Origin: Gimesia sp.
GTDB lineage: Bacteria; Planctomycetota; Planctomycetia; Planctomycetales; Planctomycetaceae
Direction of reading: 5' to 3'
NCBI GenBank assembly: GCA_002706765.1
Contig: PAJV01000076.1
Location: 540,073-604,072 of the forward strand
Length of the DNA: 64,000 nucleotides
How positions within the stretch are numbered: position 1 is the stretch's first letter; every line of letters starts with the position of its first letter. Of the stretch, positions 1 through 64,000 are shown piece by piece. The position numbers were made by a program, and so were the translations under genes. The notes under the pieces were generated by a model that was not told the DNA's origin, made no database searches, and worked only from the letters and a program-made list of their open reading frames with translations.

Positions 1-339
1 AACCGGTATGATAAACTGATCATGACGGGAGCCTTTACTCCGACAGAGGTATTAACGGCCTGGGAAGCAGGCGCAGATATCATCAAAGTCTTTCCGGCTT
101 TTGTGGGAGGGCCCGCCTATCTGAAAGCCCTGCATGGGCCTCTGCCCCAGATTCCTTTGATGCCCACCGGCGGCGTCGACCTGGAAACCCTGCCCGCTTA
201 TCTGAAAGCGGGCGCCTGTGCCGTCGGACTGGGTAGTTCACTGGTCACAGCCAAAATGGTTGAGTCAGGTGATCTGGAAGGGATTCAGAAACTGACTGCT
301 GAGTATATGGGCAAAATTAAGGAGCTGCGCAAAGGGTAG
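1..339 (+). CDS. eda: 2-keto-3-deoxy-6-phosphogluconate (KDPG) aldolase, 3' part
   Basis: The reading frame is open from base 1 and ends at TAG 337-339, so the 5' part lies outside the window. What is visible is the C-terminal half of a class I KDPG/KHG aldolase barrel. A TP-E motif (GAFTPTE) is followed by IIKVFPA, the segment that follows the Schiff-base region in the family, then PTGGV and the phosphate-binding GLGSSL. The family cleaves KDPG to pyruvate and glyceraldehyde 3-phosphate in the Entner-Doudoroff pathway. Some relatives act on 2-keto-4-hydroxyglutarate or sugar-acid phosphates, and the visible part cannot separate these. The usual PG before the TP-E motif reads TG here, a small deviation. 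The catalytic lysine cannot be assigned with certainty without the upstream half. Confidence 0.85.
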   Translation, partial: NRYDKLIMTGAFTPTEVLTAWEAGADIIKVFPAFVGGPAYLKALHGPLPQIPLMPTGGVDLETLPAYLKAGACAVGLGSSLVTAKMVESGDLEGIQKLTAEYMGKIKELRKG

Positions 340-686
340 ATGGCCTTGCCTGTTCCCGAGGGCTTCCTCTTTAACACAGGAATATTTCTTCGTGTTTTCT
401 CCTGTTGCGCTTCTGTTTCAACCCGAAAGATCGTCTCAAGTCCTACCAACCGAATAGACGATATGCCTAGATAGTCAATCTTCGGTTTACCAGTGCGCGT
501 ATTCCCCTGAGTTGCGTCTCATTCAGTTTGATATTGGCTCAAGTTCGTCGCGAGATGCTGTCAGGGATCGAAATACATGCTTTGTACCCGGTGAATAGAC
601 TGTTAGCAAAATTCACAACTTCTCAGGAGGGACTCCGGGCCGGGATCACAGAAGAATGTGTTCTTCAGGCAGGGAGGTGCATTGGC
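340..686. other. Intergenic gap, nothing assignable
   Basis: These 347 bases separate the aldolase stop from the start of the secreted protein. A frame is open upstream of 687 from about 528, but it lacks a ribosome-binding site and the product would bury its signal peptide. It is therefore treated as leader. A short GAGG/CCTC dyad near 359-371 followed by three T is too weak to call a terminator. The promoter of the 687 gene should lie here, but no convincing -35/-10 pair was identified. Confidence 0.5.
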
Positions 687-2333
687 ATGAGACTATTTAC
701 ATTACTGGTAGTCAGTTGCTTGTTTTGGGGATTCCCCTTGAATTCCGCTTCGGCTGCTGTTTCTACGTCCCCCGTATTTACCAGTAAGACCCAGTTTCGC
801 ATTCCTTATCATTACGATCAGGCTGAAATTGATCGACTCGGTGCGCGGGAAATCAGACTTTATGTTTCCACCGACCGGGGGGTGACATGGAATCATCTGC
901 AGTCGGTTCCTCCTACCACGCGCAAATTTCCCTTTGAAGCCACCCAGGATGGAGAATACTGGTTCTCCGTGCGGACTTTGGATTCCCAAAATCAGCTGCA
1001 TCCGTCCGGTCGTGTGTTTGAGCCCGGTTTACGGGTCGTGATTGATACGACACCTCCACAACTGGATCTCGATCTGCGACAGATTTCCCCGGGTAAAGTT
1101 CAACTGATCTGGAATGCCGAAGATCAGAACCTGGATCCGACCAAACTGGTCCTGGAATACTCCCAGAACGGGAGTCAGAACTGGCAGCGTGTGATTGTCG
1201 CTCCTCATGGAAAAGGTCAGACCACCTGGTCCATTTCGCAAGGCGGCGTCGTGTCAGTGCGGGGTGTGATTAAAGACAGAGCCGATAATACAGGCAGCAG
1301 CCAGAAACAGATTCGGGTCGTTGCCGCGGCCAGTCGTACGACGCTTCCCAAACCCAAGGAAGATCTTCCCGACTTTAACCAGCCGATCGCCCAGGGGACG
1401 CTGCCGGACAACAGCTTGACCCAGACAGAACCGGGGACACTCGCACCTTATTCCGGTGATCACGTTTCACCTCAGCCCACGCAACCCCATGGTTTAGATT
1501 CCCAGACACCCCTGGCGAATCATCAGCTTCCCAGCGTCTTTCCTCAGCAGAACCGATCAGAACAGGTCAACCCGGGGCCGCAGAGTGACCAGGGGCAGGT
1601 TAAAAATCAATTTGTCGCCGATGATCCGGAAAAGCGTCCGAATTACGCCAAGAATCGTTACCCCCAGTCGGCCACACAAAACTGGGCTGCAGAACGCAAG
1701 CAGGTCTTGAACGGGACCAAATTCCAGATCGGATTCGAAGTCGATGAAGTCGGTCCCTCAGGCATCGGTGCTGTGGAACTTTACATTACAGAAGACAATG
1801 GCCAGAAATGGTATAAATACGGCGAAGACGCGGACAAAAAGAGTCCGTTCCACGTCGAAGTCCCCCATGATGGCATCTATGGGTTTTCCTTACGGGTGCG
1901 GAGTGGAGTTGGTTTGGCGGATGCCTTACCCAAGTCGGGTGAGAAACCGGATGTTGTGATTGTGGTGGACCGGACGGCACCTGCCCTGAAATTAAATCCC
2001 GTGGTACAGGGACTGGGTGGAGAAGCGAATAAGGTCACGATTTCCTGGGCCATGAGTGATCAGAACCCTGCTGAGAAATCGATCGCCATCAATTTCTCAA
2101 CGCAACCGGGGGGCCCCTGGGAACCCATCGTGGACTGGCAGGAAGATCAGGGACGGTTTACCTGGTCTGTGCGACCAGGCAACCCTTCGAAATTCTACCT
2201 CCAGGTGATTGCCCGCGATGCGGCAGGCAATGTTTCGCAGGAAGTGACACCAGAGCCGATTATCCTGGATCTGACCAGGCCATCCGGGAGAATCGTTGAT
2301 GTGGAAGTGCTGAGCAAAGCATCTCCCTATTAA
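687..2333 (+). CDS. Secreted protein with two tandem beta-sandwich-like modules
   Basis: The ATG at 687 is preceded by a strong AGGGAGGT (671-678). It opens a typical signal peptide (MRLFTLLVVS then a hydrophobic core, probable cleavage after ASA at residue 23), so this start was chosen over an in-frame codon at 528. The 548-residue product contains one module of about 180 residues twice, near residues 32-215 and 365-545. Matching segments are IRLYVSTDRGVTW / VELYITEDNGQKW, FPFEATQDGEYWFSVR / FHVEVPHDGIYGFSLR and VVIDTTPPQLDL / VVVDRTAPALKL. A Pro/Gln/Ser-rich linker joins them. The TxPxLxL and DxAGN patterns resemble Ig-like or cadherin-like folds of cell-surface proteins. No catalytic motif is visible. 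The role is unknown; it is probably structural or adhesive in the envelope or outside the cell. It is convergent with tatA. Confidence 0.8.
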   Translation: MRLFTLLVVSCLFWGFPLNSASAAVSTSPVFTSKTQFRIPYHYDQAEIDRLGAREIRLYVSTDRGVTWNHLQSVPPTTRKFPFEATQDGEYWFSVRTLDSQNQLHPSGRVFEPGLRVVIDTTPPQLDLDLRQISPGKVQLIWNAEDQNLDPTKLVLEYSQNGSQNWQRVIVAPHGKGQTTWSISQGGVVSVRGVIKDRADNTGSSQKQIRVVAAASRTTLPKPKEDLPDFNQPIAQGTLPDNSLTQTEPGTLAPYSGDHVSPQPTQPHGLDSQTPLANHQLPSVFPQQNRSEQVNPGPQSDQGQVKNQFVADDPEKRPNYAKNRYPQSATQNWAAERKQVLNGTKFQIGFEVDEVGPSGIGAVELYITEDNGQKWYKYGEDADKKSPFHVEVPHDGIYGFSLRVRSGVGLADALPKSGEKPDVVIVVDRTAPALKLNPVVQGLGGEANKVTISWAMSDQNPAEKSIAINFSTQPGGPWEPIVDWQEDQGRFTWSVRPGNPSKFYLQVIARDAAGNVSQEVTPEPIILDLTRPSGRIVDVEVLSKASPY

Positions 2334-2367
2334 GTCTGACCAGGCAGACTGACGGTCGCCCGGCAGC

Positions 2368-2694
2368 TCATGCCTGTTCCGATTTTTCTTCCGCCTTGGG
2401 TTCAGAGTTGGGAACTTCAAACTTGGGCGCTGTGAAATCATCAGATCGTTCTGAGGGAGTCGGGCGTGGTGTTTCAGGTTGTGAATGTGAATAGGATGCC
2501 TGATTCACATCGTCTTCGATACCACTGACGCCTTTTTTGAATTCGACGATTCCTTTGCCCAGACTGCGTGCGACTTCTGGTAAACGCTTACCAAACAGCA
2601 GCAGAGCAATGATGCCGACGATGATCATCTCATAACCGCCGGGCATTCCCAGAAAAGCAGGAACTGGTGTGATGTGTGTGATTGTCTGAAACAT
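2368..2694 (-). CDS. tatA: Sec-independent translocase subunit TatA/TatE (copy 1)
   Basis: This 108-residue protein has the TatA layout: one hydrophobic helix (MIIVGIIALLLFG, about residues 23-35), the hinge FGKRLPE, then the amphipathic helix VARSLGKGIVEFKKG and a charged, proline-rich tail. TatA oligomers form the variable pore that moves folded twin-arginine substrates across the cytoplasmic membrane together with TatB/TatC. The stretch before the helix is longer than in most TatA proteins. The start is supported by AGAGGT about 7 bases upstream. It lies 108 bp downstream of a second tatA on the same strand. No tatC is in the window. A TatB role is less likely because the tail is short, but not excluded. 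Confidence 0.93.
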   Translation of the reverse strand: MFQTITHITPVPAFLGMPGGYEMIIVGIIALLLFGKRLPEVARSLGKGIVEFKKGVSGIEDDVNQASYSHSQPETPRPTPSERSDDFTAPKFEVPNSEPKAEEKSEQA

Positions 2695-2802
2695 TTTCTT
2701 ACCTCTTTTTATGAATAAGGTATTGAGGGGGAAACATCAGTTTGTCCCCCCTGATCCTGGGATCTTGGGGTTGAGAGCAAAACGATTGAAAACAGTCACA
2801 GG

Positions 2803-3009
2803 TCAGCCCGGGGGATTATCCTGTTTCGAGTCTTGCGACCGGATTCGGGAAGATTCGTCCTCTTCGTCGGCTCCCTCTTGTGAGCCCTTCTTGAATTCGA
2901 CGATGCTTCTCCCCAGAGAATTCATGACTCCGGGTAATCGCTTACCAAACAGGAGCAGAATGATCCCTAAAATGATGGTGATTTCAATCCAGCCTGGAAA
3001 GCCAAACAT
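2803..3009 (-). CDS. tatA: Sec-independent translocase subunit TatA/TatE (copy 2)
   Basis: This 68-residue TatA has the compact form usual for the family: short N-terminus (MFGFPGWIE), hydrophobic helix ITIILGIILLLFG, hinge FGKRLPG, amphipathic helix VMNSLGRSIVEFKKG and a short acidic tail. It precedes the longer tatA (2368-2694) on the same strand, and the two were probably co-transcribed or arose by duplication. The shared FGKRLP and IVEFKKG motifs support paralogy. The difference in tail length may reflect different partners, as with TatA versus TatE or TatB. No convincing ribosome-binding site was seen upstream of the ATG, but the protein match is unambiguous. Confidence 0.93.
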   Translation of the reverse strand: MFGFPGWIEITIILGIILLLFGKRLPGVMNSLGRSIVEFKKGSQEGADEEDESSRIRSQDSKQDNPPG

Positions 3010-3450
3010 ACTGTGAGTCCCGTTAACTTCTATGAATCAGTCGAGTAGACGATTACGTTATCTGTGGAGTAATCAGGTTCGTTCGGTGAAATGGTAACAG
3101 AAGAAGACTTCACCGAAAATGAACACCAGCGTAAATGGGATGATTCAATCAGGCATGCTCTGCTGGCGCTGAGGAAAAGACCAGTCGGGAGGTTGTCATT
3201 CCTGTATGATGGCACCTGCGAAAATAGTTCTCGGAGGAGATCCCATGGATGGATATCCACTCGGTTTGCCCGCAGGAGTCGCAGGAGGATTGAGCGGTAA
3301 GTAATTAAATCATAACCTCGCAAACGCGGCTGTCAACAGAATTTAACACCCCAATTCGCGCGAATTCCGATTCTGTCTGATGATCATGCCTGTAAAATTG
3401 CTTTGTATCGACTTCTCAACCTGAACAAGGTCCGGAAATTCGGATTGGAC
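3010..3450. other. Intergenic gap upstream of tatA
   Basis: This 441-base region lies between the start of the upstream tatA and the 3' end of the 3451-4506 gene, both on the minus strand. It should contain the tatA promoter. Two short open frames cross it on opposite strands (about 3030-3323 and 3091-3300), but neither has a recognisable product or ribosome-binding site. No hairpin with a T run was seen. Confidence 0.5.
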
Positions 3451-4506
3451 TTAAATACTTACAGCATCAAGGGATGTTTTCTGTAACAACAGCAACATCT
3501 CCACCCATTGGACCTGTTTTGCAAATGCGTTGAGTTCCGGATCTGCGTTTGCTTCACACTCCTGGCAGCAATCGACAAAAGCATTCAGCAGCCAGCGTTT
3601 ATTCTGGACTAATTTTGTTTGCCAGTCTGCGACATGCGAGAGGCCTGCAAACCGCTCAAACAGAGGCGATACTGCTGCCGGCAGTTCGTCATGCAGCGGA
3701 TGATAGCCGACTACCCTGCTCCAGTATTTGGCATTGGAATAATCGGGTTCGCGGCGGTGCATGATATGATGCCAGTAGTCGCCTGCCCGATGTCTGCCCT
3801 GGCTTTGAACGGACTGTGAATATTCATGGCTTTCTTCGAGATAATCATGCAGGCAGAGCAGACCGGCTTTGAGTGCCGTGGCATCTGCTGCGGATTCAAT
3901 CGAGGACAGATCCTCTCGAGGATGATAATTGCGTAGCAGATCCAGCAGCCATTTTCTGTCAGGTCCGGGCGCAGGGGGTGCTAATGCCGGCAGAGTGCTG
4001 AGTAAATTGTTTTCCAGTGTGAGGGGGTTCTCTGTCTCAATCAGTTGAAAGGATACTTTCTGTTTTGCCAGAAGAATCAATGCCTGCCAGATCTGTTCCG
4101 GAGAGTCCGGCAGATCGTTCAGACTGAGAAAGTCTGTCTTGCGGATCAGAATGACCGCCTGCAGAAGTGGATTCATGGATAACGCGGCCGCCAGCGGAGG
4201 CAGGGTCTGAAATGTCTGAACCAGATATTCTGAATTCGAGAATGGCAGCAGGCCGACCCCTTCCCGAAGCTGATCCCAGTCGTGGCTCAACAGTTGTTCC
4301 AGGTCAGCCTGACTCAATTGAGGGGTATCAACAAAACCGAGATACTCTTCGGTTGCACTTTCGAAGAGGGAAACCAGTTCTGTTCGCGACAGGGATGCGG
4401 GGGATTTCTGCTCCAGTGGAACCAGGCTGATGGGGGAGGTGCCAGACGGGCAGTTCAATGAATCCATCACCTGACGGGGCAGATATAGTTTTATACTTGC
4501 AGACAT
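3451..4506 (-). CDS. Conserved unknown protein with HRREPDYSNAKYW motif
   Basis: This 351-residue, probably cytoplasmic protein has no signal peptide and no membrane helix. The N-terminal half is rich in Leu/Pro and has no motif I recognise. The C-terminal half carries a dense histidine-containing block at about residues 240-275: GRHRAGDYWHHIMHRREPDY, followed by SNAKYWSRVVGYHPL. A cysteine pair (CCQEC) lies near residue 315. This His/Arg/Tyr-rich block looks like an active or binding site. I recall similar blocks in unannotated planctomycete proteins, but I cannot name a family. Flanking genes (tatA, a membrane protein) give no functional clue. The ATG at 4506 was taken as the start; the nearest purine-rich site (AGAAG) is about 11 bases upstream. 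Confidence 0.75.
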   Translation of the reverse strand: MSASIKLYLPRQVMDSLNCPSGTSPISLVPLEQKSPASLSRTELVSLFESATEEYLGFVDTPQLSQADLEQLLSHDWDQLREGVGLLPFSNSEYLVQTFQTLPPLAAALSMNPLLQAVILIRKTDFLSLNDLPDSPEQIWQALILLAKQKVSFQLIETENPLTLENNLLSTLPALAPPAPGPDRKWLLDLLRNYHPREDLSSIESAADATALKAGLLCLHDYLEESHEYSQSVQSQGRHRAGDYWHHIMHRREPDYSNAKYWSRVVGYHPLHDELPAAVSPLFERFAGLSHVADWQTKLVQNKRWLLNAFVDCCQECEANADPELNAFAKQVQWVEMLLLLQKTSLDAVSI

Positions 4507-5256
4507 GACAATCTATCTTCTGAGGACGGGAGAATACTGTTTTGATCAGATAATCAGCAACGCTTCTCAATACAAAAGCATCTCACATTTCACCACAGGC
4601 TCTCACAATCGATTAGGCTAACTCCCAGGCACTGGGAGGGGCACCGGTAAAACGAGACACAGTCGACGATGATCTCATGGTATGAGCGTTTGCAGATTTT
4701 CCTGTGTTTCAGTCTAAATTAACGGATTTCGGACGCCACGGAAAGTCACGCATCTACGGATGCCCATCAGGTCAGGCTTCTGTTCTCACCAGTTTGCCGG
4801 TCGTTTCTTTTGTCCCTTGTTTCTGCCACCCTTTCTGATTGTTGCAGCAGTCCCTGTGGTCAGCACCCATCTCCAGAATGCAGTGGCTGTGAGACATAAC
4901 TGGTTTTTCAAAATCGACTTATTTATCCTGCTTAGTGTTATGAAGCGAGGGCGAGTATGTTTGCTTTATCGTGCTTTCAGGTTTGCCTTCTGAATCGCCA
5001 TGATACTGTACTGGATGTGTACAGGCGGTGTTTTCTACGAAGGATCTTGAGAAAAATCCCAATATCGGCTGGTTAAAATGAAAAATGTGTGAACAATAGA
5101 CACAAATTGACTGACCCGGCATGTTGACCGAATCTTCACGATTGAGTTTGGATCCCATGCTGGTAACTGGTTTGAGCGATAACAAGGGGACCTGTTTGAA
5201 GCTCAGGCTCACTGATTCGACTGGTGATATTTTCACATCACTGGCGGTATTCTTGT
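4507..5256. other. Long intergenic region, divergent promoters
   Basis: About 750 bases separate the divergently transcribed genes at 4506 (minus) and 5257 (plus). A few open frames (about 4760-4993 plus, 4919-5401 minus) lack ribosome-binding sites and recognisable products, so they are not called. The region must hold both promoters. The only structured element noticed is the 17-base perfect dyad at 4622-4638. Confidence 0.5.
4622..4638. promoter_or_regulatory. Short perfect palindrome, possible operator
   Basis: CTCCCAG-GCA-CTGGGAG is a perfect 7+3+7 dyad in the divergent promoter region. It has no T run, so it is not an intrinsic terminator. It lies 116 bp upstream of the minus-strand ATG at 4506. 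A regulator-binding site is possible but unproven. Confidence 0.25.
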
Positions 5257-6606
5257 ATGAACCATATCTTACCTGATTATTATGTAAGTGAGGCAACATG
5301 GTTTTATCTGTCCCTGTTGCTCTCCCTGGCGGTCTTTTTCCGATTTGACCGGATCCTTTCGCTGCGCAATCTTGATCTGGTACTTTTGCTTTCCATCTCA
5401 CCGGGATTGCTGCTTTTAAGTGACCGACCGGTACTGGGCAACATCTGGCTGTTCGCTGGAACAGGATTGTTTGTCATTCGAATGTGCGTTGACTGTTATT
5501 TTCAGCGACGTCCGCGAGGCGAACAGAATCTCAACAGTTTTGGAATGGCATTTCTCTGTATTTCGATCTTCGCCTTTTTCATCGTGCGTGTGTTTACGGA
5601 AATTCCCGCGCCGGAAACCATCCAGACAGTCCGACAGGCAGACAGTCTGCTGAGCATGCAGGATGTCAGTGCCTCTCAACAGCAGACACATCTGGAAGCC
5701 GGCCCCACTGCCCGCCTGCTGGCCGCGCCGGTGGTGCCTCTATCGAATGCAGTTGTCCAGGGAGGCGCTCCCGTAACGAGTATCAGCCCGCCCCTTGATC
5801 ATTCAACGCTGGCTGCGCGGATCATGGCGATCCTGGCGCACGCCTTTGTCATCGTAGGGCTGATCATCATGGGGAAAGTACATTTTGCAGATACGCAGGT
5901 CGGGCTGGCAATGGCGCTGTTATACCTCCTGCTGCCCTGTACTGCCTATGATGTGAGTAAAGCGAACCATGTTTTACCAGCGGCATTGCTCGTCTGGGCT
6001 TTTGTGACCTATAAGCAGCCGATGCTGTCTGGAACTTTCATGGGTCTGGCCTGTGGCGCGATGTTTTTTCCGGTCTTTCTTCTGCCTTTGTGGGCCAGTT
6101 TTTACTGGAAAAACGGTCTGAAGCGGTTTGTGCTTTCCGGCAGTGTGGTCGGAGCGGTTTTGCTGGGCAGCCTGATTCTGACGTCCGTCGATCGGTATTC
6201 CTTTACCCAGCAGACCATCGGGTCCATCGACTGGTCGGTCATCAAATTCGAGGGGGGGCAGCAGATCCCGGGCTTCTGGAGTGCCTATGACTCGGCCTAT
6301 CGGATTCCTGTTTTTGTGGTCTTTGTGCTTTTGATTGTCTGTCTGACGATCTGGCCCCGTCGAAAAAATTTAGGCCATTTAATGTCACATACGACGGCGA
6401 TCATCATTGCCACCCTGCTCTGGTACCCCCAGCAGGGAAGCGTGTATCTGCTCTGGTATCTGCCCATGTTGCTGATGGTGGTCTTCAGGCCGCGCCTGCT
6501 GCATACCACACAAAGCACCGAGGTGGATCGCAATCAACAGGCGAATGAAAAACCGGTTTCCCGTTTCCAGGATTCCGCCACTGTTGTCAGGCATACATCG
6601 CAGTAA
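5257..6606 (+). CDS. Polytopic membrane protein, possible glycosyltransferase-C type
   Basis: This 449-residue integral membrane protein has about ten hydrophobic segments. After an N-terminal pair of helices comes a soluble Gln/Ser/Pro-rich loop (about residues 125-185), followed by further helices and a short cytoplasmic-looking tail. The alternation of helices, DVSKANHVLPAALLVWAF and WYPQQGSVYLLWYLPM recall GT-C-like or polymer-assembly membrane proteins. I see no diagnostic catalytic motif, so the function is open. The ATG at 5257 was preferred over an upstream GTG at 5224 because the protein reads naturally from MNHILPDYY. The stop lies 12 bp from the end of the convergent glycosyltransferase gene at 6619. 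The setting of glycosyltransferase, methyltransferase and GT39-like genes suggests envelope glycan work. Confidence 0.75.
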   Translation: MNHILPDYYVSEATWFYLSLLLSLAVFFRFDRILSLRNLDLVLLLSISPGLLLLSDRPVLGNIWLFAGTGLFVIRMCVDCYFQRRPRGEQNLNSFGMAFLCISIFAFFIVRVFTEIPAPETIQTVRQADSLLSMQDVSASQQQTHLEAGPTARLLAAPVVPLSNAVVQGGAPVTSISPPLDHSTLAARIMAILAHAFVIVGLIIMGKVHFADTQVGLAMALLYLLLPCTAYDVSKANHVLPAALLVWAFVTYKQPMLSGTFMGLACGAMFFPVFLLPLWASFYWKNGLKRFVLSGSVVGAVLLGSLILTSVDRYSFTQQTIGSIDWSVIKFEGGQQIPGFWSAYDSAYRIPVFVVFVLLIVCLTIWPRRKNLGHLMSHTTAIIIATLLWYPQQGSVYLLWYLPMLLMVVFRPRLLHTTQSTEVDRNQQANEKPVSRFQDSATVVRHTSQ

Positions 6607-6618
6607 CGACGTTCGACC

Positions 6619-7683
6619 TCAGCTCTGCTGTGAGAGTTCCTGGCTGGTTTCTTCTGTGGGGATGCCGTCGTTGCTACGCGAAAAGAGCGGTGCTTCATGG
6701 TCTGGAAAATCAAAATTGGTTTTCGTGTTGACGATGAACATGGGACGCGCTCGGACCTGGTCATAAATACGCGTGACGTATTCGCCGAGAATGCCAATTC
6801 CCAGAGCATTCAGTGCACCGAAAAAGGAAGCGGTAATGGTCACCGATGCCCAGCCCGGGATTGCCAGTCCGGTAAACAGCTTATGGTAAAGCACAAAGCT
6901 GATTACGACCGCACACACCACCGCTGAGAGCGCTGCGATCAGGTAAAAGATGGTCAATGGTAAAAATGAAAAAGAGAAGATAGCCGTTTTCGCCAGCCGA
7001 CAGAGATGGATGAAGGAAACACGGGGAGTATCATCATAACGTGCCATGCGTTCTACGCTGACACCGATCTGACGAAACCCGACCCAGGAACGCAGACCGG
7101 GAAAATAGCGATCACGGTCGATCAGTTTGGCAATCTGAATCGCGACTTTGCGATCAATCAATCCGAAATTACCGGCATCTCTGGGAATGGGGGAATTCGC
7201 GATCAGGTTCAGCGTTTTGTGAAACGTACTGAAGGCCCAGCGTTTAAGTACATTTTCTTTGCGCTCGGTGCGAATGGCATACACCACATCAAATCCCGCC
7301 TGCCAGGCTTCCACAAAATCAATAATGGCCGTCGGGCTGTCCTGCAGATCCGAATCCATAATGACAATCGCATCACCGGTCGAATGTAATAACCCGGCCT
7401 GTACGGCTGCCTGGTGACCGAAGTTTTTGGCAAAATGCAGGACTTTCACCCGGGAGTTCAATTCAGCCAGATCATCCAGAATGGAGCCACTTTGATCCGA
7501 GGAGCCATCATTAACAAAGATGATCTCATAGCAGCAACCGAGCTGCTGGAGTGATTCTTCCACCGACTGTAACAACAGGGGGAGGACATCCTGCTCGTTG
7601 AAAACTGGTAGAACGACCGAGATTAAAAACTCGTTGACTGATTTTCGCTTAGCGGAGTTAAATTGCGTAATCGACTGATTCAT
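6619..7683 (-). CDS. Family 2 glycosyltransferase, DPM1/ArnC-like, two C-terminal membrane helices
   Basis: This 354-residue enzyme probably transfers a sugar from a nucleotide donor to polyprenyl phosphate at the cytoplasmic face. Visible motifs are the GT-A start (ISVVLPVFNEQDVL), FVNDGSSDQS, the conserved NFGHQAAVQAG block of the DPM1/GtrB/ArnC group, and MDSDLQDSP, which supplies the metal-binding acidic residues. Two hydrophobic helices follow at about residues 233-300, then the conserved GILGEYVTRIYDQVRARP of ArnC/GtrB-type enzymes. The start at 7683 overlaps the stop of the upstream methyltransferase as ATGA, so translation is coupled. An upstream in-frame codon at 7716 lies inside that gene. 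The product sugar is unknown. Confidence 0.92.
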   Translation of the reverse strand: MNQSITQFNSAKRKSVNEFLISVVLPVFNEQDVLPLLLQSVEESLQQLGCCYEIIFVNDGSSDQSGSILDDLAELNSRVKVLHFAKNFGHQAAVQAGLLHSTGDAIVIMDSDLQDSPTAIIDFVEAWQAGFDVVYAIRTERKENVLKRWAFSTFHKTLNLIANSPIPRDAGNFGLIDRKVAIQIAKLIDRDRYFPGLRSWVGFRQIGVSVERMARYDDTPRVSFIHLCRLAKTAIFSFSFLPLTIFYLIAALSAVVCAVVISFVLYHKLFTGLAIPGWASVTITASFFGALNALGIGILGEYVTRIYDQVRARPMFIVNTKTNFDFPDHEAPLFSRSNDGIPTEETSQELSQQS

Positions 7684-8411
7684 TTGACCAGAACCCCTAC
7701 CAGTGAAAGTCCCCATGGAACTCCCGTCACATGGATCAATTTACGTTCTACCCCGGCACACGACAACAGGCAGCGATTTAAGAACCGCGGGATCCGGGAG
7801 AAGCGTGGTGTCTCATCATTCTCTCGTTTCAATACCCGGTCTGCCCCTCTGCTGATAATGGCGGCTGGCAGGGTAAACGAATTCCAGTGTGTCAGCCATT
7901 TGACCTTGAGACCAGCCTCTTTTGCATTTTGACGAAAATGCTTTTTCGTATAACGACAATAATGCCCCATTTTTCGATCCCAGTCAGAAAAGAGTGAGGG
8001 ATAGGCGGGCACCGTAATGATGATCCCGCCATCATCGGCCAGCGTTTCTGCTGCGTTTTTCAGTAATTGCACGGGATCCTGCATATGTTCCATCACATCA
8101 AGTAACACAACGGCTCTGGCAGAAGCGGGAGCCACTGGCCAGGGCTGGCTTAACTCATGCACGGCGAGATTATTTAATCCGCGGGAACGACCATAATCGA
8201 CTGAATCCTGCATCAGATCAAATCCGGTAACTTCATAACCCATGCGGCTGAACTCAAGCAGATTGCGAGCGGAGCCGATGCCTCCTTCAATGACTGATCC
8301 GGGAGCCGGGAATTCATTGAACAGGATTTCGGTCACCAGCTTTCGCTTGGCAACATGCCACCAGTAATTTTCTTCCAGTTCGATTAATTCAGTAAGATGT
8401 CCCGGGTCCAC
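7680..8411 (-). CDS. SAM-dependent class I methyltransferase
   Basis: This 243-residue protein has a Rossmann-type methyltransferase core. The SAM-binding motif I is a variant (VIEGGIGSARNL), followed by the acidic end of strand 2 (VTGFDLMQDSV) and VVLLDVMEHMQDPVQLL, typical of UbiE/Coq5-like family 11 and 12 domains. The start is a GTG with AGAGA about five bases upstream. Its stop overlaps the start of the glycosyltransferase as ATGA, so both probably act on the same lipid- or glycan-linked substrate. The N-terminal EENYWWHVAKRKLV is typical of methyltransferases in cell-surface sugar clusters. The acceptor cannot be deduced. Motif I reads GGIGSA instead of the more usual GxGxG. Confidence 0.88.
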   Translation of the reverse strand: MDPGHLTELIELEENYWWHVAKRKLVTEILFNEFPAPGSVIEGGIGSARNLLEFSRMGYEVTGFDLMQDSVDYGRSRGLNNLAVHELSQPWPVAPASARAVVLLDVMEHMQDPVQLLKNAAETLADDGGIIITVPAYPSLFSDWDRKMGHYCRYTKKHFRQNAKEAGLKVKWLTHWNSFTLPAAIISRGADRVLKRENDETPRFSRIPRFLNRCLLSCAGVERKLIHVTGVPWGLSLVGVLVK

Positions 8412-8776
8412 GTTATCTCTTTTGATAATAGTAGTCTGTTGATGCTGGACTGTTTCCAGTTTTTCAGTAGCGGCTCACGGGGTCAGGTCCATTTGGTCCA
8501 GGTATCAGAATCGATTTAGTGACGCTAGTGTTAAATGTGATGCGCTCGAAGTAAGAATGATGCTTAGTTAAGGAAATTCAGAAAGACTGCTGGAGTGTGC
8601 CTGAAACAGTCAGGATATCAGTGCGTTTAGGCCAACACCGCATCATTTCTATTCAAATTGGATAAAATAGATCATTTTTAACCGTATGTATTTTACCTGT
8701 GTTGCTTATGTTGTCTATAGTGTTGTGTGAGTAAGTGGCGTAACGTGTCAATTGCATGTAAATATGTGGAGTATTG
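8412..8776. other. Divergent intergenic region with degenerate repeat
   Basis: This 365-base region lies between the divergent methyltransferase (minus) and GT39-like (plus) genes. The left part contains a degenerate copy of the dispersed palindromic repeat (8452-8545). The rest is AT-rich and should contain the promoters of both operons. Confidence 0.5.
8452..8545 (+). repeat. Dispersed palindromic repeat, degenerate copy D
   Basis: The segment reads CCAGTTTTTCAGTAGCGGCTC on its left side and GTGACGCTAGTGTTAAATG on its right side. These match the left and right arms of the clear copies at 14150 and 15175 with several substitutions and a longer centre. It is oriented like those copies and sits between divergent genes. 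Confidence 0.55.
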
Positions 8777-10543
8777 ATGGTGGGGAATCAGTCAGTCCAA
8801 CAGACGACAGTCTTGACCTGGTTTACTGCACTCCTCTTTGCTGCATTGCTGGTACTGTGTGTGCCTATGTTTATTAGGATGCCGCTCGCTACTGATGTTG
8901 TTCTGTATGATCTTCAGGCAAAGACGGTGCTCAATGGTGGCACTTTATATAAAGATATATTCGAGACGAATCTGCCTGGCATCGTCTGGTTGCACATGCT
9001 GATCCGCCCGCTCATCGGAATGAGTTCCGATGCACTGCGTATTGTCGATTTATTGATCTTCAGTGGCAGTGCTCTACTGCTCATGTTCTGGAATCGCAGG
9101 AATCAGGCTTCCGTCACTGCCCTGCTCTGGATCGGTATCGCTCTGTTCGCATTTTATTTTTCGATCACCGAATGGTGTCACTTTCAGCGGGATACGATCA
9201 TCCTTTTCCCGGCTTTGACTGCGCTCTGGTTAAGGCGGAAGCAGGTTGATCGTCTGCTCGAGAGTCAACAGTCAGGAACCGGGATTTCACTGTCTGCTGT
9301 CTGGGGCTGGGCTTTTCTGGAAGGTTTGTGCTGGGCAACAGCTTTCTGGATTAAACCCTTCGTGGCGGTCCCTGCGCTGTGTGTCTGGTGCGGATCACTG
9401 TTCTTAATCAGGCAGCCACGCAAACTGCTGGTGGATTTTTCCGGTTTATTGCTGGGTGGATTAGTGCTCGGAGCAGTCGGCATCATCTGGATGTGGCAGA
9501 CAGGAGCCTGGAGCTGGTTTTACGATACCTTTACCAGGTGGAATCCAGAGTATGTTGAATCAAGAACAGCAGGCTGGAATTCATTGCGGTTTGCGCAGTT
9601 TCTATATCGGTTTTATCCCTGGTTTCTGTTGCACCTGGTTGCGGTGCCGTTGGCATTGTCCACACTCTGGACCTGCTGGAAAACTCGGAGACAAAGTCAA
9701 GCAATTCTGGCGATATCGCAACGGGATTCCCTGCTGTTATCGTTAATGTACCTGGGGTGGCTGTTTCAGTCGTATGCGTTCCAGCATCTGTTCGATTATG
9801 TACACTCACCCTCTCACCTGCTGGCGATCGGTGTGATCGGAGTTTATCTCAGCAATCGCATTCACCAGCAGTCTTTGAACTGGTATTGGAATACAGGGAT
9901 CGCTCTGTTTGTGTTCCTGGCGGTTCTCTCGTTTCCCAACTTCAGACCGGAGCGAATTCAACTCTGGCAGACCTGTGTATTCCATTCCAGCGATCTGCAG
10001 CTTAAGTCGAAACTGGCATTAATGGTTCAGGTCGACTGGGACGATCTGGCAGCGGTGAAATCGTTTCTGGAAACACAGCAGCTGAAAGACCATGAGTTGC
10101 ACTGCTATAACAGCACTCTGGTTTACCTTTATCCTGAACTGAATATAGAACCAGCAACCCGGTATGTCTTTTTTGATACGAGCCTGATTTTCTGTCCCAC
10201 GCATCGTGGAGAGCTCATGAAATCAGTTAACGAGAGTTCGCAGAAGTTCATTGTCACCGATCTGCTGGAGAGTGGTTTTGATCGGGAAACGGCTTTAGCC
10301 AGATCAGAGAATTCAAAGCAGATCACTCCCCCGGCCTATCCTGTCAGCCTCAAAGGGGCTTACCCCTGGTCGCAACCGGTTGTCTTTCGGGCAGGACGTT
10401 ACCTGGTACATCGGGTCAAACATCCGCTGGGGCGGTTTACCGGTAGTGGGTATCTTCCCACTGAAGAGCAGGTTCAGGCGTTTGCCCGACAACAGAAACT
10501 GCAGAAAGAGAAAAGTGACTCTGCTTCCCCGGTAGAAAACTGA
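8777..10543 (+). CDS. ArnT/PMT-like (GT39-type) polytopic membrane glycosyltransferase
   Basis: This 588-residue protein begins at ATG 8777 with GGAG five bases upstream. It has about ten membrane segments, and the first periplasmic loop follows helix 1. That loop carries the acidic signature expected of GT-C enzymes: TDVVLYDLQAKTVLNGGTLYKD, with FETNLPG next. This resembles the region around the catalytic Asp and substrate loops in ArnT/PMT proteins (typically DE near helix 1, then YxDxxxxxPP). The C-terminal ~150 residues form a soluble periplasmic domain. The family moves sugars from polyprenyl-phosphate donors to envelope acceptors. The neighbouring DPM1-like enzyme could supply such a donor. 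Acceptor and sugar are unknown. It converges with the 10551-12998 gene with only 7 bp between stops. Confidence 0.8.
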   Translation: MVGNQSVQQTTVLTWFTALLFAALLVLCVPMFIRMPLATDVVLYDLQAKTVLNGGTLYKDIFETNLPGIVWLHMLIRPLIGMSSDALRIVDLLIFSGSALLLMFWNRRNQASVTALLWIGIALFAFYFSITEWCHFQRDTIILFPALTALWLRRKQVDRLLESQQSGTGISLSAVWGWAFLEGLCWATAFWIKPFVAVPALCVWCGSLFLIRQPRKLLVDFSGLLLGGLVLGAVGIIWMWQTGAWSWFYDTFTRWNPEYVESRTAGWNSLRFAQFLYRFYPWFLLHLVAVPLALSTLWTCWKTRRQSQAILAISQRDSLLLSLMYLGWLFQSYAFQHLFDYVHSPSHLLAIGVIGVYLSNRIHQQSLNWYWNTGIALFVFLAVLSFPNFRPERIQLWQTCVFHSSDLQLKSKLALMVQVDWDDLAAVKSFLETQQLKDHELHCYNSTLVYLYPELNIEPATRYVFFDTSLIFCPTHRGELMKSVNESSQKFIVTDLLESGFDRETALARSENSKQITPPAYPVSLKGAYPWSQPVVFRAGRYLVHRVKHPLGRFTGSGYLPTEEQVQAFARQQKLQKEKSDSASPVEN

Positions 10544-10550
10544 TCTCATT

Positions 10551-12998
10551 TCAGGGATCAGGAGCAGGTGCAGCTGCCTGTCTGCCGCGTGGATTTCGAA
10601 AGGCGGTCAGCAGTTGAACCAGGAGAATGAGAAGTGCCGTTACGGAAATAATCCGTCCGAGTTGAAAGCCTGGTGGCAGGTAAGACAGCTCAAGCTGATG
10701 CTCGCCGGCAGGAAGTGGAATTGCTCTCAAGGAGCAGTCAGCCGGGAGGACGGGCAGATCCTGGTTGCCAATTCGCGCGGTCCAGCCAGGATAATAGATA
10801 TCTGAGAGCACCAGATAGCCGGGGGCAGACAGGCTGGCTTCGATTGTCAACTGATTGGGAGTTGCTTCCGTGATAGAAGCTGCTGTATAAGGCTGGCGTT
10901 TACCTCGCGGCAGGACATCCTGCTGCAGCAGCACCTGATTGCGGGGCTCGACGTTCGAAATCGCCGCCACGATTTTCTGGCTTGGTTGATTGGCATTAAA
11001 GGTTTTTGCATTTCCTGTGATGTAAGCTCTGGGGAGCGGATTCAGGTTTTCCAGAATCAGGTAGGGCAGCTGTTGAGATTGCTTGTTTCGCAGAGCGAAT
11101 TCCTCAGGAATGGTTCCCTGCTCGATAATTTTCCAGCCTTCGATTTCCGGTTTCTGATCAGTCTGCAGGATCACATATTTGATGCTCATCAGATCCAGCA
11201 GCGGCTTTTGTGCCGTCGTGAGATCTGGTGACTTGAAGCCCGCCATCATCGCGGCGGCATCCGGTTGCGGAAAGGCAGCTGCGGCCAGCAGTCCCAGTCG
11301 GACGAGCGGGACGGGCTCGTATCCCTGGATTTTCATGATCTGATGCTGCCAGGCTTCGCGGTCGCTGAGTAGCTTCTGGTTAACCAGCACACGATGTTCG
11401 CCCAGGTTTTCCTTGAGAAACGAAATCAGCCTGGTTTCGCCTCGGAACGTACTTTGAGGGACGGTACTCAGAATCTGATTTGAATGGATACTGAGTTCCC
11501 CGATGCAGATCAGGCTGAGCAAGAGTGTGCCTGCGATTGCTGTTTTGCGGGAAAAACTGGCGAGCAGGAGTGCCATCAAACCTGCCAGGATCGCGGCAAA
11601 CAGCCAGAACAGCTGCAATCTGAAAACCTGATCGGTTCCCATTCTGAATGTGACCTCGCCACGGGACTGCACGATCTGATAGCCAATCACCAGCAGCGAA
11701 ACAGCCAGGCAAAGGCCTGTGATCAGACGCCAGGTTTTCTTGCGTTGATTCTCTGAAAGCTGAATCAGGGTTTCACATCCAAAGCCGGCCAGCATGGAGA
11801 TGGCCAGGGAACAGAGCCAGAGCAGACGTGCGGGAATGCGAAACATGGAAAATCCCGGGATCAGTTTATAACAGAGCGTGTAAAACGGCAGATGGGGACC
11901 AAAGGCGAGCAGCAAGGCGGCCACGCCGATCAGAGTGAGGCGGATTACATTACGATCTTGACAGAAAACGCAGGTGCCCAGCAGAGCCAGCAGCAGCGGC
12001 AGGCAACCAAAGGAACAGATGGATTCCCAGTAATACAGACCGGGACCCTGGTATTGGTCAGGATGTCCCCACACAAAAGGGTCAATCAGCTGCAGTAAGC
12101 TGTATCCATTCAAACTCCCTTTATATAAGGCGGCCATATCGATCCCGCTGGAGCGAACCGCCTGCTTCGTGTAAATGAAAACAGGGATCAGATCAATGGC
12201 GACCAGTCCCGCCACAAACAGACTGACCAAAATCCAGTTTTTGAATCTGGCACCAGGAGTACTCATCCTTAATGAGCTCTCAGCAGCAACTTCCTGTTGA
12301 TGCTCAGGGCTGGCGGACGTCTGACGTTTCTGACGGTAACGATCCACCAGGCATTCTATCGCCAGGGAGATACTGAGGAATAACAGCAGATAATACAGTT
12401 CCTGGACATGCCCACAGAAAAACGAAAGCGAGATCAGAATTGCCAGGAAGGGAACCGCTTTTCGGCTGCCTTCCCGCAGGAGTTCATATCCATACAGGAT
12501 CCAGGGGAACCAGGCGATCTGTGTGACGGAGGTGAAATGACCTTCACCTGTTTTCGCTACAAAATAGGGAGCGGCCAGGAAAACAATCCCTGACAGCAGC
12601 GCACTGAAAAAACTCAGCCGGTACTTTCGTCCTAATACAAATGCTCCCAGTCCTGCCCACCAGTGGTGCAGGACCAGCGACCAGCTGATGGCATTGACGG
12701 CATTGGTAAAAAAGAACAGCCAGTTCCCCGGGTAAAACAGGGATGACTGCGGAGTTCCCAGCCAGGGCATGCCGAGGAGCGAGTACGGGTTCCAGTAGGG
12801 GAACTGCTGAAACTGCTCCCAGCAGATTTTCTGATAATTTTTAAAGGCAATGAATGCACTGGTCGTGTCATTATAGCCCTGGTTCTGGATGCCGACCAGT
12901 ACATCGGAGGGATGGCTCAGCAAGGGAAAAAAGCATGCGCCGGCAGCGACGAGTAAAATCAGTGCAGCGATCAGATTTTGAAACAGTCTGGATTTCAT
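10551..12998 (-). CDS. YfhO-family polytopic membrane protein
   Basis: This 815-residue protein has at least twelve membrane segments. The first extracytoplasmic loop reads GIQNQGYNDTTSAFIAFKNY and is followed by FPYWNPYSLLGMPWLGTPQ, the arrangement seen in YfhO/GT-C-like proteins. The C-terminal ~250 residues are soluble and beta-rich. They include YLVLSDIYYPGWTARI and LPAGEHQLELSYLPPGF, the standard YfhO end domain, followed by a last helix. YfhO of Bacillus is implicated in glycosylating lipoteichoic acid. Here the substrate is unknown, but the neighbourhood of GT2 and GT39-like genes fits envelope glycan transfer. A cytoplasmic loop near residues 225-250 is hydrophilic. No ribosome-binding site is evident before the ATG. 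Confidence 0.85.
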   Translation of the reverse strand: MKSRLFQNLIAALILLVAAGACFFPLLSHPSDVLVGIQNQGYNDTTSAFIAFKNYQKICWEQFQQFPYWNPYSLLGMPWLGTPQSSLFYPGNWLFFFTNAVNAISWSLVLHHWWAGLGAFVLGRKYRLSFFSALLSGIVFLAAPYFVAKTGEGHFTSVTQIAWFPWILYGYELLREGSRKAVPFLAILISLSFFCGHVQELYYLLLFLSISLAIECLVDRYRQKRQTSASPEHQQEVAAESSLRMSTPGARFKNWILVSLFVAGLVAIDLIPVFIYTKQAVRSSGIDMAALYKGSLNGYSLLQLIDPFVWGHPDQYQGPGLYYWESICSFGCLPLLLALLGTCVFCQDRNVIRLTLIGVAALLLAFGPHLPFYTLCYKLIPGFSMFRIPARLLWLCSLAISMLAGFGCETLIQLSENQRKKTWRLITGLCLAVSLLVIGYQIVQSRGEVTFRMGTDQVFRLQLFWLFAAILAGLMALLLASFSRKTAIAGTLLLSLICIGELSIHSNQILSTVPQSTFRGETRLISFLKENLGEHRVLVNQKLLSDREAWQHQIMKIQGYEPVPLVRLGLLAAAAFPQPDAAAMMAGFKSPDLTTAQKPLLDLMSIKYVILQTDQKPEIEGWKIIEQGTIPEEFALRNKQSQQLPYLILENLNPLPRAYITGNAKTFNANQPSQKIVAAISNVEPRNQVLLQQDVLPRGKRQPYTAASITEATPNQLTIEASLSAPGYLVLSDIYYPGWTARIGNQDLPVLPADCSLRAIPLPAGEHQLELSYLPPGFQLGRIISVTALLILLVQLLTAFRNPRGRQAAAPAPDP

Positions 12999-13225
12999 GC
13001 GTTACGTTTTGTCTTCACCAGAAGGGAAGACTCCAACAGAAAGTTAAGTGTTTTGTAAAGAATCTGATACACCCCAGGGTAAACCGTTTGCGGACAGCAA
13101 CATCTTCCGTAGCGGGAAGGTGATTCCAGGTCTCAGGTTCGGTCAGCAAGGATCAGTGGCTGATTGCTGCCAGCAGGCAATTCAAGAGCATAGATCATGC
13201 CAACCGGCGGATCCAAGGGCAGAAT

Positions 13226-13242
13226 TAACCGGAGTACGGTTA
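13226..13242 (-). terminator. Possible weak terminator of the nitrilase-family gene
   Basis: TAACCG-gagta-CGGTTA forms a 6 bp stem with a 5-base loop, 40 bp beyond the stop of the 13282-14130 gene. There is no T run, so an intrinsic terminator is only possible. A second imperfect hairpin lies at about 13159-13178. Confidence 0.3.
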
Positions 13243-13281
13243 CGACAAGGTGCTTTGTGGCAACTTACTGCTGAAGAGGCA

Positions 13282-14130
13282 TCAGTCCCGATTGGGAGGC
13301 TGCAAGCCGTGTGGTTCGATGATTTTACTGTACCACTCGGGACGCCGGTCTGCCAGGCGGTGAATCACATGCTTGTCTGGGACACGGTCGACCCGTTTGT
13401 TTCGCGCGCGGGCCGGATCGATGGTGGCGTAAAGGATTTCCGGATCGGTTCCCCGGGAGCAGGCTAATGTCTCCCCGGCGGTACCAGTGATGCGGCTCTT
13501 GCCGATAAACTCAAAGCCACGTTCCGATCCAATACGATTGACGGCGCAGTAGTAGATTCCGTTTTCCATGGATCGCGTGTTGATGGCATGCTCGGCGACA
13601 TGTTCCGCGCCGGCAGGCCAGTTGGTTGGCAGCACGATCAGATCTGCTCCCTCAATCGTCATGATGCGCGAAGATTCGGGAAAGGCACTGTCGTAGCAGA
13701 TATTGAGTCCAATATTGACTTCGGGATGCGCGTAGACAGCGAAATCGCGGTCACCGGGGAGCGCAAAGCGGTCGACTCCCAAGTAGGGCAGATGAATTTT
13801 GCGATAGCTGCCCAGAACTCCCTGGGGGGAAATCAGGACTGCCGCGTTGTAAACGCCCTGCTCTGCCTGTTCCAGCATCCCGACCACGACGGAATGATTC
13901 AGTTCACGACAGACTTCCTGTAATCTGTCGGTAGATGGACCCGGAATTGATTCCGCGTAAGGCAGGGCTTCTTCGAGACTGGCGAAGCAATAACCGGTCA
14001 ACGCACATTCGGGAAACACGGTGAGGCTGGCACCTGCCGCAGCAGTTTCTTTGATTTTCTCGATGATACGGGTGAGATTTCCCTCTTTGTCCATGAGAGA
14101 AACATCCATTTGAACGCCGGCAATTTTCAT
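13282..14130 (-). CDS. Nitrilase-superfamily carbon-nitrogen hydrolase
   Basis: This 282-residue enzyme has the full Glu-Lys-Cys triad of the superfamily: E41 in FPECALTGY, K111 in YRKIHLP and C145 in NICYDSAFPE. The family hydrolyses amides or carbamoyl compounds through a cysteine thioester. The length fits the omega-amidase/N-carbamoyl-putrescine-amidase/predicted-amidase branches and lacks the longer tail of true nitrilases. The start is supported by GAGGA about 9 bases upstream. A copy of the dispersed palindromic repeat lies just upstream (14150-14241). The substrate cannot be read from sequence, and nothing nearby indicates a pathway. Confidence 0.9.
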   Translation of the reverse strand: MKIAGVQMDVSLMDKEGNLTRIIEKIKETAAAGASLTVFPECALTGYCFASLEEALPYAESIPGPSTDRLQEVCRELNHSVVVGMLEQAEQGVYNAAVLISPQGVLGSYRKIHLPYLGVDRFALPGDRDFAVYAHPEVNIGLNICYDSAFPESSRIMTIEGADLIVLPTNWPAGAEHVAEHAINTRSMENGIYYCAVNRIGSERGFEFIGKSRITGTAGETLACSRGTDPEILYATIDPARARNKRVDRVPDKHVIHRLADRRPEWYSKIIEPHGLQPPNRD

Positions 14131-14149
14131 TGATTGCGGTCCTCAGACT

Positions 14150-14241
14150 GTGTCCAGTTTTACTGTAGCGTCTCCAAAGCTATTTGAGCCGAGTATAACA
14201 GATTGAGAGACGCTCTGGTTAAATGCGATTCGCCCTGGAAT
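14150..14241 (+). repeat. Dispersed palindromic repeat, copy A
   Basis: The left arm CTGTAGCGTCTC and right arm GAGAGACGCTCTGG are inverted complements around AGCGTCTC (14167-14174) and GAGACGCT (14207-14214), separated by about 32 bases. Conserved flanks are GTTTT before the left arm and GTTAAATG after the right arm. The centre (TTGAGCCGAGTATAACAGA) also matches copies B and C. It lies between two minus-strand genes, close to the nitrilase start. Confidence 0.85.
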
Positions 14242-14334
14242 TCTGGATGATGGAAGAACCCATTCCAGGCAGAATACTGATTATAGGAGCCAGCAACGCA
14301 GGTTTCCATTGTCTCTTATCAAAGTGCCACTGGA

Positions 14335-15054
14335 TCAGAGTCGTTCTGTTGTTCTGAAGGGAGACGCCTGCTGGACCGGGGCATCGATGTTTTCAACGGG
14401 TGCGGCCTGTTGCGGTGGAATCAGCACACCGGAATCCACGAGTGTGATATAGGTCATCGTCAGCAGAATCGCGTAGGCGACGGCGTTGCCAAACAGGCCG
14501 TTTCCGAACCATTTGATGGCACTGCCCGAGGATTTCTTCAGACGAATGGTGATTCCCCTGCGTTCCACGCTGTAAACTTCATCCAGCACCAGGTGCGACA
14601 GAAAGCCGAGTGAGATTCCGCCCGCCATCAGAAACTTGACGGCATAAGAATCGCTGAAATAGGCCAGGAAGACGGTTTCCCCGGTGATGATCAGAGCCGG
14701 TATACTGTGGAACATGCCACGATGAACGGCAAATTTACTGAGGATTGCAGCACCACCGTAGCGGACCGCGGCGTAGGTGACGACAGCCATCAGGATGGCG
14801 TTGTCCGGGTCGGCCCCTTTGTGAATCATACACCGCATGGCAACGAAGGAAGCAACTGCTGCGGTGAGGGAGAACAGTTCCCTGATGGGACGGCCTGTTT
14901 CGGAATCGAGGTCAGGCAGCATACCGCCCACCCAGGTCAATACGCCAGCCAGAATTCCCTGCGTGGGCGTGAATCCCATGAACAGGCTGGCAATCGTTCC
15001 GTATCCGATTCCCAGTAAACCACTGACGCTGATATGTTCCTTATAACCGGCCAT
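14335..15054 (-). CDS. YdjM/DUF457-like membrane-bound metal-dependent hydrolase
   Basis: This 239-residue integral membrane protein has the signature of the YdjM/LexA-regulated hydrolase family. An N-terminal histidine sits in YKEHISVSG. The acidic motif GGMLPDLDSETGRP follows helix 2, then HRGMFHSIPAL, and a final H in SHLVLDEVYS. These His/Asp residues are thought to bind metal, and four to six helices separate them. The family is annotated as predicted hydrolases; the substrate is unknown, with phospholipids sometimes suggested. The start is supported by AGGGA about 9 bases upstream. The C-terminal 40 residues are Pro/Gln-rich and probably flexible. Repeat copies lie on both sides of the gene. 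Confidence 0.85.
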   Translation of the reverse strand: MAGYKEHISVSGLLGIGYGTIASLFMGFTPTQGILAGVLTWVGGMLPDLDSETGRPIRELFSLTAAVASFVAMRCMIHKGADPDNAILMAVVTYAAVRYGGAAILSKFAVHRGMFHSIPALIITGETVFLAYFSDSYAVKFLMAGGISLGFLSHLVLDEVYSVERRGITIRLKKSSGSAIKWFGNGLFGNAVAYAILLTMTYITLVDSGVLIPPQQAAPVENIDAPVQQASPFRTTERL

Positions 15055-15174
15055 CCTGTTCTTCCCTGAAGCTTACGGTTTCATTCCGGAGTCGTTGAAG
15101 CTAAGTCCTTGCAGGGGCAATCTTAGCAGACCGGGGGGGAATCGATCAATGGGAGTTCAAATCACTGGATTTGA

Positions 15175-15262
15175 CTGTGTTCCGTTTTGCTGTAGCGTCT
15201 CCCGGTTCATTGAGGACGAGTATATCAGAATGAGAGACGCACTGGTTAAATGTGACGCGATC
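15175..15262 (+). repeat. Dispersed palindromic repeat, copy B
   Basis: The arms CTGTAGCGTCTC (containing AGCGTCTC, 15194-15201) and GAGAGACGCACTGG (15232-15245) flank a centre TTGAGGACGAGTATATCAGA. GTTTT precedes and GTTAAATG follows, as in copy A. It is upstream of the YdjM-like gene and about 190 bp from copy C in the same orientation. Confidence 0.85.
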
Positions 15263-15370
15263 TGGAAGCAGAAATCAGCTTCCGGACCCTGATCTGGTTC
15301 AGACTGTTCATCTGCGAGCAGTCTGGTGAGATCGCGTAGAATCGGATGGGCTGTGCTTCCTCTGGACAGT

Positions 15371-15447
15371 GTGCCGTTTTTCTGTAGTGCCTCTGAGGAC
15401 ATGGGTGCCGAGTATCATAGTTTGAGAGACGCTACTGTTAAAAAAGT
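15371..15447 (+). repeat. Dispersed palindromic repeat, copy C
   Basis: The left arm is CTGTAGTGCCTC, with two changes against copies A and B. The centre holds GTGCCGAGTATCATAG and the right arm is GAGAGACGCTACTG (15424-15437) followed by TTAAA. The two arms are therefore no longer perfectly complementary. Copies B and C share orientation and may be a local duplication. Confidence 0.75.
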
Positions 15448-15578
15448 CCTTCGTTCTCGTGGGAAGTGCCGTTCGCTATCGGTCAAGCCGCCTGATGGCA
15501 TCCGCTGGACAAAGATTGTTTAACTACAGATCGCTTTTTTTCAGGATGAATTTTGATGACCGTTTTTATCAGCTTCCG

Positions 15579-15905
15579 TGATGGGGGACTATTTTGTGGA
15601 GGGGCGCGAGTGAGTCAAGAGGATCTGAATAAATTCGGGTGGCGAACCGGGTTGACCGAGGGCCGATCTGGTGTGATGCCGGGGCGGTGCTGTGGCGAAG
15701 GCCTGCGATGTGCGGCGACCCGCAGGATCACATTACGAATGAGTAAAGTTTCGAGCAGTGCAAATCTGGAAAATAAGGGCTGTTTTATAGTGAAGAACAC
15801 GAACGACTGGTCCGTGTTTCAGTGCACTGTAAACTGGACACGCGCGCGACTCAGTTTGATGCATATCCTCTTTCGAGGCGCGGCGGGGTCAAGTCCAATT
15901 TTTTC
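15579..15905 (+). repeat. Large dispersed repeat (~320 bp), copy 1
   Basis: This segment aligns along its length with the complementary strand of 63310-63628. It shares exact runs such as GTGCACTGTAAACTGG, CACGCGCGCGACTCA and GGCGACCCGCAGG. A plus-strand frame is open across it and continues antisense through the phosphatase gene to 16764. However, differences between the two copies are not concentrated at third codon positions, so protein selection is not apparent. It is best described as a non-coding or mobile-derived repeat. No terminal inverted repeats or target duplication were identified. Confidence 0.75.
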
Positions 15906-16020
15906 AGTCTATGTTGCTGAATTCCTGAAAGGGAGGCATCGCAGGTTGATACGCTCCGAAACTGCACAAAGCACGAAATTCGTACTCGTTTCGATACAGA
16001 ACAGAGTCGGAGCGGGTCGC

Positions 16021-16824
16021 TTACCGGGCGATGATCTGCAGCACTTCGTCTTTCAACGCGTCGTTGACTGCCAGGCCATTTCCCGAATAGATGGACGGTT
16101 TACCGTCGAAGTCGATCCAGTGCCCGCCGGCTTCTTCCAGGATGGGGAGCAGAGCGGCTGCATCCCAGGGGCTGAGGGTCGGGTCGACCATGACTTCGGC
16201 GCGACCGGTGGCGACCAGCATGTGACCGTAGCAGTCTCCCCAGCCTCGGGCGAGGTAGGAGTTGCGGCAGAAATGCTCGTACGCTTTCTGTTTGCCAATC
16301 GTTTCCCAGCGGGTCATGGTGGTGGTGCAGAAGACGGCGTCCGCAAGTTGAGATTTGTCAGAGACCCTCGCGCGACGCGGTTCCTGGTCGCGAATTTTCC
16401 ACCAGGCGCCTTCTCCCTTGATGGCGTAAACCACTTCGTTCAACGCCGGGAACCGGCAGACACCCAGCACCAGTTTGCCGTTTTCTTCCAGTCCCATGAG
16501 TGTGCCAAACAGGGGGACACCCTGTGTGAACGGCTTGGTGCCATCAATGGGATCAAGAATCCATTTGAACTCGTTGGTACCTTCGACGGGTGGCAGTTCT
16601 TCTCCCAGGATACTGTCTTCAGGAAAGGCGAGCGTGATTTCTTTCCGCAGCAATTCTTCAGCACCACGATCGGCAATCGTTACCGGAGAGTCATCAGATT
16701 TTCGATCGACCTTGAGATCAGGAGACTGGTAATGCTGCATGATCAGCTCACTGGCTTTCTCTGATGCCGTTAAAGCCAGTTCCAGACGTGCTTTTAATTC
16801 AAATTTCTCAGAATGTGTATTCAT
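16021..16824 (-). CDS. hisN: Inositol-monophosphatase-family phosphatase, HisN-like
   Basis: This 267-residue enzyme carries the complete Mg-dependent Li-sensitive phosphatase signature: GEE at residues 74-76, DPIDGTKPF with metal ligands D91 and D94, and PWDAAAL with D221. The segment RGWGDCYGHMLVATGRAEVM is typical of the histidinol-phosphatase (HisN) branch, where Asp and aromatic residues contact the substrate. HisN converts L-histidinol phosphate to histidinol. The alternatives are inositol-1-phosphatase, PAP phosphatase or fructose-bisphosphatase-like activity, which share all catalytic residues. It lies 75 bp downstream of the larA-like gene on the same strand. No histidine-biosynthesis gene is adjacent, so the substrate assignment rests on the motif alone. 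Confidence 0.82.
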   Translation of the reverse strand: MNTHSEKFELKARLELALTASEKASELIMQHYQSPDLKVDRKSDDSPVTIADRGAEELLRKEITLAFPEDSILGEELPPVEGTNEFKWILDPIDGTKPFTQGVPLFGTLMGLEENGKLVLGVCRFPALNEVVYAIKGEGAWWKIRDQEPRRARVSDKSQLADAVFCTTTMTRWETIGKQKAYEHFCRNSYLARGWGDCYGHMLVATGRAEVMVDPTLSPWDAAALLPILEEAGGHWIDFDGKPSIYSGNGLAVNDALKDEVLQIIAR

Positions 16825-16899
16825 GGTTTTGTTTCGAATATTTCTTGAATGTTGATGGTTGTCGATCGAATGAAAGTTTGCTTCTTTAAGCTGACAAGG

Positions 16900-18144
16900 C
16901 TATTGCTCTTCGAGGCGGTAGAGGTGCTCCCCTGCTTTTCTGACGAGCAGGATGCCTTCCTCTTCCCGGTCGGCAAATGCTTCGATGTCGATCGTGGCAG
17001 GATCTCGATAGCCAAGATTGATTTTCTCACACAGTTCCGGAGGAATCTGCGATGCCAGCGTAACACGAACCCGCGGACGTTCAATTCCGTTTTCAAAGGT
17101 CCCGGTCCCCCGGACGTGAGTCGAATGTGCCAGAATCCCCCAGGGGTAGTCTTTAAACTGATCCCACTGGTTTGTGAAATAGTCACGGACATGATAGCCG
17201 ACCTCTTCAATCAGCTTGCCATGTGTGATCGAGATTCCTTTCATGTGGGGAGCGTAGATAATGAGTTCCCCGTCATCAGCGACCACCGGTTCCAGCTTGT
17301 ACATGCACTTTCCGGCAACCCAGAGTTCATCGTACATCAGGGGCGCACAGGACAAAACCTGTTTGAAAGGTCGAGGCTTGCGTTTGATGTGGATCTGACC
17401 GGAAAGATCAGCGGCGGATTCCCAGGCGTCTTCAGGAGTTCCGTAAAAGAGGCCATACAGGGAACTGTCAGGAGCCACAACGAAAGTGATACAGCGTTTT
17501 TCATTCGGGATCATGGCGGCGGACTTGTTGACGACTTCGCGTACCGGTGTCTGTTTGACGCCGATAATGCCGACATTGGTGATCAACGCTCCCAGCCAGT
17601 GAAAGAAGTTCAGAAGATCCGGGCCGGAAATACCGGGGAAAAAGTACTTGCTGCCGCCGGAAAAGCCGACGACTTCGTGAGGAAAGACGGGGCCCATGAC
17701 CTGCAGGATATCGTACTCTTTGATGCGTGCATTAATGGTGACCGGGACATCCATTTCCAGGAGTCCTGCTGAGATTAAAGAAGTCTGCTCTTTCGTGAGG
17801 GTCCCGATTTGTGTAAGCTTGTCAGGTTGGTCCCATTCATGGTTGTAAAGCCCGACATCCCTGTATTCCGACTGCCTGGCTGCTTCGGAGATCCCCAGCA
17901 GGCGGCAAATGTCTTTTTCAGGCATGGGAGGATGCGTCCCCAGCGCGACGAGGACGTCAATCCGTTTTGCGACGGGGCTGAGAATTCGATGAAAGGTCGA
18001 AAACAACAGGGATAAGGGAGCGGTGCGGGTCGCATCGGGCACGATCAGCAGAATGCTCTTGTTTCGATAGTCTTCAACAGGAAGGTTTGATTCAAACCAC
18101 TGAATGACTTCCTGTTCGCTAAGAGTTTGATGGAGTTTTTCCAT
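16900..18144 (-). CDS. larA: LarA-like nickel-pincer lactate racemase family protein
   Basis: This 414-residue DUF2088/LarA-type protein retains several residues needed for the nickel-pincer-nucleotide cofactor. D37 and R40 lie in PDATRTAP (DxTR motif), H71 in ALGTHPPM, H156 in PHEVVGFSGG and K166 in GGSKYFFPG. By analogy, K166 is the lysine that tethers the cofactor, and the histidines act as proton donors and acceptors. LarA interconverts D- and L-lactate, but many homologues race or epimerise other 2-hydroxy acids. The N-terminal segment is shorter than in well-studied LarA. The larB, larC and larE cofactor genes are not in the window. It is 75 bp upstream of the phosphatase gene on the same strand and probably shares its transcript. 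Confidence 0.85.
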   Translation of the reverse strand: MEKLHQTLSEQEVIQWFESNLPVEDYRNKSILLIVPDATRTAPLSLLFSTFHRILSPVAKRIDVLVALGTHPPMPEKDICRLLGISEAARQSEYRDVGLYNHEWDQPDKLTQIGTLTKEQTSLISAGLLEMDVPVTINARIKEYDILQVMGPVFPHEVVGFSGGSKYFFPGISGPDLLNFFHWLGALITNVGIIGVKQTPVREVVNKSAAMIPNEKRCITFVVAPDSSLYGLFYGTPEDAWESAADLSGQIHIKRKPRPFKQVLSCAPLMYDELWVAGKCMYKLEPVVADDGELIIYAPHMKGISITHGKLIEEVGYHVRDYFTNQWDQFKDYPWGILAHSTHVRGTGTFENGIERPRVRVTLASQIPPELCEKINLGYRDPATIDIEAFADREEEGILLVRKAGEHLYRLEEQ

Positions 18145-18633
18145 AGTCGCATATTGCTTTCAGAAAAGCCCGAGGCACACCATTGCTGTTACGGGCCGGA
18201 CTGATGTTGAAAACAGATACTATAAAATATTTTTCAAAAAAGTGAATCGACTCAGCAGGCTGTGGGAGTCGTATATCACACTTTTTGTGGCTGAACCAGT
18301 CTCAAGGGGCGGAACTTGGCAGACTCTTTGAGATAACGGAATGTTCACTTCGATTTTTTAATGGAAGTCAAAAATTCAGAAGAAAACCCGCCATAATGAC
18401 TGGTCAACAGCGACTGTGATCTAGTAACCTCGTAAGATGCGCTCTGAATGGGGTTTGAGGGTTGTAAGGCCCGAATCTTCAACCGGCTTTATTTGAGAGC
18501 CGCACGATGAAAATGTTTGTGTTCCGACCGATACTAGCGTTGGTCCAGGTTCAATTCAGGACTGACTTATGAAAATATCTGGGAGTGTCTCAATAATGCG
18601 AAACGCGTTTTGGGATCAGGCAGGAGGCCGTCC
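18145..18633. other. Divergent promoter region with a GNRA-like hairpin
   Basis: This 489-base region lies between the divergent larA-like (minus) and SNF2 (plus) genes. A short CGGCT/AGCCG hairpin lies at 18484-18502. It continues into GAGAGCCGCACGATGAAAA (18495-18513), which weakly recalls group II intron domain V. No open frame has a credible product. The promoters of both genes are expected here. Confidence 0.45.
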
Positions 18634-21600
18634 ATGACGTTGGCAGAATTGCTGGAAAATCAATTTCGTGCCGATATCCGATTCCGTGGTGCAGCTTATA
18701 TCGAGGCGGAACGGGTCGAACTGACCCGGATCACCGCTGACCATATTTTTGCTGTGGTACGGGATGGTGTCGAGTACCAGACGCAACTGTCACGCGATGA
18801 TGGCAATCTGAAAACTTATTGCACCTGTGACCAGTTTCAGAAATTCAATGTCTGCAAGCATTTGTGGGCTTCGATTCTGGCAGTGGACGACGCCGGTTAT
18901 CTGGCCGGTGCGGTCAAACCGGGCTATATTCCCCCATTTATCATCGAAAATGCCCCGCTCTCCTTTGATGAAGAGCTGGATGATTTTGAATTTTCGATGC
19001 CCGACGATTTCGAAATGCGAGGCGGACGGTCCCGGAAAACCAAATCGGGTTCCGGCAACAGTCAGTCCACAGCCGTCTCTTCCAAACCCCGATTACGTGA
19101 CTGGGAAACGCGGCTGGTTGAGCTCAAGAATGAGTTCTCTCTGACTCCCGTACTCTCGAAAACCACGCAGCAGGAGCGAGAGATCTTCTATGAAATCGAC
19201 ATAGAAGAAAGTCTCGAATCCGGGCAACTGGTGGTACAGACATCTCAGCGTCAGCGACGTGCGAACGGACAATGGGGCAAGTTAAAACCACTCAAGCTGA
19301 AAGCAGGTCAACTCCAGGAAGTCGAACATGAAGACGACCGAAGGATTCTGGCCTACCTTTCCGGGGGAACCCCGGAGCGTACCAACTGGCGGGCACAGCA
19401 GACGGAAACCCAGGTTGCCGCCTTTCGCTACCGAATTCCGTATGAACTGTGTGAACTGATCCTGCCTCTGATGTGTGGTACAGGACATGTACGCTATCTG
19501 GAACGTCAGCCCGACGACGTCGATTCCCTGAAATGGGATGGTGAGAACACCTGGGAATTCTGCATGGGTGTGGAACGGGATCGGAAAAGTTCAAACTGGA
19601 AACTGCACGGTCACCTGAAACGGGACGATGAAATTCTGCAGATCACCTCGGCGCGTCTGATTGTGGCGGGGGGACTGGTGCTGACCAATGATAAAATTAC
19701 ACCGCTGGAAGACTATGACGCCTTCCCCTGGATCAAAATGATTCAGCAGAATGAGACAATTGAAGTAGAAGATGGCGAACAGCAGGAACTGGTTGATCGT
19801 CTGCTGGATATGCCGGTGCTGCCGCGACTGGAACTGCCGGAAGAACTGCATCTGGAAGAGATCACCTGTGATCCCAACCCGGAACTGCTGATTCATTCGC
19901 CGCAGAAAAAACGCTGGCAGCAGGATCGCCTGTATGGTGAAATCCACTTCAACTATCTGGACCATCTGGTATCCGGTTCGAGTACGCAGTGGGCGATTGT
20001 AGACCGGGAAGAAAAACGCTGTATTCTCCGAAACCGAGACAAAGAATCGAAAGCCTGGACCCTGCTGCAGGACAGCGGATTTCGCAGACTGCTGGATCGT
20101 CGGATCCAGGGGCGGGACGTAGAAATCTCTGCCCGTGATCTGGGAGGCGCGGTCCGTGAACTGATCAAGGAAGGCTGGGCCGTTCGCGCCGATGGCAAAC
20201 AGGTGCATCAACCAGCCAGTATGATGTTCAAAGTTGAGTCCGGGATTGACTGGTTTGAGCTGCATGCGGACATCGACTTTGAAGGTCAGACGGTGCGGTT
20301 CCCCGAACTGCTCTCTGCGTTGGCTCGCGGTGATTCTTCGATTCGACTCGATGATGGATCTCTGGGGATCCTGCCGGAAGAGTGGATTGAACAATACGGA
20401 ATCCTGGCCGGGATTGCAGTCACAGATGAAGACCATCTGCGGTTCGCACCCAATCAGGTGGCACTGCTGGATGCCCTGCTGAATTCCCAGGAGTATGTCG
20501 AAACGGACGCCAAGTTCGATGAAATCCGTGAAAAGATCCGCTCCTTCTCGGGAATCTCGATCGATAAAGAGCCAGATGGCTTCGAAGGAGACTTGCGTAA
20601 ATATCAACTGGAAGGACTGGGCTGGCTGCAGTTCCTGCAGGACTTCCATTTTGGTGGATGTCTGGCAGATGACATGGGGCTGGGGAAAACCGTTCAGCTT
20701 CTGGCGCTGTTGTTACGACGGAAAAGGGCGCGGGACGAACACCTGCCTTCACTGGCTGTCGTACCAAAATCACTGATGTTCAACTGGATGCAGGAAGCAG
20801 CGAAGTTTACTCCTGAGCTGAAAGTGATCGAATACGCGGGCGGCGATCGCAGTAAACTGATCGAGCAGTTAACCGATTATGATCTGGTTCTAACGACTTA
20901 TGGTACGATGCGGCGTGACATCACTCAGTTTAAAGATATCCAGTTTGATTACGCCGTCCTGGATGAAGCCCAGATGATCAAGAACTCCGGTTCTCAAGTT
21001 GCGAAAGCTTCACGGTTGATTCAGGCGAGGCATCGGATTGCACTCAGTGGTACTCCTGTCGAGAATCACCTGGGAGATCTCTGGTCGATCTTTGAGTTCC
21101 TGAACCCGGGCATGCTGGGGCGCAGTTCGGTCTTCAAAGCCTACACGAACGACATTGAAGATAAAAATGCCCGTGTCCTGCTCGGCAACGCGTTACGCCC
21201 CTTCATTCTACGCAGGACGAAGGAACAGGTTGCCAACGAATTACCTGAAAAAGTCGAGCAGACATTGTACTGTGATATGGGTAAAGAACAGAGCAACCTG
21301 TATGACGAGTTGAGACAACACTACCGCGATTCTATTCTGGGAATGGTGGAATCCAAAGGTATGGGTAAGACGAAGATTCATGTGCTTGAGGCACTGCTGC
21401 GTCTGCGACAGGCCGCCTGCCATCCTGCCCTGCTGGATCGTGGTCGGGCTTTGGATGCTTCGGCGAAAATGGACGTTCTGATTCCGCATCTGGAAGAACT
21501 GATTGAGGAAGGTCATAAAGCACTCGTCTTCTCGCAGTTTACCAGTATGCTGTCGATCGTGCAGGAACACCTGGATCAGAAGAATATCGTTTACGAATAT

Positions 21601-21966
21601 CTGGATGGCCAGACGCGTGACCGCAAAGAACGCGTGGATCGGTTCCAGACAGACAAAGACTGTGGCGTGTTCCTGATCAGTTTGAAAGCGGGAGGTCTGG
21701 GGTTAAACCTGACTGCCGCAGATTATGTGTTCATTCTGGACCCGTGGTGGAACCCGGCTGTGGAAACACAGGCGATCGACCGGGCGCATCGTGTGGGCCA
21801 GACCAAACGCGTGTTTGCCTACAAGCTGATCTGCCGCAACACGGTCGAAGAGAAGATTACCGAGTTGCAGCAGCAGAAACGGGAACTGGCGGATGCGATC
21901 CTGGAAGAAAACCAGAGCGTCCTCAAGAACCTCTCGAGCGACGACCTGGAATTGCTGCTGTCGTAG
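18634..21966 (+). CDS. SWIM-domain SNF2-family helicase (HepA/RapA-like)
   Basis: This 1110-residue ATP-dependent DNA translocase has an ATG with AGGAGG six bases upstream, so it was preferred over a TTG at 18610. The N-terminal SWIM zinc finger has ligands C63, C65, C74 and H76 (CTCDQFQKFNVCKH). A beta-rich bacterial SNF2-associated region spans about 200-650. The SNF2 core follows: Walker A in DDMGLGKT (near residue 678), DEAQ box (LDEAQMI, near 779) and ALSGTPVENH. The helicase C lobe has VFSQFTSM and motif VI DRAHRVGQTK (near 1047). The family remodels nucleoprotein or recycles RNA polymerase. SWIM fusions are common in bacteria, and the target here is unknown. It converges with the DUF4175-like gene. 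Confidence 0.95.
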   Translation: MTLAELLENQFRADIRFRGAAYIEAERVELTRITADHIFAVVRDGVEYQTQLSRDDGNLKTYCTCDQFQKFNVCKHLWASILAVDDAGYLAGAVKPGYIPPFIIENAPLSFDEELDDFEFSMPDDFEMRGGRSRKTKSGSGNSQSTAVSSKPRLRDWETRLVELKNEFSLTPVLSKTTQQEREIFYEIDIEESLESGQLVVQTSQRQRRANGQWGKLKPLKLKAGQLQEVEHEDDRRILAYLSGGTPERTNWRAQQTETQVAAFRYRIPYELCELILPLMCGTGHVRYLERQPDDVDSLKWDGENTWEFCMGVERDRKSSNWKLHGHLKRDDEILQITSARLIVAGGLVLTNDKITPLEDYDAFPWIKMIQQNETIEVEDGEQQELVDRLLDMPVLPRLELPEELHLEEITCDPNPELLIHSPQKKRWQQDRLYGEIHFNYLDHLVSGSSTQWAIVDREEKRCILRNRDKESKAWTLLQDSGFRRLLDRRIQGRDVEISARDLGGAVRELIKEGWAVRADGKQVHQPASMMFKVESGIDWFELHADIDFEGQTVRFPELLSALARGDSSIRLDDGSLGILPEEWIEQYGILAGIAVTDEDHLRFAPNQVALLDALLNSQEYVETDAKFDEIREKIRSFSGISIDKEPDGFEGDLRKYQLEGLGWLQFLQDFHFGGCLADDMGLGKTVQLLALLLRRKRARDEHLPSLAVVPKSLMFNWMQEAAKFTPELKVIEYAGGDRSKLIEQLTDYDLVLTTYGTMRRDITQFKDIQFDYAVLDEAQMIKNSGSQVAKASRLIQARHRIALSGTPVENHLGDLWSIFEFLNPGMLGRSSVFKAYTNDIEDKNARVLLGNALRPFILRRTKEQVANELPEKVEQTLYCDMGKEQSNLYDELRQHYRDSILGMVESKGMGKTKIHVLEALLRLRQAACHPALLDRGRALDASAKMDVLIPHLEELIEEGHKALVFSQFTSMLSIVQEHLDQKNIVYEYLDGQTRDRKERVDRFQTDKDCGVFLISLKAGGLGLNLTAADYVFILDPWWNPAVETQAIDRAHRVGQTKRVFAYKLICRNTVEEKITELQQQKRELADAILEENQSVLKNLSSDDLELLLS

Positions 21967-21990
21967 GTGGAAAACGGTTAACAGTCGGTT

Positions 21991-22030
21991 GTGGTTTACT
22001 AATCTGAAGTTTTCTTTTCAGATAAACCAC
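21991..22030. terminator. Nested hairpin between convergent genes
   Basis: The outer stem GTGGTTTA/TAAACCAC (21991-21998 and 22023-22030) encloses an inner stem TCTGAA/TTCAGA (22003-22008 and 22017-22022), with a small bulge on one side. It sits 25 bp past the SNF2 stop and overlaps the last codons of the opposing gene. No T run follows on either strand, so it may work as a stabiliser or factor-dependent site and not as a canonical intrinsic terminator. Confidence 0.45.
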
Positions 22031-25000
22031 GCGTGAAGGCTTCGTATGCTTCCCGGTATTCTTCCGGGACAGGCAGGCGACGGGGACCAATGCTGTCGGT
22101 GTTCTGTTTTCGGCTGCTGGTTCGTTGGCGTTGTGCTGCGCGATTCGCCGGTTTCAAGGATTTTAACATCTCTTCAAACTGACGTTTACGGGCCAGTGAT
22201 TCGGGGGACTGCAGTTCCTGTTCGGGAGACTGCAGCTGTTTCTGTAACCGCTCAGAAAACTGCTGCATCTCTTCTTTGGTCCAGCCCAGTTCTTTAAGCA
22301 GTTCCTGATCGACTTCCTTACGTTTCAGTTCATCTTTGATTCGCTTCAGCACCAGGTTGGCGGCTTCTTTGCCGTATTCCAGATTGGCGTCTTCTGCTTC
22401 AGGCAGCCCGGGGGGAGAGGCATTTCCAGAATCCTGGTCTTCAGCTGCTGCAGACTGACCTCCCTTGGTCGAGCCACTTCCCTGGGGATCTCCCGAGCGT
22501 TGACCCGAACTGGAGCCGGAACTCTCTCCGGACTTGGATTGGCCTTTCCCCTGCGAACCGCTTTTATCCCCGCCAGATTGTTTCCCACCTTTTTCACCAG
22601 ATTTACTTTCTCCGGATTTGTTCTGGCTGGATTGATTCTGGTCGGATGACTTCTCACCAGATTTGTTGTTCGAGTCTGGTTGATTCATCGGCTGCTTCGA
22701 ATCAGCAGGTGGTTTTTGTGAACTCTGTTCCTGATTCCCTTTCTGTCCTGTGGAATCTCCTGTTCCCGGTTGCTGGCTCCCTTTCTGCCCCTGGTCATTT
22801 TGAGAACTGTTCCCCTTCTCGCCATTTTGTGGCTGTTTTGATTTCTGGTCTGTGGGACGACCTTTATTCTGGGGAGGTTCATTCGAACCATCAGGTTGAT
22901 CCGGTTTCTGTTTGGAATCCGGATTCGTGGAAGGTTGCTGTTTGCCTGACGGGTTCTGGTCTGATTTTTCCGGTTTCCGCATTCCCTCTTTCGGATCTGC
23001 TTTTGCCGGATTGTCCGTATTTTGTGATTTCGAATTCGGCGTATCCGGTTTGGGCTTTTGTGAAGCATCGCTGGCAGGAGAATCCTTCTGACCAGGACGA
23101 GTGGCCGGTTTCTGGTTGGGATCTCTTTCTACATCTTGATCAGTTTTACGGGGATCTGCATCGGGATCATGGTTCGGAGTCGCTTTACCCTTTAGATCTC
23201 CATTCGATTTGCTTTTCATCGCATCATCTGAAGGAGCAGCCGGTTCCTGTTTGCCTTTGGGAACAGAGTCGGATTGAGACGGCTTCTGTTTCCCGCTGGG
23301 ATTATTGTCCGGTTTATCTGCCTTGTCTGAGGAAGACGGACTGGAACTCTTGTCAGGAGCGTTCTGAGGTTCTCCTTCTGATCCTTTGCCTGCATCAGAC
23401 GAGGGATTGTTCTTATCTCCGGCAGCACCAGACGATTTCTGGTCCTGCATTTGAGGATCGTCGGCGGGTTTATCAGGATCCTGTTTTTCAGTGTCAGGTT
23501 GCGGTTTCTGTTCGGAACCAGAATCGGGCTGCTGACCTTCTTTTTTCAATTGTTCCAGAATGCGTTTGATCGCTTCCTGGTCGTCACCCCCATCGCTGTC
23601 CAGTTCCTGTTTCTCGCCAGATTTCTTCTGACCAGCGCCCGGCTCATCTGACTGTTCGGGCTCGCTTGATGTGGATTGCCGGGAATTCTGCTTGCCTGCT
23701 TTCTGTCCCTCTTTTTCCTGCTGATTTTCCTCTCCGGGTTTTGTTTCCTGACCGGGCTTTCCTTCTTCTTTTTTGTCCGGATTGGGCTGGTCAGAAGGGT
23801 TCTGATCGGTTTTGTCAGACTTATTCTCCATCGACTCCGATTTGTTTTTCTGATCGGAATTGGAGTCTGGTTTCTGAGGAGCGTTTTTCTGCTTTTGTTC
23901 CTCCAGCTGTTTCTGAGCATCTTCCTGCGAGACAGGCTCTGTGATTTCAATCTTGATCTTGGGTGTGTTCTGACGATTGCCCGAAGGGTGTTTGTTATCG
24001 CGGGCTTCGACCCAGAAATAAATTGTCTCACCAGGAGTCAGACGCAATGGTCCCAGTTCGAAATCATGATTCAGTCCCACGCTCTTTTCGGCGCCTTCAA
24101 AGAGGGTTTTATCCAAAACGCGGACCTGTTGTTTATCAACTCGCAGATTCAGATAGCGAATCTTGAAATCCGGATCTTCTGCGATCACTGAAATGGGAAC
24201 AATCCCATTGGCTGGCATCTTCAGATCCGACTTGGGAGTCAACAGGCTGATTTCCGGGGACTGGTCCGGGCGGATCATCAAGGGATAGACGGTCGGTGAC
24301 AGTGTGGTTTGCCCTGCTTCGTTTCGGCATTTGATCTGGTAGAATTTGGGAAACGATCCATCTGCTCGCAGTTTCAGCTTCCATGTGGCGGTAATTGAAT
24401 TCTCGTTGATCGTTTTTTCGGTTTTGAATTCTTCCAGTAACGAAGCTGAATCTTCTTCATCTGAGAAAAGAACCTCGAAAGAAGTGATCGGCATATTCGT
24501 CGTGGCATCGACGGTGATTTTGGTTCCTTCCCAGGCGTCGATCGCTCCCCCTGGCTGTTCGACCGCTGCCAGATCCATGTACTGCGGGTATTCATAACGA
24601 ATGGAGTGTACGGTGGCAGAAGGGGGCTGAATGACTTTGACACGGTACTCTTCCGAGATCGCGTCGCCCGCCTGGACGTGATAGGTTAATTCCTGTCTGA
24701 TACCACGCCCGTTAATCCCGACGATCATGCCCTGGTAACGTTTCCGGGTTTCGTCCATTGCTCGAAGTTTAAGAGGCTCATCAACGCGGCCTTCGTCGCT
24801 GGATGTGTAAAAGAGTGTGACCGTGTCCGGTACTTCTCCCCGCAGATCAACGATGACTTCCAGCTGACTTCCCGACAGAACTTCCGTATTTCCAGGAGTG
24901 ACGGAGTTGATCTGAGTCTGTGTGGCAAACTCCCGTTGAGGAGAAAATGAAATGGCAGCTGAAATGGACGGCCAGATTTCCTTTGGTGAGAAGAGGGCGT

Positions 25001-25547
25001 AAAAACACAAGACTGCCACGACGAACAATAGAACATAAGAGAGTCGCATCAGTGGCCGCCGATCGACAGCCTGCTCGGTATCGGTTTGAGACAGCGTCAG
25101 TGCAGCGCGTTTTTCCAGAGAGCTGATTATCTCTGGATTGACGTTACGTCTGGATTGTTTCAGATCAATCAAATTGAGCAGAGATCCTTCCATCTCGTGA
25201 GAGGTCTGCTCCAGGGCATTCGCAGAATAGAGGTGCGTGACTTTTTTGAAATAGGGTAAGACCAGTTTCCAGACAGCCCAGCCCAGACAGGCGATGAATA
25301 CTCCCGCCAGCATCAACAGGCGTGCGGTGTGCCCAAATCCCCCTTGGATAAGCCAGTGATCACACAGGACAAATACCAGCAGGTAGCCTAAAAAGATCGC
25401 GGAGATCCCTACTGCCGTTGTCAGCAGATCGTTGGCTTTGATATTGGATCCGGTTTTCGAGACCTGATAATCCACATATTCATCAAACTTGGCATACTGG
25501 CCAGATCGCTGTTCAGTCGTCTGCTTCGGATTGGATGCGGTTGACAT
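21999..25547 (-). CDS. DUF4175-like membrane protein with long low-complexity tail
   Basis: This 1182-residue protein begins with two hydrophobic helices at about residues 42-65 and 75-98. A charged coiled region containing ANALEQTSHEMEGSLLNLI follows, then a third helix at about 168-188. This is the layout of DUF4175 proteins. Residues about 200-510 are beta-rich extracytoplasmic domains. From about 520 to 1050 the sequence is almost entirely Lys, Gln, Pro, Ser, Asp, Gly, Asn and Glu and presumably disordered. A basic helical end of about 130 residues follows, containing LKRIKDELKRKEVDQELLKE. It is the last gene of a minus-strand cluster with VWA and BatA-like genes, which suggests a joint membrane complex. 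Its molecular activity is not known. The long hydrophilic tract is unusual even for this family. Confidence 0.82.
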   Translation of the reverse strand: MSTASNPKQTTEQRSGQYAKFDEYVDYQVSKTGSNIKANDLLTTAVGISAIFLGYLLVFVLCDHWLIQGGFGHTARLLMLAGVFIACLGWAVWKLVLPYFKKVTHLYSANALEQTSHEMEGSLLNLIDLKQSRRNVNPEIISSLEKRAALTLSQTDTEQAVDRRPLMRLSYVLLFVVAVLCFYALFSPKEIWPSISAAISFSPQREFATQTQINSVTPGNTEVLSGSQLEVIVDLRGEVPDTVTLFYTSSDEGRVDEPLKLRAMDETRKRYQGMIVGINGRGIRQELTYHVQAGDAISEEYRVKVIQPPSATVHSIRYEYPQYMDLAAVEQPGGAIDAWEGTKITVDATTNMPITSFEVLFSDEEDSASLLEEFKTEKTINENSITATWKLKLRADGSFPKFYQIKCRNEAGQTTLSPTVYPLMIRPDQSPEISLLTPKSDLKMPANGIVPISVIAEDPDFKIRYLNLRVDKQQVRVLDKTLFEGAEKSVGLNHDFELGPLRLTPGETIYFWVEARDNKHPSGNRQNTPKIKIEITEPVSQEDAQKQLEEQKQKNAPQKPDSNSDQKNKSESMENKSDKTDQNPSDQPNPDKKEEGKPGQETKPGEENQQEKEGQKAGKQNSRQSTSSEPEQSDEPGAGQKKSGEKQELDSDGGDDQEAIKRILEQLKKEGQQPDSGSEQKPQPDTEKQDPDKPADDPQMQDQKSSGAAGDKNNPSSDAGKGSEGEPQNAPDKSSSPSSSDKADKPDNNPSGKQKPSQSDSVPKGKQEPAAPSDDAMKSKSNGDLKGKATPNHDPDADPRKTDQDVERDPNQKPATRPGQKDSPASDASQKPKPDTPNSKSQNTDNPAKADPKEGMRKPEKSDQNPSGKQQPSTNPDSKQKPDQPDGSNEPPQNKGRPTDQKSKQPQNGEKGNSSQNDQGQKGSQQPGTGDSTGQKGNQEQSSQKPPADSKQPMNQPDSNNKSGEKSSDQNQSSQNKSGESKSGEKGGKQSGGDKSGSQGKGQSKSGESSGSSSGQRSGDPQGSGSTKGGQSAAAEDQDSGNASPPGLPEAEDANLEYGKEAANLVLKRIKDELKRKEVDQELLKELGWTKEEMQQFSERLQKQLQSPEQELQSPESLARKRQFEEMLKSLKPANRAAQRQRTSSRKQNTDSIGPRRLPVPEEYREAYEAFTRGLSEKKTSD

Positions 25548-25708
25548 GGAAAGCCTGTGCCTGAATCAGATTTGAAATTGAAAGAATTCACTCATATTCA
25601 TTATAGAATGATCGACGCCCGTGATGGTATGAATGTTCCGGAATTTTCAAAGAGATTCTTTTTTCCCTGATTTTCCCGTTGCTATGGGGACAATGCCCTT
25701 AAAGGCAG

Positions 25709-27988
25709 TTAAACCAGACCTTTATGCTTCCGTAAGAACCATTCTGCACTGAGCAGAAGAATGAAACAAAGCAGGAAGTACCAGTTATCCCACAGGGACA
25801 CGCGCCGGTATCGTGTCAGATTATTATTCCATAAATTTTCTTTGTTCATCCGCGTCAGAAAACTTTCCAGTTCTTCCGGCGGCAGAGAACTGCCTCCGGA
25901 GAGTGACGCAATCGATTCCAGCAGAGAATAATCAGCAGCCGGGTTGTCCAGTTCGAGATCACGCGGGTCGACGATAAAACGGGTGGTTGCGTCGAAACCA
26001 AGTGAGTTCCCATTTTTCTCTGCACTGACTGTCACCCAGTAGTCGCCGGGTTCCTGAGTTTGTGAAAACGTGGTGGTAGAGGCGTCTGCGGTCCCCTGTA
26101 CTTCCGTTTTGCTGGTTTTTCCGGAAGGTCCTGTCACCTGTACTGTGAAGCGAACATCGGAAATGGGTTTGCCTTTATCATCCCGGGCACCGAACTGAAT
26201 GGGGACCTGACTGCCCGGAGCGACATTGCGGGGCTCGACCCGTGCCCAGACACTCTGATCAGACTCATTTTCCTTATGAGCCAGCCAGAGAATCATCTGC
26301 CTCCAGAACCGTTCGTGTTCGCTGCGGTTCCCGGTCAGAAACCACTGAAACGTCGTGTCGCCGGCAAACGCCATCACACGTGCATTTCCCACGTCAGAAG
26401 CAAACAGCAGTGGAATCGCTTCGTTACCTGCAGATTCTGCCAGAACTTCGACGGTTTCAAATCTTTTCTTGAGACGATTTGCCCCCTTGAGCGGAGCCAG
26501 CGTATTCCATTTTTCCCGATTTCCTTCACGGGAACTGTCCAGTTGCATTACGTAGCGTTGCAGTCCCAGTGATGTCGGCACCATTTTCAGATCCTGGAAG
26601 TAGTGCAGATCTTTCGCAATGTTATTCCCGGCCTGTTTCTCGCTGGGGCGCATGATGACCGGGATTAAAATCTCCAGCGGAGTATTCGCATAGCCACCCG
26701 GCCCAAAACTGTGATATCCGCCCGTCATCAGCAGGCCGGCTCCCTGTTCCACGCGGTCTGCAATTTTTCGTAGGACCGTGGGCCCCAGAGTGTCGGCTGG
26801 TACATCTCCGATGAGAAAGACATCGTAGCGGGAGAGATCTTTCAGTTCTGCATTGACTGGTTTCTGGCCGCCGCGAAATCCTTTGCCTACCGGTATATAA
26901 TCCAGCTGTATTTTGGGGTCGTTCATGGAGCGGATGAATTTCTGCTCGGGTCGCAGGGAATCAAAATAGACGACCTGGATCCCCCCTTTCTGGACAGTGA
27001 CAATTGTTTCCAGACGATTGTTGGTCTGTTTGATTTCGCCTTCCAGGGGAACTGCTTCGACTGCGATTTTATATTCACCGGGTATTTCCGGCGTCCAGAA
27101 GAGTTCCACCGTACTCAGTTCATTGTTCTGAGTCGGGTGGATCTGAGTCGCGACCCGGGAATTACCGTAGGCTGTTGCTGGCAGCATTTTTCCCGCTTCG
27201 CCTTTTTTGATACCGGTCCGATCCTCGACCAGCAGACGTACGGTGATATCGTGATTCGCGGCTCCCAGGCTGCGGACCTTGACGCTGATGGGGGTGTTTT
27301 TTTTCTCGAAAATCAACGGGTCAATGACGAGGCTCTCCATTACCAGGTCCAGCGTTGTATCCTGGAGATTTGAAGAACCAAACCCGATGGTATGGATGGG
27401 AACACCGGTATCACCGAAGTAGCTTGCCTGTGTTTTGGCATCGACATCATAGGGGGGCAGCGTCCGTTCGGCTCCATCAGACAGAAGCAGAATGCCAACC
27501 AGGCGATCCTGCTGTAACTGGCTGGAAATCATCTCTAACGTATAGCCGATGGCCGTCTGCTCTCCAGCAGCTTCCTCGGAAAACGTTTCCACGGGAACCA
27601 GCTCGCTGGAGAAATCAAACCGCCGGATCCCCGTCTTTTCGTCAAGGTTATCCAATACCGGCTTGACTGTTTCCAGGGTTTTCAATAATTCATTGCGTCG
27701 GGTTGTGCTGCCAGGCCCATCTTCTGTCTGCATACTTCGACTGGCATCAGCGACGATATACAGCCATGACTGCTGTTTCGTTTGATCACTGAATTGGATG
27801 GAAGGACGCAGCAGCATAAATGCCAGCAGCAGGACAGTCATTAACCGTAGACCAATCAGCAGCCGACGGACTCGCGGGGAGAAATGCCTGACGCGTTTCG
27901 GATATGTGGTAAGAACCAATGCGATCAACCCAATGATCAGCAGGATCATCGCAGGCCAGGACCAGATTGGTTCAAAAATTGGTTGCAT
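25709..27988 (-). CDS. VWA-domain membrane protein with glutamine-amidotransferase-like domain
   Basis: This 759-residue protein has two N-terminal membrane helices (about residues 12-29 and 43-60). A von Willebrand A domain follows, with MIDAS motif DASRS at 81-85 and a downstream LLLSDGAERT. Residues about 210-330 are beta-sandwich-like. Residues about 335-450 (VVYFDSLRPEQKFIRSM to GGYHSFGPGGY) resemble the class I glutamine-amidotransferase fold found in related bacterial proteins. No catalytic Cys is obvious there. A last helix near the C-terminus (NWYFLLCFILLLSAEWFL) precedes a basic tail. The gene lies between the BatA-like and DUF4175-like genes on the same strand. The VWA MIDAS suggests metal-dependent binding of partners at the periplasmic face. 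The function is unknown. Confidence 0.86.
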   Translation of the reverse strand: MQPIFEPIWSWPAMILLIIGLIALVLTTYPKRVRHFSPRVRRLLIGLRLMTVLLLAFMLLRPSIQFSDQTKQQSWLYIVADASRSMQTEDGPGSTTRRNELLKTLETVKPVLDNLDEKTGIRRFDFSSELVPVETFSEEAAGEQTAIGYTLEMISSQLQQDRLVGILLLSDGAERTLPPYDVDAKTQASYFGDTGVPIHTIGFGSSNLQDTTLDLVMESLVIDPLIFEKKNTPISVKVRSLGAANHDITVRLLVEDRTGIKKGEAGKMLPATAYGNSRVATQIHPTQNNELSTVELFWTPEIPGEYKIAVEAVPLEGEIKQTNNRLETIVTVQKGGIQVVYFDSLRPEQKFIRSMNDPKIQLDYIPVGKGFRGGQKPVNAELKDLSRYDVFLIGDVPADTLGPTVLRKIADRVEQGAGLLMTGGYHSFGPGGYANTPLEILIPVIMRPSEKQAGNNIAKDLHYFQDLKMVPTSLGLQRYVMQLDSSREGNREKWNTLAPLKGANRLKKRFETVEVLAESAGNEAIPLLFASDVGNARVMAFAGDTTFQWFLTGNRSEHERFWRQMILWLAHKENESDQSVWARVEPRNVAPGSQVPIQFGARDDKGKPISDVRFTVQVTGPSGKTSKTEVQGTADASTTTFSQTQEPGDYWVTVSAEKNGNSLGFDATTRFIVDPRDLELDNPAADYSLLESIASLSGGSSLPPEELESFLTRMNKENLWNNNLTRYRRVSLWDNWYFLLCFILLLSAEWFLRKHKGLV

Positions 27989-28035
27989 GGTTCAACTGTA
28001 AGAACTATTCAAGGTTCGTGAAACGGGTTTAAAAA

Positions 28036-30525
28036 TCAGGAAACGGTTTCGGCTGACTGATCAATTTCATAGAAAAAGTTTGCGGTAAAGTGTTCCAGAC
28101 AGAACAACAAAAGTAACAGAGTTGCGAGGAAGGGAAAGATTTCCACACCGAGTCTTCCGGTCCGAATCGTACGTTTCAGTCCTTCCATGTCATGTGTAAT
28201 GCTATAGCGTTCGGCACCCAGGAACTGATCGAGTTCGTTTTCTGAAATGGGCGTAAAGTTGCTTTCAGCCGGGCTGACATTCACGCTGAAGCCGCTGGAA
28301 GAACGGGTACTGTTGCTGGAATTGTCGATCAGCTGATATTGGCCGACAGCAGTCGTTTCCGGTATCGTGAGCTGCTGCGCTCCCGCTTTTACCTGTATCA
28401 GCAGCTGTTTTAAATCGGGAGTTCTTAACAAAAATGTTTCGGGCTTCGTGGCAGAAGCAGGCCATTGATAACTGGCAATTTCACCAGCGAGATAATTTGC
28501 ACGATTCGATCGCGTGTGAATCAGGTAACGGGTAAGTTGATCTGCGAAAGCGAGGTAAGACCAGCGCGCGAAGAGGAGCTGACTCCAGCCAGACGAATCC
28601 ACACCAGTCGTCAGTACAATGACTTTCCCCTGTCCCAGATTGCGTTCAATGATCGCGGGAGAATTTCTGGTGTCGGTATAAGTGGCGATGACCTGACCCT
28701 GTTCTGTCGGTTCAACACGCCAGAAGCGGGAGACCTCTCTTGTGGAAAGTTCTCCTGTTCCCCCCAGTTCCTGAAAATATTCAAACAGTGAATGAGGGTT
28801 GTTTTCCAGATCGAGGAATTCGGGTGGGATGAATTTGAGGGATCCCAGTAATTCCACAGGGAGAACTTTTTGTGCTGCCAGTGAATTGAAGGAGACAATC
28901 ATCGATTCGGGGGCGTCCCCGTCACTGCCTAAAACGAAACAGAGACCGCCACCATTCTCCACGTACTCAGCACACAACCGCCAGGCTTTAGGGGGAAGAG
29001 CGGTGACGTTAATCAGGTAGACGGCTGCGAATTGTTCCAGCGGCGTTGATTCCAGTTCATTGAGTGAAACCACTTTGCAGTGGTATCGACTTTTCTTTAG
29101 TGCGACGAGTTTCTCTGGTGCCAGGGCTGCACTCCAGAGCTGTGCCGAAGCAGAGTCTGGACTGATAATTAAAATTTCGGGAGGTGGCTCAGCCAGAATC
29201 GTAAAATAACGGACGTCGTCTGGAAGATACGGATCGGAAGAAGTCAGTCGAAGTTCGCCTTGCGTCGTTTTTTGACTGATATTAGCCAGGCTCATTTCGA
29301 GCTGTGTTTCCTGGTTGGATTTTGAGGCAGCTCCAGAGCCTGTATTTGTCTCAAGGGAAGCTGTGGTTGACAGGAGACGCTGATCCCGTTTGATCAATTG
29401 TCCTTTATCATTTTGTGTATAGAGCTCCAGAGTGGTATTTTCGGTTGTAATTCCGGAGGTCATGATTTCGGCTTTGACCGTCACAGAATTGCCGAGTGTA
29501 ATTGACTCGCGTGAAAGCGTGACGTGAGAGATACCGATGTTTTTCGGGTTGGTGACGCCGACATCGATCACATAAATCCCCAGCCACTTGAGCCGTTCCA
29601 GCTGTTGTCTGATCGATTGAGAGGGCTGGTTTCTCCAGGCGGAACGCGCCAGGTCGGTGTAAATATAAATCTCCCGGACAAACTGATCTGCTGTTGCTGA
29701 CTGACCTGCGCCAGGCTCTTGTGCTGACTGGCTGCGTTTGAAATCATCCTCCTGCCGGTTGATGGCGGCGCGGAGTCGATCATCCAGAAACAGGGAGAAG
29801 GCTGAAGTTTTCAGTGATTTTATTCGGGACTGGACTGCCGTCAGATCAGACTGAAACGGAAAATTATCTTCACTGCTGCTATGCATGACGGAGATCCTGC
29901 TCTGAGCGGGCAGGTTACTTAAATGCTCGTCTGCAATCGTTCTGGCCTGGTCCAGTCGCGAGAGACTGTCCTGGCGATAATCCATGCTCAGGCTGGTATC
30001 AAACAGGAAGACCGCGGTAACCGGAATGTTTTCTGCGACTGCGGGAAGCGGTTCTGAAATCTCTGCTGAGATGCGTCTTTGATAAGGCCACAACACGAGT
30101 AGCGCCACGAGTAGAAAAGCTGCTGCCCCGATCCCGCCTCGTAAAAAGGTGCGGTGTGTATTCAGAGACTGTTGAGAGATTCGCTGTTTCTGAAAGTGTC
30201 GCATCAGCCCCAGGTAGGCCAGAATCGCGATCAGGCTGATCGTGATGAGCATAGTCAGTTCATAGGTCGAAAAACCATAGTTGGCGGGGGGGAGAGAAGG
30301 CCTGGTCAGCGCGAGGACAATCGCGACGATGACCAGTATCCGCAACAACAGCAGCCAGAGGTGTCGCAGTTTGAGTCGACGGGAATTCTGAATTTTTTTT
30401 CGTTGGAGGAGCGCCAGCGCGGGAAAAATCAGTTTCTTTGGCTTTGAGCGGAGCAGAAAATGTAAAATCACCGGGATTATTGCCAGAGCGATGCCAAGTA
30501 ATAAACCGGGGTGAATGAGTGACAT
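28036..30525 (-). CDS. BatA/VWA-domain membrane protein
   Basis: This 829-residue protein starts with the BatA N-terminal module: MSLIHPGLLLGIALAIIPVI, then HFLLRSKPKKLIFPALALL and a second helix (HLWLLLLRILVIVAIVLAL). Two more hydrophobic helices lie at about 90-107 and 130-147. The VWA domain begins near residue 168 with MIDAS motif DTSLS (176-180). Beta-rich extracytoplasmic regions follow and a final helix lies near residue 800. BatA-type proteins are usually grouped with a MoxR ATPase and a DUF58 protein in envelope-stress or chaperone-like complexes. Neither partner is present here, although a VWA and a DUF4175-like gene follow. It is 47 bp upstream of the next cluster gene, so co-transcription is likely. 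Confidence 0.88.
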   Translation of the reverse strand: MSLIHPGLLLGIALAIIPVILHFLLRSKPKKLIFPALALLQRKKIQNSRRLKLRHLWLLLLRILVIVAIVLALTRPSLPPANYGFSTYELTMLITISLIAILAYLGLMRHFQKQRISQQSLNTHRTFLRGGIGAAAFLLVALLVLWPYQRRISAEISEPLPAVAENIPVTAVFLFDTSLSMDYRQDSLSRLDQARTIADEHLSNLPAQSRISVMHSSSEDNFPFQSDLTAVQSRIKSLKTSAFSLFLDDRLRAAINRQEDDFKRSQSAQEPGAGQSATADQFVREIYIYTDLARSAWRNQPSQSIRQQLERLKWLGIYVIDVGVTNPKNIGISHVTLSRESITLGNSVTVKAEIMTSGITTENTTLELYTQNDKGQLIKRDQRLLSTTASLETNTGSGAASKSNQETQLEMSLANISQKTTQGELRLTSSDPYLPDDVRYFTILAEPPPEILIISPDSASAQLWSAALAPEKLVALKKSRYHCKVVSLNELESTPLEQFAAVYLINVTALPPKAWRLCAEYVENGGGLCFVLGSDGDAPESMIVSFNSLAAQKVLPVELLGSLKFIPPEFLDLENNPHSLFEYFQELGGTGELSTREVSRFWRVEPTEQGQVIATYTDTRNSPAIIERNLGQGKVIVLTTGVDSSGWSQLLFARWSYLAFADQLTRYLIHTRSNRANYLAGEIASYQWPASATKPETFLLRTPDLKQLLIQVKAGAQQLTIPETTAVGQYQLIDNSSNSTRSSSGFSVNVSPAESNFTPISENELDQFLGAERYSITHDMEGLKRTIRTGRLGVEIFPFLATLLLLLFCLEHFTANFFYEIDQSAETVS

Positions 30526-30602
30526 ATATCAATAATCTAATGGAGAGAGATTAAGTAGCAGGTCAGGTGATACCTTTGGTGGAGACCAACTTTGTGCCTG
30601 TA

Positions 30603-30676
30603 TTCCGTTTTAGTGAAGCGTCTCCCATACTATCAGGACCTCACTGAGCAGGATGAGAGATACTTTTGATATTGGG
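30603..30676 (+). repeat. Dispersed palindromic repeat, degenerate copy E
   Basis: The left arm keeps AGCGTCTCCC (AGCGTCTC at 30617-30624) and is preceded by CCGTTTT. The right side keeps GATGAGAGA, but then reads TACTTTTG instead of CGCTCTGG. The copy has therefore lost much of its pairing. It lies between the lipoprotein stop and the BatA-like start. Confidence 0.5.
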
Positions 30677-30703
30677 GATACACTCTTGCCTGCGATCTTC
30701 TGC

Positions 30704-31483
30704 TTAGAAATTTGCACTCTTTGACGGAGACTGAGAAGAGGATGATTTAACGAATTCTACAGTTTCCAGACTATAGCCCATTTGTTCCAGAAGCTTTGAT
30801 CCTCGTGCAATATTTTTTGGTAGAACCAGCAGAATCACGACCTGTCGGTTGCCTGATTCAGTCAGGTAGATCTGAAACTGATATGGTACGCCGTCGATTG
30901 GTGTCTCTGGTTCAAAGGTCCCCACGGTAAATGATTTCGGATTGGAATACCCTTTTCCCTTGGGGTATTGCTCTGATTTAAAATCTTCTGTATTCAGAAA
31001 CTGGTCAAACGTGGTCGCAATCTGGTTATTCACAGTGTTGAAAAACTTGAGTGCCTGTTCTTTCTGTTTTTCCTTCAGTAGTGATTGATTACTGAGTACA
31101 TAAAGGTAGGCAGGCCGCTCTGTGGCTTCATTTTCGAGATCGACGGGGACTTCTGCACGCCAGGCTCCTTCCAGCCCTGGTAATACGAGATCTGCATAGT
31201 CAGGTTGTCGAGGATCGATCGTGGGAACGGGCTCCGGCGCTGGAGATTCAGATTCGTCCGCCGAGGCAGCGACAGCGGAAACTTTTGGATCTTCCATCTG
31301 CCGGAATTCAATCGGTACACGCATTGTGATTGTCGGTGATGTCCAGGAACCGGAAAGTGCCTGATTTCGAGAATCGACATAAGCAAAGTATTGTGCCGTT
31401 TCCTGGAGTCGCTGTTCGTAGGTTTCTGCTCCACATCCAGGGAGCAGAATCAGGACTGGCGACAATAGCAGAATTCGGACCAT
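30704..31483 (-). CDS. Putative lipoprotein
   Basis: The protein starts with a short signal sequence ending in the lipobox LLPGC (cysteine at residue 17 from the ATG at 31483). Export and lipid attachment are therefore likely. A TTG at 31534 with AGGA seven bases upstream is a credible alternative start and would add 17 residues before the same signal. The 260-residue mature part contains a Pro/Glu-rich stretch (ESPAPEPVP) near residue 75, then a mixed alpha/beta domain with no motif I recognise. It lies 178 bp upstream of the BatA-like gene on the same strand, so it may be the first gene of that cluster. A degenerate repeat copy lies in that gap. Function unknown. Confidence 0.75.
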   Translation of the reverse strand: MVRILLLSPVLILLPGCGAETYEQRLQETAQYFAYVDSRNQALSGSWTSPTITMRVPIEFRQMEDPKVSAVAASADESESPAPEPVPTIDPRQPDYADLVLPGLEGAWRAEVPVDLENEATERPAYLYVLSNQSLLKEKQKEQALKFFNTVNNQIATTFDQFLNTEDFKSEQYPKGKGYSNPKSFTVGTFEPETPIDGVPYQFQIYLTESGNRQVVILLVLPKNIARGSKLLEQMGYSLETVEFVKSSSSQSPSKSANF

Positions 31484-31796
31484 ACCTCTGAAAGAACCAG
31501 GATCAAACTTGAATAATCTGTCTTGTGTGATCAATGTCGTGTCCTGTCTTAGAATAAAGATAGTAATCTGTTTAAAGCTGTCCTTAAGGTCTGAATGGCA
31601 TCTTGACAGCCCCCGATCTACTCGCAGATTTACCGGTCATTCTGGAATGACAGGCCTGAAAACTGGCAGCAGGTTCAGGGATTTCTGAAAATACTGGAGA
31701 CGCGAGTCGATTGGCTCAGTCGTGCTAATCACTTATTGATATTGTTGATGATACTGGAGGGAACGTCAACTTCGATCATTTTGTGCACAGAAGTTT

Positions 31797-33077
31797 TTAA
31801 TTTTCGGCTCGAAATCGGATTTCTCCGGAAACAATCACGAGTTCTGCCCTGCCTTGCAGTTCTTTCCCCAGAAATGGTGTATTGTGACTGGAAGATTTGA
31901 GTCGCGAAGGTTCGAGGATGTAACGGATATCCGGATTAATCAGGGTGACATCGGCGTCTGCTCCATCCGCCAGAGTTCCCTTCGCGAGACCGAGGATTTT
32001 GGCAGGTCCTGTTGTCAGTTTACTGATCAGCTCAGACCATGTGAGATGGCCGGGGGTAATCAGGCTTTGCAGGCAGACCGGCAGCAATGTCTCCAGCCCG
32101 ATAATCCCGAAGTCTGCTCCCAGGATCTCATCTGTTTTCTTTTCTGCCGCATGAGGAGTGTGATCGGAGCAGATCGCATCGATCGTGCCATCCTTCAAGC
32201 CTTCTATCAAGGCATCGATATGTTCTTGAGTACGAAGGGGAGGCAGAACCTTAAAGTTCGGGTCGTATGTTTCCAGCATCTGGTCGGTCAGTGTCAGATG
32301 GTGAGGGGTCACATCAGCGGTGACATGGATTCCAGCGGTTTTCGCACGACGAATCTGGGAGACACTGTTCTGTGTGGAAATGCACATCAGGTGAATTCGA
32401 CCCCGGGTCAGTTCCGCCAGGGCGATATCCCGATTGACCATAATCTCTTCTGCAGCGGCAGGGATGCCTTTGAGTCCCAGGACTGTCGAATAAAACCCTT
32501 CATGCATCTGTCCCTTATCAGTCAGTTCGGCGACTTGAGGGCGATTCAGGATCGGACGATCGAACATCCGCGTGTATTCCAGCGCACATCGCATAATCTG
32601 CGCATCATCAATGGGGCGATCGGCGTCAGTGAAACCGACGGCCTTCCCTGCGACCAGCTGACCGATTTCCGCCAGCTCTTTTCCTTCCTGGTTTTTGGTG
32701 ATCGCCCCCAGAGGGTAGACATGACAGTTCGCCGCGCGTTCTGCCTGGAGCAGAATGAACTCAGCGGAAGAGCGATCATCCACCACGGGCGATGTATTAG
32801 GCAGACATCCCAGGGATGTCACACCCCCGGCTAAGGCGGCAGCGGTTCCCGATTCGATTGTTTCATCTTCTTCGAAGCCGGGTTCGCATAGCGAGACATG
32901 CAGGTCAATGAACCCGGGGCAGACGATCAGGCCTGTGGCATCAATAATTTCGTCAGCCGTGACCGTTGCATCACACAAGCCGGAAACTTTCCCGTTTTCA
33001 ATGAACAGGTTTCCCAGCTGGTCCAGATTTTGTGAGGGGTCGATAATGCGACCATTTTTGATGAGAATCGATTTCAT
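31797..33077 (-). CDS. pyrC: Dihydroorotase homologue, probably non-catalytic (PyrC')
   Basis: This 426-residue protein is a clear class I dihydroorotase in length and fold motifs (PGFIDLHV at 54-61, [16 protein letters not shown] at 304-309). Several residues required for metal and substrate binding are changed. The HxH metal pair is H60 and S62. The Arg of the usual REPG is C64. The histidine expected after PIL is N178 or R179. The histidine of the HxxHIST motif is C232 (HLMCIST). Asp151 and Asp305 remain. Such losses are known in PyrC' of Pseudomonas, where the protein is a structural partner of aspartate carbamoyltransferase. The gene overlaps pyrB as ATGA (33074-33077), so it is translationally coupled to it. 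An active dihydroorotase should then exist elsewhere in the genome. Confidence 0.88.
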
Positions 33078-34054
33078 CCTGGTATTCCCAAGGAGGCAGT
33101 TCGCTGTAGATGAAGCAGGTAGAGGCAGGCCATGCGAATGATCAGACCGTTGCTGACCTGGCCTAAAATGATGGAGTGCGGGCCATCGGCCACATCGGGT
33201 GTGATTTCAACTCCCCGGTTGATCGGCCCAGGAGCAAGGATCAGTACATTTTCTTTGGCTTTGTTAATGCGTTGTTTATTCATTCCAAACAGATGGGCAT
33301 ATTCCCGGATGGAAGGGAAATAGTGCCCTCGCTGGCGTTCAAACTGAATCCGCAACAGATTCAGGCAGTCCGTTCGAGGTAAGACATCATCCAGACTGTT
33401 GGAGACTTCAACCCCCAGTTGTTCGATTTCGCTGGGAATCAATGTGGTTGGCCCGCAAACAATCACATGAGCTCCCAGTTTTTTCAGTCCCCAGATATTG
33501 GATCGAGCGACGCGGCTATGCAGGATATCTCCCACCAGCGTGACCGTCAGTCCTTCAATTTTACCGAAGTGTTCCCGGATGGTAAAAATATCGAGGAGAG
33601 CCTGGGTGGGATGTTCGTGCGTCCCGTCACCGGCGTTCAGAATGTTGGCATCCAGGTGTTGTGCCAGAAGCTGGGGAGCGCCGGGAGTTTTGTGTCTGAC
33701 CACTACATACGAAACTCCCATCGCTTCGATTGTTTTAGCGGTATCAATAAAGCTCTCTCCCTTGGAGAGACTGCTGCCGGAAGCGGAAAAATCGACCGTG
33801 TCGGCACTGAGACGTTTAGCGGCCAGCCCGAAGCTGATTCGGGTGCGGGTCGATGGTTCAAAGAACAGGTTGGCGACCACAGTGCCAGCCAGTGGTGTCA
33901 GTTTGGTTTCGCCAATCGCTGCCAGCCGCTTAAACTCAGCTGCCTGATTGAGAATGATGTTGAGCTCATCGCGGGAAAGGTCCTGCAATCCCAGGATATG
34001 CTTACGGTTCCATCCGCTGGAAATGTCGGTTCGATACTCATGGTCGATATTCAT
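33074..34054 (-). CDS. pyrB: Aspartate carbamoyltransferase catalytic subunit
   Basis: This 326-residue enzyme catalyses carbamoyl phosphate plus aspartate to carbamoyl aspartate, the first committed step of pyrimidine synthesis. It contains the carbamoyl-phosphate motif FFEPSTRTR, the 80s-loop-like [17 protein letters not shown], and the aspartate-side [10 protein letters not shown]. No pyrI regulatory gene is adjacent. Its partner appears to be the overlapping pyrC-like gene. The N-terminus (about 15 residues before WNRKHILGL) is slightly extended and could help assembly with PyrC'. There is no obvious ribosome-binding site before the ATG. It lies 158 bp downstream of the 34212-36512 kinase-like gene on the same strand. 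Confidence 0.96.
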
Positions 34055-34211
34055 AGTCGCATCAGATGAGAGTAAGTACGTATTGCAACCAGGGCGACGT
34101 GAGATGCGTACAGACCCCGATCGAAGGATGTTATCACAGGACTGGAAGAGATATTACCAAGCCCCCCTGCTCCCTTCAAGGAGTTCAAGCGGAGAAGTCT
34201 TGCTCTACAGC

Positions 34212-36512
34212 TTACTTTTCGAGGGTTTTCAGGCTTGAAAGAAAGTCTGGAAACAATTTGGGCTGAATCCCCGGCGGTTGAGATGATTTACGTGGTACTT
34301 GCGCCTTTGTAATCAGAGAATCGGCCGGGTGCAGACTCGGATCAGCCGCGTATTCAAAAACTCCAGTGGAGAGTCCTTCGATCATCATGTTATCAGTATC
34401 GAGTTCTTCGAGTGGCTGGCCCGGGGATTCCTGCCAGGCGGCGATCGGAATTTCGGAAGAAGCCACCGAACCTTCCCCGGCGAGTCCGACTGATGAGAGC
34501 CAGTTTTTTGGTGGTTTAGAGCCTTGAACCTGAATGAGTGCCGACCGGGTCAAACCAAAAACACAGTCCCGGGCCTCAATCTGGATGGAGCCGGGGATCT
34601 GAAGCTGGTCAGTCCAGTTCAGTAACAGGAGTGGACCGGTCTCCCGCATTGTCAAATGTTGGAGATTCAGATTGAACTGCTGATCAATTTCCGGCGGATG
34701 TTCCAGATAGATCATGGACCGGGAAGTGAGATTCAGGCAATTGGCGACTGAAAGTTTCTGTGGTGTTTGAGATAAATGAACAGCGTGCCCGGGAACAGCG
34801 AAAAATGTACTCTGAAATGTCAGGCTGGTCCCATTTCGCTGCTGAGAGTCTAATGGTTTCCAAAACAGGCCACTTCGCATCTGGTTTGAAACAGTTTGTT
34901 CCTGCGAGTCGAGTTGCGCGAAATAACTGGAATTGATTTTGACGTTTTGTGCCGTCACGTTCAATAACGCATCGGTATTTTGTGCCCCTGACTGTTGTGA
35001 TCTGGCTCGGTTGATAAATATCACATTTTCCACGGTCAGTTGTTCGGCGACAACGTGAAATGAATCTTCTTCGATTTCAATAATGGCTGGATGAGCGGGA
35101 TCTCCCTTGATGGTAAGAGGACCGACTGTCGTGATGCTGGTTGATTCGTATACAGTATCCGCTGCCAGTCGGATGATTCCCTGCTCATCGGGGGCAGGGA
35201 TTAAAGTATGAACTGTTTTCCCAGGTTCGGAGTGATCAGGCTGAGTGCCGGAAGTGATTGAGGGACTCTGGTCAGCCTTTTTAAAAGAGACTTTGGCAGT
35301 GATTTCCAGCAACTGGTTGCGGGCTCCTTCATCGAGCAGTGTGAATGAGAGACCGGAGAGTACAAAAATCAGTGCGGCGATCAGTGGTAAGCGACCTGGT
35401 TTTTCTGATTTCAATCCTGGTTCTATCCGGGAAGTCTGATGCTGAAACGAAGCATGAAATTTTGAAAGCACATTTCGTGAACTGGTTCCTGGCCAGAGTT
35501 TTCGGGCTGTCTTCATGTCTGCAGGACGTTGCTGAGGATCGGCGGAAGTGAAGCGAATTAAAGTTTCGGCCAGCGCTGCGGGAGTTTCGGGAGCCCAACT
35601 GCGGATGTCGGGAATGGATTTCGTCTGATGGCAGGCCAGTTTGGCCAGGGGGTCCCCAGTCGTAAAGGGAGGTCGACCCGCCAGAAGCTCCCAAAGTAAA
35701 CATCCCAAGGCATACAAGTCACTCTGCGTGTCGGGATGACGTCCGGTTCCAATCAGTTCGGGAGCGATGCCGTCATAGCAGCGAGGTGGTAAGGCAGCGT
35801 GAATCGTCAGTTCGGGAGAGAGAATGGGAGCCAGACCTGGGTCGACAAGGGCAGCATTTCCCTTTGCCGTCAGGCGGACATTCCAGGGACGAATGTCGCC
35901 GTGAATGACATGGCGTTGCTCCAGGGCAACCAGTGCATCCAGCAACTGGGCACCAATGGCCAGAATCACGGGGACAGGAAACCGTCCCCGACGAATCAGG
36001 AGTTCCGAGGCTGCAACGGATGGCAGGTAATGACTGATGATCACAAACTGTTGGGGAAGCTGTTTGACAACCCGGGGTAATACCAGGGAGGGATGATGCA
36101 GCCCCTGTAACCGCTGTAGCAGACTTTGAAAATGTTTTTGCAGTTGCTGGGGTGGTTCTGACTGCGGCGTTGTGACTTTCAGGGCGCATTGTTCTGTACT
36201 CTGAGGTACTCTTGCAATATAGGTCTGTGACTGTGAGGAATGCCCCAGTTCTGAGATCAGCAGATACGGCCCCACGGCCAGATGTTCGGGGTGCCCCGAT
36301 TCCAGCACGCGCGCCTGGAAGGGGGTGATTTTCTGTGCCTGAACCAGTGCGTCGATCCAGACGGAGTCGAAAGCAGGGATTCCACGCGCCAGTCTACGCA
36401 CGCGACGTCGACAGCGTCTCACATCCGCTGTGGTACAAAGCTGGAGCCTTGTTAATCGATGCAGTAATTCGGGAGACGGTGGTTCGAGCAACGTGACGAA
36501 ATCCTTTTCCAC
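34212..36512 (-). CDS. Kinase-like membrane protein with degenerate motifs and beta-rich ectodomain
   Basis: This 766-residue protein begins at GTG 36512. Residues about 80-345 are a Hanks-type protein-kinase fold. K112 is in CALKV, the catalytic loop is HGDIRPWN (204-211), and APE follows. The glycine-rich loop is lost (ELGHSSQSQTY) and the DFG is DPG at 224-226. Catalysis may therefore be impaired, although the key Asp206 and Asn211 are kept. A single helix (about 378-397) anchors the protein. Residues about 425-700 show repeated short strands (LTIKGDPAHP, LTVENVIFIN, LSVANCLNLTS) like a right-handed parallel beta-helix, probably outside the cell. The role could be sensing or scaffold. The N-terminal 75 residues are basic. 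It is divergent from the 36736 gene. Confidence 0.8.
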   Translation of the reverse strand: MEKDFVTLLEPPSPELLHRLTRLQLCTTADVRRCRRRVRRLARGIPAFDSVWIDALVQAQKITPFQARVLESGHPEHLAVGPYLLISELGHSSQSQTYIARVPQSTEQCALKVTTPQSEPPQQLQKHFQSLLQRLQGLHHPSLVLPRVVKQLPQQFVIISHYLPSVAASELLIRRGRFPVPVILAIGAQLLDALVALEQRHVIHGDIRPWNVRLTAKGNAALVDPGLAPILSPELTIHAALPPRCYDGIAPELIGTGRHPDTQSDLYALGCLLWELLAGRPPFTTGDPLAKLACHQTKSIPDIRSWAPETPAALAETLIRFTSADPQQRPADMKTARKLWPGTSSRNVLSKFHASFQHQTSRIEPGLKSEKPGRLPLIAALIFVLSGLSFTLLDEGARNQLLEITAKVSFKKADQSPSITSGTQPDHSEPGKTVHTLIPAPDEQGIIRLAADTVYESTSITTVGPLTIKGDPAHPAIIEIEEDSFHVVAEQLTVENVIFINRARSQQSGAQNTDALLNVTAQNVKINSSYFAQLDSQEQTVSNQMRSGLFWKPLDSQQRNGTSLTFQSTFFAVPGHAVHLSQTPQKLSVANCLNLTSRSMIYLEHPPEIDQQFNLNLQHLTMRETGPLLLLNWTDQLQIPGSIQIEARDCVFGLTRSALIQVQGSKPPKNWLSSVGLAGEGSVASSEIPIAAWQESPGQPLEELDTDNMMIEGLSTGVFEYAADPSLHPADSLITKAQVPRKSSQPPGIQPKLFPDFLSSLKTLEK

Positions 36513-36735
36513 AACGTTACAACGAGGCAGTAAACCTCGAGCAATATTTGTATGTCTGTGTTGAGTCCGATCAGCCTGACAGAAAATGAGTTATGGCAAA
36601 AAAAGCAGATTTTCGCAAGATGGATCTCCCCTTTTGATGCGGATTCATTTTCCCTGAAGAGAGGGCTTTTCAGAAACACGAAGATTAAGCTATAAATAAG
36701 CTTAAATTTCCCAATGATAACTGGACATAAATGTA

Positions 36736-37548
36736 ATGCCGACGGATGGTCCCCGACAGATGAGTGTGCTGCTGATTGGTCATCAGTCTCCCGAAATGGA
36801 ACCGGTTTTCTCGTCGGTTCAGGAGATCTGTTGCGGAGTTCAGACAATAGAGATATCTGGAATAGACGAGATTTCGACAGTCACCACGAGTCCAGATCTG
36901 ATTATTGTCTGCCAGAACTGGCCTGATGAATTTGCACCAGATGTCCTGGATGATCTCGTCTATCGTTTCCCACTGAGTCGCTTTATCTGCTGCTTTGGAG
37001 CCTGGTGTGAATCCGATGGCAGAACGCGCATGATCTGGCCTTTCAGTATCCGGGTCCCTGCCCGTCGCGCGACTTCCCGGATTCAACAGGAATGGGAGAT
37101 CATCCAATCCAGTTCCGAAATATTGCCATTAACCGCCGGACGCGATGAGGTTTTCCTGTGGGAATCAACAGATCTCTCCTTTCGGCTGGATGATCAGGGA
37201 ATTGCACTCCGCGTCAGTGTGGTATCGGGAGACCGGCAGTACTGCCGTATGCTGGAAGATCAGATCAGGGTCTGGGGGGGAAAAGTGGTGCCCCCTTCAC
37301 ACCAGCCGAAGGCAGATGTGGTTGTGTATGATCTGGATCCCTGGGAATCGGTTCTGGGAGAACTGATGATTCGGACAGATCCTGCCCCTGTCATTGGTAT
37401 GATGGGGCTGGCGCACCCGGAACTTATTGCTGCAGCGAAACGCTGGGGAGTGCGTCAAGTGGTAACGAAACTCGCTCCTGAAGCAGAGCTGTTGCATGCG
37501 ATCCGCTATATCAGGAAATTCAAGGAGAATCTGACGGCAGACTGCTGA
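36736..37548 (+). CDS. Protein with two receiver-like domains
   Basis: This 270-residue soluble protein has two halves, each with receiver-like (CheY-type) features. The first runs from MSVLLIGHQSPEMEPVF with PDLIIVCQNWP at the usual phospho-Asp strand. The second runs from RVSVVSGDRQYCRMLEDQI with DVVVYDLDPWE and a conserved-looking VVTKLAPEAELLHAI that matches the Lys-Pro region. In the first half the acceptor Asp is replaced by a Cys/Gln region, so it may be inactive. In the second, YDLDPW keeps Asp residues. I do not recognise a family; response-regulator-like binding is inferred. An ATG at 36760 is an alternative start; neither has a clear ribosome-binding site. The 3' end overlaps the convergent DUF1080 gene by 29 bp. 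Confidence 0.7.
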   Translation: MPTDGPRQMSVLLIGHQSPEMEPVFSSVQEICCGVQTIEISGIDEISTVTTSPDLIIVCQNWPDEFAPDVLDDLVYRFPLSRFICCFGAWCESDGRTRMIWPFSIRVPARRATSRIQQEWEIIQSSSEILPLTAGRDEVFLWESTDLSFRLDDQGIALRVSVVSGDRQYCRMLEDQIRVWGGKVVPPSHQPKADVVVYDLDPWESVLGELMIRTDPAPVIGMMGLAHPELIAAAKRWGVRQVVTKLAPEAELLHAIRYIRKFKENLTADC

Positions 37549-38818
37549 CTTTCAGGTCTTTGAAGTTGAGGTCAGTTGTCGGATCATGCCCCTGCAGACT
37601 GATATGTCCTGCTTTCAATCTCAAACCTTTACGTGGGTTTTCGTCTGGTTTTCTGGTATCGGTCCAGTCGGTCACCTGGTAGCCGTCAATCCAGACTGCG
37701 ATATGAGGTCCATAAGCGCTAAGCGTGGTTGTGAACCATTCATGATCATTGGCAACCACACGCCTGGCTTCTGTTCTGCGGAAAATAGCACCCGTACCTG
37801 CATTTTCCGGTTTGGTTCTGTCTCCCTCTTTGATCCCGTTATGAATCTGAACTTCGTATCCATTCGCCATGCCTGTTTCCGAGCCTTTGATCGCTCGGAA
37901 AAAGTAACCACTGTTGAGGGCATATCCATTTGACTTCGCTGTGGCCTGAAAGAGGAAATCTCCCCAGGTTTCTTCGGTCTCCAGGTAACCCTGCTTTTCC
38001 GCAGTCACGTGAATCGTTCCATCGACGACCTCAAACGTGCTTTGTGAACCAGGGACGACGCTCCAGCCTGCGAGGTCGACGCCATTAAAAATTGTCGACA
38101 TCCGCAGTGGTTTCAGGTAGATTTTGCGAAATTCAATGGGACCTTCATTTTTCTGGAGACCGATGAAACCAATTTTCCGTAGATTCTCTGAAGTGTCTTT
38201 GAAATTCAGAACATCTTTACCGTTAATGGTCGCTTTGATTGTCGGACCTTCGAGACTGACTACACAGGTTTGCCAGTCGGAACTGCTGGGGAGTGGTTTA
38301 TCGACTTTGCTGCGAGCAACCAGGCTGCCAGTCGGGAATTCGGTTTTCTGATCACACAGATTCAGTTCATAGCAGTCCTTGCTCGGATCTTTGGGATCAA
38401 AAGTGGTTCTCAGGAACATGCCACTGTTTGTTTCGGGGGTCAATTTGAATTCGAATTTCAGTTCATAGTCGGCAAAAGGGGATGTGGTGAGGAGTAAGCC
38501 TGGTTTTCCCTGATCCGCTTTGATGACACCGTCTTCGACATGCCAGTTGACATCATTATTGGCCTTCCAGCCAAACAGGCTGTGACCATCGAAGAGAGCG
38601 ATCCAGCCAGCTGCAATCTCTTCATCAGTCAGGCCCGTCTCGGGAATGATATTTCCTGCTGGTTCTTTCGTTTCAGCAGGCGTATTGGCAACTTTTCCGG
38701 GCTGGGGTTCCGCATTGGACTTTGCTTCCGGGGAAGGATGTTCCACTTTCAGGCAGCCTGTCTGGGCACTCAAAATAAGTGTAATGAATAATAGACAGAC
38801 AGACGAATTTCGTAACAT
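37520..38818 (-). CDS. Lipoprotein with two DUF1080 (3-keto-disaccharide hydrolase) domains
   Basis: The start at ATG 38818 (with GGGGA upstream) gives a lipoprotein signal ending in the lipobox AQTGC, so the upstream ATG at 38845 is not needed. The 432-residue protein contains two LamG-like beta-sandwich DUF1080 domains. The first (about 65-235) starts at WIALFDGHSLFGWKAN and includes DYELKFEFKLTPETNSGMF. The second (about 238-430) starts at STIFNGVDLAGWSV and includes GYFFRAIKGSETGMANGYEVQ. Family members act on 3-keto-glycosides or bind glycans and are expanded in planctomycetes. Two such domains in one chain suggest multivalent glycan binding or processing at the cell surface. It lies 53 bp downstream of prfB on the same strand. 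Confidence 0.88.
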   Translation of the reverse strand: MLRNSSVCLLFITLILSAQTGCLKVEHPSPEAKSNAEPQPGKVANTPAETKEPAGNIIPETGLTDEEIAAGWIALFDGHSLFGWKANNDVNWHVEDGVIKADQGKPGLLLTTSPFADYELKFEFKLTPETNSGMFLRTTFDPKDPSKDCYELNLCDQKTEFPTGSLVARSKVDKPLPSSSDWQTCVVSLEGPTIKATINGKDVLNFKDTSENLRKIGFIGLQKNEGPIEFRKIYLKPLRMSTIFNGVDLAGWSVVPGSQSTFEVVDGTIHVTAEKQGYLETEETWGDFLFQATAKSNGYALNSGYFFRAIKGSETGMANGYEVQIHNGIKEGDRTKPENAGTGAIFRRTEARRVVANDHEWFTTTLSAYGPHIAVWIDGYQVTDWTDTRKPDENPRKGLRLKAGHISLQGHDPTTDLNFKDLKVSSLPSDSP

Positions 38819-38870
38819 GATATCTTTCCCCATTTGAAATGACATAACAGCTGGTTTTCTGTTTTGATTT

Positions 38871-39981
38871 TTAGTTTTCCGTCATTCCCCAGCGTAGAAA
38901 CGCTTCCAGAAATCCGTCGAGGTCTCCATCCAGAATGGGACCCGGGTTACCTGCTTTATACCCCGTACGAGCATCTTTGACATACTGATCGGGATGCAGG
39001 ACATAATTCCGAACGGTCTGGCCTCCAAAGCCAATCTTGGATTTCCCCCCCCGCTTGGCAGCTAGTTCCGCATCCCGTTTTTCCTGTTCGATCTGAAACA
39101 GTTTTGCTTTCAGCATTTTACGTGCTTCGGCCCGATTTTTATGCTGACTGCGATTGTTTTGACATTGTACGACGACCCCCGCTTCCAGATGAGTCAGGCG
39201 GATCGCAGAGTCTGTTTTATTAATGTGCTGCCCCCCTGCTCCACTGGCACGATATGTGTCTTCGCGGACATCCTGATCCCAGTTGATTTCGATTTCTGCA
39301 ATTTCACCCATGTCCGGTGAAACATCGATGGCGGCGAAAGATGTGTGTCGGCGGCCTGCCGAGTCAAACGGACTGATCCGGATTAAGCGGTGATTCCCGG
39401 TTTCCCCTTTGAGGTAACCGTAGGCGTAGTCGCCTTCGATGCGAATGGTTGCACTGCGGATGCCGGCTTCTTCCGCATCAGAACGATCCAGCAGTTCCAC
39501 ATTGAACCCTCTGCGTTCACACCAGCGCAAATACATGCGCAACAGCATCTCTGCCCAGTCAGAAGAGTCGGTGCCACCTTCACCCGCCTGAATACTCAGG
39601 TAGGCGGCAGAGCCATCTTCCGGAGCGGACATCATCGCCTGTAACTCCAGATTCTCGAGAGTGGTGTCGAGACGATCGGCGGTAGCAGCGAGTTCCGGGA
39701 TACTGTCTTCGCTGCCCTCTTCTTCAATGAATTCCAGCAGCACTTCAAGGTCTTCAGCACCTTTCACGAGCTCGGTGAGTGGTTTAACCACCAGTTGTAA
39801 CTGCTGCATTTCATTGACAAGTTCCTGCGCTTTTTCCTGGTTATCCCAGAAGCCGGCTGCTCCCATCAATTCATTGATTTCTCTCGTGCGTTTTTTTTTG
39901 TCAGCGTAGTCAAAGAGAGTCTCGTAGTTTGACGATGCGATCCATGATTCCAGTACATTTATCTTTGAGTTCGTGATCCAT
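38871..39981 (-). CDS. prfB: Peptide chain release factor 2, programmed +1 frameshift
   Basis: The protein releases nascent chains at UAA and UGA. It is encoded in two frames. From ATG 39981 the zero frame reads [20 protein letters not shown] then DSL and an in-frame TGA (39912-39910). A shift of +1 at CTTTGAC (39915-39909) joins it to the second frame, starting [13 protein letters not shown], which runs to 38871. The joined product is 369 residues: 39981-39913 plus 39911-38871. This is the known autoregulatory arrangement of prfB, where RF2 ends its own synthesis when abundant. Supporting motifs are the GGQ loop ([13 protein letters not shown]), the class [14 protein letters not shown] region and [10 protein letters not shown] at the end. 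The internal Shine-Dalgarno-like helper is weak (GAGA). It lies between ugd and the DUF1080 gene. Confidence 0.95.
39909..39915 (-). promoter_or_regulatory. prfB: prfB programmed frameshift site CTTTGAC
   Basis: On the minus strand the site is CTT-TGA-C, the classical slippery Leu codon followed by a UGA stop and a C. It is preceded by CGAGACTCT, where the E. coli gene has a strong Shine-Dalgarno-like AGGGGG. That helper is weak here. Reading with one base skipped restores the RF2 frame with no further stop until 38871. Confidence 0.92.
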
Positions 39982-40076
39982 TTTCTATTCTTTCTTATTG
40001 TTCTCATTTAAGATTATCTGAGAACGGGATTTATGTTTGTTTCTGTTTTTACCACGTCTGTGGTGGTTTAAATGGA

Positions 40077-41387
40077 CTAATTCAAAGTACTGAGTCCAAT
40101 GCCGATGTAGACAAATCCCTTTTGCTTCATTTTTTCAGGCTCATACAGGTTTCGCCCGTCAAAGATGACCGGATTCAATAGCTTGTGGCGAATATAATCA
40201 AAGTCAGCATGCCGAAATTCATTCCATTCTGTGACGATGATCAGGGCATCGGTTCCCTGCAGAGTATCATAGTGGTGATCAAAATATGCAAGCTGATCGC
40301 CATACAGAGTTTTGACATTTTCCATGGCAACGGGATCGTGGACATTCAATTGTGCCCCTGCCTGCAGTAGCTGGTCGATCAGTACCAGGGAAGGCGCTTC
40401 ACGAATGTCATCGGTTTTCGGCTTAAAGGCCAACCCCCAGATCGCAAAAGTCTTTCCCTTAAGATCGCCTTCGAAGTAGTGGTTTACTTTTTCAAATAGG
40501 ACTCTTTTCTGAGCGGTATTCACCTGGTCGACCGCATTAAGAATAGAGGGTTCCATCTGCTTGCTTTTGGCAACGGAAATGAGTGCAGAAACATCTTTGG
40601 GGAAACAGGAGCCTCCGTATCCCGCTCCGGGAAACAGGAAGGAAAATCCGATCCGTTGATCATGACCGATCCCTCGTCTGACCTGATTGATATCGGCACC
40701 CACCCGCTCACACAGGTTTGCCATTTCATTGATGAAACTGATTTTTGTTGCCAGCATACAGTTGGCGACATATTTTGTCATTTCGGCACTCTCCAGTTCC
40801 ATGGAGAGGAATGGATGTTCGGTACGCAGAAACGGTTTATAGAGTTCGTGCAGTGTATCAGAGATTTCGGGCCGGGACACTCCCACGACAACGCGGTCTG
40901 GCTTGGAGAAATCATCTATGGCTGCGCCTTCCTTCAGGAATTCCGGGTTAGATGCGACATCCACAACCCTGCCTGTCAGTTCCTGAAGCATTTCCGCAAG
41001 TTTACGGTTGGTTCCTACCGGGACCGTACTTTTAATGATGACGATGGCATCTTCTGACAGGAGGGGCGCGAGTGATTCAGCAACCTTCCAGATACTATCG
41101 AGATTGGCAGATCCATCATCCTGCTGGGGGGTTCCCACTGCGATAAAGATACATTTAGCATCGGGGATCGCTTCCTCGTAACTGGTCGAGAAGGAAAGTC
41201 GCCTGGCTTTGGTGTTACGTTTCACCATTTCTTCCAGGCCAGGTTCAAAAATCGGAATCTCTCCCGCTTTCAGCTTCTGGACTTTCTGTTCATTGATGTC
41301 AATGCAGGTGACTTGATTTCCGCTTTCGGCAAAACAAGTGCCTGTCACCAGCCCCACGTAACCGGTGCCAATAACTGCAATTTTCAT
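40077..41387 (-). CDS. ugd: UDP-glucose 6-dehydrogenase
   Basis: This 436-residue NAD-dependent enzyme oxidises UDP-glucose to UDP-glucuronate for envelope polysaccharides. Motifs are the Rossmann start [44 protein letters not shown], and the catalytic cysteine C261 in [10 protein letters not shown]. The C-terminal lobe contains [17 protein letters not shown]. The length and every hallmark fit the UGD family and not the very similar UDP-ManNAc dehydrogenases, though those can be hard to separate. It lies 77 bp downstream of rfbB on the same strand and 96 bp upstream of prfB, within a run that starts at gyrA. Confidence 0.94.
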
Positions 41388-41463
41388 GTTATTCTCATTT
41401 TGATTGAAGTGCGGCGAACGGAATATCAGGCAGGCGGCACGAATTGCTGAATGGTATTCCTGG

Positions 41464-42498
41464 TTACGTATTTAAGCGGTTGCCGTATTGTTGATCGTAA
41501 TATTTCATATACTGCCCTGAGCGGATTCGATTGACCCATTCCGGGTGATCGAGATACCACTGAACCGTTTCTCTTAAGCCAGTATCAAATTCGGTCTCAG
41601 GCTTCCAGCCTAGTTCTGCTTCAGCCTTGCTGCAGTCAATCGCATAACGCAAATCATGTCCGGGTCGGTCGGTGACATATTTGATCAAAGACTCTGGTTT
41701 ATCGAGAATTTTCAACAGCAGTCTGGTGATCTCAATATTCTGCATCTCTGCATTGCCACCAAAGTTGTAGATTTGACCGGGCTTCCCTTTTCTCAAAGCA
41801 GCATCAATCCCGCGACAATGGTCGATAACATGAATCCAGTCTCGAACATTTGTTCCTTCCCCATAAATGGGCAGTGATTTATCTTCCAGGGCATTGGAGA
41901 TAAATAATGGGATCAGTTTTTCAGGAAACTGGAAGGGACCATAATTATTGGAGCAGCGGGTGATAATAGCGGGGAAGTCGAACGTTTTAATATAACTGCG
42001 TACTAACAGGTCAGCAGAGGCTTTTGATGCGGAATACGGGCTGTTAGGAGCGATCGGAGTTGATTCCGTAAATAATCCCTCTTTGCCCAGGCTGCCATAA
42101 ACCTCATCTGTTGAGACTTGCACATAACGCTCAATGTTCCGATTGCGTGCTGCATCCAGCAGGACTTGAGTTCCCACGATGTTGGTATGAATAAAGGGGC
42201 CGGAATCAAGAATACTGCGGTCCACATGCGACTCAGCAGCGAAATTGATAACGGCATCAAATTCAGTCGAATTCAGCAGGGAGTTTACAAAATCAACGTC
42301 TGTGATATCCCCTTTGACAAAGGTATATCCAGAATGGGACTCAAAGTCTTTCAAATTTTCCAGATTGCCAGCGTAAGTTAACTTATCGAGGTTGGTTACC
42401 GAAACATCCGGGTATTCTGAGAGTTGGTATCGGATGAAATTTGAACCGATGAACCCACAGCCGCCAGTTACTAAAATCTGTTTCACTAGATTATCCAT
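41464..42498 (-). CDS. rfbB: dTDP-glucose 4,6-dehydratase
   Basis: This enzyme of the extended short-chain dehydrogenase family converts dTDP-glucose to dTDP-4-keto-6-deoxyglucose, the entry to rhamnose and other deoxy sugars. Motifs are the NAD fingerprint [17 protein letters not shown] (catalytic T130-D131-E132) and Y155xxxK159 in SPYSASKAS, plus the [17 protein letters not shown] segment typical of RmlB. From ATG 42498 the product is 344 residues. A GTG at 42486 would start MKQILVTGG and is also possible, since AGAAGG lies directly next to the ATG. It is 45 bp downstream of gyrA and upstream of ugd. The rmlA, rmlC and rmlD genes are not adjacent. Confidence 0.94.
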
Positions 42499-42542
42499 CC
42501 TTCTGAAAGAAATAAAATTCAGATCCTGCAAACAGGCAGAAA

Positions 42543-45305
42543 TCATCCGATCTCATCAATTGAGCTGTTGGTATCTGTAGGTGATTGAATATTATTTTCG
42601 GGAGTACTGATGACCTCCTCATTCTCCGCTTCGTCAACAATTTCCGCAGGGATTCGTGCCAAAGAGACCAGTTTATCATTGGCATCAAGGGTTATCACCC
42701 GGACTCCCTGAGTGTTTCTGCCGACCTGGCTGATCTCACAGCCTCTGACACGCTGGATTTTTCCACTCCTGGTGACCATCAGGACTTCATCGTTCTCGGC
42801 TACCGGAATAATATCGACGGCATTACCATTGCGTGCTGAGGTCCGGATATCACGGATACCCTTTCCACCACGTCTCTGGCGTCGATAGTGCATTCCACTG
42901 CGTGTTTCCTGTTCTTCATCGGTATTCTCGTCGGAGTCAGACTCGGGTTCTGCTGTGAGTTCTACGTCATTCTCAGAAACCTCCTCGTCTCCATTTTCTT
43001 CAGCAGCCGGAATAAATCCAAAGGGGGTTCGTTTTCCGTAACCATTTTCACAGACGGTCAGCAGGCAGGTTTCCGGGTTGGCGATCACCATGCCAATAAC
43101 ATGACCCGACTTGGAAAGCTTAATTCCTTTCACGCCGCGCGTATTTCGTCCCATGCTGCGGGCATCTGACTGGGCAAAACGAATGGCCATCCCATCAGAG
43201 GTTGCCAGCAGGAGGTCTTCGCCCGGTGAAACAATCAGCGCTTCGACCAGTTCGTCCTCCTCGTCCAGTTTAATCGCGATGATGCCCCCCTTCTGCGGAC
43301 GTGAGTAAGCAGAGAGAGGAGACTTTTTGATAATCCCGTTGCGCGTCGCCATGACGAGAAAGCGTTCTTCATCGAATTCTCGGACAGCTACACAGTTCGA
43401 AACAGCTTCATCTTCTTGAAGAGACAGCAGGTTGACGAGTGCGCGTCCTTTGGCGGTGCGTCCCTGCAGCGGAAGATCATAGACTTTCGACCAGTAGACG
43501 CGACCTCGATTTGTGATGAACAGCAGAAAGGAGTGAGTGCTGGAAACAAACAGATGCTGAATAGGATCTTCCTCATCCGTCTTTACGCCTTTCACTCCTT
43601 TTCCACCTCGATTTTGCGCCTGGTATGTATTTAATTGAGTCCGTTTGATGTAACCCCGTTGAGACAGCGTCACCACCATGGGTTCTTCTGTAATCAGGTC
43701 ATCGCGGTTGACGTCAGTCAGTTCATCTTCGGAAATATCAGTACGGCGTTTGTCCGAATATTTCTGCTGAAGGAGCAACATGTCCTCTCGAATGACGGCA
43801 CGGATATGATCTTCATCGGACAACAGGTGTAGATATTCGGAGATGGCTTTCAGGAGTTCCTGATGTTCGCCACTCAGTTTTTCGCGTTCCAGATTCGCCA
43901 GTGAACCGAGCTGCATGGAGACAATGGCTTCTGCCTGATTGGCAGAGAGCGAGTAAAATTCATGAACCCCCTGCTCATTCTGATATTCTTTGAATCCATC
44001 TTCGCCCAGGGCGCGTTCAATGAGTTTGCCATCGACCTGCAGGCCCTGCAGGCTGATTTTAGCCTCGGCCCGGCTGGGTGAATTTCGAATGGTCTTGATG
44101 ACTTCATCAATATCAATCTGCGCGATCATCAACCCTTCAACGGTATGTTTTCGTTTACGGGCTTCGGCAAGCATGAATTCAGTACGACGACGAATCACAT
44201 CAATTCGATGCAGGATAAACTGTTGAATCAGTTCCTTGATCGAAAGCGTTTCCGGACGGTTTCCGACCAGCGCCAACAGAATAATACTGAAAGTGTTCTG
44301 CAGAGGAGAGAACTTAAAGAGTTGTGCCAGTACCACTTCCTTGTCTGCATCCCGTTTCAGGATGATCTGCAGGTGTACCTTCCAGGGAGGAACGTTTCTA
44401 TCTGTGAGATCGACGATGCGCGAAATCCCTTTGACCCGGTCATCGCGGACCAGGGTTTCGAGTTTCTCGCGAATGCGGTCGCGTGTTTCCATATATGGAA
44501 TTTCGGTCACGACGATCACGTCAGACTGTTTTTCCGTTTCGAAATGGGTCCGTGCCCGAAGTGTAATTGTAGAGCGACCCGTCGCATAACCCTTGCGAAT
44601 GCCATACCGTCCACAGATGATTCCGCCTGTCGGGAAGTCCGGACCAGGCATCACCTGTAGGATATCGTCAATCGTGGCTTCGGGGTTATCGATCAGTAAG
44701 GTGATAGCTTCACAGGCTTCTCCCAGATTCTGAGGAGGGATGCTGGTAGCCATACCAACGGCAATACCACTGGATCCATTTACCAGCAGGTTGGGGAATT
44801 TGGAGGGCAGAACAACAGGTTCATCATTCCGCTGGTCATAGGTTGGGACGAAGTCAACCGTGTTCCGGTTGATATCGTCGAGCATTTCTGCAGCGACCGC
44901 TGATAACCTGGCTTCGGTATAACGCATGGCTGCTGGAGGCAGACCCGCCAGAGAACCAAAGTTCCCTTGTTTATCAATGAGTACATTTCGCATGACCCAG
45001 TCCTGGCCGAGTCGGACCAGAGTCGGGTAAATTGAACCATCCCCGTGAGGGTGATAGTTACCGCTGGTATCACCCGAAATCTTTGCGCACTTTACCCTTG
45101 ATGAACTTGCTCCGAGGTTCAAATCATTCATGGCGACAAGAATCCGGCGCTGCGATGGTTTTAATCCATCCCGTGCGTCCGGAAGTGCGCGGCTGATAAT
45201 CACACTCATCGCATAAGTGAGATAGCTGTCGCGCATTTCATCCTGGATGTCCAGGTATTTGATATTCTTATCAATAATGGGGTCTTCGCCGTTGTCGCTA
45301 GACAA
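42543..45305 (-). CDS. gyrA: DNA gyrase subunit A
   Basis: This 920-residue type II topoisomerase subunit has the catalytic tyrosine Y129 in [10 protein letters not shown]. The start is a TTG at 45305 with AAGGAG eight bases upstream; no closer ATG fits. The quinolone-determining region reads [14 protein letters not shown]. The positions equal to E. coli Ser83 and Asp87 are Gly90 and Pro94, residues usually linked to low quinolone affinity. The C-terminal beta-pinwheel carries a GyrA box (NRGGKGVKG) and a second RGGKG. An acidic insertion of about 40 residues (about 765-805) interrupts it, between [10 protein letters not shown] and [10 protein letters not shown]. GyrA works with GyrB, which is not in the window, to introduce negative supercoils. 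It heads the minus-strand run of rfbB, ugd and prfB. Confidence 0.97.
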
Positions 45306-45797
45306 TCCTTGTTCTCCTTAAGGAAATGAACTGCTGAACTTTGTCTGATCTGGATTGTTTGATCGTAATTATTAACCGGAGTGGTCAGAAACGACAGGTG
45401 CGAATCGAAGGTCCTGGATGCTCCATCCCGACACACTTCAACTGGTTGAGAAAGGGTACTGCTTTCCGTGCTGTAACGTTCAATTCCACTCGCTGAATTG
45501 CAAGCTGTTTTTCGGTCAAAACAGGGGTTGAAAACTGTCTGAAACGCTACAGAATTCGAGTCTGTCAGACACTACAGAATTGTAGCCGGAAAGGGCTGGT
45601 TTCACAACTAATAATGGCCCTGAATTTTGGTGTCTTCCCAGGGTGAAAAACCTTGATTTTCAATAAGTTACGTTCTCAGAATTGTCATTGAGAGCCAGCC
45701 TGCAATTGCATAGAATAGATCGGGAGACGTTGACCGGCTCCGTAACTTTCTGTGCGAGAATATTTCCGCCTGTGTTATTTATAAAGATATTGTTCCT
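45306..45797. other. Divergent promoter region of gyrA and the kinase gene
   Basis: This 492-base region lies between the divergent gyrA (minus) and kinase (plus) genes. CTACAGAATT occurs twice, at 45547-45556 and 45572-45581, 25 bp apart. A perfect palindrome GTCTGTCAGAC (45560-45570) lies between them. Read on the minus strand, CTGTAGTGTCT and CTGTAGCGTTT resemble the left arm of the dispersed palindromic repeat. The two promoters are expected here. Confidence 0.5.
45547..45581. promoter_or_regulatory. Direct repeat with central palindrome, possible operator
   Basis: Two CTACAGAATT units spaced 25 bp apart flank GTCTGTCAGAC. The layout, with two to three helical turns between repeats in a divergent promoter region, would suit a regulator dimer. 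It may instead be a remnant of the dispersed repeat, because the reverse complement contains CTGTAGTGTCTGACAG. Confidence 0.35.
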
Positions 45798-48032
45798 ATG
45801 AATGAGTCAGATCCTCAAGAGAACGCTCAAATTGCCGGAGATGTTCAGCTTTCTGAGGAACAGGAGCGAAAGCAGCGGCGCACAGAAACAACCGATGAAA
45901 CTCTGGTTCAGTCCCCTGAAGAACAGGCCCGGGCTGCCAGTTTGAGCAAAGATCGTCAGGTTCTGCCTGCCAAAGTTCCCGGGTATCTTCTGATTCGATC
46001 TCTGGGAGAAGGCTCCTATGGGTCGGTCTGGCTGGCCCAGGAAGAAAATACGGGCAAATTTGTCGCGATTAAATTTTATACGTATCGTCGCGGCCTGGAC
46101 TGGTCACTGTTGAACCGCGAAGTGGAAAAACTGGCCGAGTTATATACGTCCCGTCATATTATCAGTCTACAGGGAGTCGGCTGGAACAGCGATCCTCCCT
46201 ATTACATGATGGAATATCTGGAAAACGGATCGCTCTCTGCCTTTCTGGAAGACGGGCCTTTACCGGTTTCCGAAGCAGTTCGAATCGCGAAAACGGTTCT
46301 TCTGGCATTGGTGCACGCCCACGGCAGAGGAATCCTGCATTGTGATCTGAAGCCGGCTAATATTCTCCTGGATGCAAATTTTGAACCGCGGATTTGTGAT
46401 TTTGGTCAATCGCGTTTAACAGATGAGCAGAGCCCTTCTCTGGGAACTTTGTATTATATGGCTCCTGAGCAGGCTGATTTACAGGCAGTTCCCGATTCCC
46501 GCTGGGACGTATATGCGCTGGGAGCGCTGCTGTATCACATGTTGTCAGGCAGGGCTCCCTATCGGACCGCAGAAAATGAGCAGACGATACGCAGTCTGAA
46601 TACGCTTGATGAAAAATTAACGGCCTATCGAGACCTGATTCGAAATTCTCCACGACCGGCAGAACACCGCAAAGTTTCAGGGGTAGATCGACGGCTGGTT
46701 GATATTGTTGACCGTTGTCTGGAAACCGATCCCCAAAAGCGGTTTCCTAACGCCCAGGCGGTCTTAACCAGCCTGGTTGAGAGGGAGCAACAACGAGCAC
46801 GGCGGCCTCTGATTGCACTGGGGATTATTGCTCCCCTGTTGCTGGTCATCGGATTGATTCCGGTGGCAGGAGCTGCCGTCAATCAAATGGTTTCGCAGTT
46901 TCGTAACAACCTGACGCAGCGGGCTCTGAAAGGCGATTCCATTTCAGCAAATTTTCTGTCGCAGTACATGGAGCGGGATTTACAGGACCGTAAGGATCAG
47001 TTAGTGGATCTGTCTGAGCGAACACTTTTGCGTTCCCTGATGCAGGGAGAGGAAGTGAATGGAGAAATTATACACAGATATCCTGAGTTATTCGCATATC
47101 TGATGCAGGAAAAAACTCTGATAGATGAGAAACGCGCTGCATTGGATCGTGAACTGGACACGAGCTGGTTTCTCACCGACGAAAAAGGGACTCAGATCTG
47201 GCGTGACCCGGGGGGGCCAACGATTGGACAGGACTTTTCCTATCGCGACTATTTTCATGGACATGGCATTGAGTATGATAAAGATGAGATACCAGAGGGT
47301 ATTGAACCCATCAAGGAGCCTTATATCTGTCAGGTGTTTAAGAGTGACGCCACCCATCAATGGATGGTCGCAATAGCGGTACCTGTCTGGGATCTCAAAC
47401 GTGAAAAGGTACTTGGCGTTTTATCGCGTACGACGCATCTGGCTCAGTTATTGTCCGGGTTTGACGAGAGCCTCAGCGGTGATTCTGAAAATCTAGGTGA
47501 CCGGAAGATTGCATTGATCGACAGTCGGGACGGGAAAATGCTGGCACATCCTCGCATGACTTCCGACACTTTAAAAAGTCTCAGTCGGGATAAGGTAGAT
47601 CAGCTTGTTCTAGCCGATGCAGATTTCGAACAAATCCGATTGATTGAGCACCATCAGAAGAAAGACCAGCCGAAGTGTGTCCCCGCCATGGTTGACGATT
47701 ATCGTGACCCCGTTGAGGCAGTCTTATCGGAGAACAGTAAAGATAATGTCTGGCTGGCGGCATTTTCTCCCATTGGTACGACTGGATGGACAGCCGTGGT
47801 CCAGGAACGTCGCAGTATGGCTTTGAAGCCGGTTGCTGAAATGCGAAACTGGTTAATCCAGTATGGATTTATCGTCCTCGTAACAAGTTGCCTGTTAATA
47901 TTTACGGTCTGGTATTTTGTCATGCGGGTACTCACTGAACGTCGCGTCCGAGACTGGTCCCGACATCGCTCCGATAAACGCTCTGAACAGGGATCAACGA
48001 CATCCAGCTGGCCAGACCAACAGCAGAGTTAA
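45798..48032 (+). CDS. Ser/Thr protein kinase with extracytoplasmic Cache-type sensor
   Basis: This 744-residue membrane kinase has a complete Hanks-type domain. The glycine loop is LGEGSYGSV (69-77), K92 is in AIKFY, the catalytic loop is HCDLKPAN (181-188), D201FG and APE follow. The Cys after His181 marks a non-RD kinase. A helix at about 336-360 leads to an extracytoplasmic region of about 335 residues. It contains WFLTDEKGTQIWRDP, FSYRDYFHG, VAIAVPVWDLKREKVLGVL and IALIDSRDGKMLAHP, which match the two-lobed Cache (dCache) pattern. A second helix (about 697-720) ends in a basic tail. External ligand binding to the Cache domain probably controls the kinase. The cyclase gene follows 36 bp downstream, in the same transcript. 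Its FHA domain is a plausible phosphothreonine-dependent partner. Confidence 0.9.
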   Translation: MNESDPQENAQIAGDVQLSEEQERKQRRTETTDETLVQSPEEQARAASLSKDRQVLPAKVPGYLLIRSLGEGSYGSVWLAQEENTGKFVAIKFYTYRRGLDWSLLNREVEKLAELYTSRHIISLQGVGWNSDPPYYMMEYLENGSLSAFLEDGPLPVSEAVRIAKTVLLALVHAHGRGILHCDLKPANILLDANFEPRICDFGQSRLTDEQSPSLGTLYYMAPEQADLQAVPDSRWDVYALGALLYHMLSGRAPYRTAENEQTIRSLNTLDEKLTAYRDLIRNSPRPAEHRKVSGVDRRLVDIVDRCLETDPQKRFPNAQAVLTSLVEREQQRARRPLIALGIIAPLLLVIGLIPVAGAAVNQMVSQFRNNLTQRALKGDSISANFLSQYMERDLQDRKDQLVDLSERTLLRSLMQGEEVNGEIIHRYPELFAYLMQEKTLIDEKRAALDRELDTSWFLTDEKGTQIWRDPGGPTIGQDFSYRDYFHGHGIEYDKDEIPEGIEPIKEPYICQVFKSDATHQWMVAIAVPVWDLKREKVLGVLSRTTHLAQLLSGFDESLSGDSENLGDRKIALIDSRDGKMLAHPRMTSDTLKSLSRDKVDQLVLADADFEQIRLIEHHQKKDQPKCVPAMVDDYRDPVEAVLSENSKDNVWLAAFSPIGTTGWTAVVQERRSMALKPVAEMRNWLIQYGFIVLVTSCLLIFTVWYFVMRVLTERRVRDWSRHRSDKRSEQGSTTSSWPDQQQS

Positions 48033-48068
48033 ACAATCAGTTTAAATGAATGGACAGGGAGACTTTGC

Positions 48069-49853
48069 TTGTTGGAGTTAGTTATATATGGAACCCAGAC
48101 CCGGCATTCCAGCCGGTTCACTTTGGAACCGGGGCAGGAACTGGTATTAGGTCGTTCCCCTGAAGCAGATATTGCAGTTACCTGGGATGATCGTATCTCA
48201 CGTAAACACGCGCTGCTTAAAGTACAGCCCAAACAGCTCTCTGTTGCACGGTTGTCCAATACCGAAAATCAGATTTTTCTGGCGGGCATTGCTTTCGATG
48301 ATTTTCTGCTGGAACCAGGGGGGACATTCGTCATCGGTTCGACGACATTTCAACTTCTGGATTCGTCGTCCAGTTTTTCATCTCCTCGCGAATCTCCTCT
48401 CGAAGAAGTGACATTCAAGCCAAATGAACTGGTAAAGGTGCGGTATCGCGATGCAGATCAGAGAATCGATGTTCTGGCACATTTACCGGAACTGATTTTG
48501 GATGCCCGGAACGACACTGATCTGTTTCATCGTCTGGTGACCATGCTGCTGTCCGGAGTGAAACATGCCGATGCCGTTGCTGTCGTGCGTTTGAATGATG
48601 AGGATCGAGTCGATGTTCCCTTTTGGGAAAGGAGACGCCAGACCCAGGGAGGATTTCATCCCAGTGGTCGACTGGTTCTGGAGGCGGTCAAAAAAAGTAA
48701 ACGCTCGGTTTTACATGTCTGGGCGGCCAAGGAGGAAAAGGAGGGGCAGGAAGATTATACCGCCGTGGCAGAATTCGACTGGGCCTTCTGTACTCCGATT
48801 GAAGAAGGAGTCAACGGGAGATGGGGGTTGTATGTCGCGGGAGAATTAAATCAGCCTTACCAGGTCTCCGTTCCACAGGGAGCTGGCGGGATCGATCTCC
48901 AGGCAGATGTCAAATTTACCGAGCTGGTGGCTTCAATCGTCAAATCGGTGCGGCGGCTAAATCAGCTGGAACGTCAGCAGGCAGGGCTCAGGCAGTTTTT
49001 TGCGCCACCGATTCTCTCGGCAATTGGAGATAATCTGGATACAGAGATTCTTGAGCCTCGTGAATGTGATGTCACCGTTTTGTTTTGTGACCTGCGGGGA
49101 TTCAGCCAGCATGCAGAAAGTTCATCAGAGGATTTACTCGGTCTGCTGGGACGAGTCAGTCAGGCATTAGGCATCATGACGTCCCACATTCTTGATTTTG
49201 GTGGAGTGACAGGAGATTTCCAGGGAGATGCGGCACTGGGATTCTGGGGCTGGCCCTTCTCTTCCGAGCTGGCGCCCCTGGATGCCTGCCGCGCTGCCCT
49301 GGCGATTCGGAATGCGTTTGAGCAGATTAAATTACAGCCAGACCACCCACTTTCAGATTTTCGAATGGGAATCGGGATCGCCCACGGCAGGGCTGTCGCT
49401 GGTAAAATCGGCACCAGCGATCAGGTGAAGGTCACTGTGTTCGGTCCTGTCGTTAATCTTGCCAGTCGCCTGGAGGGTTTGACGAAACATCTGCGTGTGC
49501 CGGTTTTAATGGATGAGGCAACCGCGCAAATTGTGAGGTCAAAACTCGACCGGGAAGAAGGCCGCGTGCGAAAGCTGGCCCGGATCCTGCCTTACGGTAT
49601 GGAAAAACCGGTGATTGTCAGCGAGCTGTTGCCTCCCCAGTCAACTGCGGAAACATTAACCGATCAGGAAGTTCGGAGTTATGAAACGGCGGTAGAGCAT
49701 TTTATACAGGGACGATGGGAAGAAGCATTCCGGCTCCTGCATGAAATCCCTCCTTCCGACCGCGCTCAGGATTTTCTTGCCTTGCAGATTACTCGTACTA
49801 ATCGGATTGCACCGCTGGACTGGGATGGAACAATTCGGTTTGACAGTAAATAG
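48069..49853 (+). CDS. FHA-GAF-class III adenylate/guanylate cyclase
   Basis: This 594-residue soluble protein begins at TTG 48069 with AGGGAGA eight bases upstream; a second TTG follows at 48072. The FHA domain (about 1-100) has the phosphothreonine-binding G28-R29-S30 and S44-R45-K46-H47 motifs. A GAF-like region spans about 135-290. The class III cyclase domain starts near 330, with [11 protein letters not shown] giving the first metal Asp and [14 protein letters not shown] giving the second. [13 protein letters not shown] and [12 protein letters not shown] complete the fold. The product could be cAMP or cGMP; the base-specifying residues are not decided here. A C-terminal tail follows the cyclase. 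The kinase encoded just upstream could phosphorylate targets recognised by the FHA domain. A strong terminator lies downstream at 49932. Confidence 0.9.
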
Positions 49854-49931
49854 TTCTGTTAAGTCTTGATGAAAGATCCGCGTTCGAAATCTGGACTGAG
49901 TTCTGATTTTGCCGTCTGGGTGGACTGCGTC

Positions 49932-49964
49932 AAAGGAGCAGTTCGCTTCTCTGCTCTTTTTTTT
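49932..49964 (+). terminator. Intrinsic terminator after the cyclase gene
   Basis: AAAGGAGCAG pairs with CTGCTCTTTT across a 9-base loop, with the core GAGCAG (49936-49941) and CTGCTC (49951-49956). Eight T follow. It lies about 80 bp past the cyclase stop and would end the kinase-cyclase transcript. The downstream small protein and regulator genes therefore probably have their own promoter. Confidence 0.85.
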
Positions 49965-50083
49965 AGAAAAATCAGTCAGGTGGAGAAAATTGACCTATTT
50001 TTTAGCAACGGACATCACTTTGATGAGTTTGTGATCAGGTCCTTGAAAAACTGGAATCATTGTCAGCTTTGAGAGAAGTATTT

Positions 50084-50245
50084 ATGAGCAATGCAGAACT
50101 ATTAACTGACGAGAGTGTTGAATCAACTCGAATTGAAGCTAAGTATGAAGTTCGATATGAACTGGAAGTGGATCACCGCTCCCAGGAGATGTTGCTTGTG
50201 TTAAATGAGGTCTTTGATTCTTTTCTTACCGCCAGTAATTCTTAG
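50084..50245 (+). CDS. Small acidic protein of unknown function
   Basis: This 53-residue frame starts at ATG 50084 with GAGAGAAG about five bases upstream. An upstream codon at 50060 in the same frame is less well placed. The protein is acidic (MSNAELLTDESVESTRIEAK, then YEVRYELEVDHRSQEM and LLVLNEVFDSFLTASNS) and probably has two helices. It has no signal peptide or membrane segment. It lies 35 bp upstream of the response regulator and downstream of the terminator at 49932. The good ribosome-binding site and tight spacing support a real gene, perhaps a regulator partner. No known family is recognised. Confidence 0.6.
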   Translation: MSNAELLTDESVESTRIEAKYEVRYELEVDHRSQEMLLVLNEVFDSFLTASNS

Positions 50246-50280
50246 TGATCGATTTAAAAGATAAGTAGTGGGTTCCTCTC

Positions 50281-50886
50281 ATGCTACATTCATCAGAAAA
50301 AACAAATGCACGAGTCCTCGTGATTGACGATGATCCATTATTCCGCAATCTGATGGTCTCTTTTTTACGTCGTGAGTATTTCGTTTCAGTTGCCAGTGAT
50401 GGATCGGAAGGATTTCATAAAGCTCTGGAGTACCCTCCCGACATCGCCATTGTAGATGTGCAGATGGCTGTATGGGATGGCTTGCAGACTTTGAAGGCAT
50501 TTCGTTCTCATCCCACGCTTGCACATACCAGGATAATCATGCTGACATCTGATGCCAGCAAGGAAACAGTGATTGCTGCGATTCAGGGAGGGGCAAATGA
50601 TTACATTATCAAAACCAGCTTTTCCAAGGCTGAGTTTCTGGAAAAAGTAAGACGATTTGCACAACCCGGCGCGACACGCGTTGCGAATACTCCCAATTCC
50701 GGAAAACGTCAGCAATCTGTGCCGACAGCAACCATCAAGGCTTCGACTCAGAATACTCAAGTGAAACCGGTAGAATCCAAGCCTGTCTATGCAGTCTCTG
50801 AATCAGTAGAAGATCAATTAACGGGACTGACGCTTGATCAAAGCGAAGAGGAAAAACTGGAAGAGATGATGGACGACTGGGATTAA
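50281..50886 (+). CDS. Response regulator, receiver domain with acidic tail
   Basis: This 201-residue protein has a complete CheY-like receiver (about 10-128). Acidic pair D16/D17 lies in VIDDDP, phospho-acceptor D59 in IAIVDVQM, the switch Thr in MLTSD (89) and K111 in YIIKTSF. No DNA-binding or enzymatic output domain follows. Residues about 130-201 are a Ser/Thr/Gln-rich linker ending in EEKLEEMMDDWD, which probably mediates protein contacts. Such stand-alone receivers often act by protein binding, and phosphorylation from a kinase elsewhere would be needed. No histidine kinase gene is in the window. It is preceded by the 53-residue acidic protein and followed by a strong bidirectional terminator at 50970. 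Confidence 0.9.
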   Translation: MLHSSEKTNARVLVIDDDPLFRNLMVSFLRREYFVSVASDGSEGFHKALEYPPDIAIVDVQMAVWDGLQTLKAFRSHPTLAHTRIIMLTSDASKETVIAAIQGGANDYIIKTSFSKAEFLEKVRRFAQPGATRVANTPNSGKRQQSVPTATIKASTQNTQVKPVESKPVYAVSESVEDQLTGLTLDQSEEEKLEEMMDDWD

Positions 50887-50969
50887 CCCGTGCAGGGTTT
50901 ATCTCGCGTCACTTTCCAGGAAAATTGCAGGTGTTACCGGGTAAGCTGTTATTCAGGATCATAAATAGA

Positions 50970-51005
50970 ACAGCCGCAATGATCGAATGAGATCGTTGCG
51001 GCTGT
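50970..51005. terminator. Strong bidirectional intrinsic terminator
   Basis: ACAGCCGCAATGATC (50970-50984) pairs along 15 bp, with one wobble, with GATCGTTGCGGCTGT (50991-51005) over a 6-base loop. An AT-rich stretch including TTTATTTT follows on the plus side, and A-rich sequence precedes it, so it can serve the minus strand too. It separates the convergent response regulator and 51038-52690 genes. Confidence 0.88.
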
Positions 51006-51037
51006 ATTTATTTTCTGCTGACTCTGGAGATGGAATA

Positions 51038-52690
51038 TTAAAGGGTTTCTTTTGAGAACTTGGCAATCACATTCCCAATAAATTTCAAAATCCCTTTATC
51101 CAGTTTTGCCTTGCCATCGATGGTTTCTCCTTCGCGTTTCATGACGAAAGAAAAAGTATCATCAGTACTGGTGAGTGATTTGATCAGCATCTCACGAATT
51201 TCCTGATTTCCTTTCTCTCCACGAAGTTTATTTACCATTTTCAGCCAGGGCAGCGTTTTGACATTCAGTTCAATGACTTCAGGACTGACTTTTTCTGGCG
51301 CCGGTTCTTTTACCAGTTTGGAAGCTTCGGTGATCCGTTTGATAGAGTCCGGACCAGCGGCGACCCAGAGTGCTTCTGGAGTGCTGCCCACGTAGAGGGC
51401 CTCCCCTGCACCGAACAGTTCTTCAAAACCGGCTTTGTACTGATCCTTGATATTGATCTTATGAATCTTCAGGGATTCTTCGTTTACAACATCTGTTTCG
51501 ACAGTCTGGTCTTTCATGACCTTGGGAAGAAGTTCCACAATCTCTTTGAGCTTGGCGCCGTCTGTAGAGCGGGCCCCGCCTAAAAGTGTGTACTTGTTAT
51601 CTGCGACGGATTTGGTATCGATGAATCCATCAATCAGCGAGGCTTCTTTCCCGGCATCCAGCATTTCGATTATCAGCGCGGCAACTTTTTTCCCTGCGGA
51701 TTTCTGCTCGTCAGTGAGATCTTTATTCGCCTGGATGCGTTCCTGCAGGCTTGGCAGGAGGAGCTTATAGAATGCGGTGAAATTCTCTTTTCGCATTTCA
51801 TCCAGAGGGTGGTTGATTCTGCCGTTGAGAATTCCATCCATTTGAACGGGGACATTCGCAAAATAGCTTGGTTTGGTTGCGAACTGTTTGATGCTCTCGT
51901 CCAGTGATGAACCTTCAATGGCTTTCAGTGTGAAAACCAGACGCCCTTCGTTCTCAGCAGCATCGGTGGTCCAGCCGATTACCATTTTTTCCGATTGGAC
52001 AAACAGACGCTCCAGTTCATCCATCTGATGTATGAAAGCAAGCTTTCGTAATTCGTAGGCGTTATCTGTTTCATCCCGTTTTTTCTTTACTGCAGCCAGT
52101 AACTGCTCACGGGTACTGATCATTGATTTCTTACGCTCTTCGACACCCTCTTTTTCATTGGTGATGAGAGCGCTGAAATCGTATTTTGCAGCAATCAGTT
52201 CCTGCACTCTTTGCAGAGGATCAGTAATTTCCTCGACTTCCGACAGCTTTTCAGAAATGACAACGTATTGTTCTTTCTGGAGATAATTCATGAAACCTTC
52301 GAACAGATTTCCCAGAATATAAGGGCCTTTTCTCTGCTTCTTTGAAGAGATTTCAAAAACTTCCAGGTTATCGCGAAATTTACCCAGGTCGCTGACAGGC
52401 AGGATCAGTCGATAGCGTTCCTTCTGGTTTTCACCCAGCAGGATGTCGATTCGCATGGGGCGTGTTTTATCGATCCCTTCCAGAAACGTGGGGAGCAATT
52501 CTTCAAGATTGCTCCAACCCTTCTTTTCATCGGCCAGATCCAGAACCAGATACTTCAGGTCAGCAATCATGCCATCTGCATTAATCTGAACCAGTGAAAT
52601 ACTCGGAGCAGATTTATTTTCTGCGGCAACGGGCTGAGGAACAGTGAAGCAAATTAACAGGATAAACACTAAATGAGCAATACGGCTCAT
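51038..52690 (-). CDS. Secreted protein of unknown function
   Basis: The ATG at 52690 has GGAGG six to seven bases upstream, which decides the start against a codon at 52723. The 550-residue protein has an N-terminal signal peptide (MSRIAHLVFILLICF, cleavage probably near AAA/EN). The mature part is charged and mostly helical, including a coiled-coil-like region at about 180-240 (KKKRDETDNAYELRKLAF and neighbours). It has no membrane helix beyond the signal and no motif I recognise. It probably resides in the periplasm. The gene lies 386 bp from the zinc-ribbon protein on the same strand. Similar secreted proteins without annotation are common in planctomycetes. I offer no function. Confidence 0.78.
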   Translation of the reverse strand: MSRIAHLVFILLICFTVPQPVAAENKSAPSISLVQINADGMIADLKYLVLDLADEKKGWSNLEELLPTFLEGIDKTRPMRIDILLGENQKERYRLILPVSDLGKFRDNLEVFEISSKKQRKGPYILGNLFEGFMNYLQKEQYVVISEKLSEVEEITDPLQRVQELIAAKYDFSALITNEKEGVEERKKSMISTREQLLAAVKKKRDETDNAYELRKLAFIHQMDELERLFVQSEKMVIGWTTDAAENEGRLVFTLKAIEGSSLDESIKQFATKPSYFANVPVQMDGILNGRINHPLDEMRKENFTAFYKLLLPSLQERIQANKDLTDEQKSAGKKVAALIIEMLDAGKEASLIDGFIDTKSVADNKYTLLGGARSTDGAKLKEIVELLPKVMKDQTVETDVVNEESLKIHKINIKDQYKAGFEELFGAGEALYVGSTPEALWVAAGPDSIKRITEASKLVKEPAPEKVSPEVIELNVKTLPWLKMVNKLRGEKGNQEIREMLIKSLTSTDDTFSFVMKREGETIDGKAKLDKGILKFIGNVIAKFSKETL

Positions 52691-53075
52691 ACATTTCCTC
52701 CATGATGTATATCTGGGGATCATTGTTGATCAATCGTTATTGTCTGCACTGGAACAGACGGCTTATTCAGTAGCTGTCAACTTTTATTTCCAGGAGATTC
52801 ACTTGCGAATGTTAGTTTATACCAAAAGTAATGAATAGGGAACTCTGGATGAAGAAATAGCTAAAGTCCGAAATCGTTGAGTTCTGCGTCAGGAAGAGCG
52901 GGTGAATATAGTGTAGCAGGATGTGTGTTTATGTGTATACTTTTTCGGATTTCATTGACGGGTCCAGAATCTGATTCGGCGATAAATCAGGGAAATACTT
53001 AATGAGGTTCAACAACATTTGGAAAAAAAGCGGAACTGAGCAGGTTGTTGCGGGACAATCGATATGAATCGCATA
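52691..53075. other. Intergenic gap upstream of the secreted protein
   Basis: This 385-base, AT-leaning region lies between two minus-strand genes. It must contain the promoter of the 51038-52690 gene. No terminator with a T run and no repeat copy were seen. Confidence 0.45.
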
Positions 53076-55562
53076 TTACAGTTTGTCAGCTGGTTTCTGA
53101 GTCGGTTCCGGGCTTGCCGGTCTGGCTTTTGCGATCTGCAGCCCACTGACCAGACCCAGGTATCCGGAAATCCGCTCTGTAGGAGTGTAGCCATTGCTCT
53201 CCAGTATCGCAGTGACTTCAGCCACTTTGTTCTGAATCGCTGCAATCGCACCGATTGAGTTCAACATATCTTCTCGAAGTACCTGATCTTTGGTGGCGGT
53301 AACAAACTGAATTGCCTGGTCAAATTTTGATTCATTGATGAGCACCGAGAGCAGTTTCAGCGACAGTTGCCCTTTCCAGGGTTTTTTCAGATCGGATTGA
53401 TTAATTTCATGTGCGGCCTGTTCCGGTTTGTCATTTTTGACCAGGGATAGAGTCTGCTGAACCAGCAGGTCCTCTTTTTTCAAGGGGGGGATTTTGTCAT
53501 TGAGTGCTTTTTTAATCTGGGCAGTCAAATCTGTATTTTTCTGATTTGCCTCGAGAATGGTAGCCGGCAGGCTGGATTCCAGCAGGGACTCTTTCAGATT
53601 CAGCTCTGCTGCCTGCTGGCTTTCACTGGCAAAATTCCATACGCTGGCAGCCAGCTCGGTTCTTGCAGCCTGGGATAATAAATTGACCAGCAGGGCCGTC
53701 CTGTTTTCCGCAGCGGTCTTCAGGGAATTGAGTTGTTTACGATAGTCTCTAATCGCACGATTGATTCGATCATTGGTATCGAGATTTAACTCATCTCTGA
53801 TCTGGTCCTTGAAATTGAAATTTGAAGATTCGTTCTGCTTAGACTGCACTTCTGCGAGACTGGGAGCCGTAGCCTGGATTGCCTGAACCGCATTTTTCAG
53901 AAAACGATTCGCGTCCGCCTGCTCACCCAGTTCGATTTCGGCACAGGCGATCTGCAGGTAAGCCTGAGAAGTCAGTTCCAGAGGAGAGGATTCGGGTAGT
54001 TTCAGGTTATATACTTCTTTGAGGCTGCCCAGTTTCAGGGGGGAAGGAACCGGGACATTTTCGAGAAATGATTTTGATTTCGCCAGAAAGGCTTTTGCTG
54101 ATTCTGTCTGCTTCCGTGCGGCCAGTTCACGGGCACAGCGGGCATACATCAGGGCATTTCCAGTAGCGGACAGTTTCATTTCTGCAGGCTGAATCAAGCT
54201 GATTTCAGGTTTTTTATTTTGACTGATTGCCTGCTCCAGTACAGCCAATGCCCATTGCGTGACTGCTTCGGTGCGGTCAATTGCTTCAGACGCCAGAGCC
54301 GCCCAGTTCAGAGCTGCCTCATCATAGTCATGGGAAATCAGGATGAGTGTTGTGGCTACTGATTGAGGCGCATTCCAGCGTCGGTGTAAATCGATCAACG
54401 ATTCGAAATTGTAGTGATTGGTTTCATGCGCGATCTGCAGGTAAGCTGATAATTGTGCCAGACTGTTTTCTGCCTGATGCTTACTGATCAGGTCTTCTGC
54501 TGCAGCTTCATTGCCAGCTGCAATCCAGAATGCAGCCAGACGCGAGATGAGATCCAGGGTATCACGGCCTCCATAGGGGGGGATCTTATTAGACAGTTCT
54601 ACAGTTTCGTCTAAAGTCTGCTTCAATCCGGCTGTATCCTTCTCATTTAACTGAATCCAGCCGATTTCAATGAGGGGGAATATTTTATAAAATGGCAGCG
54701 GTGGATCGACGGCATCAATTCGAGCAATCTGCTCACGAGAGCCTGCCAGGTCTCCGGAAATCGCGTATGCTTCTGCCGCTAAACGACGACTGAACGGTTT
54801 GCTGCGGTTTTCTCGAGCACGGGAGAGTTCCACCATTGATTCCAGAGCCGCTTTCTGAACGACTTCAGGCGAAACAGGCTTTTTCTCATTCTTACTGGTG
54901 TTCTGAGTCTGTTGTCCATTATTCGCCAGTGGATTGACAACCTGTTTGTTTTTATCAGGAAGCATTGAATTTTTTGACTGGTTGGCAATCGCCGGGACTT
55001 CAAACGGTTTTGCCAGTTCCGATCCATCGGGGACCCGGGTAAGAAACCAGGTGGCACCCCCAATCACTGCCACAGAAAGGACAATGGCGGTAATCAGTGG
55101 CAGTTTTGAATTCTGTTTTGTGACAGGCTTTTTCTCTTCAGCCGATTTCCGTTCCGCAGCCTCATTATCAGGTATCAGGAAGACGGGAGCCAGGCATTCC
55201 GGGTTAGAGCATTTCACCTCTTTGCCGACTACTTTGGAAGAGGCGAATCCCGGTGTGTCACACATTGGACAGACGTAACGATTCATCTTGCCTTTGACTG
55301 GCTTGCGCAGCAGGGGAATCACCTTGGAAGACTGTTGCTGTCGTTCCAGTTCAAACGGATCGTCATCAGAAACCGTTTCCCGCCTTTTTCTGGTCACAGT
55401 GGGACCCGGTGAGGCAGCCCCTGTTTTTGCAGGTTGTTTACTGCTGGCAGCTGGTTTTTTTGCAGAGGATTTTGCCGTCATAGATGCGCCACAGAAAGGG
55501 CATTCTACTGCGTCTTCATCTAAAACTGATGCTCCGCATGATGGGCAAGTTGGCAGATCCAT
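53076..55562 (-). CDS. Zinc-ribbon membrane protein with long helical domain
   Basis: This 828-residue protein opens with a zinc ribbon of paired cysteines (C6, C9, C21 and C24 in CPSCG and CPFCGA). A second CxxC pair set follows near 95-120 (CPMCD and CSNPEC). A basic, Ala/Lys/Pro-rich stretch precedes a single membrane helix at about 152-170 (LPLITAIVLSVAVIGGATWF). The remaining 640 residues are a helical array rich in Leu and Ala (ELARSRENRS-like, NWAALASEAIDRTEAV), suggestive of TPR-like repeats, probably extracytoplasmic. The cytoplasmic zinc ribbons with an external helical-repeat domain suggest a sensor or scaffold. No enzyme motif is visible. The ATG has GGA about ten bases upstream. 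Confidence 0.8.
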   Translation of the reverse strand: MDLPTCPSCGASVLDEDAVECPFCGASMTAKSSAKKPAASSKQPAKTGAASPGPTVTRKRRETVSDDDPFELERQQQSSKVIPLLRKPVKGKMNRYVCPMCDTPGFASSKVVGKEVKCSNPECLAPVFLIPDNEAAERKSAEEKKPVTKQNSKLPLITAIVLSVAVIGGATWFLTRVPDGSELAKPFEVPAIANQSKNSMLPDKNKQVVNPLANNGQQTQNTSKNEKKPVSPEVVQKAALESMVELSRARENRSKPFSRRLAAEAYAISGDLAGSREQIARIDAVDPPLPFYKIFPLIEIGWIQLNEKDTAGLKQTLDETVELSNKIPPYGGRDTLDLISRLAAFWIAAGNEAAAEDLISKHQAENSLAQLSAYLQIAHETNHYNFESLIDLHRRWNAPQSVATTLILISHDYDEAALNWAALASEAIDRTEAVTQWALAVLEQAISQNKKPEISLIQPAEMKLSATGNALMYARCARELAARKQTESAKAFLAKSKSFLENVPVPSPLKLGSLKEVYNLKLPESSPLELTSQAYLQIACAEIELGEQADANRFLKNAVQAIQATAPSLAEVQSKQNESSNFNFKDQIRDELNLDTNDRINRAIRDYRKQLNSLKTAAENRTALLVNLLSQAARTELAASVWNFASESQQAAELNLKESLLESSLPATILEANQKNTDLTAQIKKALNDKIPPLKKEDLLVQQTLSLVKNDKPEQAAHEINQSDLKKPWKGQLSLKLLSVLINESKFDQAIQFVTATKDQVLREDMLNSIGAIAAIQNKVAEVTAILESNGYTPTERISGYLGLVSGLQIAKARPASPEPTQKPADKL

Positions 55563-55881
55563 ATTAGTGTCGTCCGATATGATTAAATGGTCAGCGATTA
55601 GAAAGTCTCACCTCATTAAAGCGAGACAGATTGGATTAATGATACGGCAGATGTATGATAGTAACGCAGAAATGAAAATATAACATACTGTCTAAATCAC
55701 AGCGAGCTAAGTCTATTCTATACCGTAGATATCCTCTTCTTCAAGGTTTATCTGTATATAGGATCGGCTGTTTCCGGTCAAAGGTGCTCTCTCAGTAACA
55801 GGTAATGGCTTGTAAAGAATCAGACAGGCGAGCGGACCACGTTTTCAGACAGTTTCTCTCAGTTCAGGATGAATAACAGAT
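55563..55881. other. Divergent intergenic region
   Basis: This 319-base region separates the zinc-ribbon gene (minus) from the GAF gene (plus). It is AT-rich and presumably holds both promoters. A plus-strand frame entering from inside the zinc-ribbon gene ends at about 55683 and is not a credible gene. No repeat copy or terminator was recognised. Confidence 0.45.
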
Positions 55882-56388
55882 ATGCAGCAGCAGGCAACAG
55901 AGATTGTGGAACAGTTCGAGTCCGTGATACGACATCAGCGATCGATTTCTGATGTTCTGGACCAGTTACTGGAAGTCCTGGATGGACGGGCGATTGGACT
56001 CTGGCGTTGTGAATCTGGTAATCTGGTACAACTGGGTTTTCGTGCTGATGCGCGGATGAATGAACAGGTAAAGCAAGAGTTTGCTGCGTTAACTCAGGAA
56101 GTTTCGTTAAAAAATACGGGTTTAGGGATCGTCAAGGCGGTCCTTGATCAAACACCAGCGATTGGTACCCTGCAGGCAAACGAATCTGGATTACAGGGGT
56201 CTTCTGAATGGCTGCAGCGATTTGAAGCAAAACAGTCCTATGCCATACCGGTTTTTGAAGGAGACCAGGTGGTTGGAGTCCTGGCAGTTTCCACAAATCA
56301 GGAACATCAGGCAGGCGATCCGGAATGGGAGTTGCAGACTCAGATTGCCCGGGAGATGGGGGCAAAACAACTTTTGGGGATGCTTTAG
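55882..56388 (+). CDS. Small GAF-domain-like protein
   Basis: This 168-residue protein is close to a stand-alone GAF domain. An N-terminal helix (MQQQATEIVEQFESVIRHQ) is followed by strands such as IGLWRCESGNLVQLGF and SYAIPVFEGDQVVGVLAVS. The segment VVGVLAVSTNQ is the standard late GAF strand. No output domain is attached, so it may sense a small ligand or bind another protein. The start at ATG 55882 was chosen as the first in frame; the upstream GAATAACAGAT gives no strong ribosome-binding site. It lies 187 bp upstream of the site-2 protease gene on the same strand. The ligand is unknown. Confidence 0.72.
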   Translation: MQQQATEIVEQFESVIRHQRSISDVLDQLLEVLDGRAIGLWRCESGNLVQLGFRADARMNEQVKQEFAALTQEVSLKNTGLGIVKAVLDQTPAIGTLQANESGLQGSSEWLQRFEAKQSYAIPVFEGDQVVGVLAVSTNQEHQAGDPEWELQTQIAREMGAKQLLGML

Positions 56389-56575
56389 CTGTTGGATTTG
56401 ACTAAGATTTATCGAGGTCGAATAGAGTGGAATTGCCAAGGGGATAATGGGTGTATAACATTAAGTAAATATTACCTTCTATGTGTGAAACGTTTCCATT
56501 TGATTTTCAGATTGATCTGCCCTGTCCCCTGACTTTGGGTATGTCCATGATGATCTTCTTCAGGTTTTCGTAAAG

Positions 56576-57571
56576 ATGAGTCGTTCCAACCCTTTGCACT
56601 GGTCATTTTCAATAGGAACCTGGTTCCTGACCCAGGTTCGCGTCAGCATCTTTCTACCTGTATTACTGCTGGTTTTCTGGTCTCATTATTCACTGGGACT
56701 GGGAGTGGCCCTGTTTGGAATTCTGTTTATCAGTGTGTTCCTGCATGAGATGGGGCATGTCGTTGCCTGTCGACTGACGGGGGGAGAAGCAGATCAAATC
56801 GTTCTCTGGCCTCTGGGGGGACTGGTTCCCTGCAACCCCGAACGAACATTTTCTGCCCGACTGTTAACAGTTCTGGGGGGCCCGGCTGTCAATTTTCTGC
56901 TCTGTGCGATTACCCTGCCAGCCGTGATCTGGTCCGGTCATCTTTCAGATTCACTCAACCCTGTCAAACTGCCAGCCCTCGATTTAAGTAATCAACTCGG
57001 GCAGGCCATTTTATTGATGGTTTTCAATTTAAACTGGCTGTTATTACTGGTCAACCTGATACCTGTACTTCCTCTGGATGGTGGAAAAGTTCTCCAGATG
57101 CTTCTCTCACGTCGCTTTGATGAAACGGTCGTGCATCGCATTTTACTGAGTGCCAGTTTCTGGATTGGGGGCATCGGTATGGTGGTGGGCTTGAGCACTC
57201 ACAGTGTCTGGGTCGTTTTTTTCAGTGCCCTGTTACTGATGCTGAATTTAATCGAATTCACCTCGGCTCAAAGAGAAGATTCCTATGACGACTCCATCTT
57301 TGGGTATGATTTTTCCCAGGGGTATACCAGCCTGGAACGTTCGAGTAGTCAACTGGTAGAGAAGCAGGCCGGCTTTTTTCAGAGGTGGCGAGAAAAACGC
57401 AAAATGCAGAAAAAACTGCGTGAGCGCGAGAAGAATCGGGATGCAGAAAAACAGCTCGATTTGCTTCTGGATAAAGTTCACGAATTCGGCTTGGAATCGC
57501 TGACTCCCAAAGAACGTCAGCAACTGAATCAGGTAAGTGCCAGGTATCGTAAGAGCGACTCCGAGACCTGA
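56576..57571 (+). CDS. Site-2 protease family membrane metalloprotease (M50)
   Basis: This 331-residue intramembrane protease has the zinc-binding HEMGH motif (H57, E58, H61). A second metal-ligand motif NLIPVLPLDGG lies near residue 160, a variant of the usual NPxxxxDGG. About six hydrophobic segments occupy residues 18-225. The remainder is cytoplasmic and highly basic (KRKMQKKLREREKNRD), ending in a conserved-looking ESLTPKERQQLNQVSARYR. Site-2 proteases cut membrane-embedded regulators such as anti-sigma factors. No PDZ domain is present, so it belongs to the shorter, rhomboid-like-size branch. It stands between GAF and HD-GYP genes, both signalling-related. The ribosome-binding site is weak. 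Confidence 0.92.
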   Translation: MSRSNPLHWSFSIGTWFLTQVRVSIFLPVLLLVFWSHYSLGLGVALFGILFISVFLHEMGHVVACRLTGGEADQIVLWPLGGLVPCNPERTFSARLLTVLGGPAVNFLLCAITLPAVIWSGHLSDSLNPVKLPALDLSNQLGQAILLMVFNLNWLLLLVNLIPVLPLDGGKVLQMLLSRRFDETVVHRILLSASFWIGGIGMVVGLSTHSVWVVFFSALLLMLNLIEFTSAQREDSYDDSIFGYDFSQGYTSLERSSSQLVEKQAGFFQRWREKRKMQKKLREREKNRDAEKQLDLLLDKVHEFGLESLTPKERQQLNQVSARYRKSDSET

Positions 57572-58206
57572 AATTTCCCCTCTCTGTTTGCCTGTTTCTG
57601 CTGTAGACGGGCTCCAGTTTACGGTAGTTTCTCCGAGGTCATTTGGTCTTAAGCCTATGAGTTCGTGAGACTCCATGATGACCTGTCAGACGCTCTGGAA
57701 AAGACTTTTTTAGTCTATGCATTGTTTTTGGTGAACAATTTCCTGAGACCCCTTCTTATTTTTCTGTTTCAGCCGGAATAAGTAATGTAATCCGGCTTGA
57801 GAGTATAATCGTTCCATAAGATTTTTGAGGCTCAATATTTCCCGGTTGTGACTGGTGAACAGGAGATATGCCGAATTTTAAACCAACCACACATCAACTC
57901 CCTTTGGAGAGAGTCGTTAATTCTTTTTATGTTTCGCTTTAGGATTTGAATCGGTCCTGCGCACAGAATATGTGAGCGATGATTCTGGCTGAATGTTCAT
58001 ATTAATCTGGGGCCACAGCAGAAACTGTTCACTACGACTGATTTTAGAGGCTGGTTTGAACGTATCTCTTTAATTTTGATCTAAGATCGCCGGGAATTGA
58101 TGAAAGAGGGGGCAATTGCTATCCGGAAGTAAAATCTGGTTTGCCGACTTGCGATTGCGAACTAGCTTTTTAAGGGGAATTACCTTTAGAAAGTTGAGAT
58201 CGTATT
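57572..58206. other. Long intergenic region with a degenerate repeat
   Basis: This 635-base AT-leaning region lies between the protease and HD-GYP genes. A highly degenerate copy of the palindromic repeat family may lie at 57615-57700 (GGTAGTTTCTCCGAGGTCATT on the left, CAGACGCTCTGG on the right). A dyad GACTTTTTTAGTC near 57703 has too short a stem to be a terminator. No open frame with a credible product was seen. The HD-GYP gene promoter is expected in the distal half. Confidence 0.45.
57615..57700 (+). repeat. Dispersed palindromic repeat, highly degenerate copy F
   Basis: The left part GGTAGTTTCTCCGAGG and the final CAGACGCTCTGGAAAAG resemble copy A, but the spacing is longer and the arms no longer pair well. 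It is listed as a likely relative and is the least certain copy. Confidence 0.35.
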
Positions 58207-59865
58207 ATGGTTTTAGGCACAATTGACTCGTTAAAAAAGCTGTCCAACTTCAGTAAATGTGGTGGTGAATGGGATCTGGAATTGCATCAGGATGCTAGGA
58301 ATGATCTGGCCATCAGTCGCATGAAGCGGATTTCAGAGCTGACGGGGCTGTCGATGCATTGCTTCGATGGTAATCAACAGGTTCTGTACGACAAATCCAA
58401 TGCCCGGTCGCTCGCCTATTTTCCAGCGGATGTTCTAAGTGAAATCGCGACCGTTGACGGCCTGACTCTTATTGAAAATGCGAATGGCATTACTCACTAT
58501 CTGATTCCCCTGCTCCAGGATGCGCAGCAGCGCTTTATTGCCGTCGGATTTGTGTTTTCAAGAGAAAAACGAAAGCTGACGGAGATGGTTTTATCCGCAG
58601 TCAAGCAGGAATGGAGTTCGGAAGATCTGGATTTCTGGCTGGAGAATCAGCGGGTTCTGGACGTGAAATCTCTGCATGCCTTATTGAGTCTGGCGGTGCT
58701 GCATCTTGATGAAGAACAGCAGCTGACGCAATTAAATGACGAAGTGGATAATCTCTCAGAGTGCCTGGATGAGACCTTTGAGGAAATCAGTCTGTTACAT
58801 GAGGTGGCACAGCATTTAAAAATCTCTGAAAGTCCGGAACAACTGGGCCAGCTCTGCCTCGACCGAATCAGTACTCTGATCGAAGCAGAAACCAACATCA
58901 TCTGGTTTGAGGCACAGGATAATACATCACGATTTCTGTCTCACAGCCAGACAGATTTTGATGAACTGAAGCTGGCGCGACTGGTTGCCCAGTTTGATGG
59001 ATTTAACTGGAATCAGCCTCTGGTCATCAATCAGGTAGAGAGTTCTCTGCTGTCGCTTGAATTTCCCGATCTGCATAATCTGGTGCTGGTTCCTGTTTCT
59101 GACGGTATCAACCCGTTTGGCTGGATTCTCAGTTGTAATTTACTGAAAAGTGAAGAGTACGGTACGATCCAGGCCAGTCTGTTGAATTCAGTTGCTTCGT
59201 TCCTGGGAACTCATTTAAGAAATATTGACCTGTATGCTCAACAGGAAGAACTGATGTTGAGCTTTGTGAAGTCCTTTATTTCTACGTTGGATGCCAAAGA
59301 TCCTTACACACGCGGCCATAGCGAGCGGGTGGCATTGATTGCACAGAAACTGGCAAAACAGCTGGGCTATTCTGGTGAGTTTCTTCAGGATATTTATCTT
59401 TCTGGCCTGCTGCATGATATCGGGAAAATCGGAGTCGATGATGGAATCCTCCGAAAGGAAGGCAGGTTGACTGATGAGGAATTTGCCCAGATTCAAAAGC
59501 ATCCGATGATTGGATATAAAATCCTGACAGGTATTAAAAAGCTGAAGAATCTCCTGCCGGGGATTCGCAATCACCATGAGCAGATTGACGGACGCGGATA
59601 TCCGGATGGTTTACGGGGATCGGATATCCCGCTGATGGCGCGGATTATCGCTGTTGCAGATGCCTACGACGCGATGGGCAGCGATCGTCCCTATCGAAAG
59701 GGAATGCCTCTGGAACGCCTCGAGAATATCTTCCGAGAGGGAAAAGGCCTGCAATGGGATTCTGATGTCATCGATGCCTACTTCGAAATTCGGGATGAGA
59801 TTATCCGGCTGTCTCAAAAGTATAACGAAGAAGTCGAATCACTGGTTGAGCCTGGTTTAAACTGA
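58207..59865 (+). CDS. HD-GYP domain phosphodiesterase with GAF-like sensory region
   Basis: This 552-residue protein has an HD-GYP domain in its last 190 residues. A conserved HSERVALIAQ near 370, the metal-binding HD in LHDIGKIGVDDGIL near 402, and the GYP motif GRGYPDG near 465 are all present. A DAYDAMGSDRPYRKGMP segment follows. HD-GYP enzymes hydrolyse cyclic di-GMP to GMP. The N-terminal ~350 residues contain one or two GAF-like folds (about 40-120 and 200-345) and a linking coiled coil (EEQQLTQLNDEVDNLSECLD), and probably sense a signal. There is no membrane helix. The cyclic-di-GMP role is from family knowledge. GAGA about ten bases upstream of the ATG is the only ribosome-binding cue. 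Confidence 0.93.
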   Translation: MVLGTIDSLKKLSNFSKCGGEWDLELHQDARNDLAISRMKRISELTGLSMHCFDGNQQVLYDKSNARSLAYFPADVLSEIATVDGLTLIENANGITHYLIPLLQDAQQRFIAVGFVFSREKRKLTEMVLSAVKQEWSSEDLDFWLENQRVLDVKSLHALLSLAVLHLDEEQQLTQLNDEVDNLSECLDETFEEISLLHEVAQHLKISESPEQLGQLCLDRISTLIEAETNIIWFEAQDNTSRFLSHSQTDFDELKLARLVAQFDGFNWNQPLVINQVESSLLSLEFPDLHNLVLVPVSDGINPFGWILSCNLLKSEEYGTIQASLLNSVASFLGTHLRNIDLYAQQEELMLSFVKSFISTLDAKDPYTRGHSERVALIAQKLAKQLGYSGEFLQDIYLSGLLHDIGKIGVDDGILRKEGRLTDEEFAQIQKHPMIGYKILTGIKKLKNLLPGIRNHHEQIDGRGYPDGLRGSDIPLMARIIAVADAYDAMGSDRPYRKGMPLERLENIFREGKGLQWDSDVIDAYFEIRDEIIRLSQKYNEEVESLVEPGLN

Positions 59866-59923
59866 TAAACTGAAAAAGACCATTTTGCAGCTTAAACTTG
59901 ATCTGTAAACCGGGAATTGTCAG

Positions 59924-60556
59924 GTGAAAACTTACTTCGAACGAAAGCAGAGCATACTCCCTGTTCTACTTGCATTGACTGTCTGTCTGGTTTTGGGTTG
60001 TGGATCCGATCATTCGAGCGTGCAGGAGGAACCACCAATTCCTACGGCACCTGCCTTAACTGACTCCGCGCCCGAAACCAGTGATCCCGTTTCAGATTCA
60101 GGCGGATCAACAGAAATCGATGGTATCCAGTTTCAGGTACCTTCCGGCTGGGAACAGGTTGCACTTTCCCCGGCTCAACAGGGCATGATTTCAGCCAGTT
60201 TTCGAATTCCGGATGCTGGTAAGGATGTCAAGTTGACGCTCTCTTCTGTGGGAGGCGGGATCGCTGCGAATCTGGAGAGATGGCGCGGTCAATTTCAGCT
60301 GAAACCCGGCGAAAGCCCGGTGGAAAAAACGATCCCAGTGGATGGCGTGGATGCTGTGTGGCTTGATCTCAGGGGGACTTTCGATTCGGGGCCCGCGATC
60401 GACGCTCAGGTGGCTTCTGGAATGCGCATGATCGGGGTTGCCATTCCGCGCAGTCCCCGTGATTTTTATCTGAAGCTGACAGGTCCCCGAGAACAGCTTC
60501 TGAATGCCGCAACGGAGTTTCAGGACTTCGTGAAGTCAGCCCGCTTCGTACAATAA
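59924..60556 (+). CDS. Putative lipoprotein
   Basis: The 210-residue product begins at GTG 59924 and has a signal sequence ending in the lipobox LVLGC (cysteine near residue 26). A flexible Pro/Ser/Asp-rich linker (residues ~30-60) leads to a compact domain starting IDGIQFQVPSGWEQV and ending EFQDFVKSARFVQ. The pattern resembles small beta-rich lipoproteins found next to sensory genes in planctomycetes, but no family is assigned. There is no good ribosome-binding site. It lies 58 bp downstream of the HD-GYP gene and may be co-transcribed. It is convergent with the ketoacyl-synthase gene, 60 bp apart. Confidence 0.75.
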   Translation: MKTYFERKQSILPVLLALTVCLVLGCGSDHSSVQEEPPIPTAPALTDSAPETSDPVSDSGGSTEIDGIQFQVPSGWEQVALSPAQQGMISASFRIPDAGKDVKLTLSSVGGGIAANLERWRGQFQLKPGESPVEKTIPVDGVDAVWLDLRGTFDSGPAIDAQVASGMRMIGVAIPRSPRDFYLKLTGPREQLLNAATEFQDFVKSARFVQ

Positions 60557-60616
60557 ACGACTTGCGGAAAGACAATTCCTCTTCTGCATGATGAATGCTC
60601 AGGGCTCCAGCCTGCT

Positions 60617-61900
60617 TCACTCACATTCCTGCCAGTTTCGCAGTAATCCCGCGACCAGGTGTCCCCCAAATCCGAACGATAGTTTCAGCGCGGTATTAAT
60701 GGGTCTGGAAACTGCAATTCGAGGTGTGTAGTTCAAATCGCATTGTGGATCAGGCTGATCCAGATTCAACGTCGCGGGAATGGTGTGGTCCCGCATGGCC
60801 AGTAAAGTGAATCCGAGTTCGACACTGCCAGCCGCTCCCAGGAGATGTCCCATTCCCCCCTTCAGACTGGAACACGGAATGGATTTCGCGAGTTCACCGA
60901 AAGCATTCTGCAGGGCACGGGTTTCGTACACATCGTTGATCTGGGTTCCGGTTCCATGCAGGTTGATGTAATCAAGTTCTTCTGCGGAGACCTCGGCCCG
61001 CTGTAAAGTATCAATAATCAATCGAGCCAGACTCTGGGCTGCGGGATCGAACTGCATCAGATGCGTCGAGTCAGCGCCCAGACCTCCCCCCAGCCATTCA
61101 GCATAGGGAGTTGCATTACGTTTTAGAGCATGCTCCAGTGATTCAAGGATCATGATTCCCGCTCCTTCGCCTACGACGAATCCATTTCTCCGACTGTCGT
61201 AAGGTTTGCAGGCCTGTTCTGGTGAGGCGAAGTCTGTAGCCAGTACCCCCATTCGTTGAAAGGAGCCCAGGACGGCAGGAACCAGGGATGCATCGGCGCT
61301 TCCCGCAATCACGGTATCACAAACCCCATCTCGAATTAAATCAGCTGCCCGCATGATGCTGGACAGACCGGTCGCACAGGCGGAAACCGGTGTTAAAGCC
61401 GCTCCTTTGAGACCATACCTGGCAGAGACCGCCTGGCTGCAGGCATGGGGCAGGCATTGCAGCCAGAAATCGGGCGGGATCGAATCGGATGGTCGCTGCC
61501 TGCTGTGAGTAGCGGCTGCCAGTTCGCCGTAGCCCGCGATTCCCCCTTTGCTGGATCCGATAACGCAACCCGCTGATTCACGGGAGAGTTGACCAGGATC
61601 GAGCCCGGCATCAGCAATGGCCTCGCTGGTCGCTTTCAGAGTCAAATCGAGGGACGGATCATTCTGGAAGGGAGAACGGGTCAGGGATGTTGAAGAGAGT
61701 TCGGGATCAGGTATGATCCCCCCTGCGATCGGCCGCCCCAACTGCTGTGACAGATTCTGAAGCAGGCTGGTGGCAGAATGCCCGGAAAGCAACTGTTGCC
61801 AGGACTGTTCACGCCCGACAGCATAGGGAGTAATCAGACCAATCCCCGTAATGACAACCCGCGGGGATGTTTGCTCTGTGACCAAAATCGTTGGTGGCAT
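60617..61900 (-). CDS. Beta-ketoacyl-ACP synthase, FabF-like (KAS II)
   Basis: This 427-residue condensing enzyme has the catalytic triad of the FabB/FabF group: C175 in SACATGL, H315 in HGTGTQ and H352 in GMGHLLGA, with K347 near the last. It carries VVITGIGLITPYAVG at the start and PYDSRRNGFVVGEGAG, as in FabF. These enzymes extend acyl-ACP by decarboxylative condensation with malonyl-ACP. No acyl carrier protein or other fab gene is adjacent, so it may serve fatty-acid, polyketide-like or hydrocarbon pathways. The first 12 residues before RVVITG are an extension. ACAGG about five bases upstream supports the ATG. Confidence 0.93.
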   Translation of the reverse strand: MPPTILVTEQTSPRVVITGIGLITPYAVGREQSWQQLLSGHSATSLLQNLSQQLGRPIAGGIIPDPELSSTSLTRSPFQNDPSLDLTLKATSEAIADAGLDPGQLSRESAGCVIGSSKGGIAGYGELAAATHSRQRPSDSIPPDFWLQCLPHACSQAVSARYGLKGAALTPVSACATGLSSIMRAADLIRDGVCDTVIAGSADASLVPAVLGSFQRMGVLATDFASPEQACKPYDSRRNGFVVGEGAGIMILESLEHALKRNATPYAEWLGGGLGADSTHLMQFDPAAQSLARLIIDTLQRAEVSAEELDYINLHGTGTQINDVYETRALQNAFGELAKSIPCSSLKGGMGHLLGAAGSVELGFTLLAMRDHTIPATLNLDQPDPQCDLNYTPRIAVSRPINTALKLSFGFGGHLVAGLLRNWQECE

Positions 61901-62025
61901 TAGCCTGTGTCCAGGTTAATTATTACGTTTCCAGGGGTACAGGGACCACAGGGAATCAAGGATACTGTTGTTATCGGGAGATGCGCTCAGGAACTGAACT
62001 CAGCAGACAGGAGAGCAAGGATTTA

Positions 62026-62247
62026 TCACGAGCGATGACTGGTTCGGCAGATGGCAAATAACGCCAGTCCGACCAGCGCCGCTACCAGAATGTATTCGAC
62101 GATTGAAGTCTGCGATGTCTGGACCAGCCCACTTTTGGGGGCGTCTTCCTGGGCAAGAACCGTTCCGGATGAAACCAGTAAAACGACTGTTGAGAAACAA
62201 AATCTAAGGAAGCGTGCGGACATATATTGAATTTTCTTCATAACCAT
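62026..62247 (-). CDS. Small membrane protein
   Basis: This 73-residue protein has a hydrophobic N-terminal signal (FLRFCFSTVVLLVSSGTVLAQ, probable cleavage after LAQ or as a signal anchor). A short linker (EDAPKSGLVQTSQTS) and one membrane helix (IVEYILVAALVGLALFAI) follow, then a basic end (CRTSHRS). Small proteins with this layout often assist or regulate larger complexes, but no function is known. Alternative starts within the first 10 residues are possible. The gap on either side is 125-180 bp and no partner is evident. A second frame on the same strand (62000-62200) overlaps and is rejected. Confidence 0.6.
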   Translation of the reverse strand: MVMKKIQYMSARFLRFCFSTVVLLVSSGTVLAQEDAPKSGLVQTSQTSIVEYILVAALVGLALFAICRTSHRS

Positions 62248-62427
62248 CAGTTTTCAACTCAGATCGGGATTGAACATGATTCCTGCAGAGAATTGTAACA
62301 ACAGTCCCGCCTTCCTGCATCCAGAAAAGACGATTCCTGGCAAAAACGCAAGTGAATCCGCCAGGAACAGAGATGCAGAAATTAAAGATACTGTACGGTT
62401 TTTCAAAGGAGTCCATCTGGTTCAGTT

Positions 62428-62943
62428 TCAAGCCTGAATGAGCGCTTCCACAGGTTGTCGGAGTTCATGAAAATCCCGCTGAAGCAGGAAGACGGTTTGC
62501 CAGCTTTCGGAACGGGGTTTCATTTTCAGTCGATATTCGTCGATTTTGACCAGATAGAACGCGTAAAGGCTCCCCCGGAATTCAAACAGTTTTTCCAGAC
62601 TGTTTGAGATGGAGTTTTCCGGGAGCTGATAAGCGAATACAAAACCTGAGAGAAAATCATTTCCAAACAGTTCCTGCCACTGCTGGAGTCCCTGTATATC
62701 TTCCAGGGTGGCCCAGTTTTCCCAGCGTCGACTCTGTTTCTGATTGAGAGAGATTTCGGTTCTGCCTTTGACATCAATCAGCAGATTCGGTCCCTGGCTG
62801 GCATACACGATAAAGTCGAGAGACTTGATCGAAGCATCTTTCGCCAGCGCCCGGCGTTTCTCATCCACGGCGACATAAGGAATTTTTTGGGCGCGAAGAT
62901 ACGCCTCGAACGCAGCATCATAATGGTTTCTGCGAAGTACCAT
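62428..62943 (-). CDS. Putative PD-(D/E)XK-fold nuclease-like protein
   Basis: The frame extends upstream to 63096, but the segment before 62943 resembles leader and a terminator lies at 63111-63140. The start was therefore placed at MVLRRNHYDAAFEAYLR. The 171-residue product has HYDAAFEAYLRAQKIPYVAV, followed by SLDFIVYASQGPNLLIDVKG. The spacing of the Asp in LDF and the D-x-K of IDVKG is what one expects of the PD-(D/E)XK nuclease fold. The C-terminal region is mixed alpha/beta (VFAYQLPENSISNSLEKLF). Homologues appear in my memory of planctomycete genomes without annotation. A DNA-processing or restriction-like role is a structural inference only. Confidence 0.7.
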   Translation of the reverse strand: MVLRRNHYDAAFEAYLRAQKIPYVAVDEKRRALAKDASIKSLDFIVYASQGPNLLIDVKGRTEISLNQKQSRRWENWATLEDIQGLQQWQELFGNDFLSGFVFAYQLPENSISNSLEKLFEFRGSLYAFYLVKIDEYRLKMKPRSESWQTVFLLQRDFHELRQPVEALIQA

Positions 62944-63110
62944 ATCGATTACGTTCCCGTACAAAAGAAGTAGAACCAGTCTGTTCGTTTGTGAGTACAC
63001 CCCTGGGGCACTGTAAGTATCTATACTTTGGATCATAATATCAACTGCATTCCGGGTGAAACAGGCCAGAAGTCTGAACGGTGTCTGTCTGGTCAAAAGG
63101 GATTCACTTT

Positions 63111-63140
63111 AAAAAAACGCCCGCACGCAAAGCGCGGCAG
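63111..63140 (-). terminator. Probable minus-strand intrinsic terminator
   Basis: On the minus strand, CCGC (63137-63134) pairs with GCGG (63124-63121) around a GCTTTGCGT loop; the flanking GCC/GGC can extend the stem with one bulge. Seven T (63117-63111) follow. It lies downstream of repeat copy 2 on the same strand and would end a transcript crossing that repeat before the 62428-62943 gene. Confidence 0.6.
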
Positions 63141-63309
63141 CTGATCTGCGCAGGTCATATCACTGCTTGAGAAAGGACTCCCGAAAGACGCGCCCGGCAT
63201 CCCGCTGCGCGCGGACAACGCAGGCCTCACTGTCCACGCCGCCAGCCTCATTCGCCCGCAGGACTGAACTTCCCTCACCTGCTGCTACACATTTCCGCAC
63301 TCCCGCTGC

Positions 63310-63628
63310 ATAAACTGCACTTGACCCCGTCGCGCCATCGGCGATAAGCGCTGTTTTGAGTCGCGCGCGTGCCCAGTTTACAGTGCACCGAAACACGAGC
63401 CACCTGTTCCGACTCTTCACTGCAATTGAGCCTGTTTTTTCCAGATTTCCACTGCCTGAAACCACACCCGTTCGTGATGCTACCCTGCGGGTCGCCACAC
63501 ATCGCAAAGCTTCGCCCCGGCACCACCACTGCACCGCCCTGTATCGGTCCTCTGTCAACCCGTATCGCCACATTGGATTGTTCATTCCTCTTGACCTCCC
63601 CGCGCCCTTCCACAAAATAAACCACCAT
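63310..63628 (-). repeat. Large dispersed repeat (~320 bp), copy 2
   Basis: The minus strand here aligns with 15579-15905 over about 320 bp, with long identical runs (GTGCACTGTAAACTGG, CACGCGCGCGACTCA). A 198-codon minus-strand frame (63160-63756) crosses it without stop, and another overlaps in a second frame. Neither has a credible ribosome-binding site or known product. Base substitutions against copy 1 fall in all codon positions. The area at 63120-63300 next to it is notably GC-richer than the surroundings. Confidence 0.75.
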
Positions 63629-64000
63629 GCAACGGACCACAGAAACGAGCCACCAGATCGAACATCAGAATGAACCCCACAAACATAAATAAAATCACAA
63701 ACATAACTCAATCTCCTCTCAAACCACGGGTGCCATCTGTCGGCTTGCCCGACCAAACTTTGCAGAAACCGCGGCTAACGCCGTTCGGCTAATTTAACTA
63801 AATAAAGGGTAGCCCCGAATGCAATTCGGGGTTGTCGCAGACAACAGGAAAATGTCAGGGCAAACGCACAATCAAGAACAACACATCCAATCAGTTCTGC
63901 TGTAGCGACTGTCTTGAAATTCAAGCTTTCATTACGTTTTCATTCCATTTTTTTCCTTCTTTGATCATGACATTGAGAATGATGAGCAGCTTCCGCATAG
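63629..64000. other. Non-coding end with hairpins
   Basis: No credible gene is visible in the last 370 bases. A perfect hairpin CCCCGAAT-GCA-ATTCGGGG lies at 63813-63831 without a T run, and a perfect palindrome CTTGAA-A-TTCAAG at 63913-63925. CTGTAGCGACTGTC at 63900-63913 resembles the left arm of the palindromic repeat family. The region may belong to a longer repeated unit including copy 2. Confidence 0.45.

Follow-up and report, generated by a model that had tools for sequence, protein, structure and literature searches.

A RUP-like, IS630-type MITE family of about 90 bp in the intergenic regions of Gimesia

Introduction

What are the palindromic repeats that lie between the genes of this stretch of Gimesia DNA, and is the hairpin that each of them can form a functional structure or a consequence of how they move? 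A reading made from the sequence alone had described them as a new dispersed family and had named a MITE, a REP-like element and a structured RNA as its possible nature. In what follows, the window is the whole stretch of DNA that was analysed, 64 kb in length. The repeat family is an IS630-type MITE, a new family of a known kind, and RUP-like. More precisely, we are highly confident that the repeat is a non-autonomous MITE, about 90 bp long and bounded by imperfect terminal inverted repeats of 29 bp, that is inserted at YTAR sites and probably mobilised in the manner of IS630-type elements. No paper on a Gimesia MITE was found in the open-licence full-text literature. The family provides Gimesia with a described high-copy mobile repeat, which bears on annotation, on the calling of gene ends and on comparative genomics, and its position on stop codons, found in two sets of copies, is a testable case of a transposon sparing a gene-dense host.

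Copies in the window

The family profile was grown from copies A, B and C over five rounds of profile search. These three copies are in direct orientation and, in a shared 95-nt register (starts 14146, 15173 and 15365), B is 78% and C 64% identical to A. Eight copies were found in the window, each with an nhmmer E-value of 5e-11 or better (Table 1), values that are flattered by the copies themselves being members of the final profile. All six copies of the sequence-only reading, A to F, are real members of the family and are recovered by the profile search (E 1e-31 to 3e-13); the partial arms it had suspected near 45547 and 63900 give no profile match even at E 10. As null controls, the reversed window yields nothing below E 0.05, and 464 kb of reversed sequence yield 0 matches at E ≤ 0.01. 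In addition, copy E and the copy at 61897 recur at orthologous places of two relatives. Both have degenerated, and since each is present in all three genomes, they are old. The earlier statement that all copies lie on the same strand is correct for A to F, but not for the copy at 4568-4669, which is on the opposite strand.

Table 1. Copies of the repeat in the window, with the state of the orthologous place in two related genomes, G009 and G002.
Feature	Position	Strand	Description	Orthologous place
Repeat copy	4568..4669	-	nhmmer E 5.7e-15; old; not listed by the sequence-only reading	Scored empty in G009 and G002, flanks there aligning poorly
Copy D	8443..8552	+	nhmmer E 6.2e-20; 100-nt variant carrying small insertions	Scored empty in both relatives, flank alignment very poor
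Copy A	14146..14235	+	GACTG...CGCCC, 90 bp; CA and TG at flanks	Empty in G009; two tandem copies in G002
Copy B	15173..15262	+	90 bp; TT and TG at flanks	Empty in G009
Copy C	15358..15457	+	nhmmer E 6.3e-19; diverged	
Copy E	30593..30693	+	nhmmer E 1.5e-13; degenerate	Occupied in G009 and G002; an additional fresh copy adjoins it in G002
Copy F	57602..57704	+	nhmmer E 3.4e-13; old, degenerate	
Repeat copy	61897..61996	+	nhmmer E 5.4e-11; degenerate; not listed by the sequence-only reading	Occupied in G009 and G002

Copy number and spread

A contiguous, unbiased stretch of 464 kb ending with the window contains 24 copies, from which a genome-wide load of about 400 copies can be extrapolated. 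In 0.85 Mb of the source genome, five profile rounds gave 62 non-overlapping copies, a sample biased by the 20 tiles beyond the 464 kb, which were chosen around BLAST hits. The concern that the genome might hold no further copies is thereby removed, many more having been found.

The family occurs in all 17 Gimesia genomes examined. Among 170 genomes, the covariance model has matches in these 17 and in G051 and G034; among 150 sampled genomes, a DNA search found the MITE in 11 of the genus and, as diverged copies or single ends, in four others. The fresh copies of G002 are 97–99% identical to the consensus. In that genome, left ends within three mismatches occur at 201 places (0 for the backward-pattern control), and a search with the right-end pattern gave 165 places. 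The plasmid and phage collections contained no match to the element.

Some individual loci deserve mention. G005, G006, G007 and G014 (L144, L151, L154 and L156) have one covariance-model match each and one to three matches by DNA search; G006 and G014 have a common locus, 95% identical over 3 kb, with which the copies of G007 and G005 have no flank in common. Left ends for which the scan gave no right end are present at L101 (G066), L102 (G006) and L103 (G007), matching at 26–28 of 31 positions. At L254 (1402-1610) of G002, a copy is split by about 100 bp of other sequence, perhaps another small element, which is absent from the ortholog L143 of G009.

Anatomy and target sites

The consensus of the element is TA-GACTG...GCGCTC-TA, with 90 nt inside the TAs. 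Its terminal inverted repeats are imperfect 29-bp arms, in which 19 of the 29 inverted positions are identical and nine inner pairs are contiguous, and the inverted repeats extend to the GA at both ends. The length is well conserved: both ends are recognisable in 86 of the 103 copies examined, and 70 of these 86 are exactly 90 nt long. Among the best 48 of 62 copies, the left dinucleotide is preceded by Y in 43 and the right dinucleotide is followed by R in all 48; most high-scoring copies are flanked by YTAR. TA is present on both sides in 41 of the 86 copies, and in 28 of 44 when the highest-scoring ones are considered.

Tandem copies in G002 have a period of 92 bp, with neighbours overlapping by three bases (TAG). 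Arrays of this kind, the units sharing TAG, lie at C1:5078040-5078318 of G002 and at the ortholog of window copy A; nested insertion and slippage are suggested as alternative origins.

Empty and occupied sites

The two genomes used for comparison, G009 and G002, represent sister species and are syntenic with the source genome at about 78–89% identity. Both flanks were found in 60 of 92 possible copy-by-genome comparisons, with 31 sites scored as empty, 17 as occupied and 12 as unclear; just 10 of the 31 empty-site comparisons, from seven copies, are well aligned on both sides. In all ten of these clean comparisons the occupied site exceeds the empty one by 90 + 2 bp. The best case is a G002 copy with a TA at each flank, the corresponding place in either relative carrying just one TA. 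The empty sites show insertion polymorphism between species, and they could partly reflect precise losses.

On target-site duplication, which had been proposed as a check, the findings are divided: every clean comparison has the two extra base pairs, but the flanking dinucleotides themselves agree in just one of the seven clean copies and in 43 of 86 copies overall (41 of them as TA/TA). The seven clean empty sites carry TA in three cases; the others are CA, TT, AA and GA. Of the natures first considered for the repeat, the MITE is the one favoured by the empty sites in relatives, the constant 90-bp unit, the YTAR sites and the IS630-type right end described below.

Relation to IS630-type elements

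The source genome contains truncated IS630-type genes with ends CTAGAGCGCGTCACATTTTAG, and intact-looking, TA-flanked IS630-type elements of about 1 kb are present in G005 and G008 (L048/L049). The G005 and G008 elements have two overlapping ORFs at a run of A, with a DDE_3 match (E 5e-33) and an IS630-type HTH. When counted by eye, the right end of the MITE is identical to that of L049 at 25 of 27 positions, and in a right-end scan the IS630 elements match at 24–25 of 31 positions, versus 15–19 in loci without related ends. The left ends agree at 17 of 27 positions, a value that chance matches in the scan also reach. Of 150 genomes sampled from the family Planctomycetaceae, 59 contain relatives of the C-terminal part of the transposase.

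The enzymes of an IS630-type transposon probably move the MITE. In the mechanism that we propose, an IS630-type transposase would bind both MITE ends, and the element would move by TA-targeted cut-and-paste; the hairpin would then be a by-product of the inverted repeats.

An autonomous element bearing both MITE ends was not found, nor was one found in G002, whose copies are the freshest. A protein search of G002 with the G005 transposase gave 0 matches, and 20 loci around unpaired-looking ends of this genome, among the matches listed, contain MITE copies only, some of them truncated or split, with no spacing of IS length. The mobilising enzyme has possibly been lost from G002. Two DDE_3 loci of G002, L041 and L044, were considered as the parent and rejected, these ends being absent from them. 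Inside the IS630-type element of L041, positions 540-1475 form an apparent extra insertion with CTAGAGG ends, which, from its ORFs, we take to resemble an IS5-family element.

Placement relative to genes and stop codons

Genes were called with a simple caller of our own, by which 81% of the sequence is coding. From 104 copies, five near a sequence edge were left out, and among the remaining 99 any overlap with a called gene is limited to 30 bp in 98, so the intergenic placement noticed in the window extends to the larger set. Gaps holding copies are convergent in 20 cases, divergent in 16 and co-directional in 62, compared with 76, 138 and 510, respectively, for all gaps of at least 50 bp (copy-holding ones included); copies are over-represented between convergent genes (p 0.004). 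Between co-directional genes (n = 62), the two orientations of the element occur 29 and 33 times, which indicates no preference.

In 19 of 86 copies, the neighbouring gene has exactly the element's terminal TAG as its stop codon, against a background of 4.35% for non-coding TA sites (p 4e-9) and of 8.5% for YTAR sites (p 9e-5). In a second set, made up of 24 loci of other or further genomes of the genus and 20 loci of G002, the same is true for 15 of 41 copies, the backgrounds being 2.7% (p 1e-13) and, for YTAR sites, 5.7% (p 3e-9). This second set is enriched in fresh copies, because its loci were selected either for being best matches or for having ends that looked unpaired. It also contains overlaps: L146 and L147 represent a single insertion shared by two sister species, as do L151 and L156, and L256 is also in the first set. 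Without L147, L156 and L256, 14 of at least 38 copies are on a stop codon.

The offset between element and gene end has a sharp peak, with 19 copies of the first set at −3 versus 10 at all other offsets below 12. In two cases with an empty site, the gene at the empty site ends in TAA at the aligned codon, versus a TAG that uses a base of the element; the lengths of the called genes differ in both (1101 versus 1017 and 1797 versus 1884). In a third case, the occupied gene ends in TAA and the gene of both empty genomes in TGA, with the length of 843 unchanged.

Both ends of the element begin with GA, so a copy that lands in the TA of a TAA or TAG stop codon rebuilds TAG. Such an insertion would restore the stop codon and may be nearly harmless to the gene, and copies would, for that reason, collect at these positions.

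The excess at stop codons might instead come from target choice by the transposase, through coupling to the termination of transcription or translation or through local sequence, and not from tolerance; this alternative rivals solely the last step of the explanation given above. The peak at the exact stop position argues for target choice, as does the persistence of the excess in both sets when YTAR sites alone are taken as background. Against it, the fresh copies have come through selection just as the old ones have. These data are compatible both with target choice and with the survival of insertions that do no harm; as an account of the excess, we regard target choice as rather unlikely, if deserving some weight. 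A composite reading, in which the element is adapted to stop codons as safe harbours, its GA ends and YTAR target restoring TAG on either strand and the transposase perhaps actively favouring such sites, and in which, in addition, the plus-strand hairpin is kept via G.U pairs while the palindrome decays, we judge to be improbable.

The hairpin as a possible structured RNA

The repeat could also be a functional structured RNA or regulatory hairpin, selected on one strand and mobile only incidentally. The consensus folds with −34.2 kcal/mol on the plus strand (z −4.3) and with −21.2 kcal/mol on the minus strand (z −1.9). The plus strand folds better because all six arm transition differences of the consensus are G.U on that strand. 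Of 128 distinct copies, 117 likewise have the plus strand as the more stable one, and so do the MITEs of G051 and G034, a bias that presumably reflects mostly shared ancestry.

Comparison with shuffled controls gives small excesses in the direction expected for a selected fold. For a 25-pair structure, 91.0% of cells are paired, versus 90.3% when shuffled (reached by one of 500 shuffles), the covariation score is 0.132 versus 0.119 (three of 500), and six pairs are changed on both sides, versus 2.8 (14 of 500). In 70 copies, 1623 cells are paired, versus 1616 in shuffles (33 of 500). Mutations spare the arms, the mean energy being −27.2 versus −24.5 with randomly placed mutations on the plus strand and −19.9 versus −18.2 on the minus strand. 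However, the controls for the 25-pair structure ignore relatedness, and related sequences alone could give a small excess; the cells changed on both sides are few (6 versus 3.1), and RNAalifold predicts no consensus pair.

Among the transitions in the arms of the first 70 copies, pair-keeping changes exceed pair-breaking ones by 73:37, and the loop is without such a bias. This bias is absent from 60 further copies, where the ratio is 31:40, or 31:28 by species consensus (58 copies). Sequence identity, and not the fold, was the criterion for choosing these replication copies, of which 58 came from the BLAST matches and two from another DNA search. The failed replication leads us to rate selection on the fold as low. 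On compensatory change in the arms, suggested earlier as a check, the findings are mixed and weak: a small excess over shuffles in pairs changed on both sides, and transition ratios that did not replicate.

The remaining observations also speak against a structured RNA. The element shows no orientation preference relative to genes, the folds of window copies A to C are not clearly more stable than those of shuffled sequences for either strand (z −1.40 to 0.64), and Rfam gives 0 matches at the gathering cut-off within the window. The structured RNA put forward by the sequence-only reading thus retains the small pairing excess over shuffles, but neither an RNAalifold pair, nor an Rfam match, nor a replicated bias, and we consider it very unlikely.

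Comparison with known systems

A REP/BIME-type origin, with mobilisation by a RAYT (REP-associated tyrosine transposase), can practically be dismissed: like these intergenic palindromic repeats, the element is short and present in many copies, and REPs have been reported in Planctomycetes, but it differs in size, end tags and enzyme class, its 90-bp unit, YTAR sites and IS630-type right end standing against the 20–40 bp and the GTAG or CGTC tag given for REPs (PMC3733652).

The Gimesia IS630 element (L048/L049) has the TA flanks, the right end (25/27) and an inner TAGCG in common with the MITE; unlike the MITE, it encodes a DDE_3 transposase, and the left ends are alike only at 17/27. Other Planctomycetaceae, namely G051 (L107-L111) and G034 (L104), contain MITEs whose two ends are of the same kinds as those of the Gimesia element. 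The MITE of G051 is 70–72% identical to that of Gimesia over its length, with CCATTTGG common to both in the centre. In contrast to the Gimesia element, the MITEs of G051 and G034 have a different interior and measure 94 and 105 nt, respectively, including the TAs.

The best-matching known system is RUP of Streptococcus pneumoniae, which, in the available parts of its descriptions, has a size of about 100 bp (107-bp unit), about 100 mostly intergenic repeats, ends resembling those of the IS630-family element IS630-Spn1, target sites containing TA, over-representation between convergent genes and a tightly folded predicted transcript (PMC3049150, PMC2229807). These parts of the two papers make no mention of a stop-codon position of RUP. 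Going by description, the Gimesia MITE is set apart from RUP by its length of 90 versus 107 bp and its planctomycete host, and no matching transposase was found in G002, the genome with the freshest Gimesia copies. By the same descriptions, the Gimesia MITE is like RUP in its size class, its intergenic location, its IS630-type right end, the TA at many of its sites, its excess between convergent genes and its tightly folding predicted plus strand.
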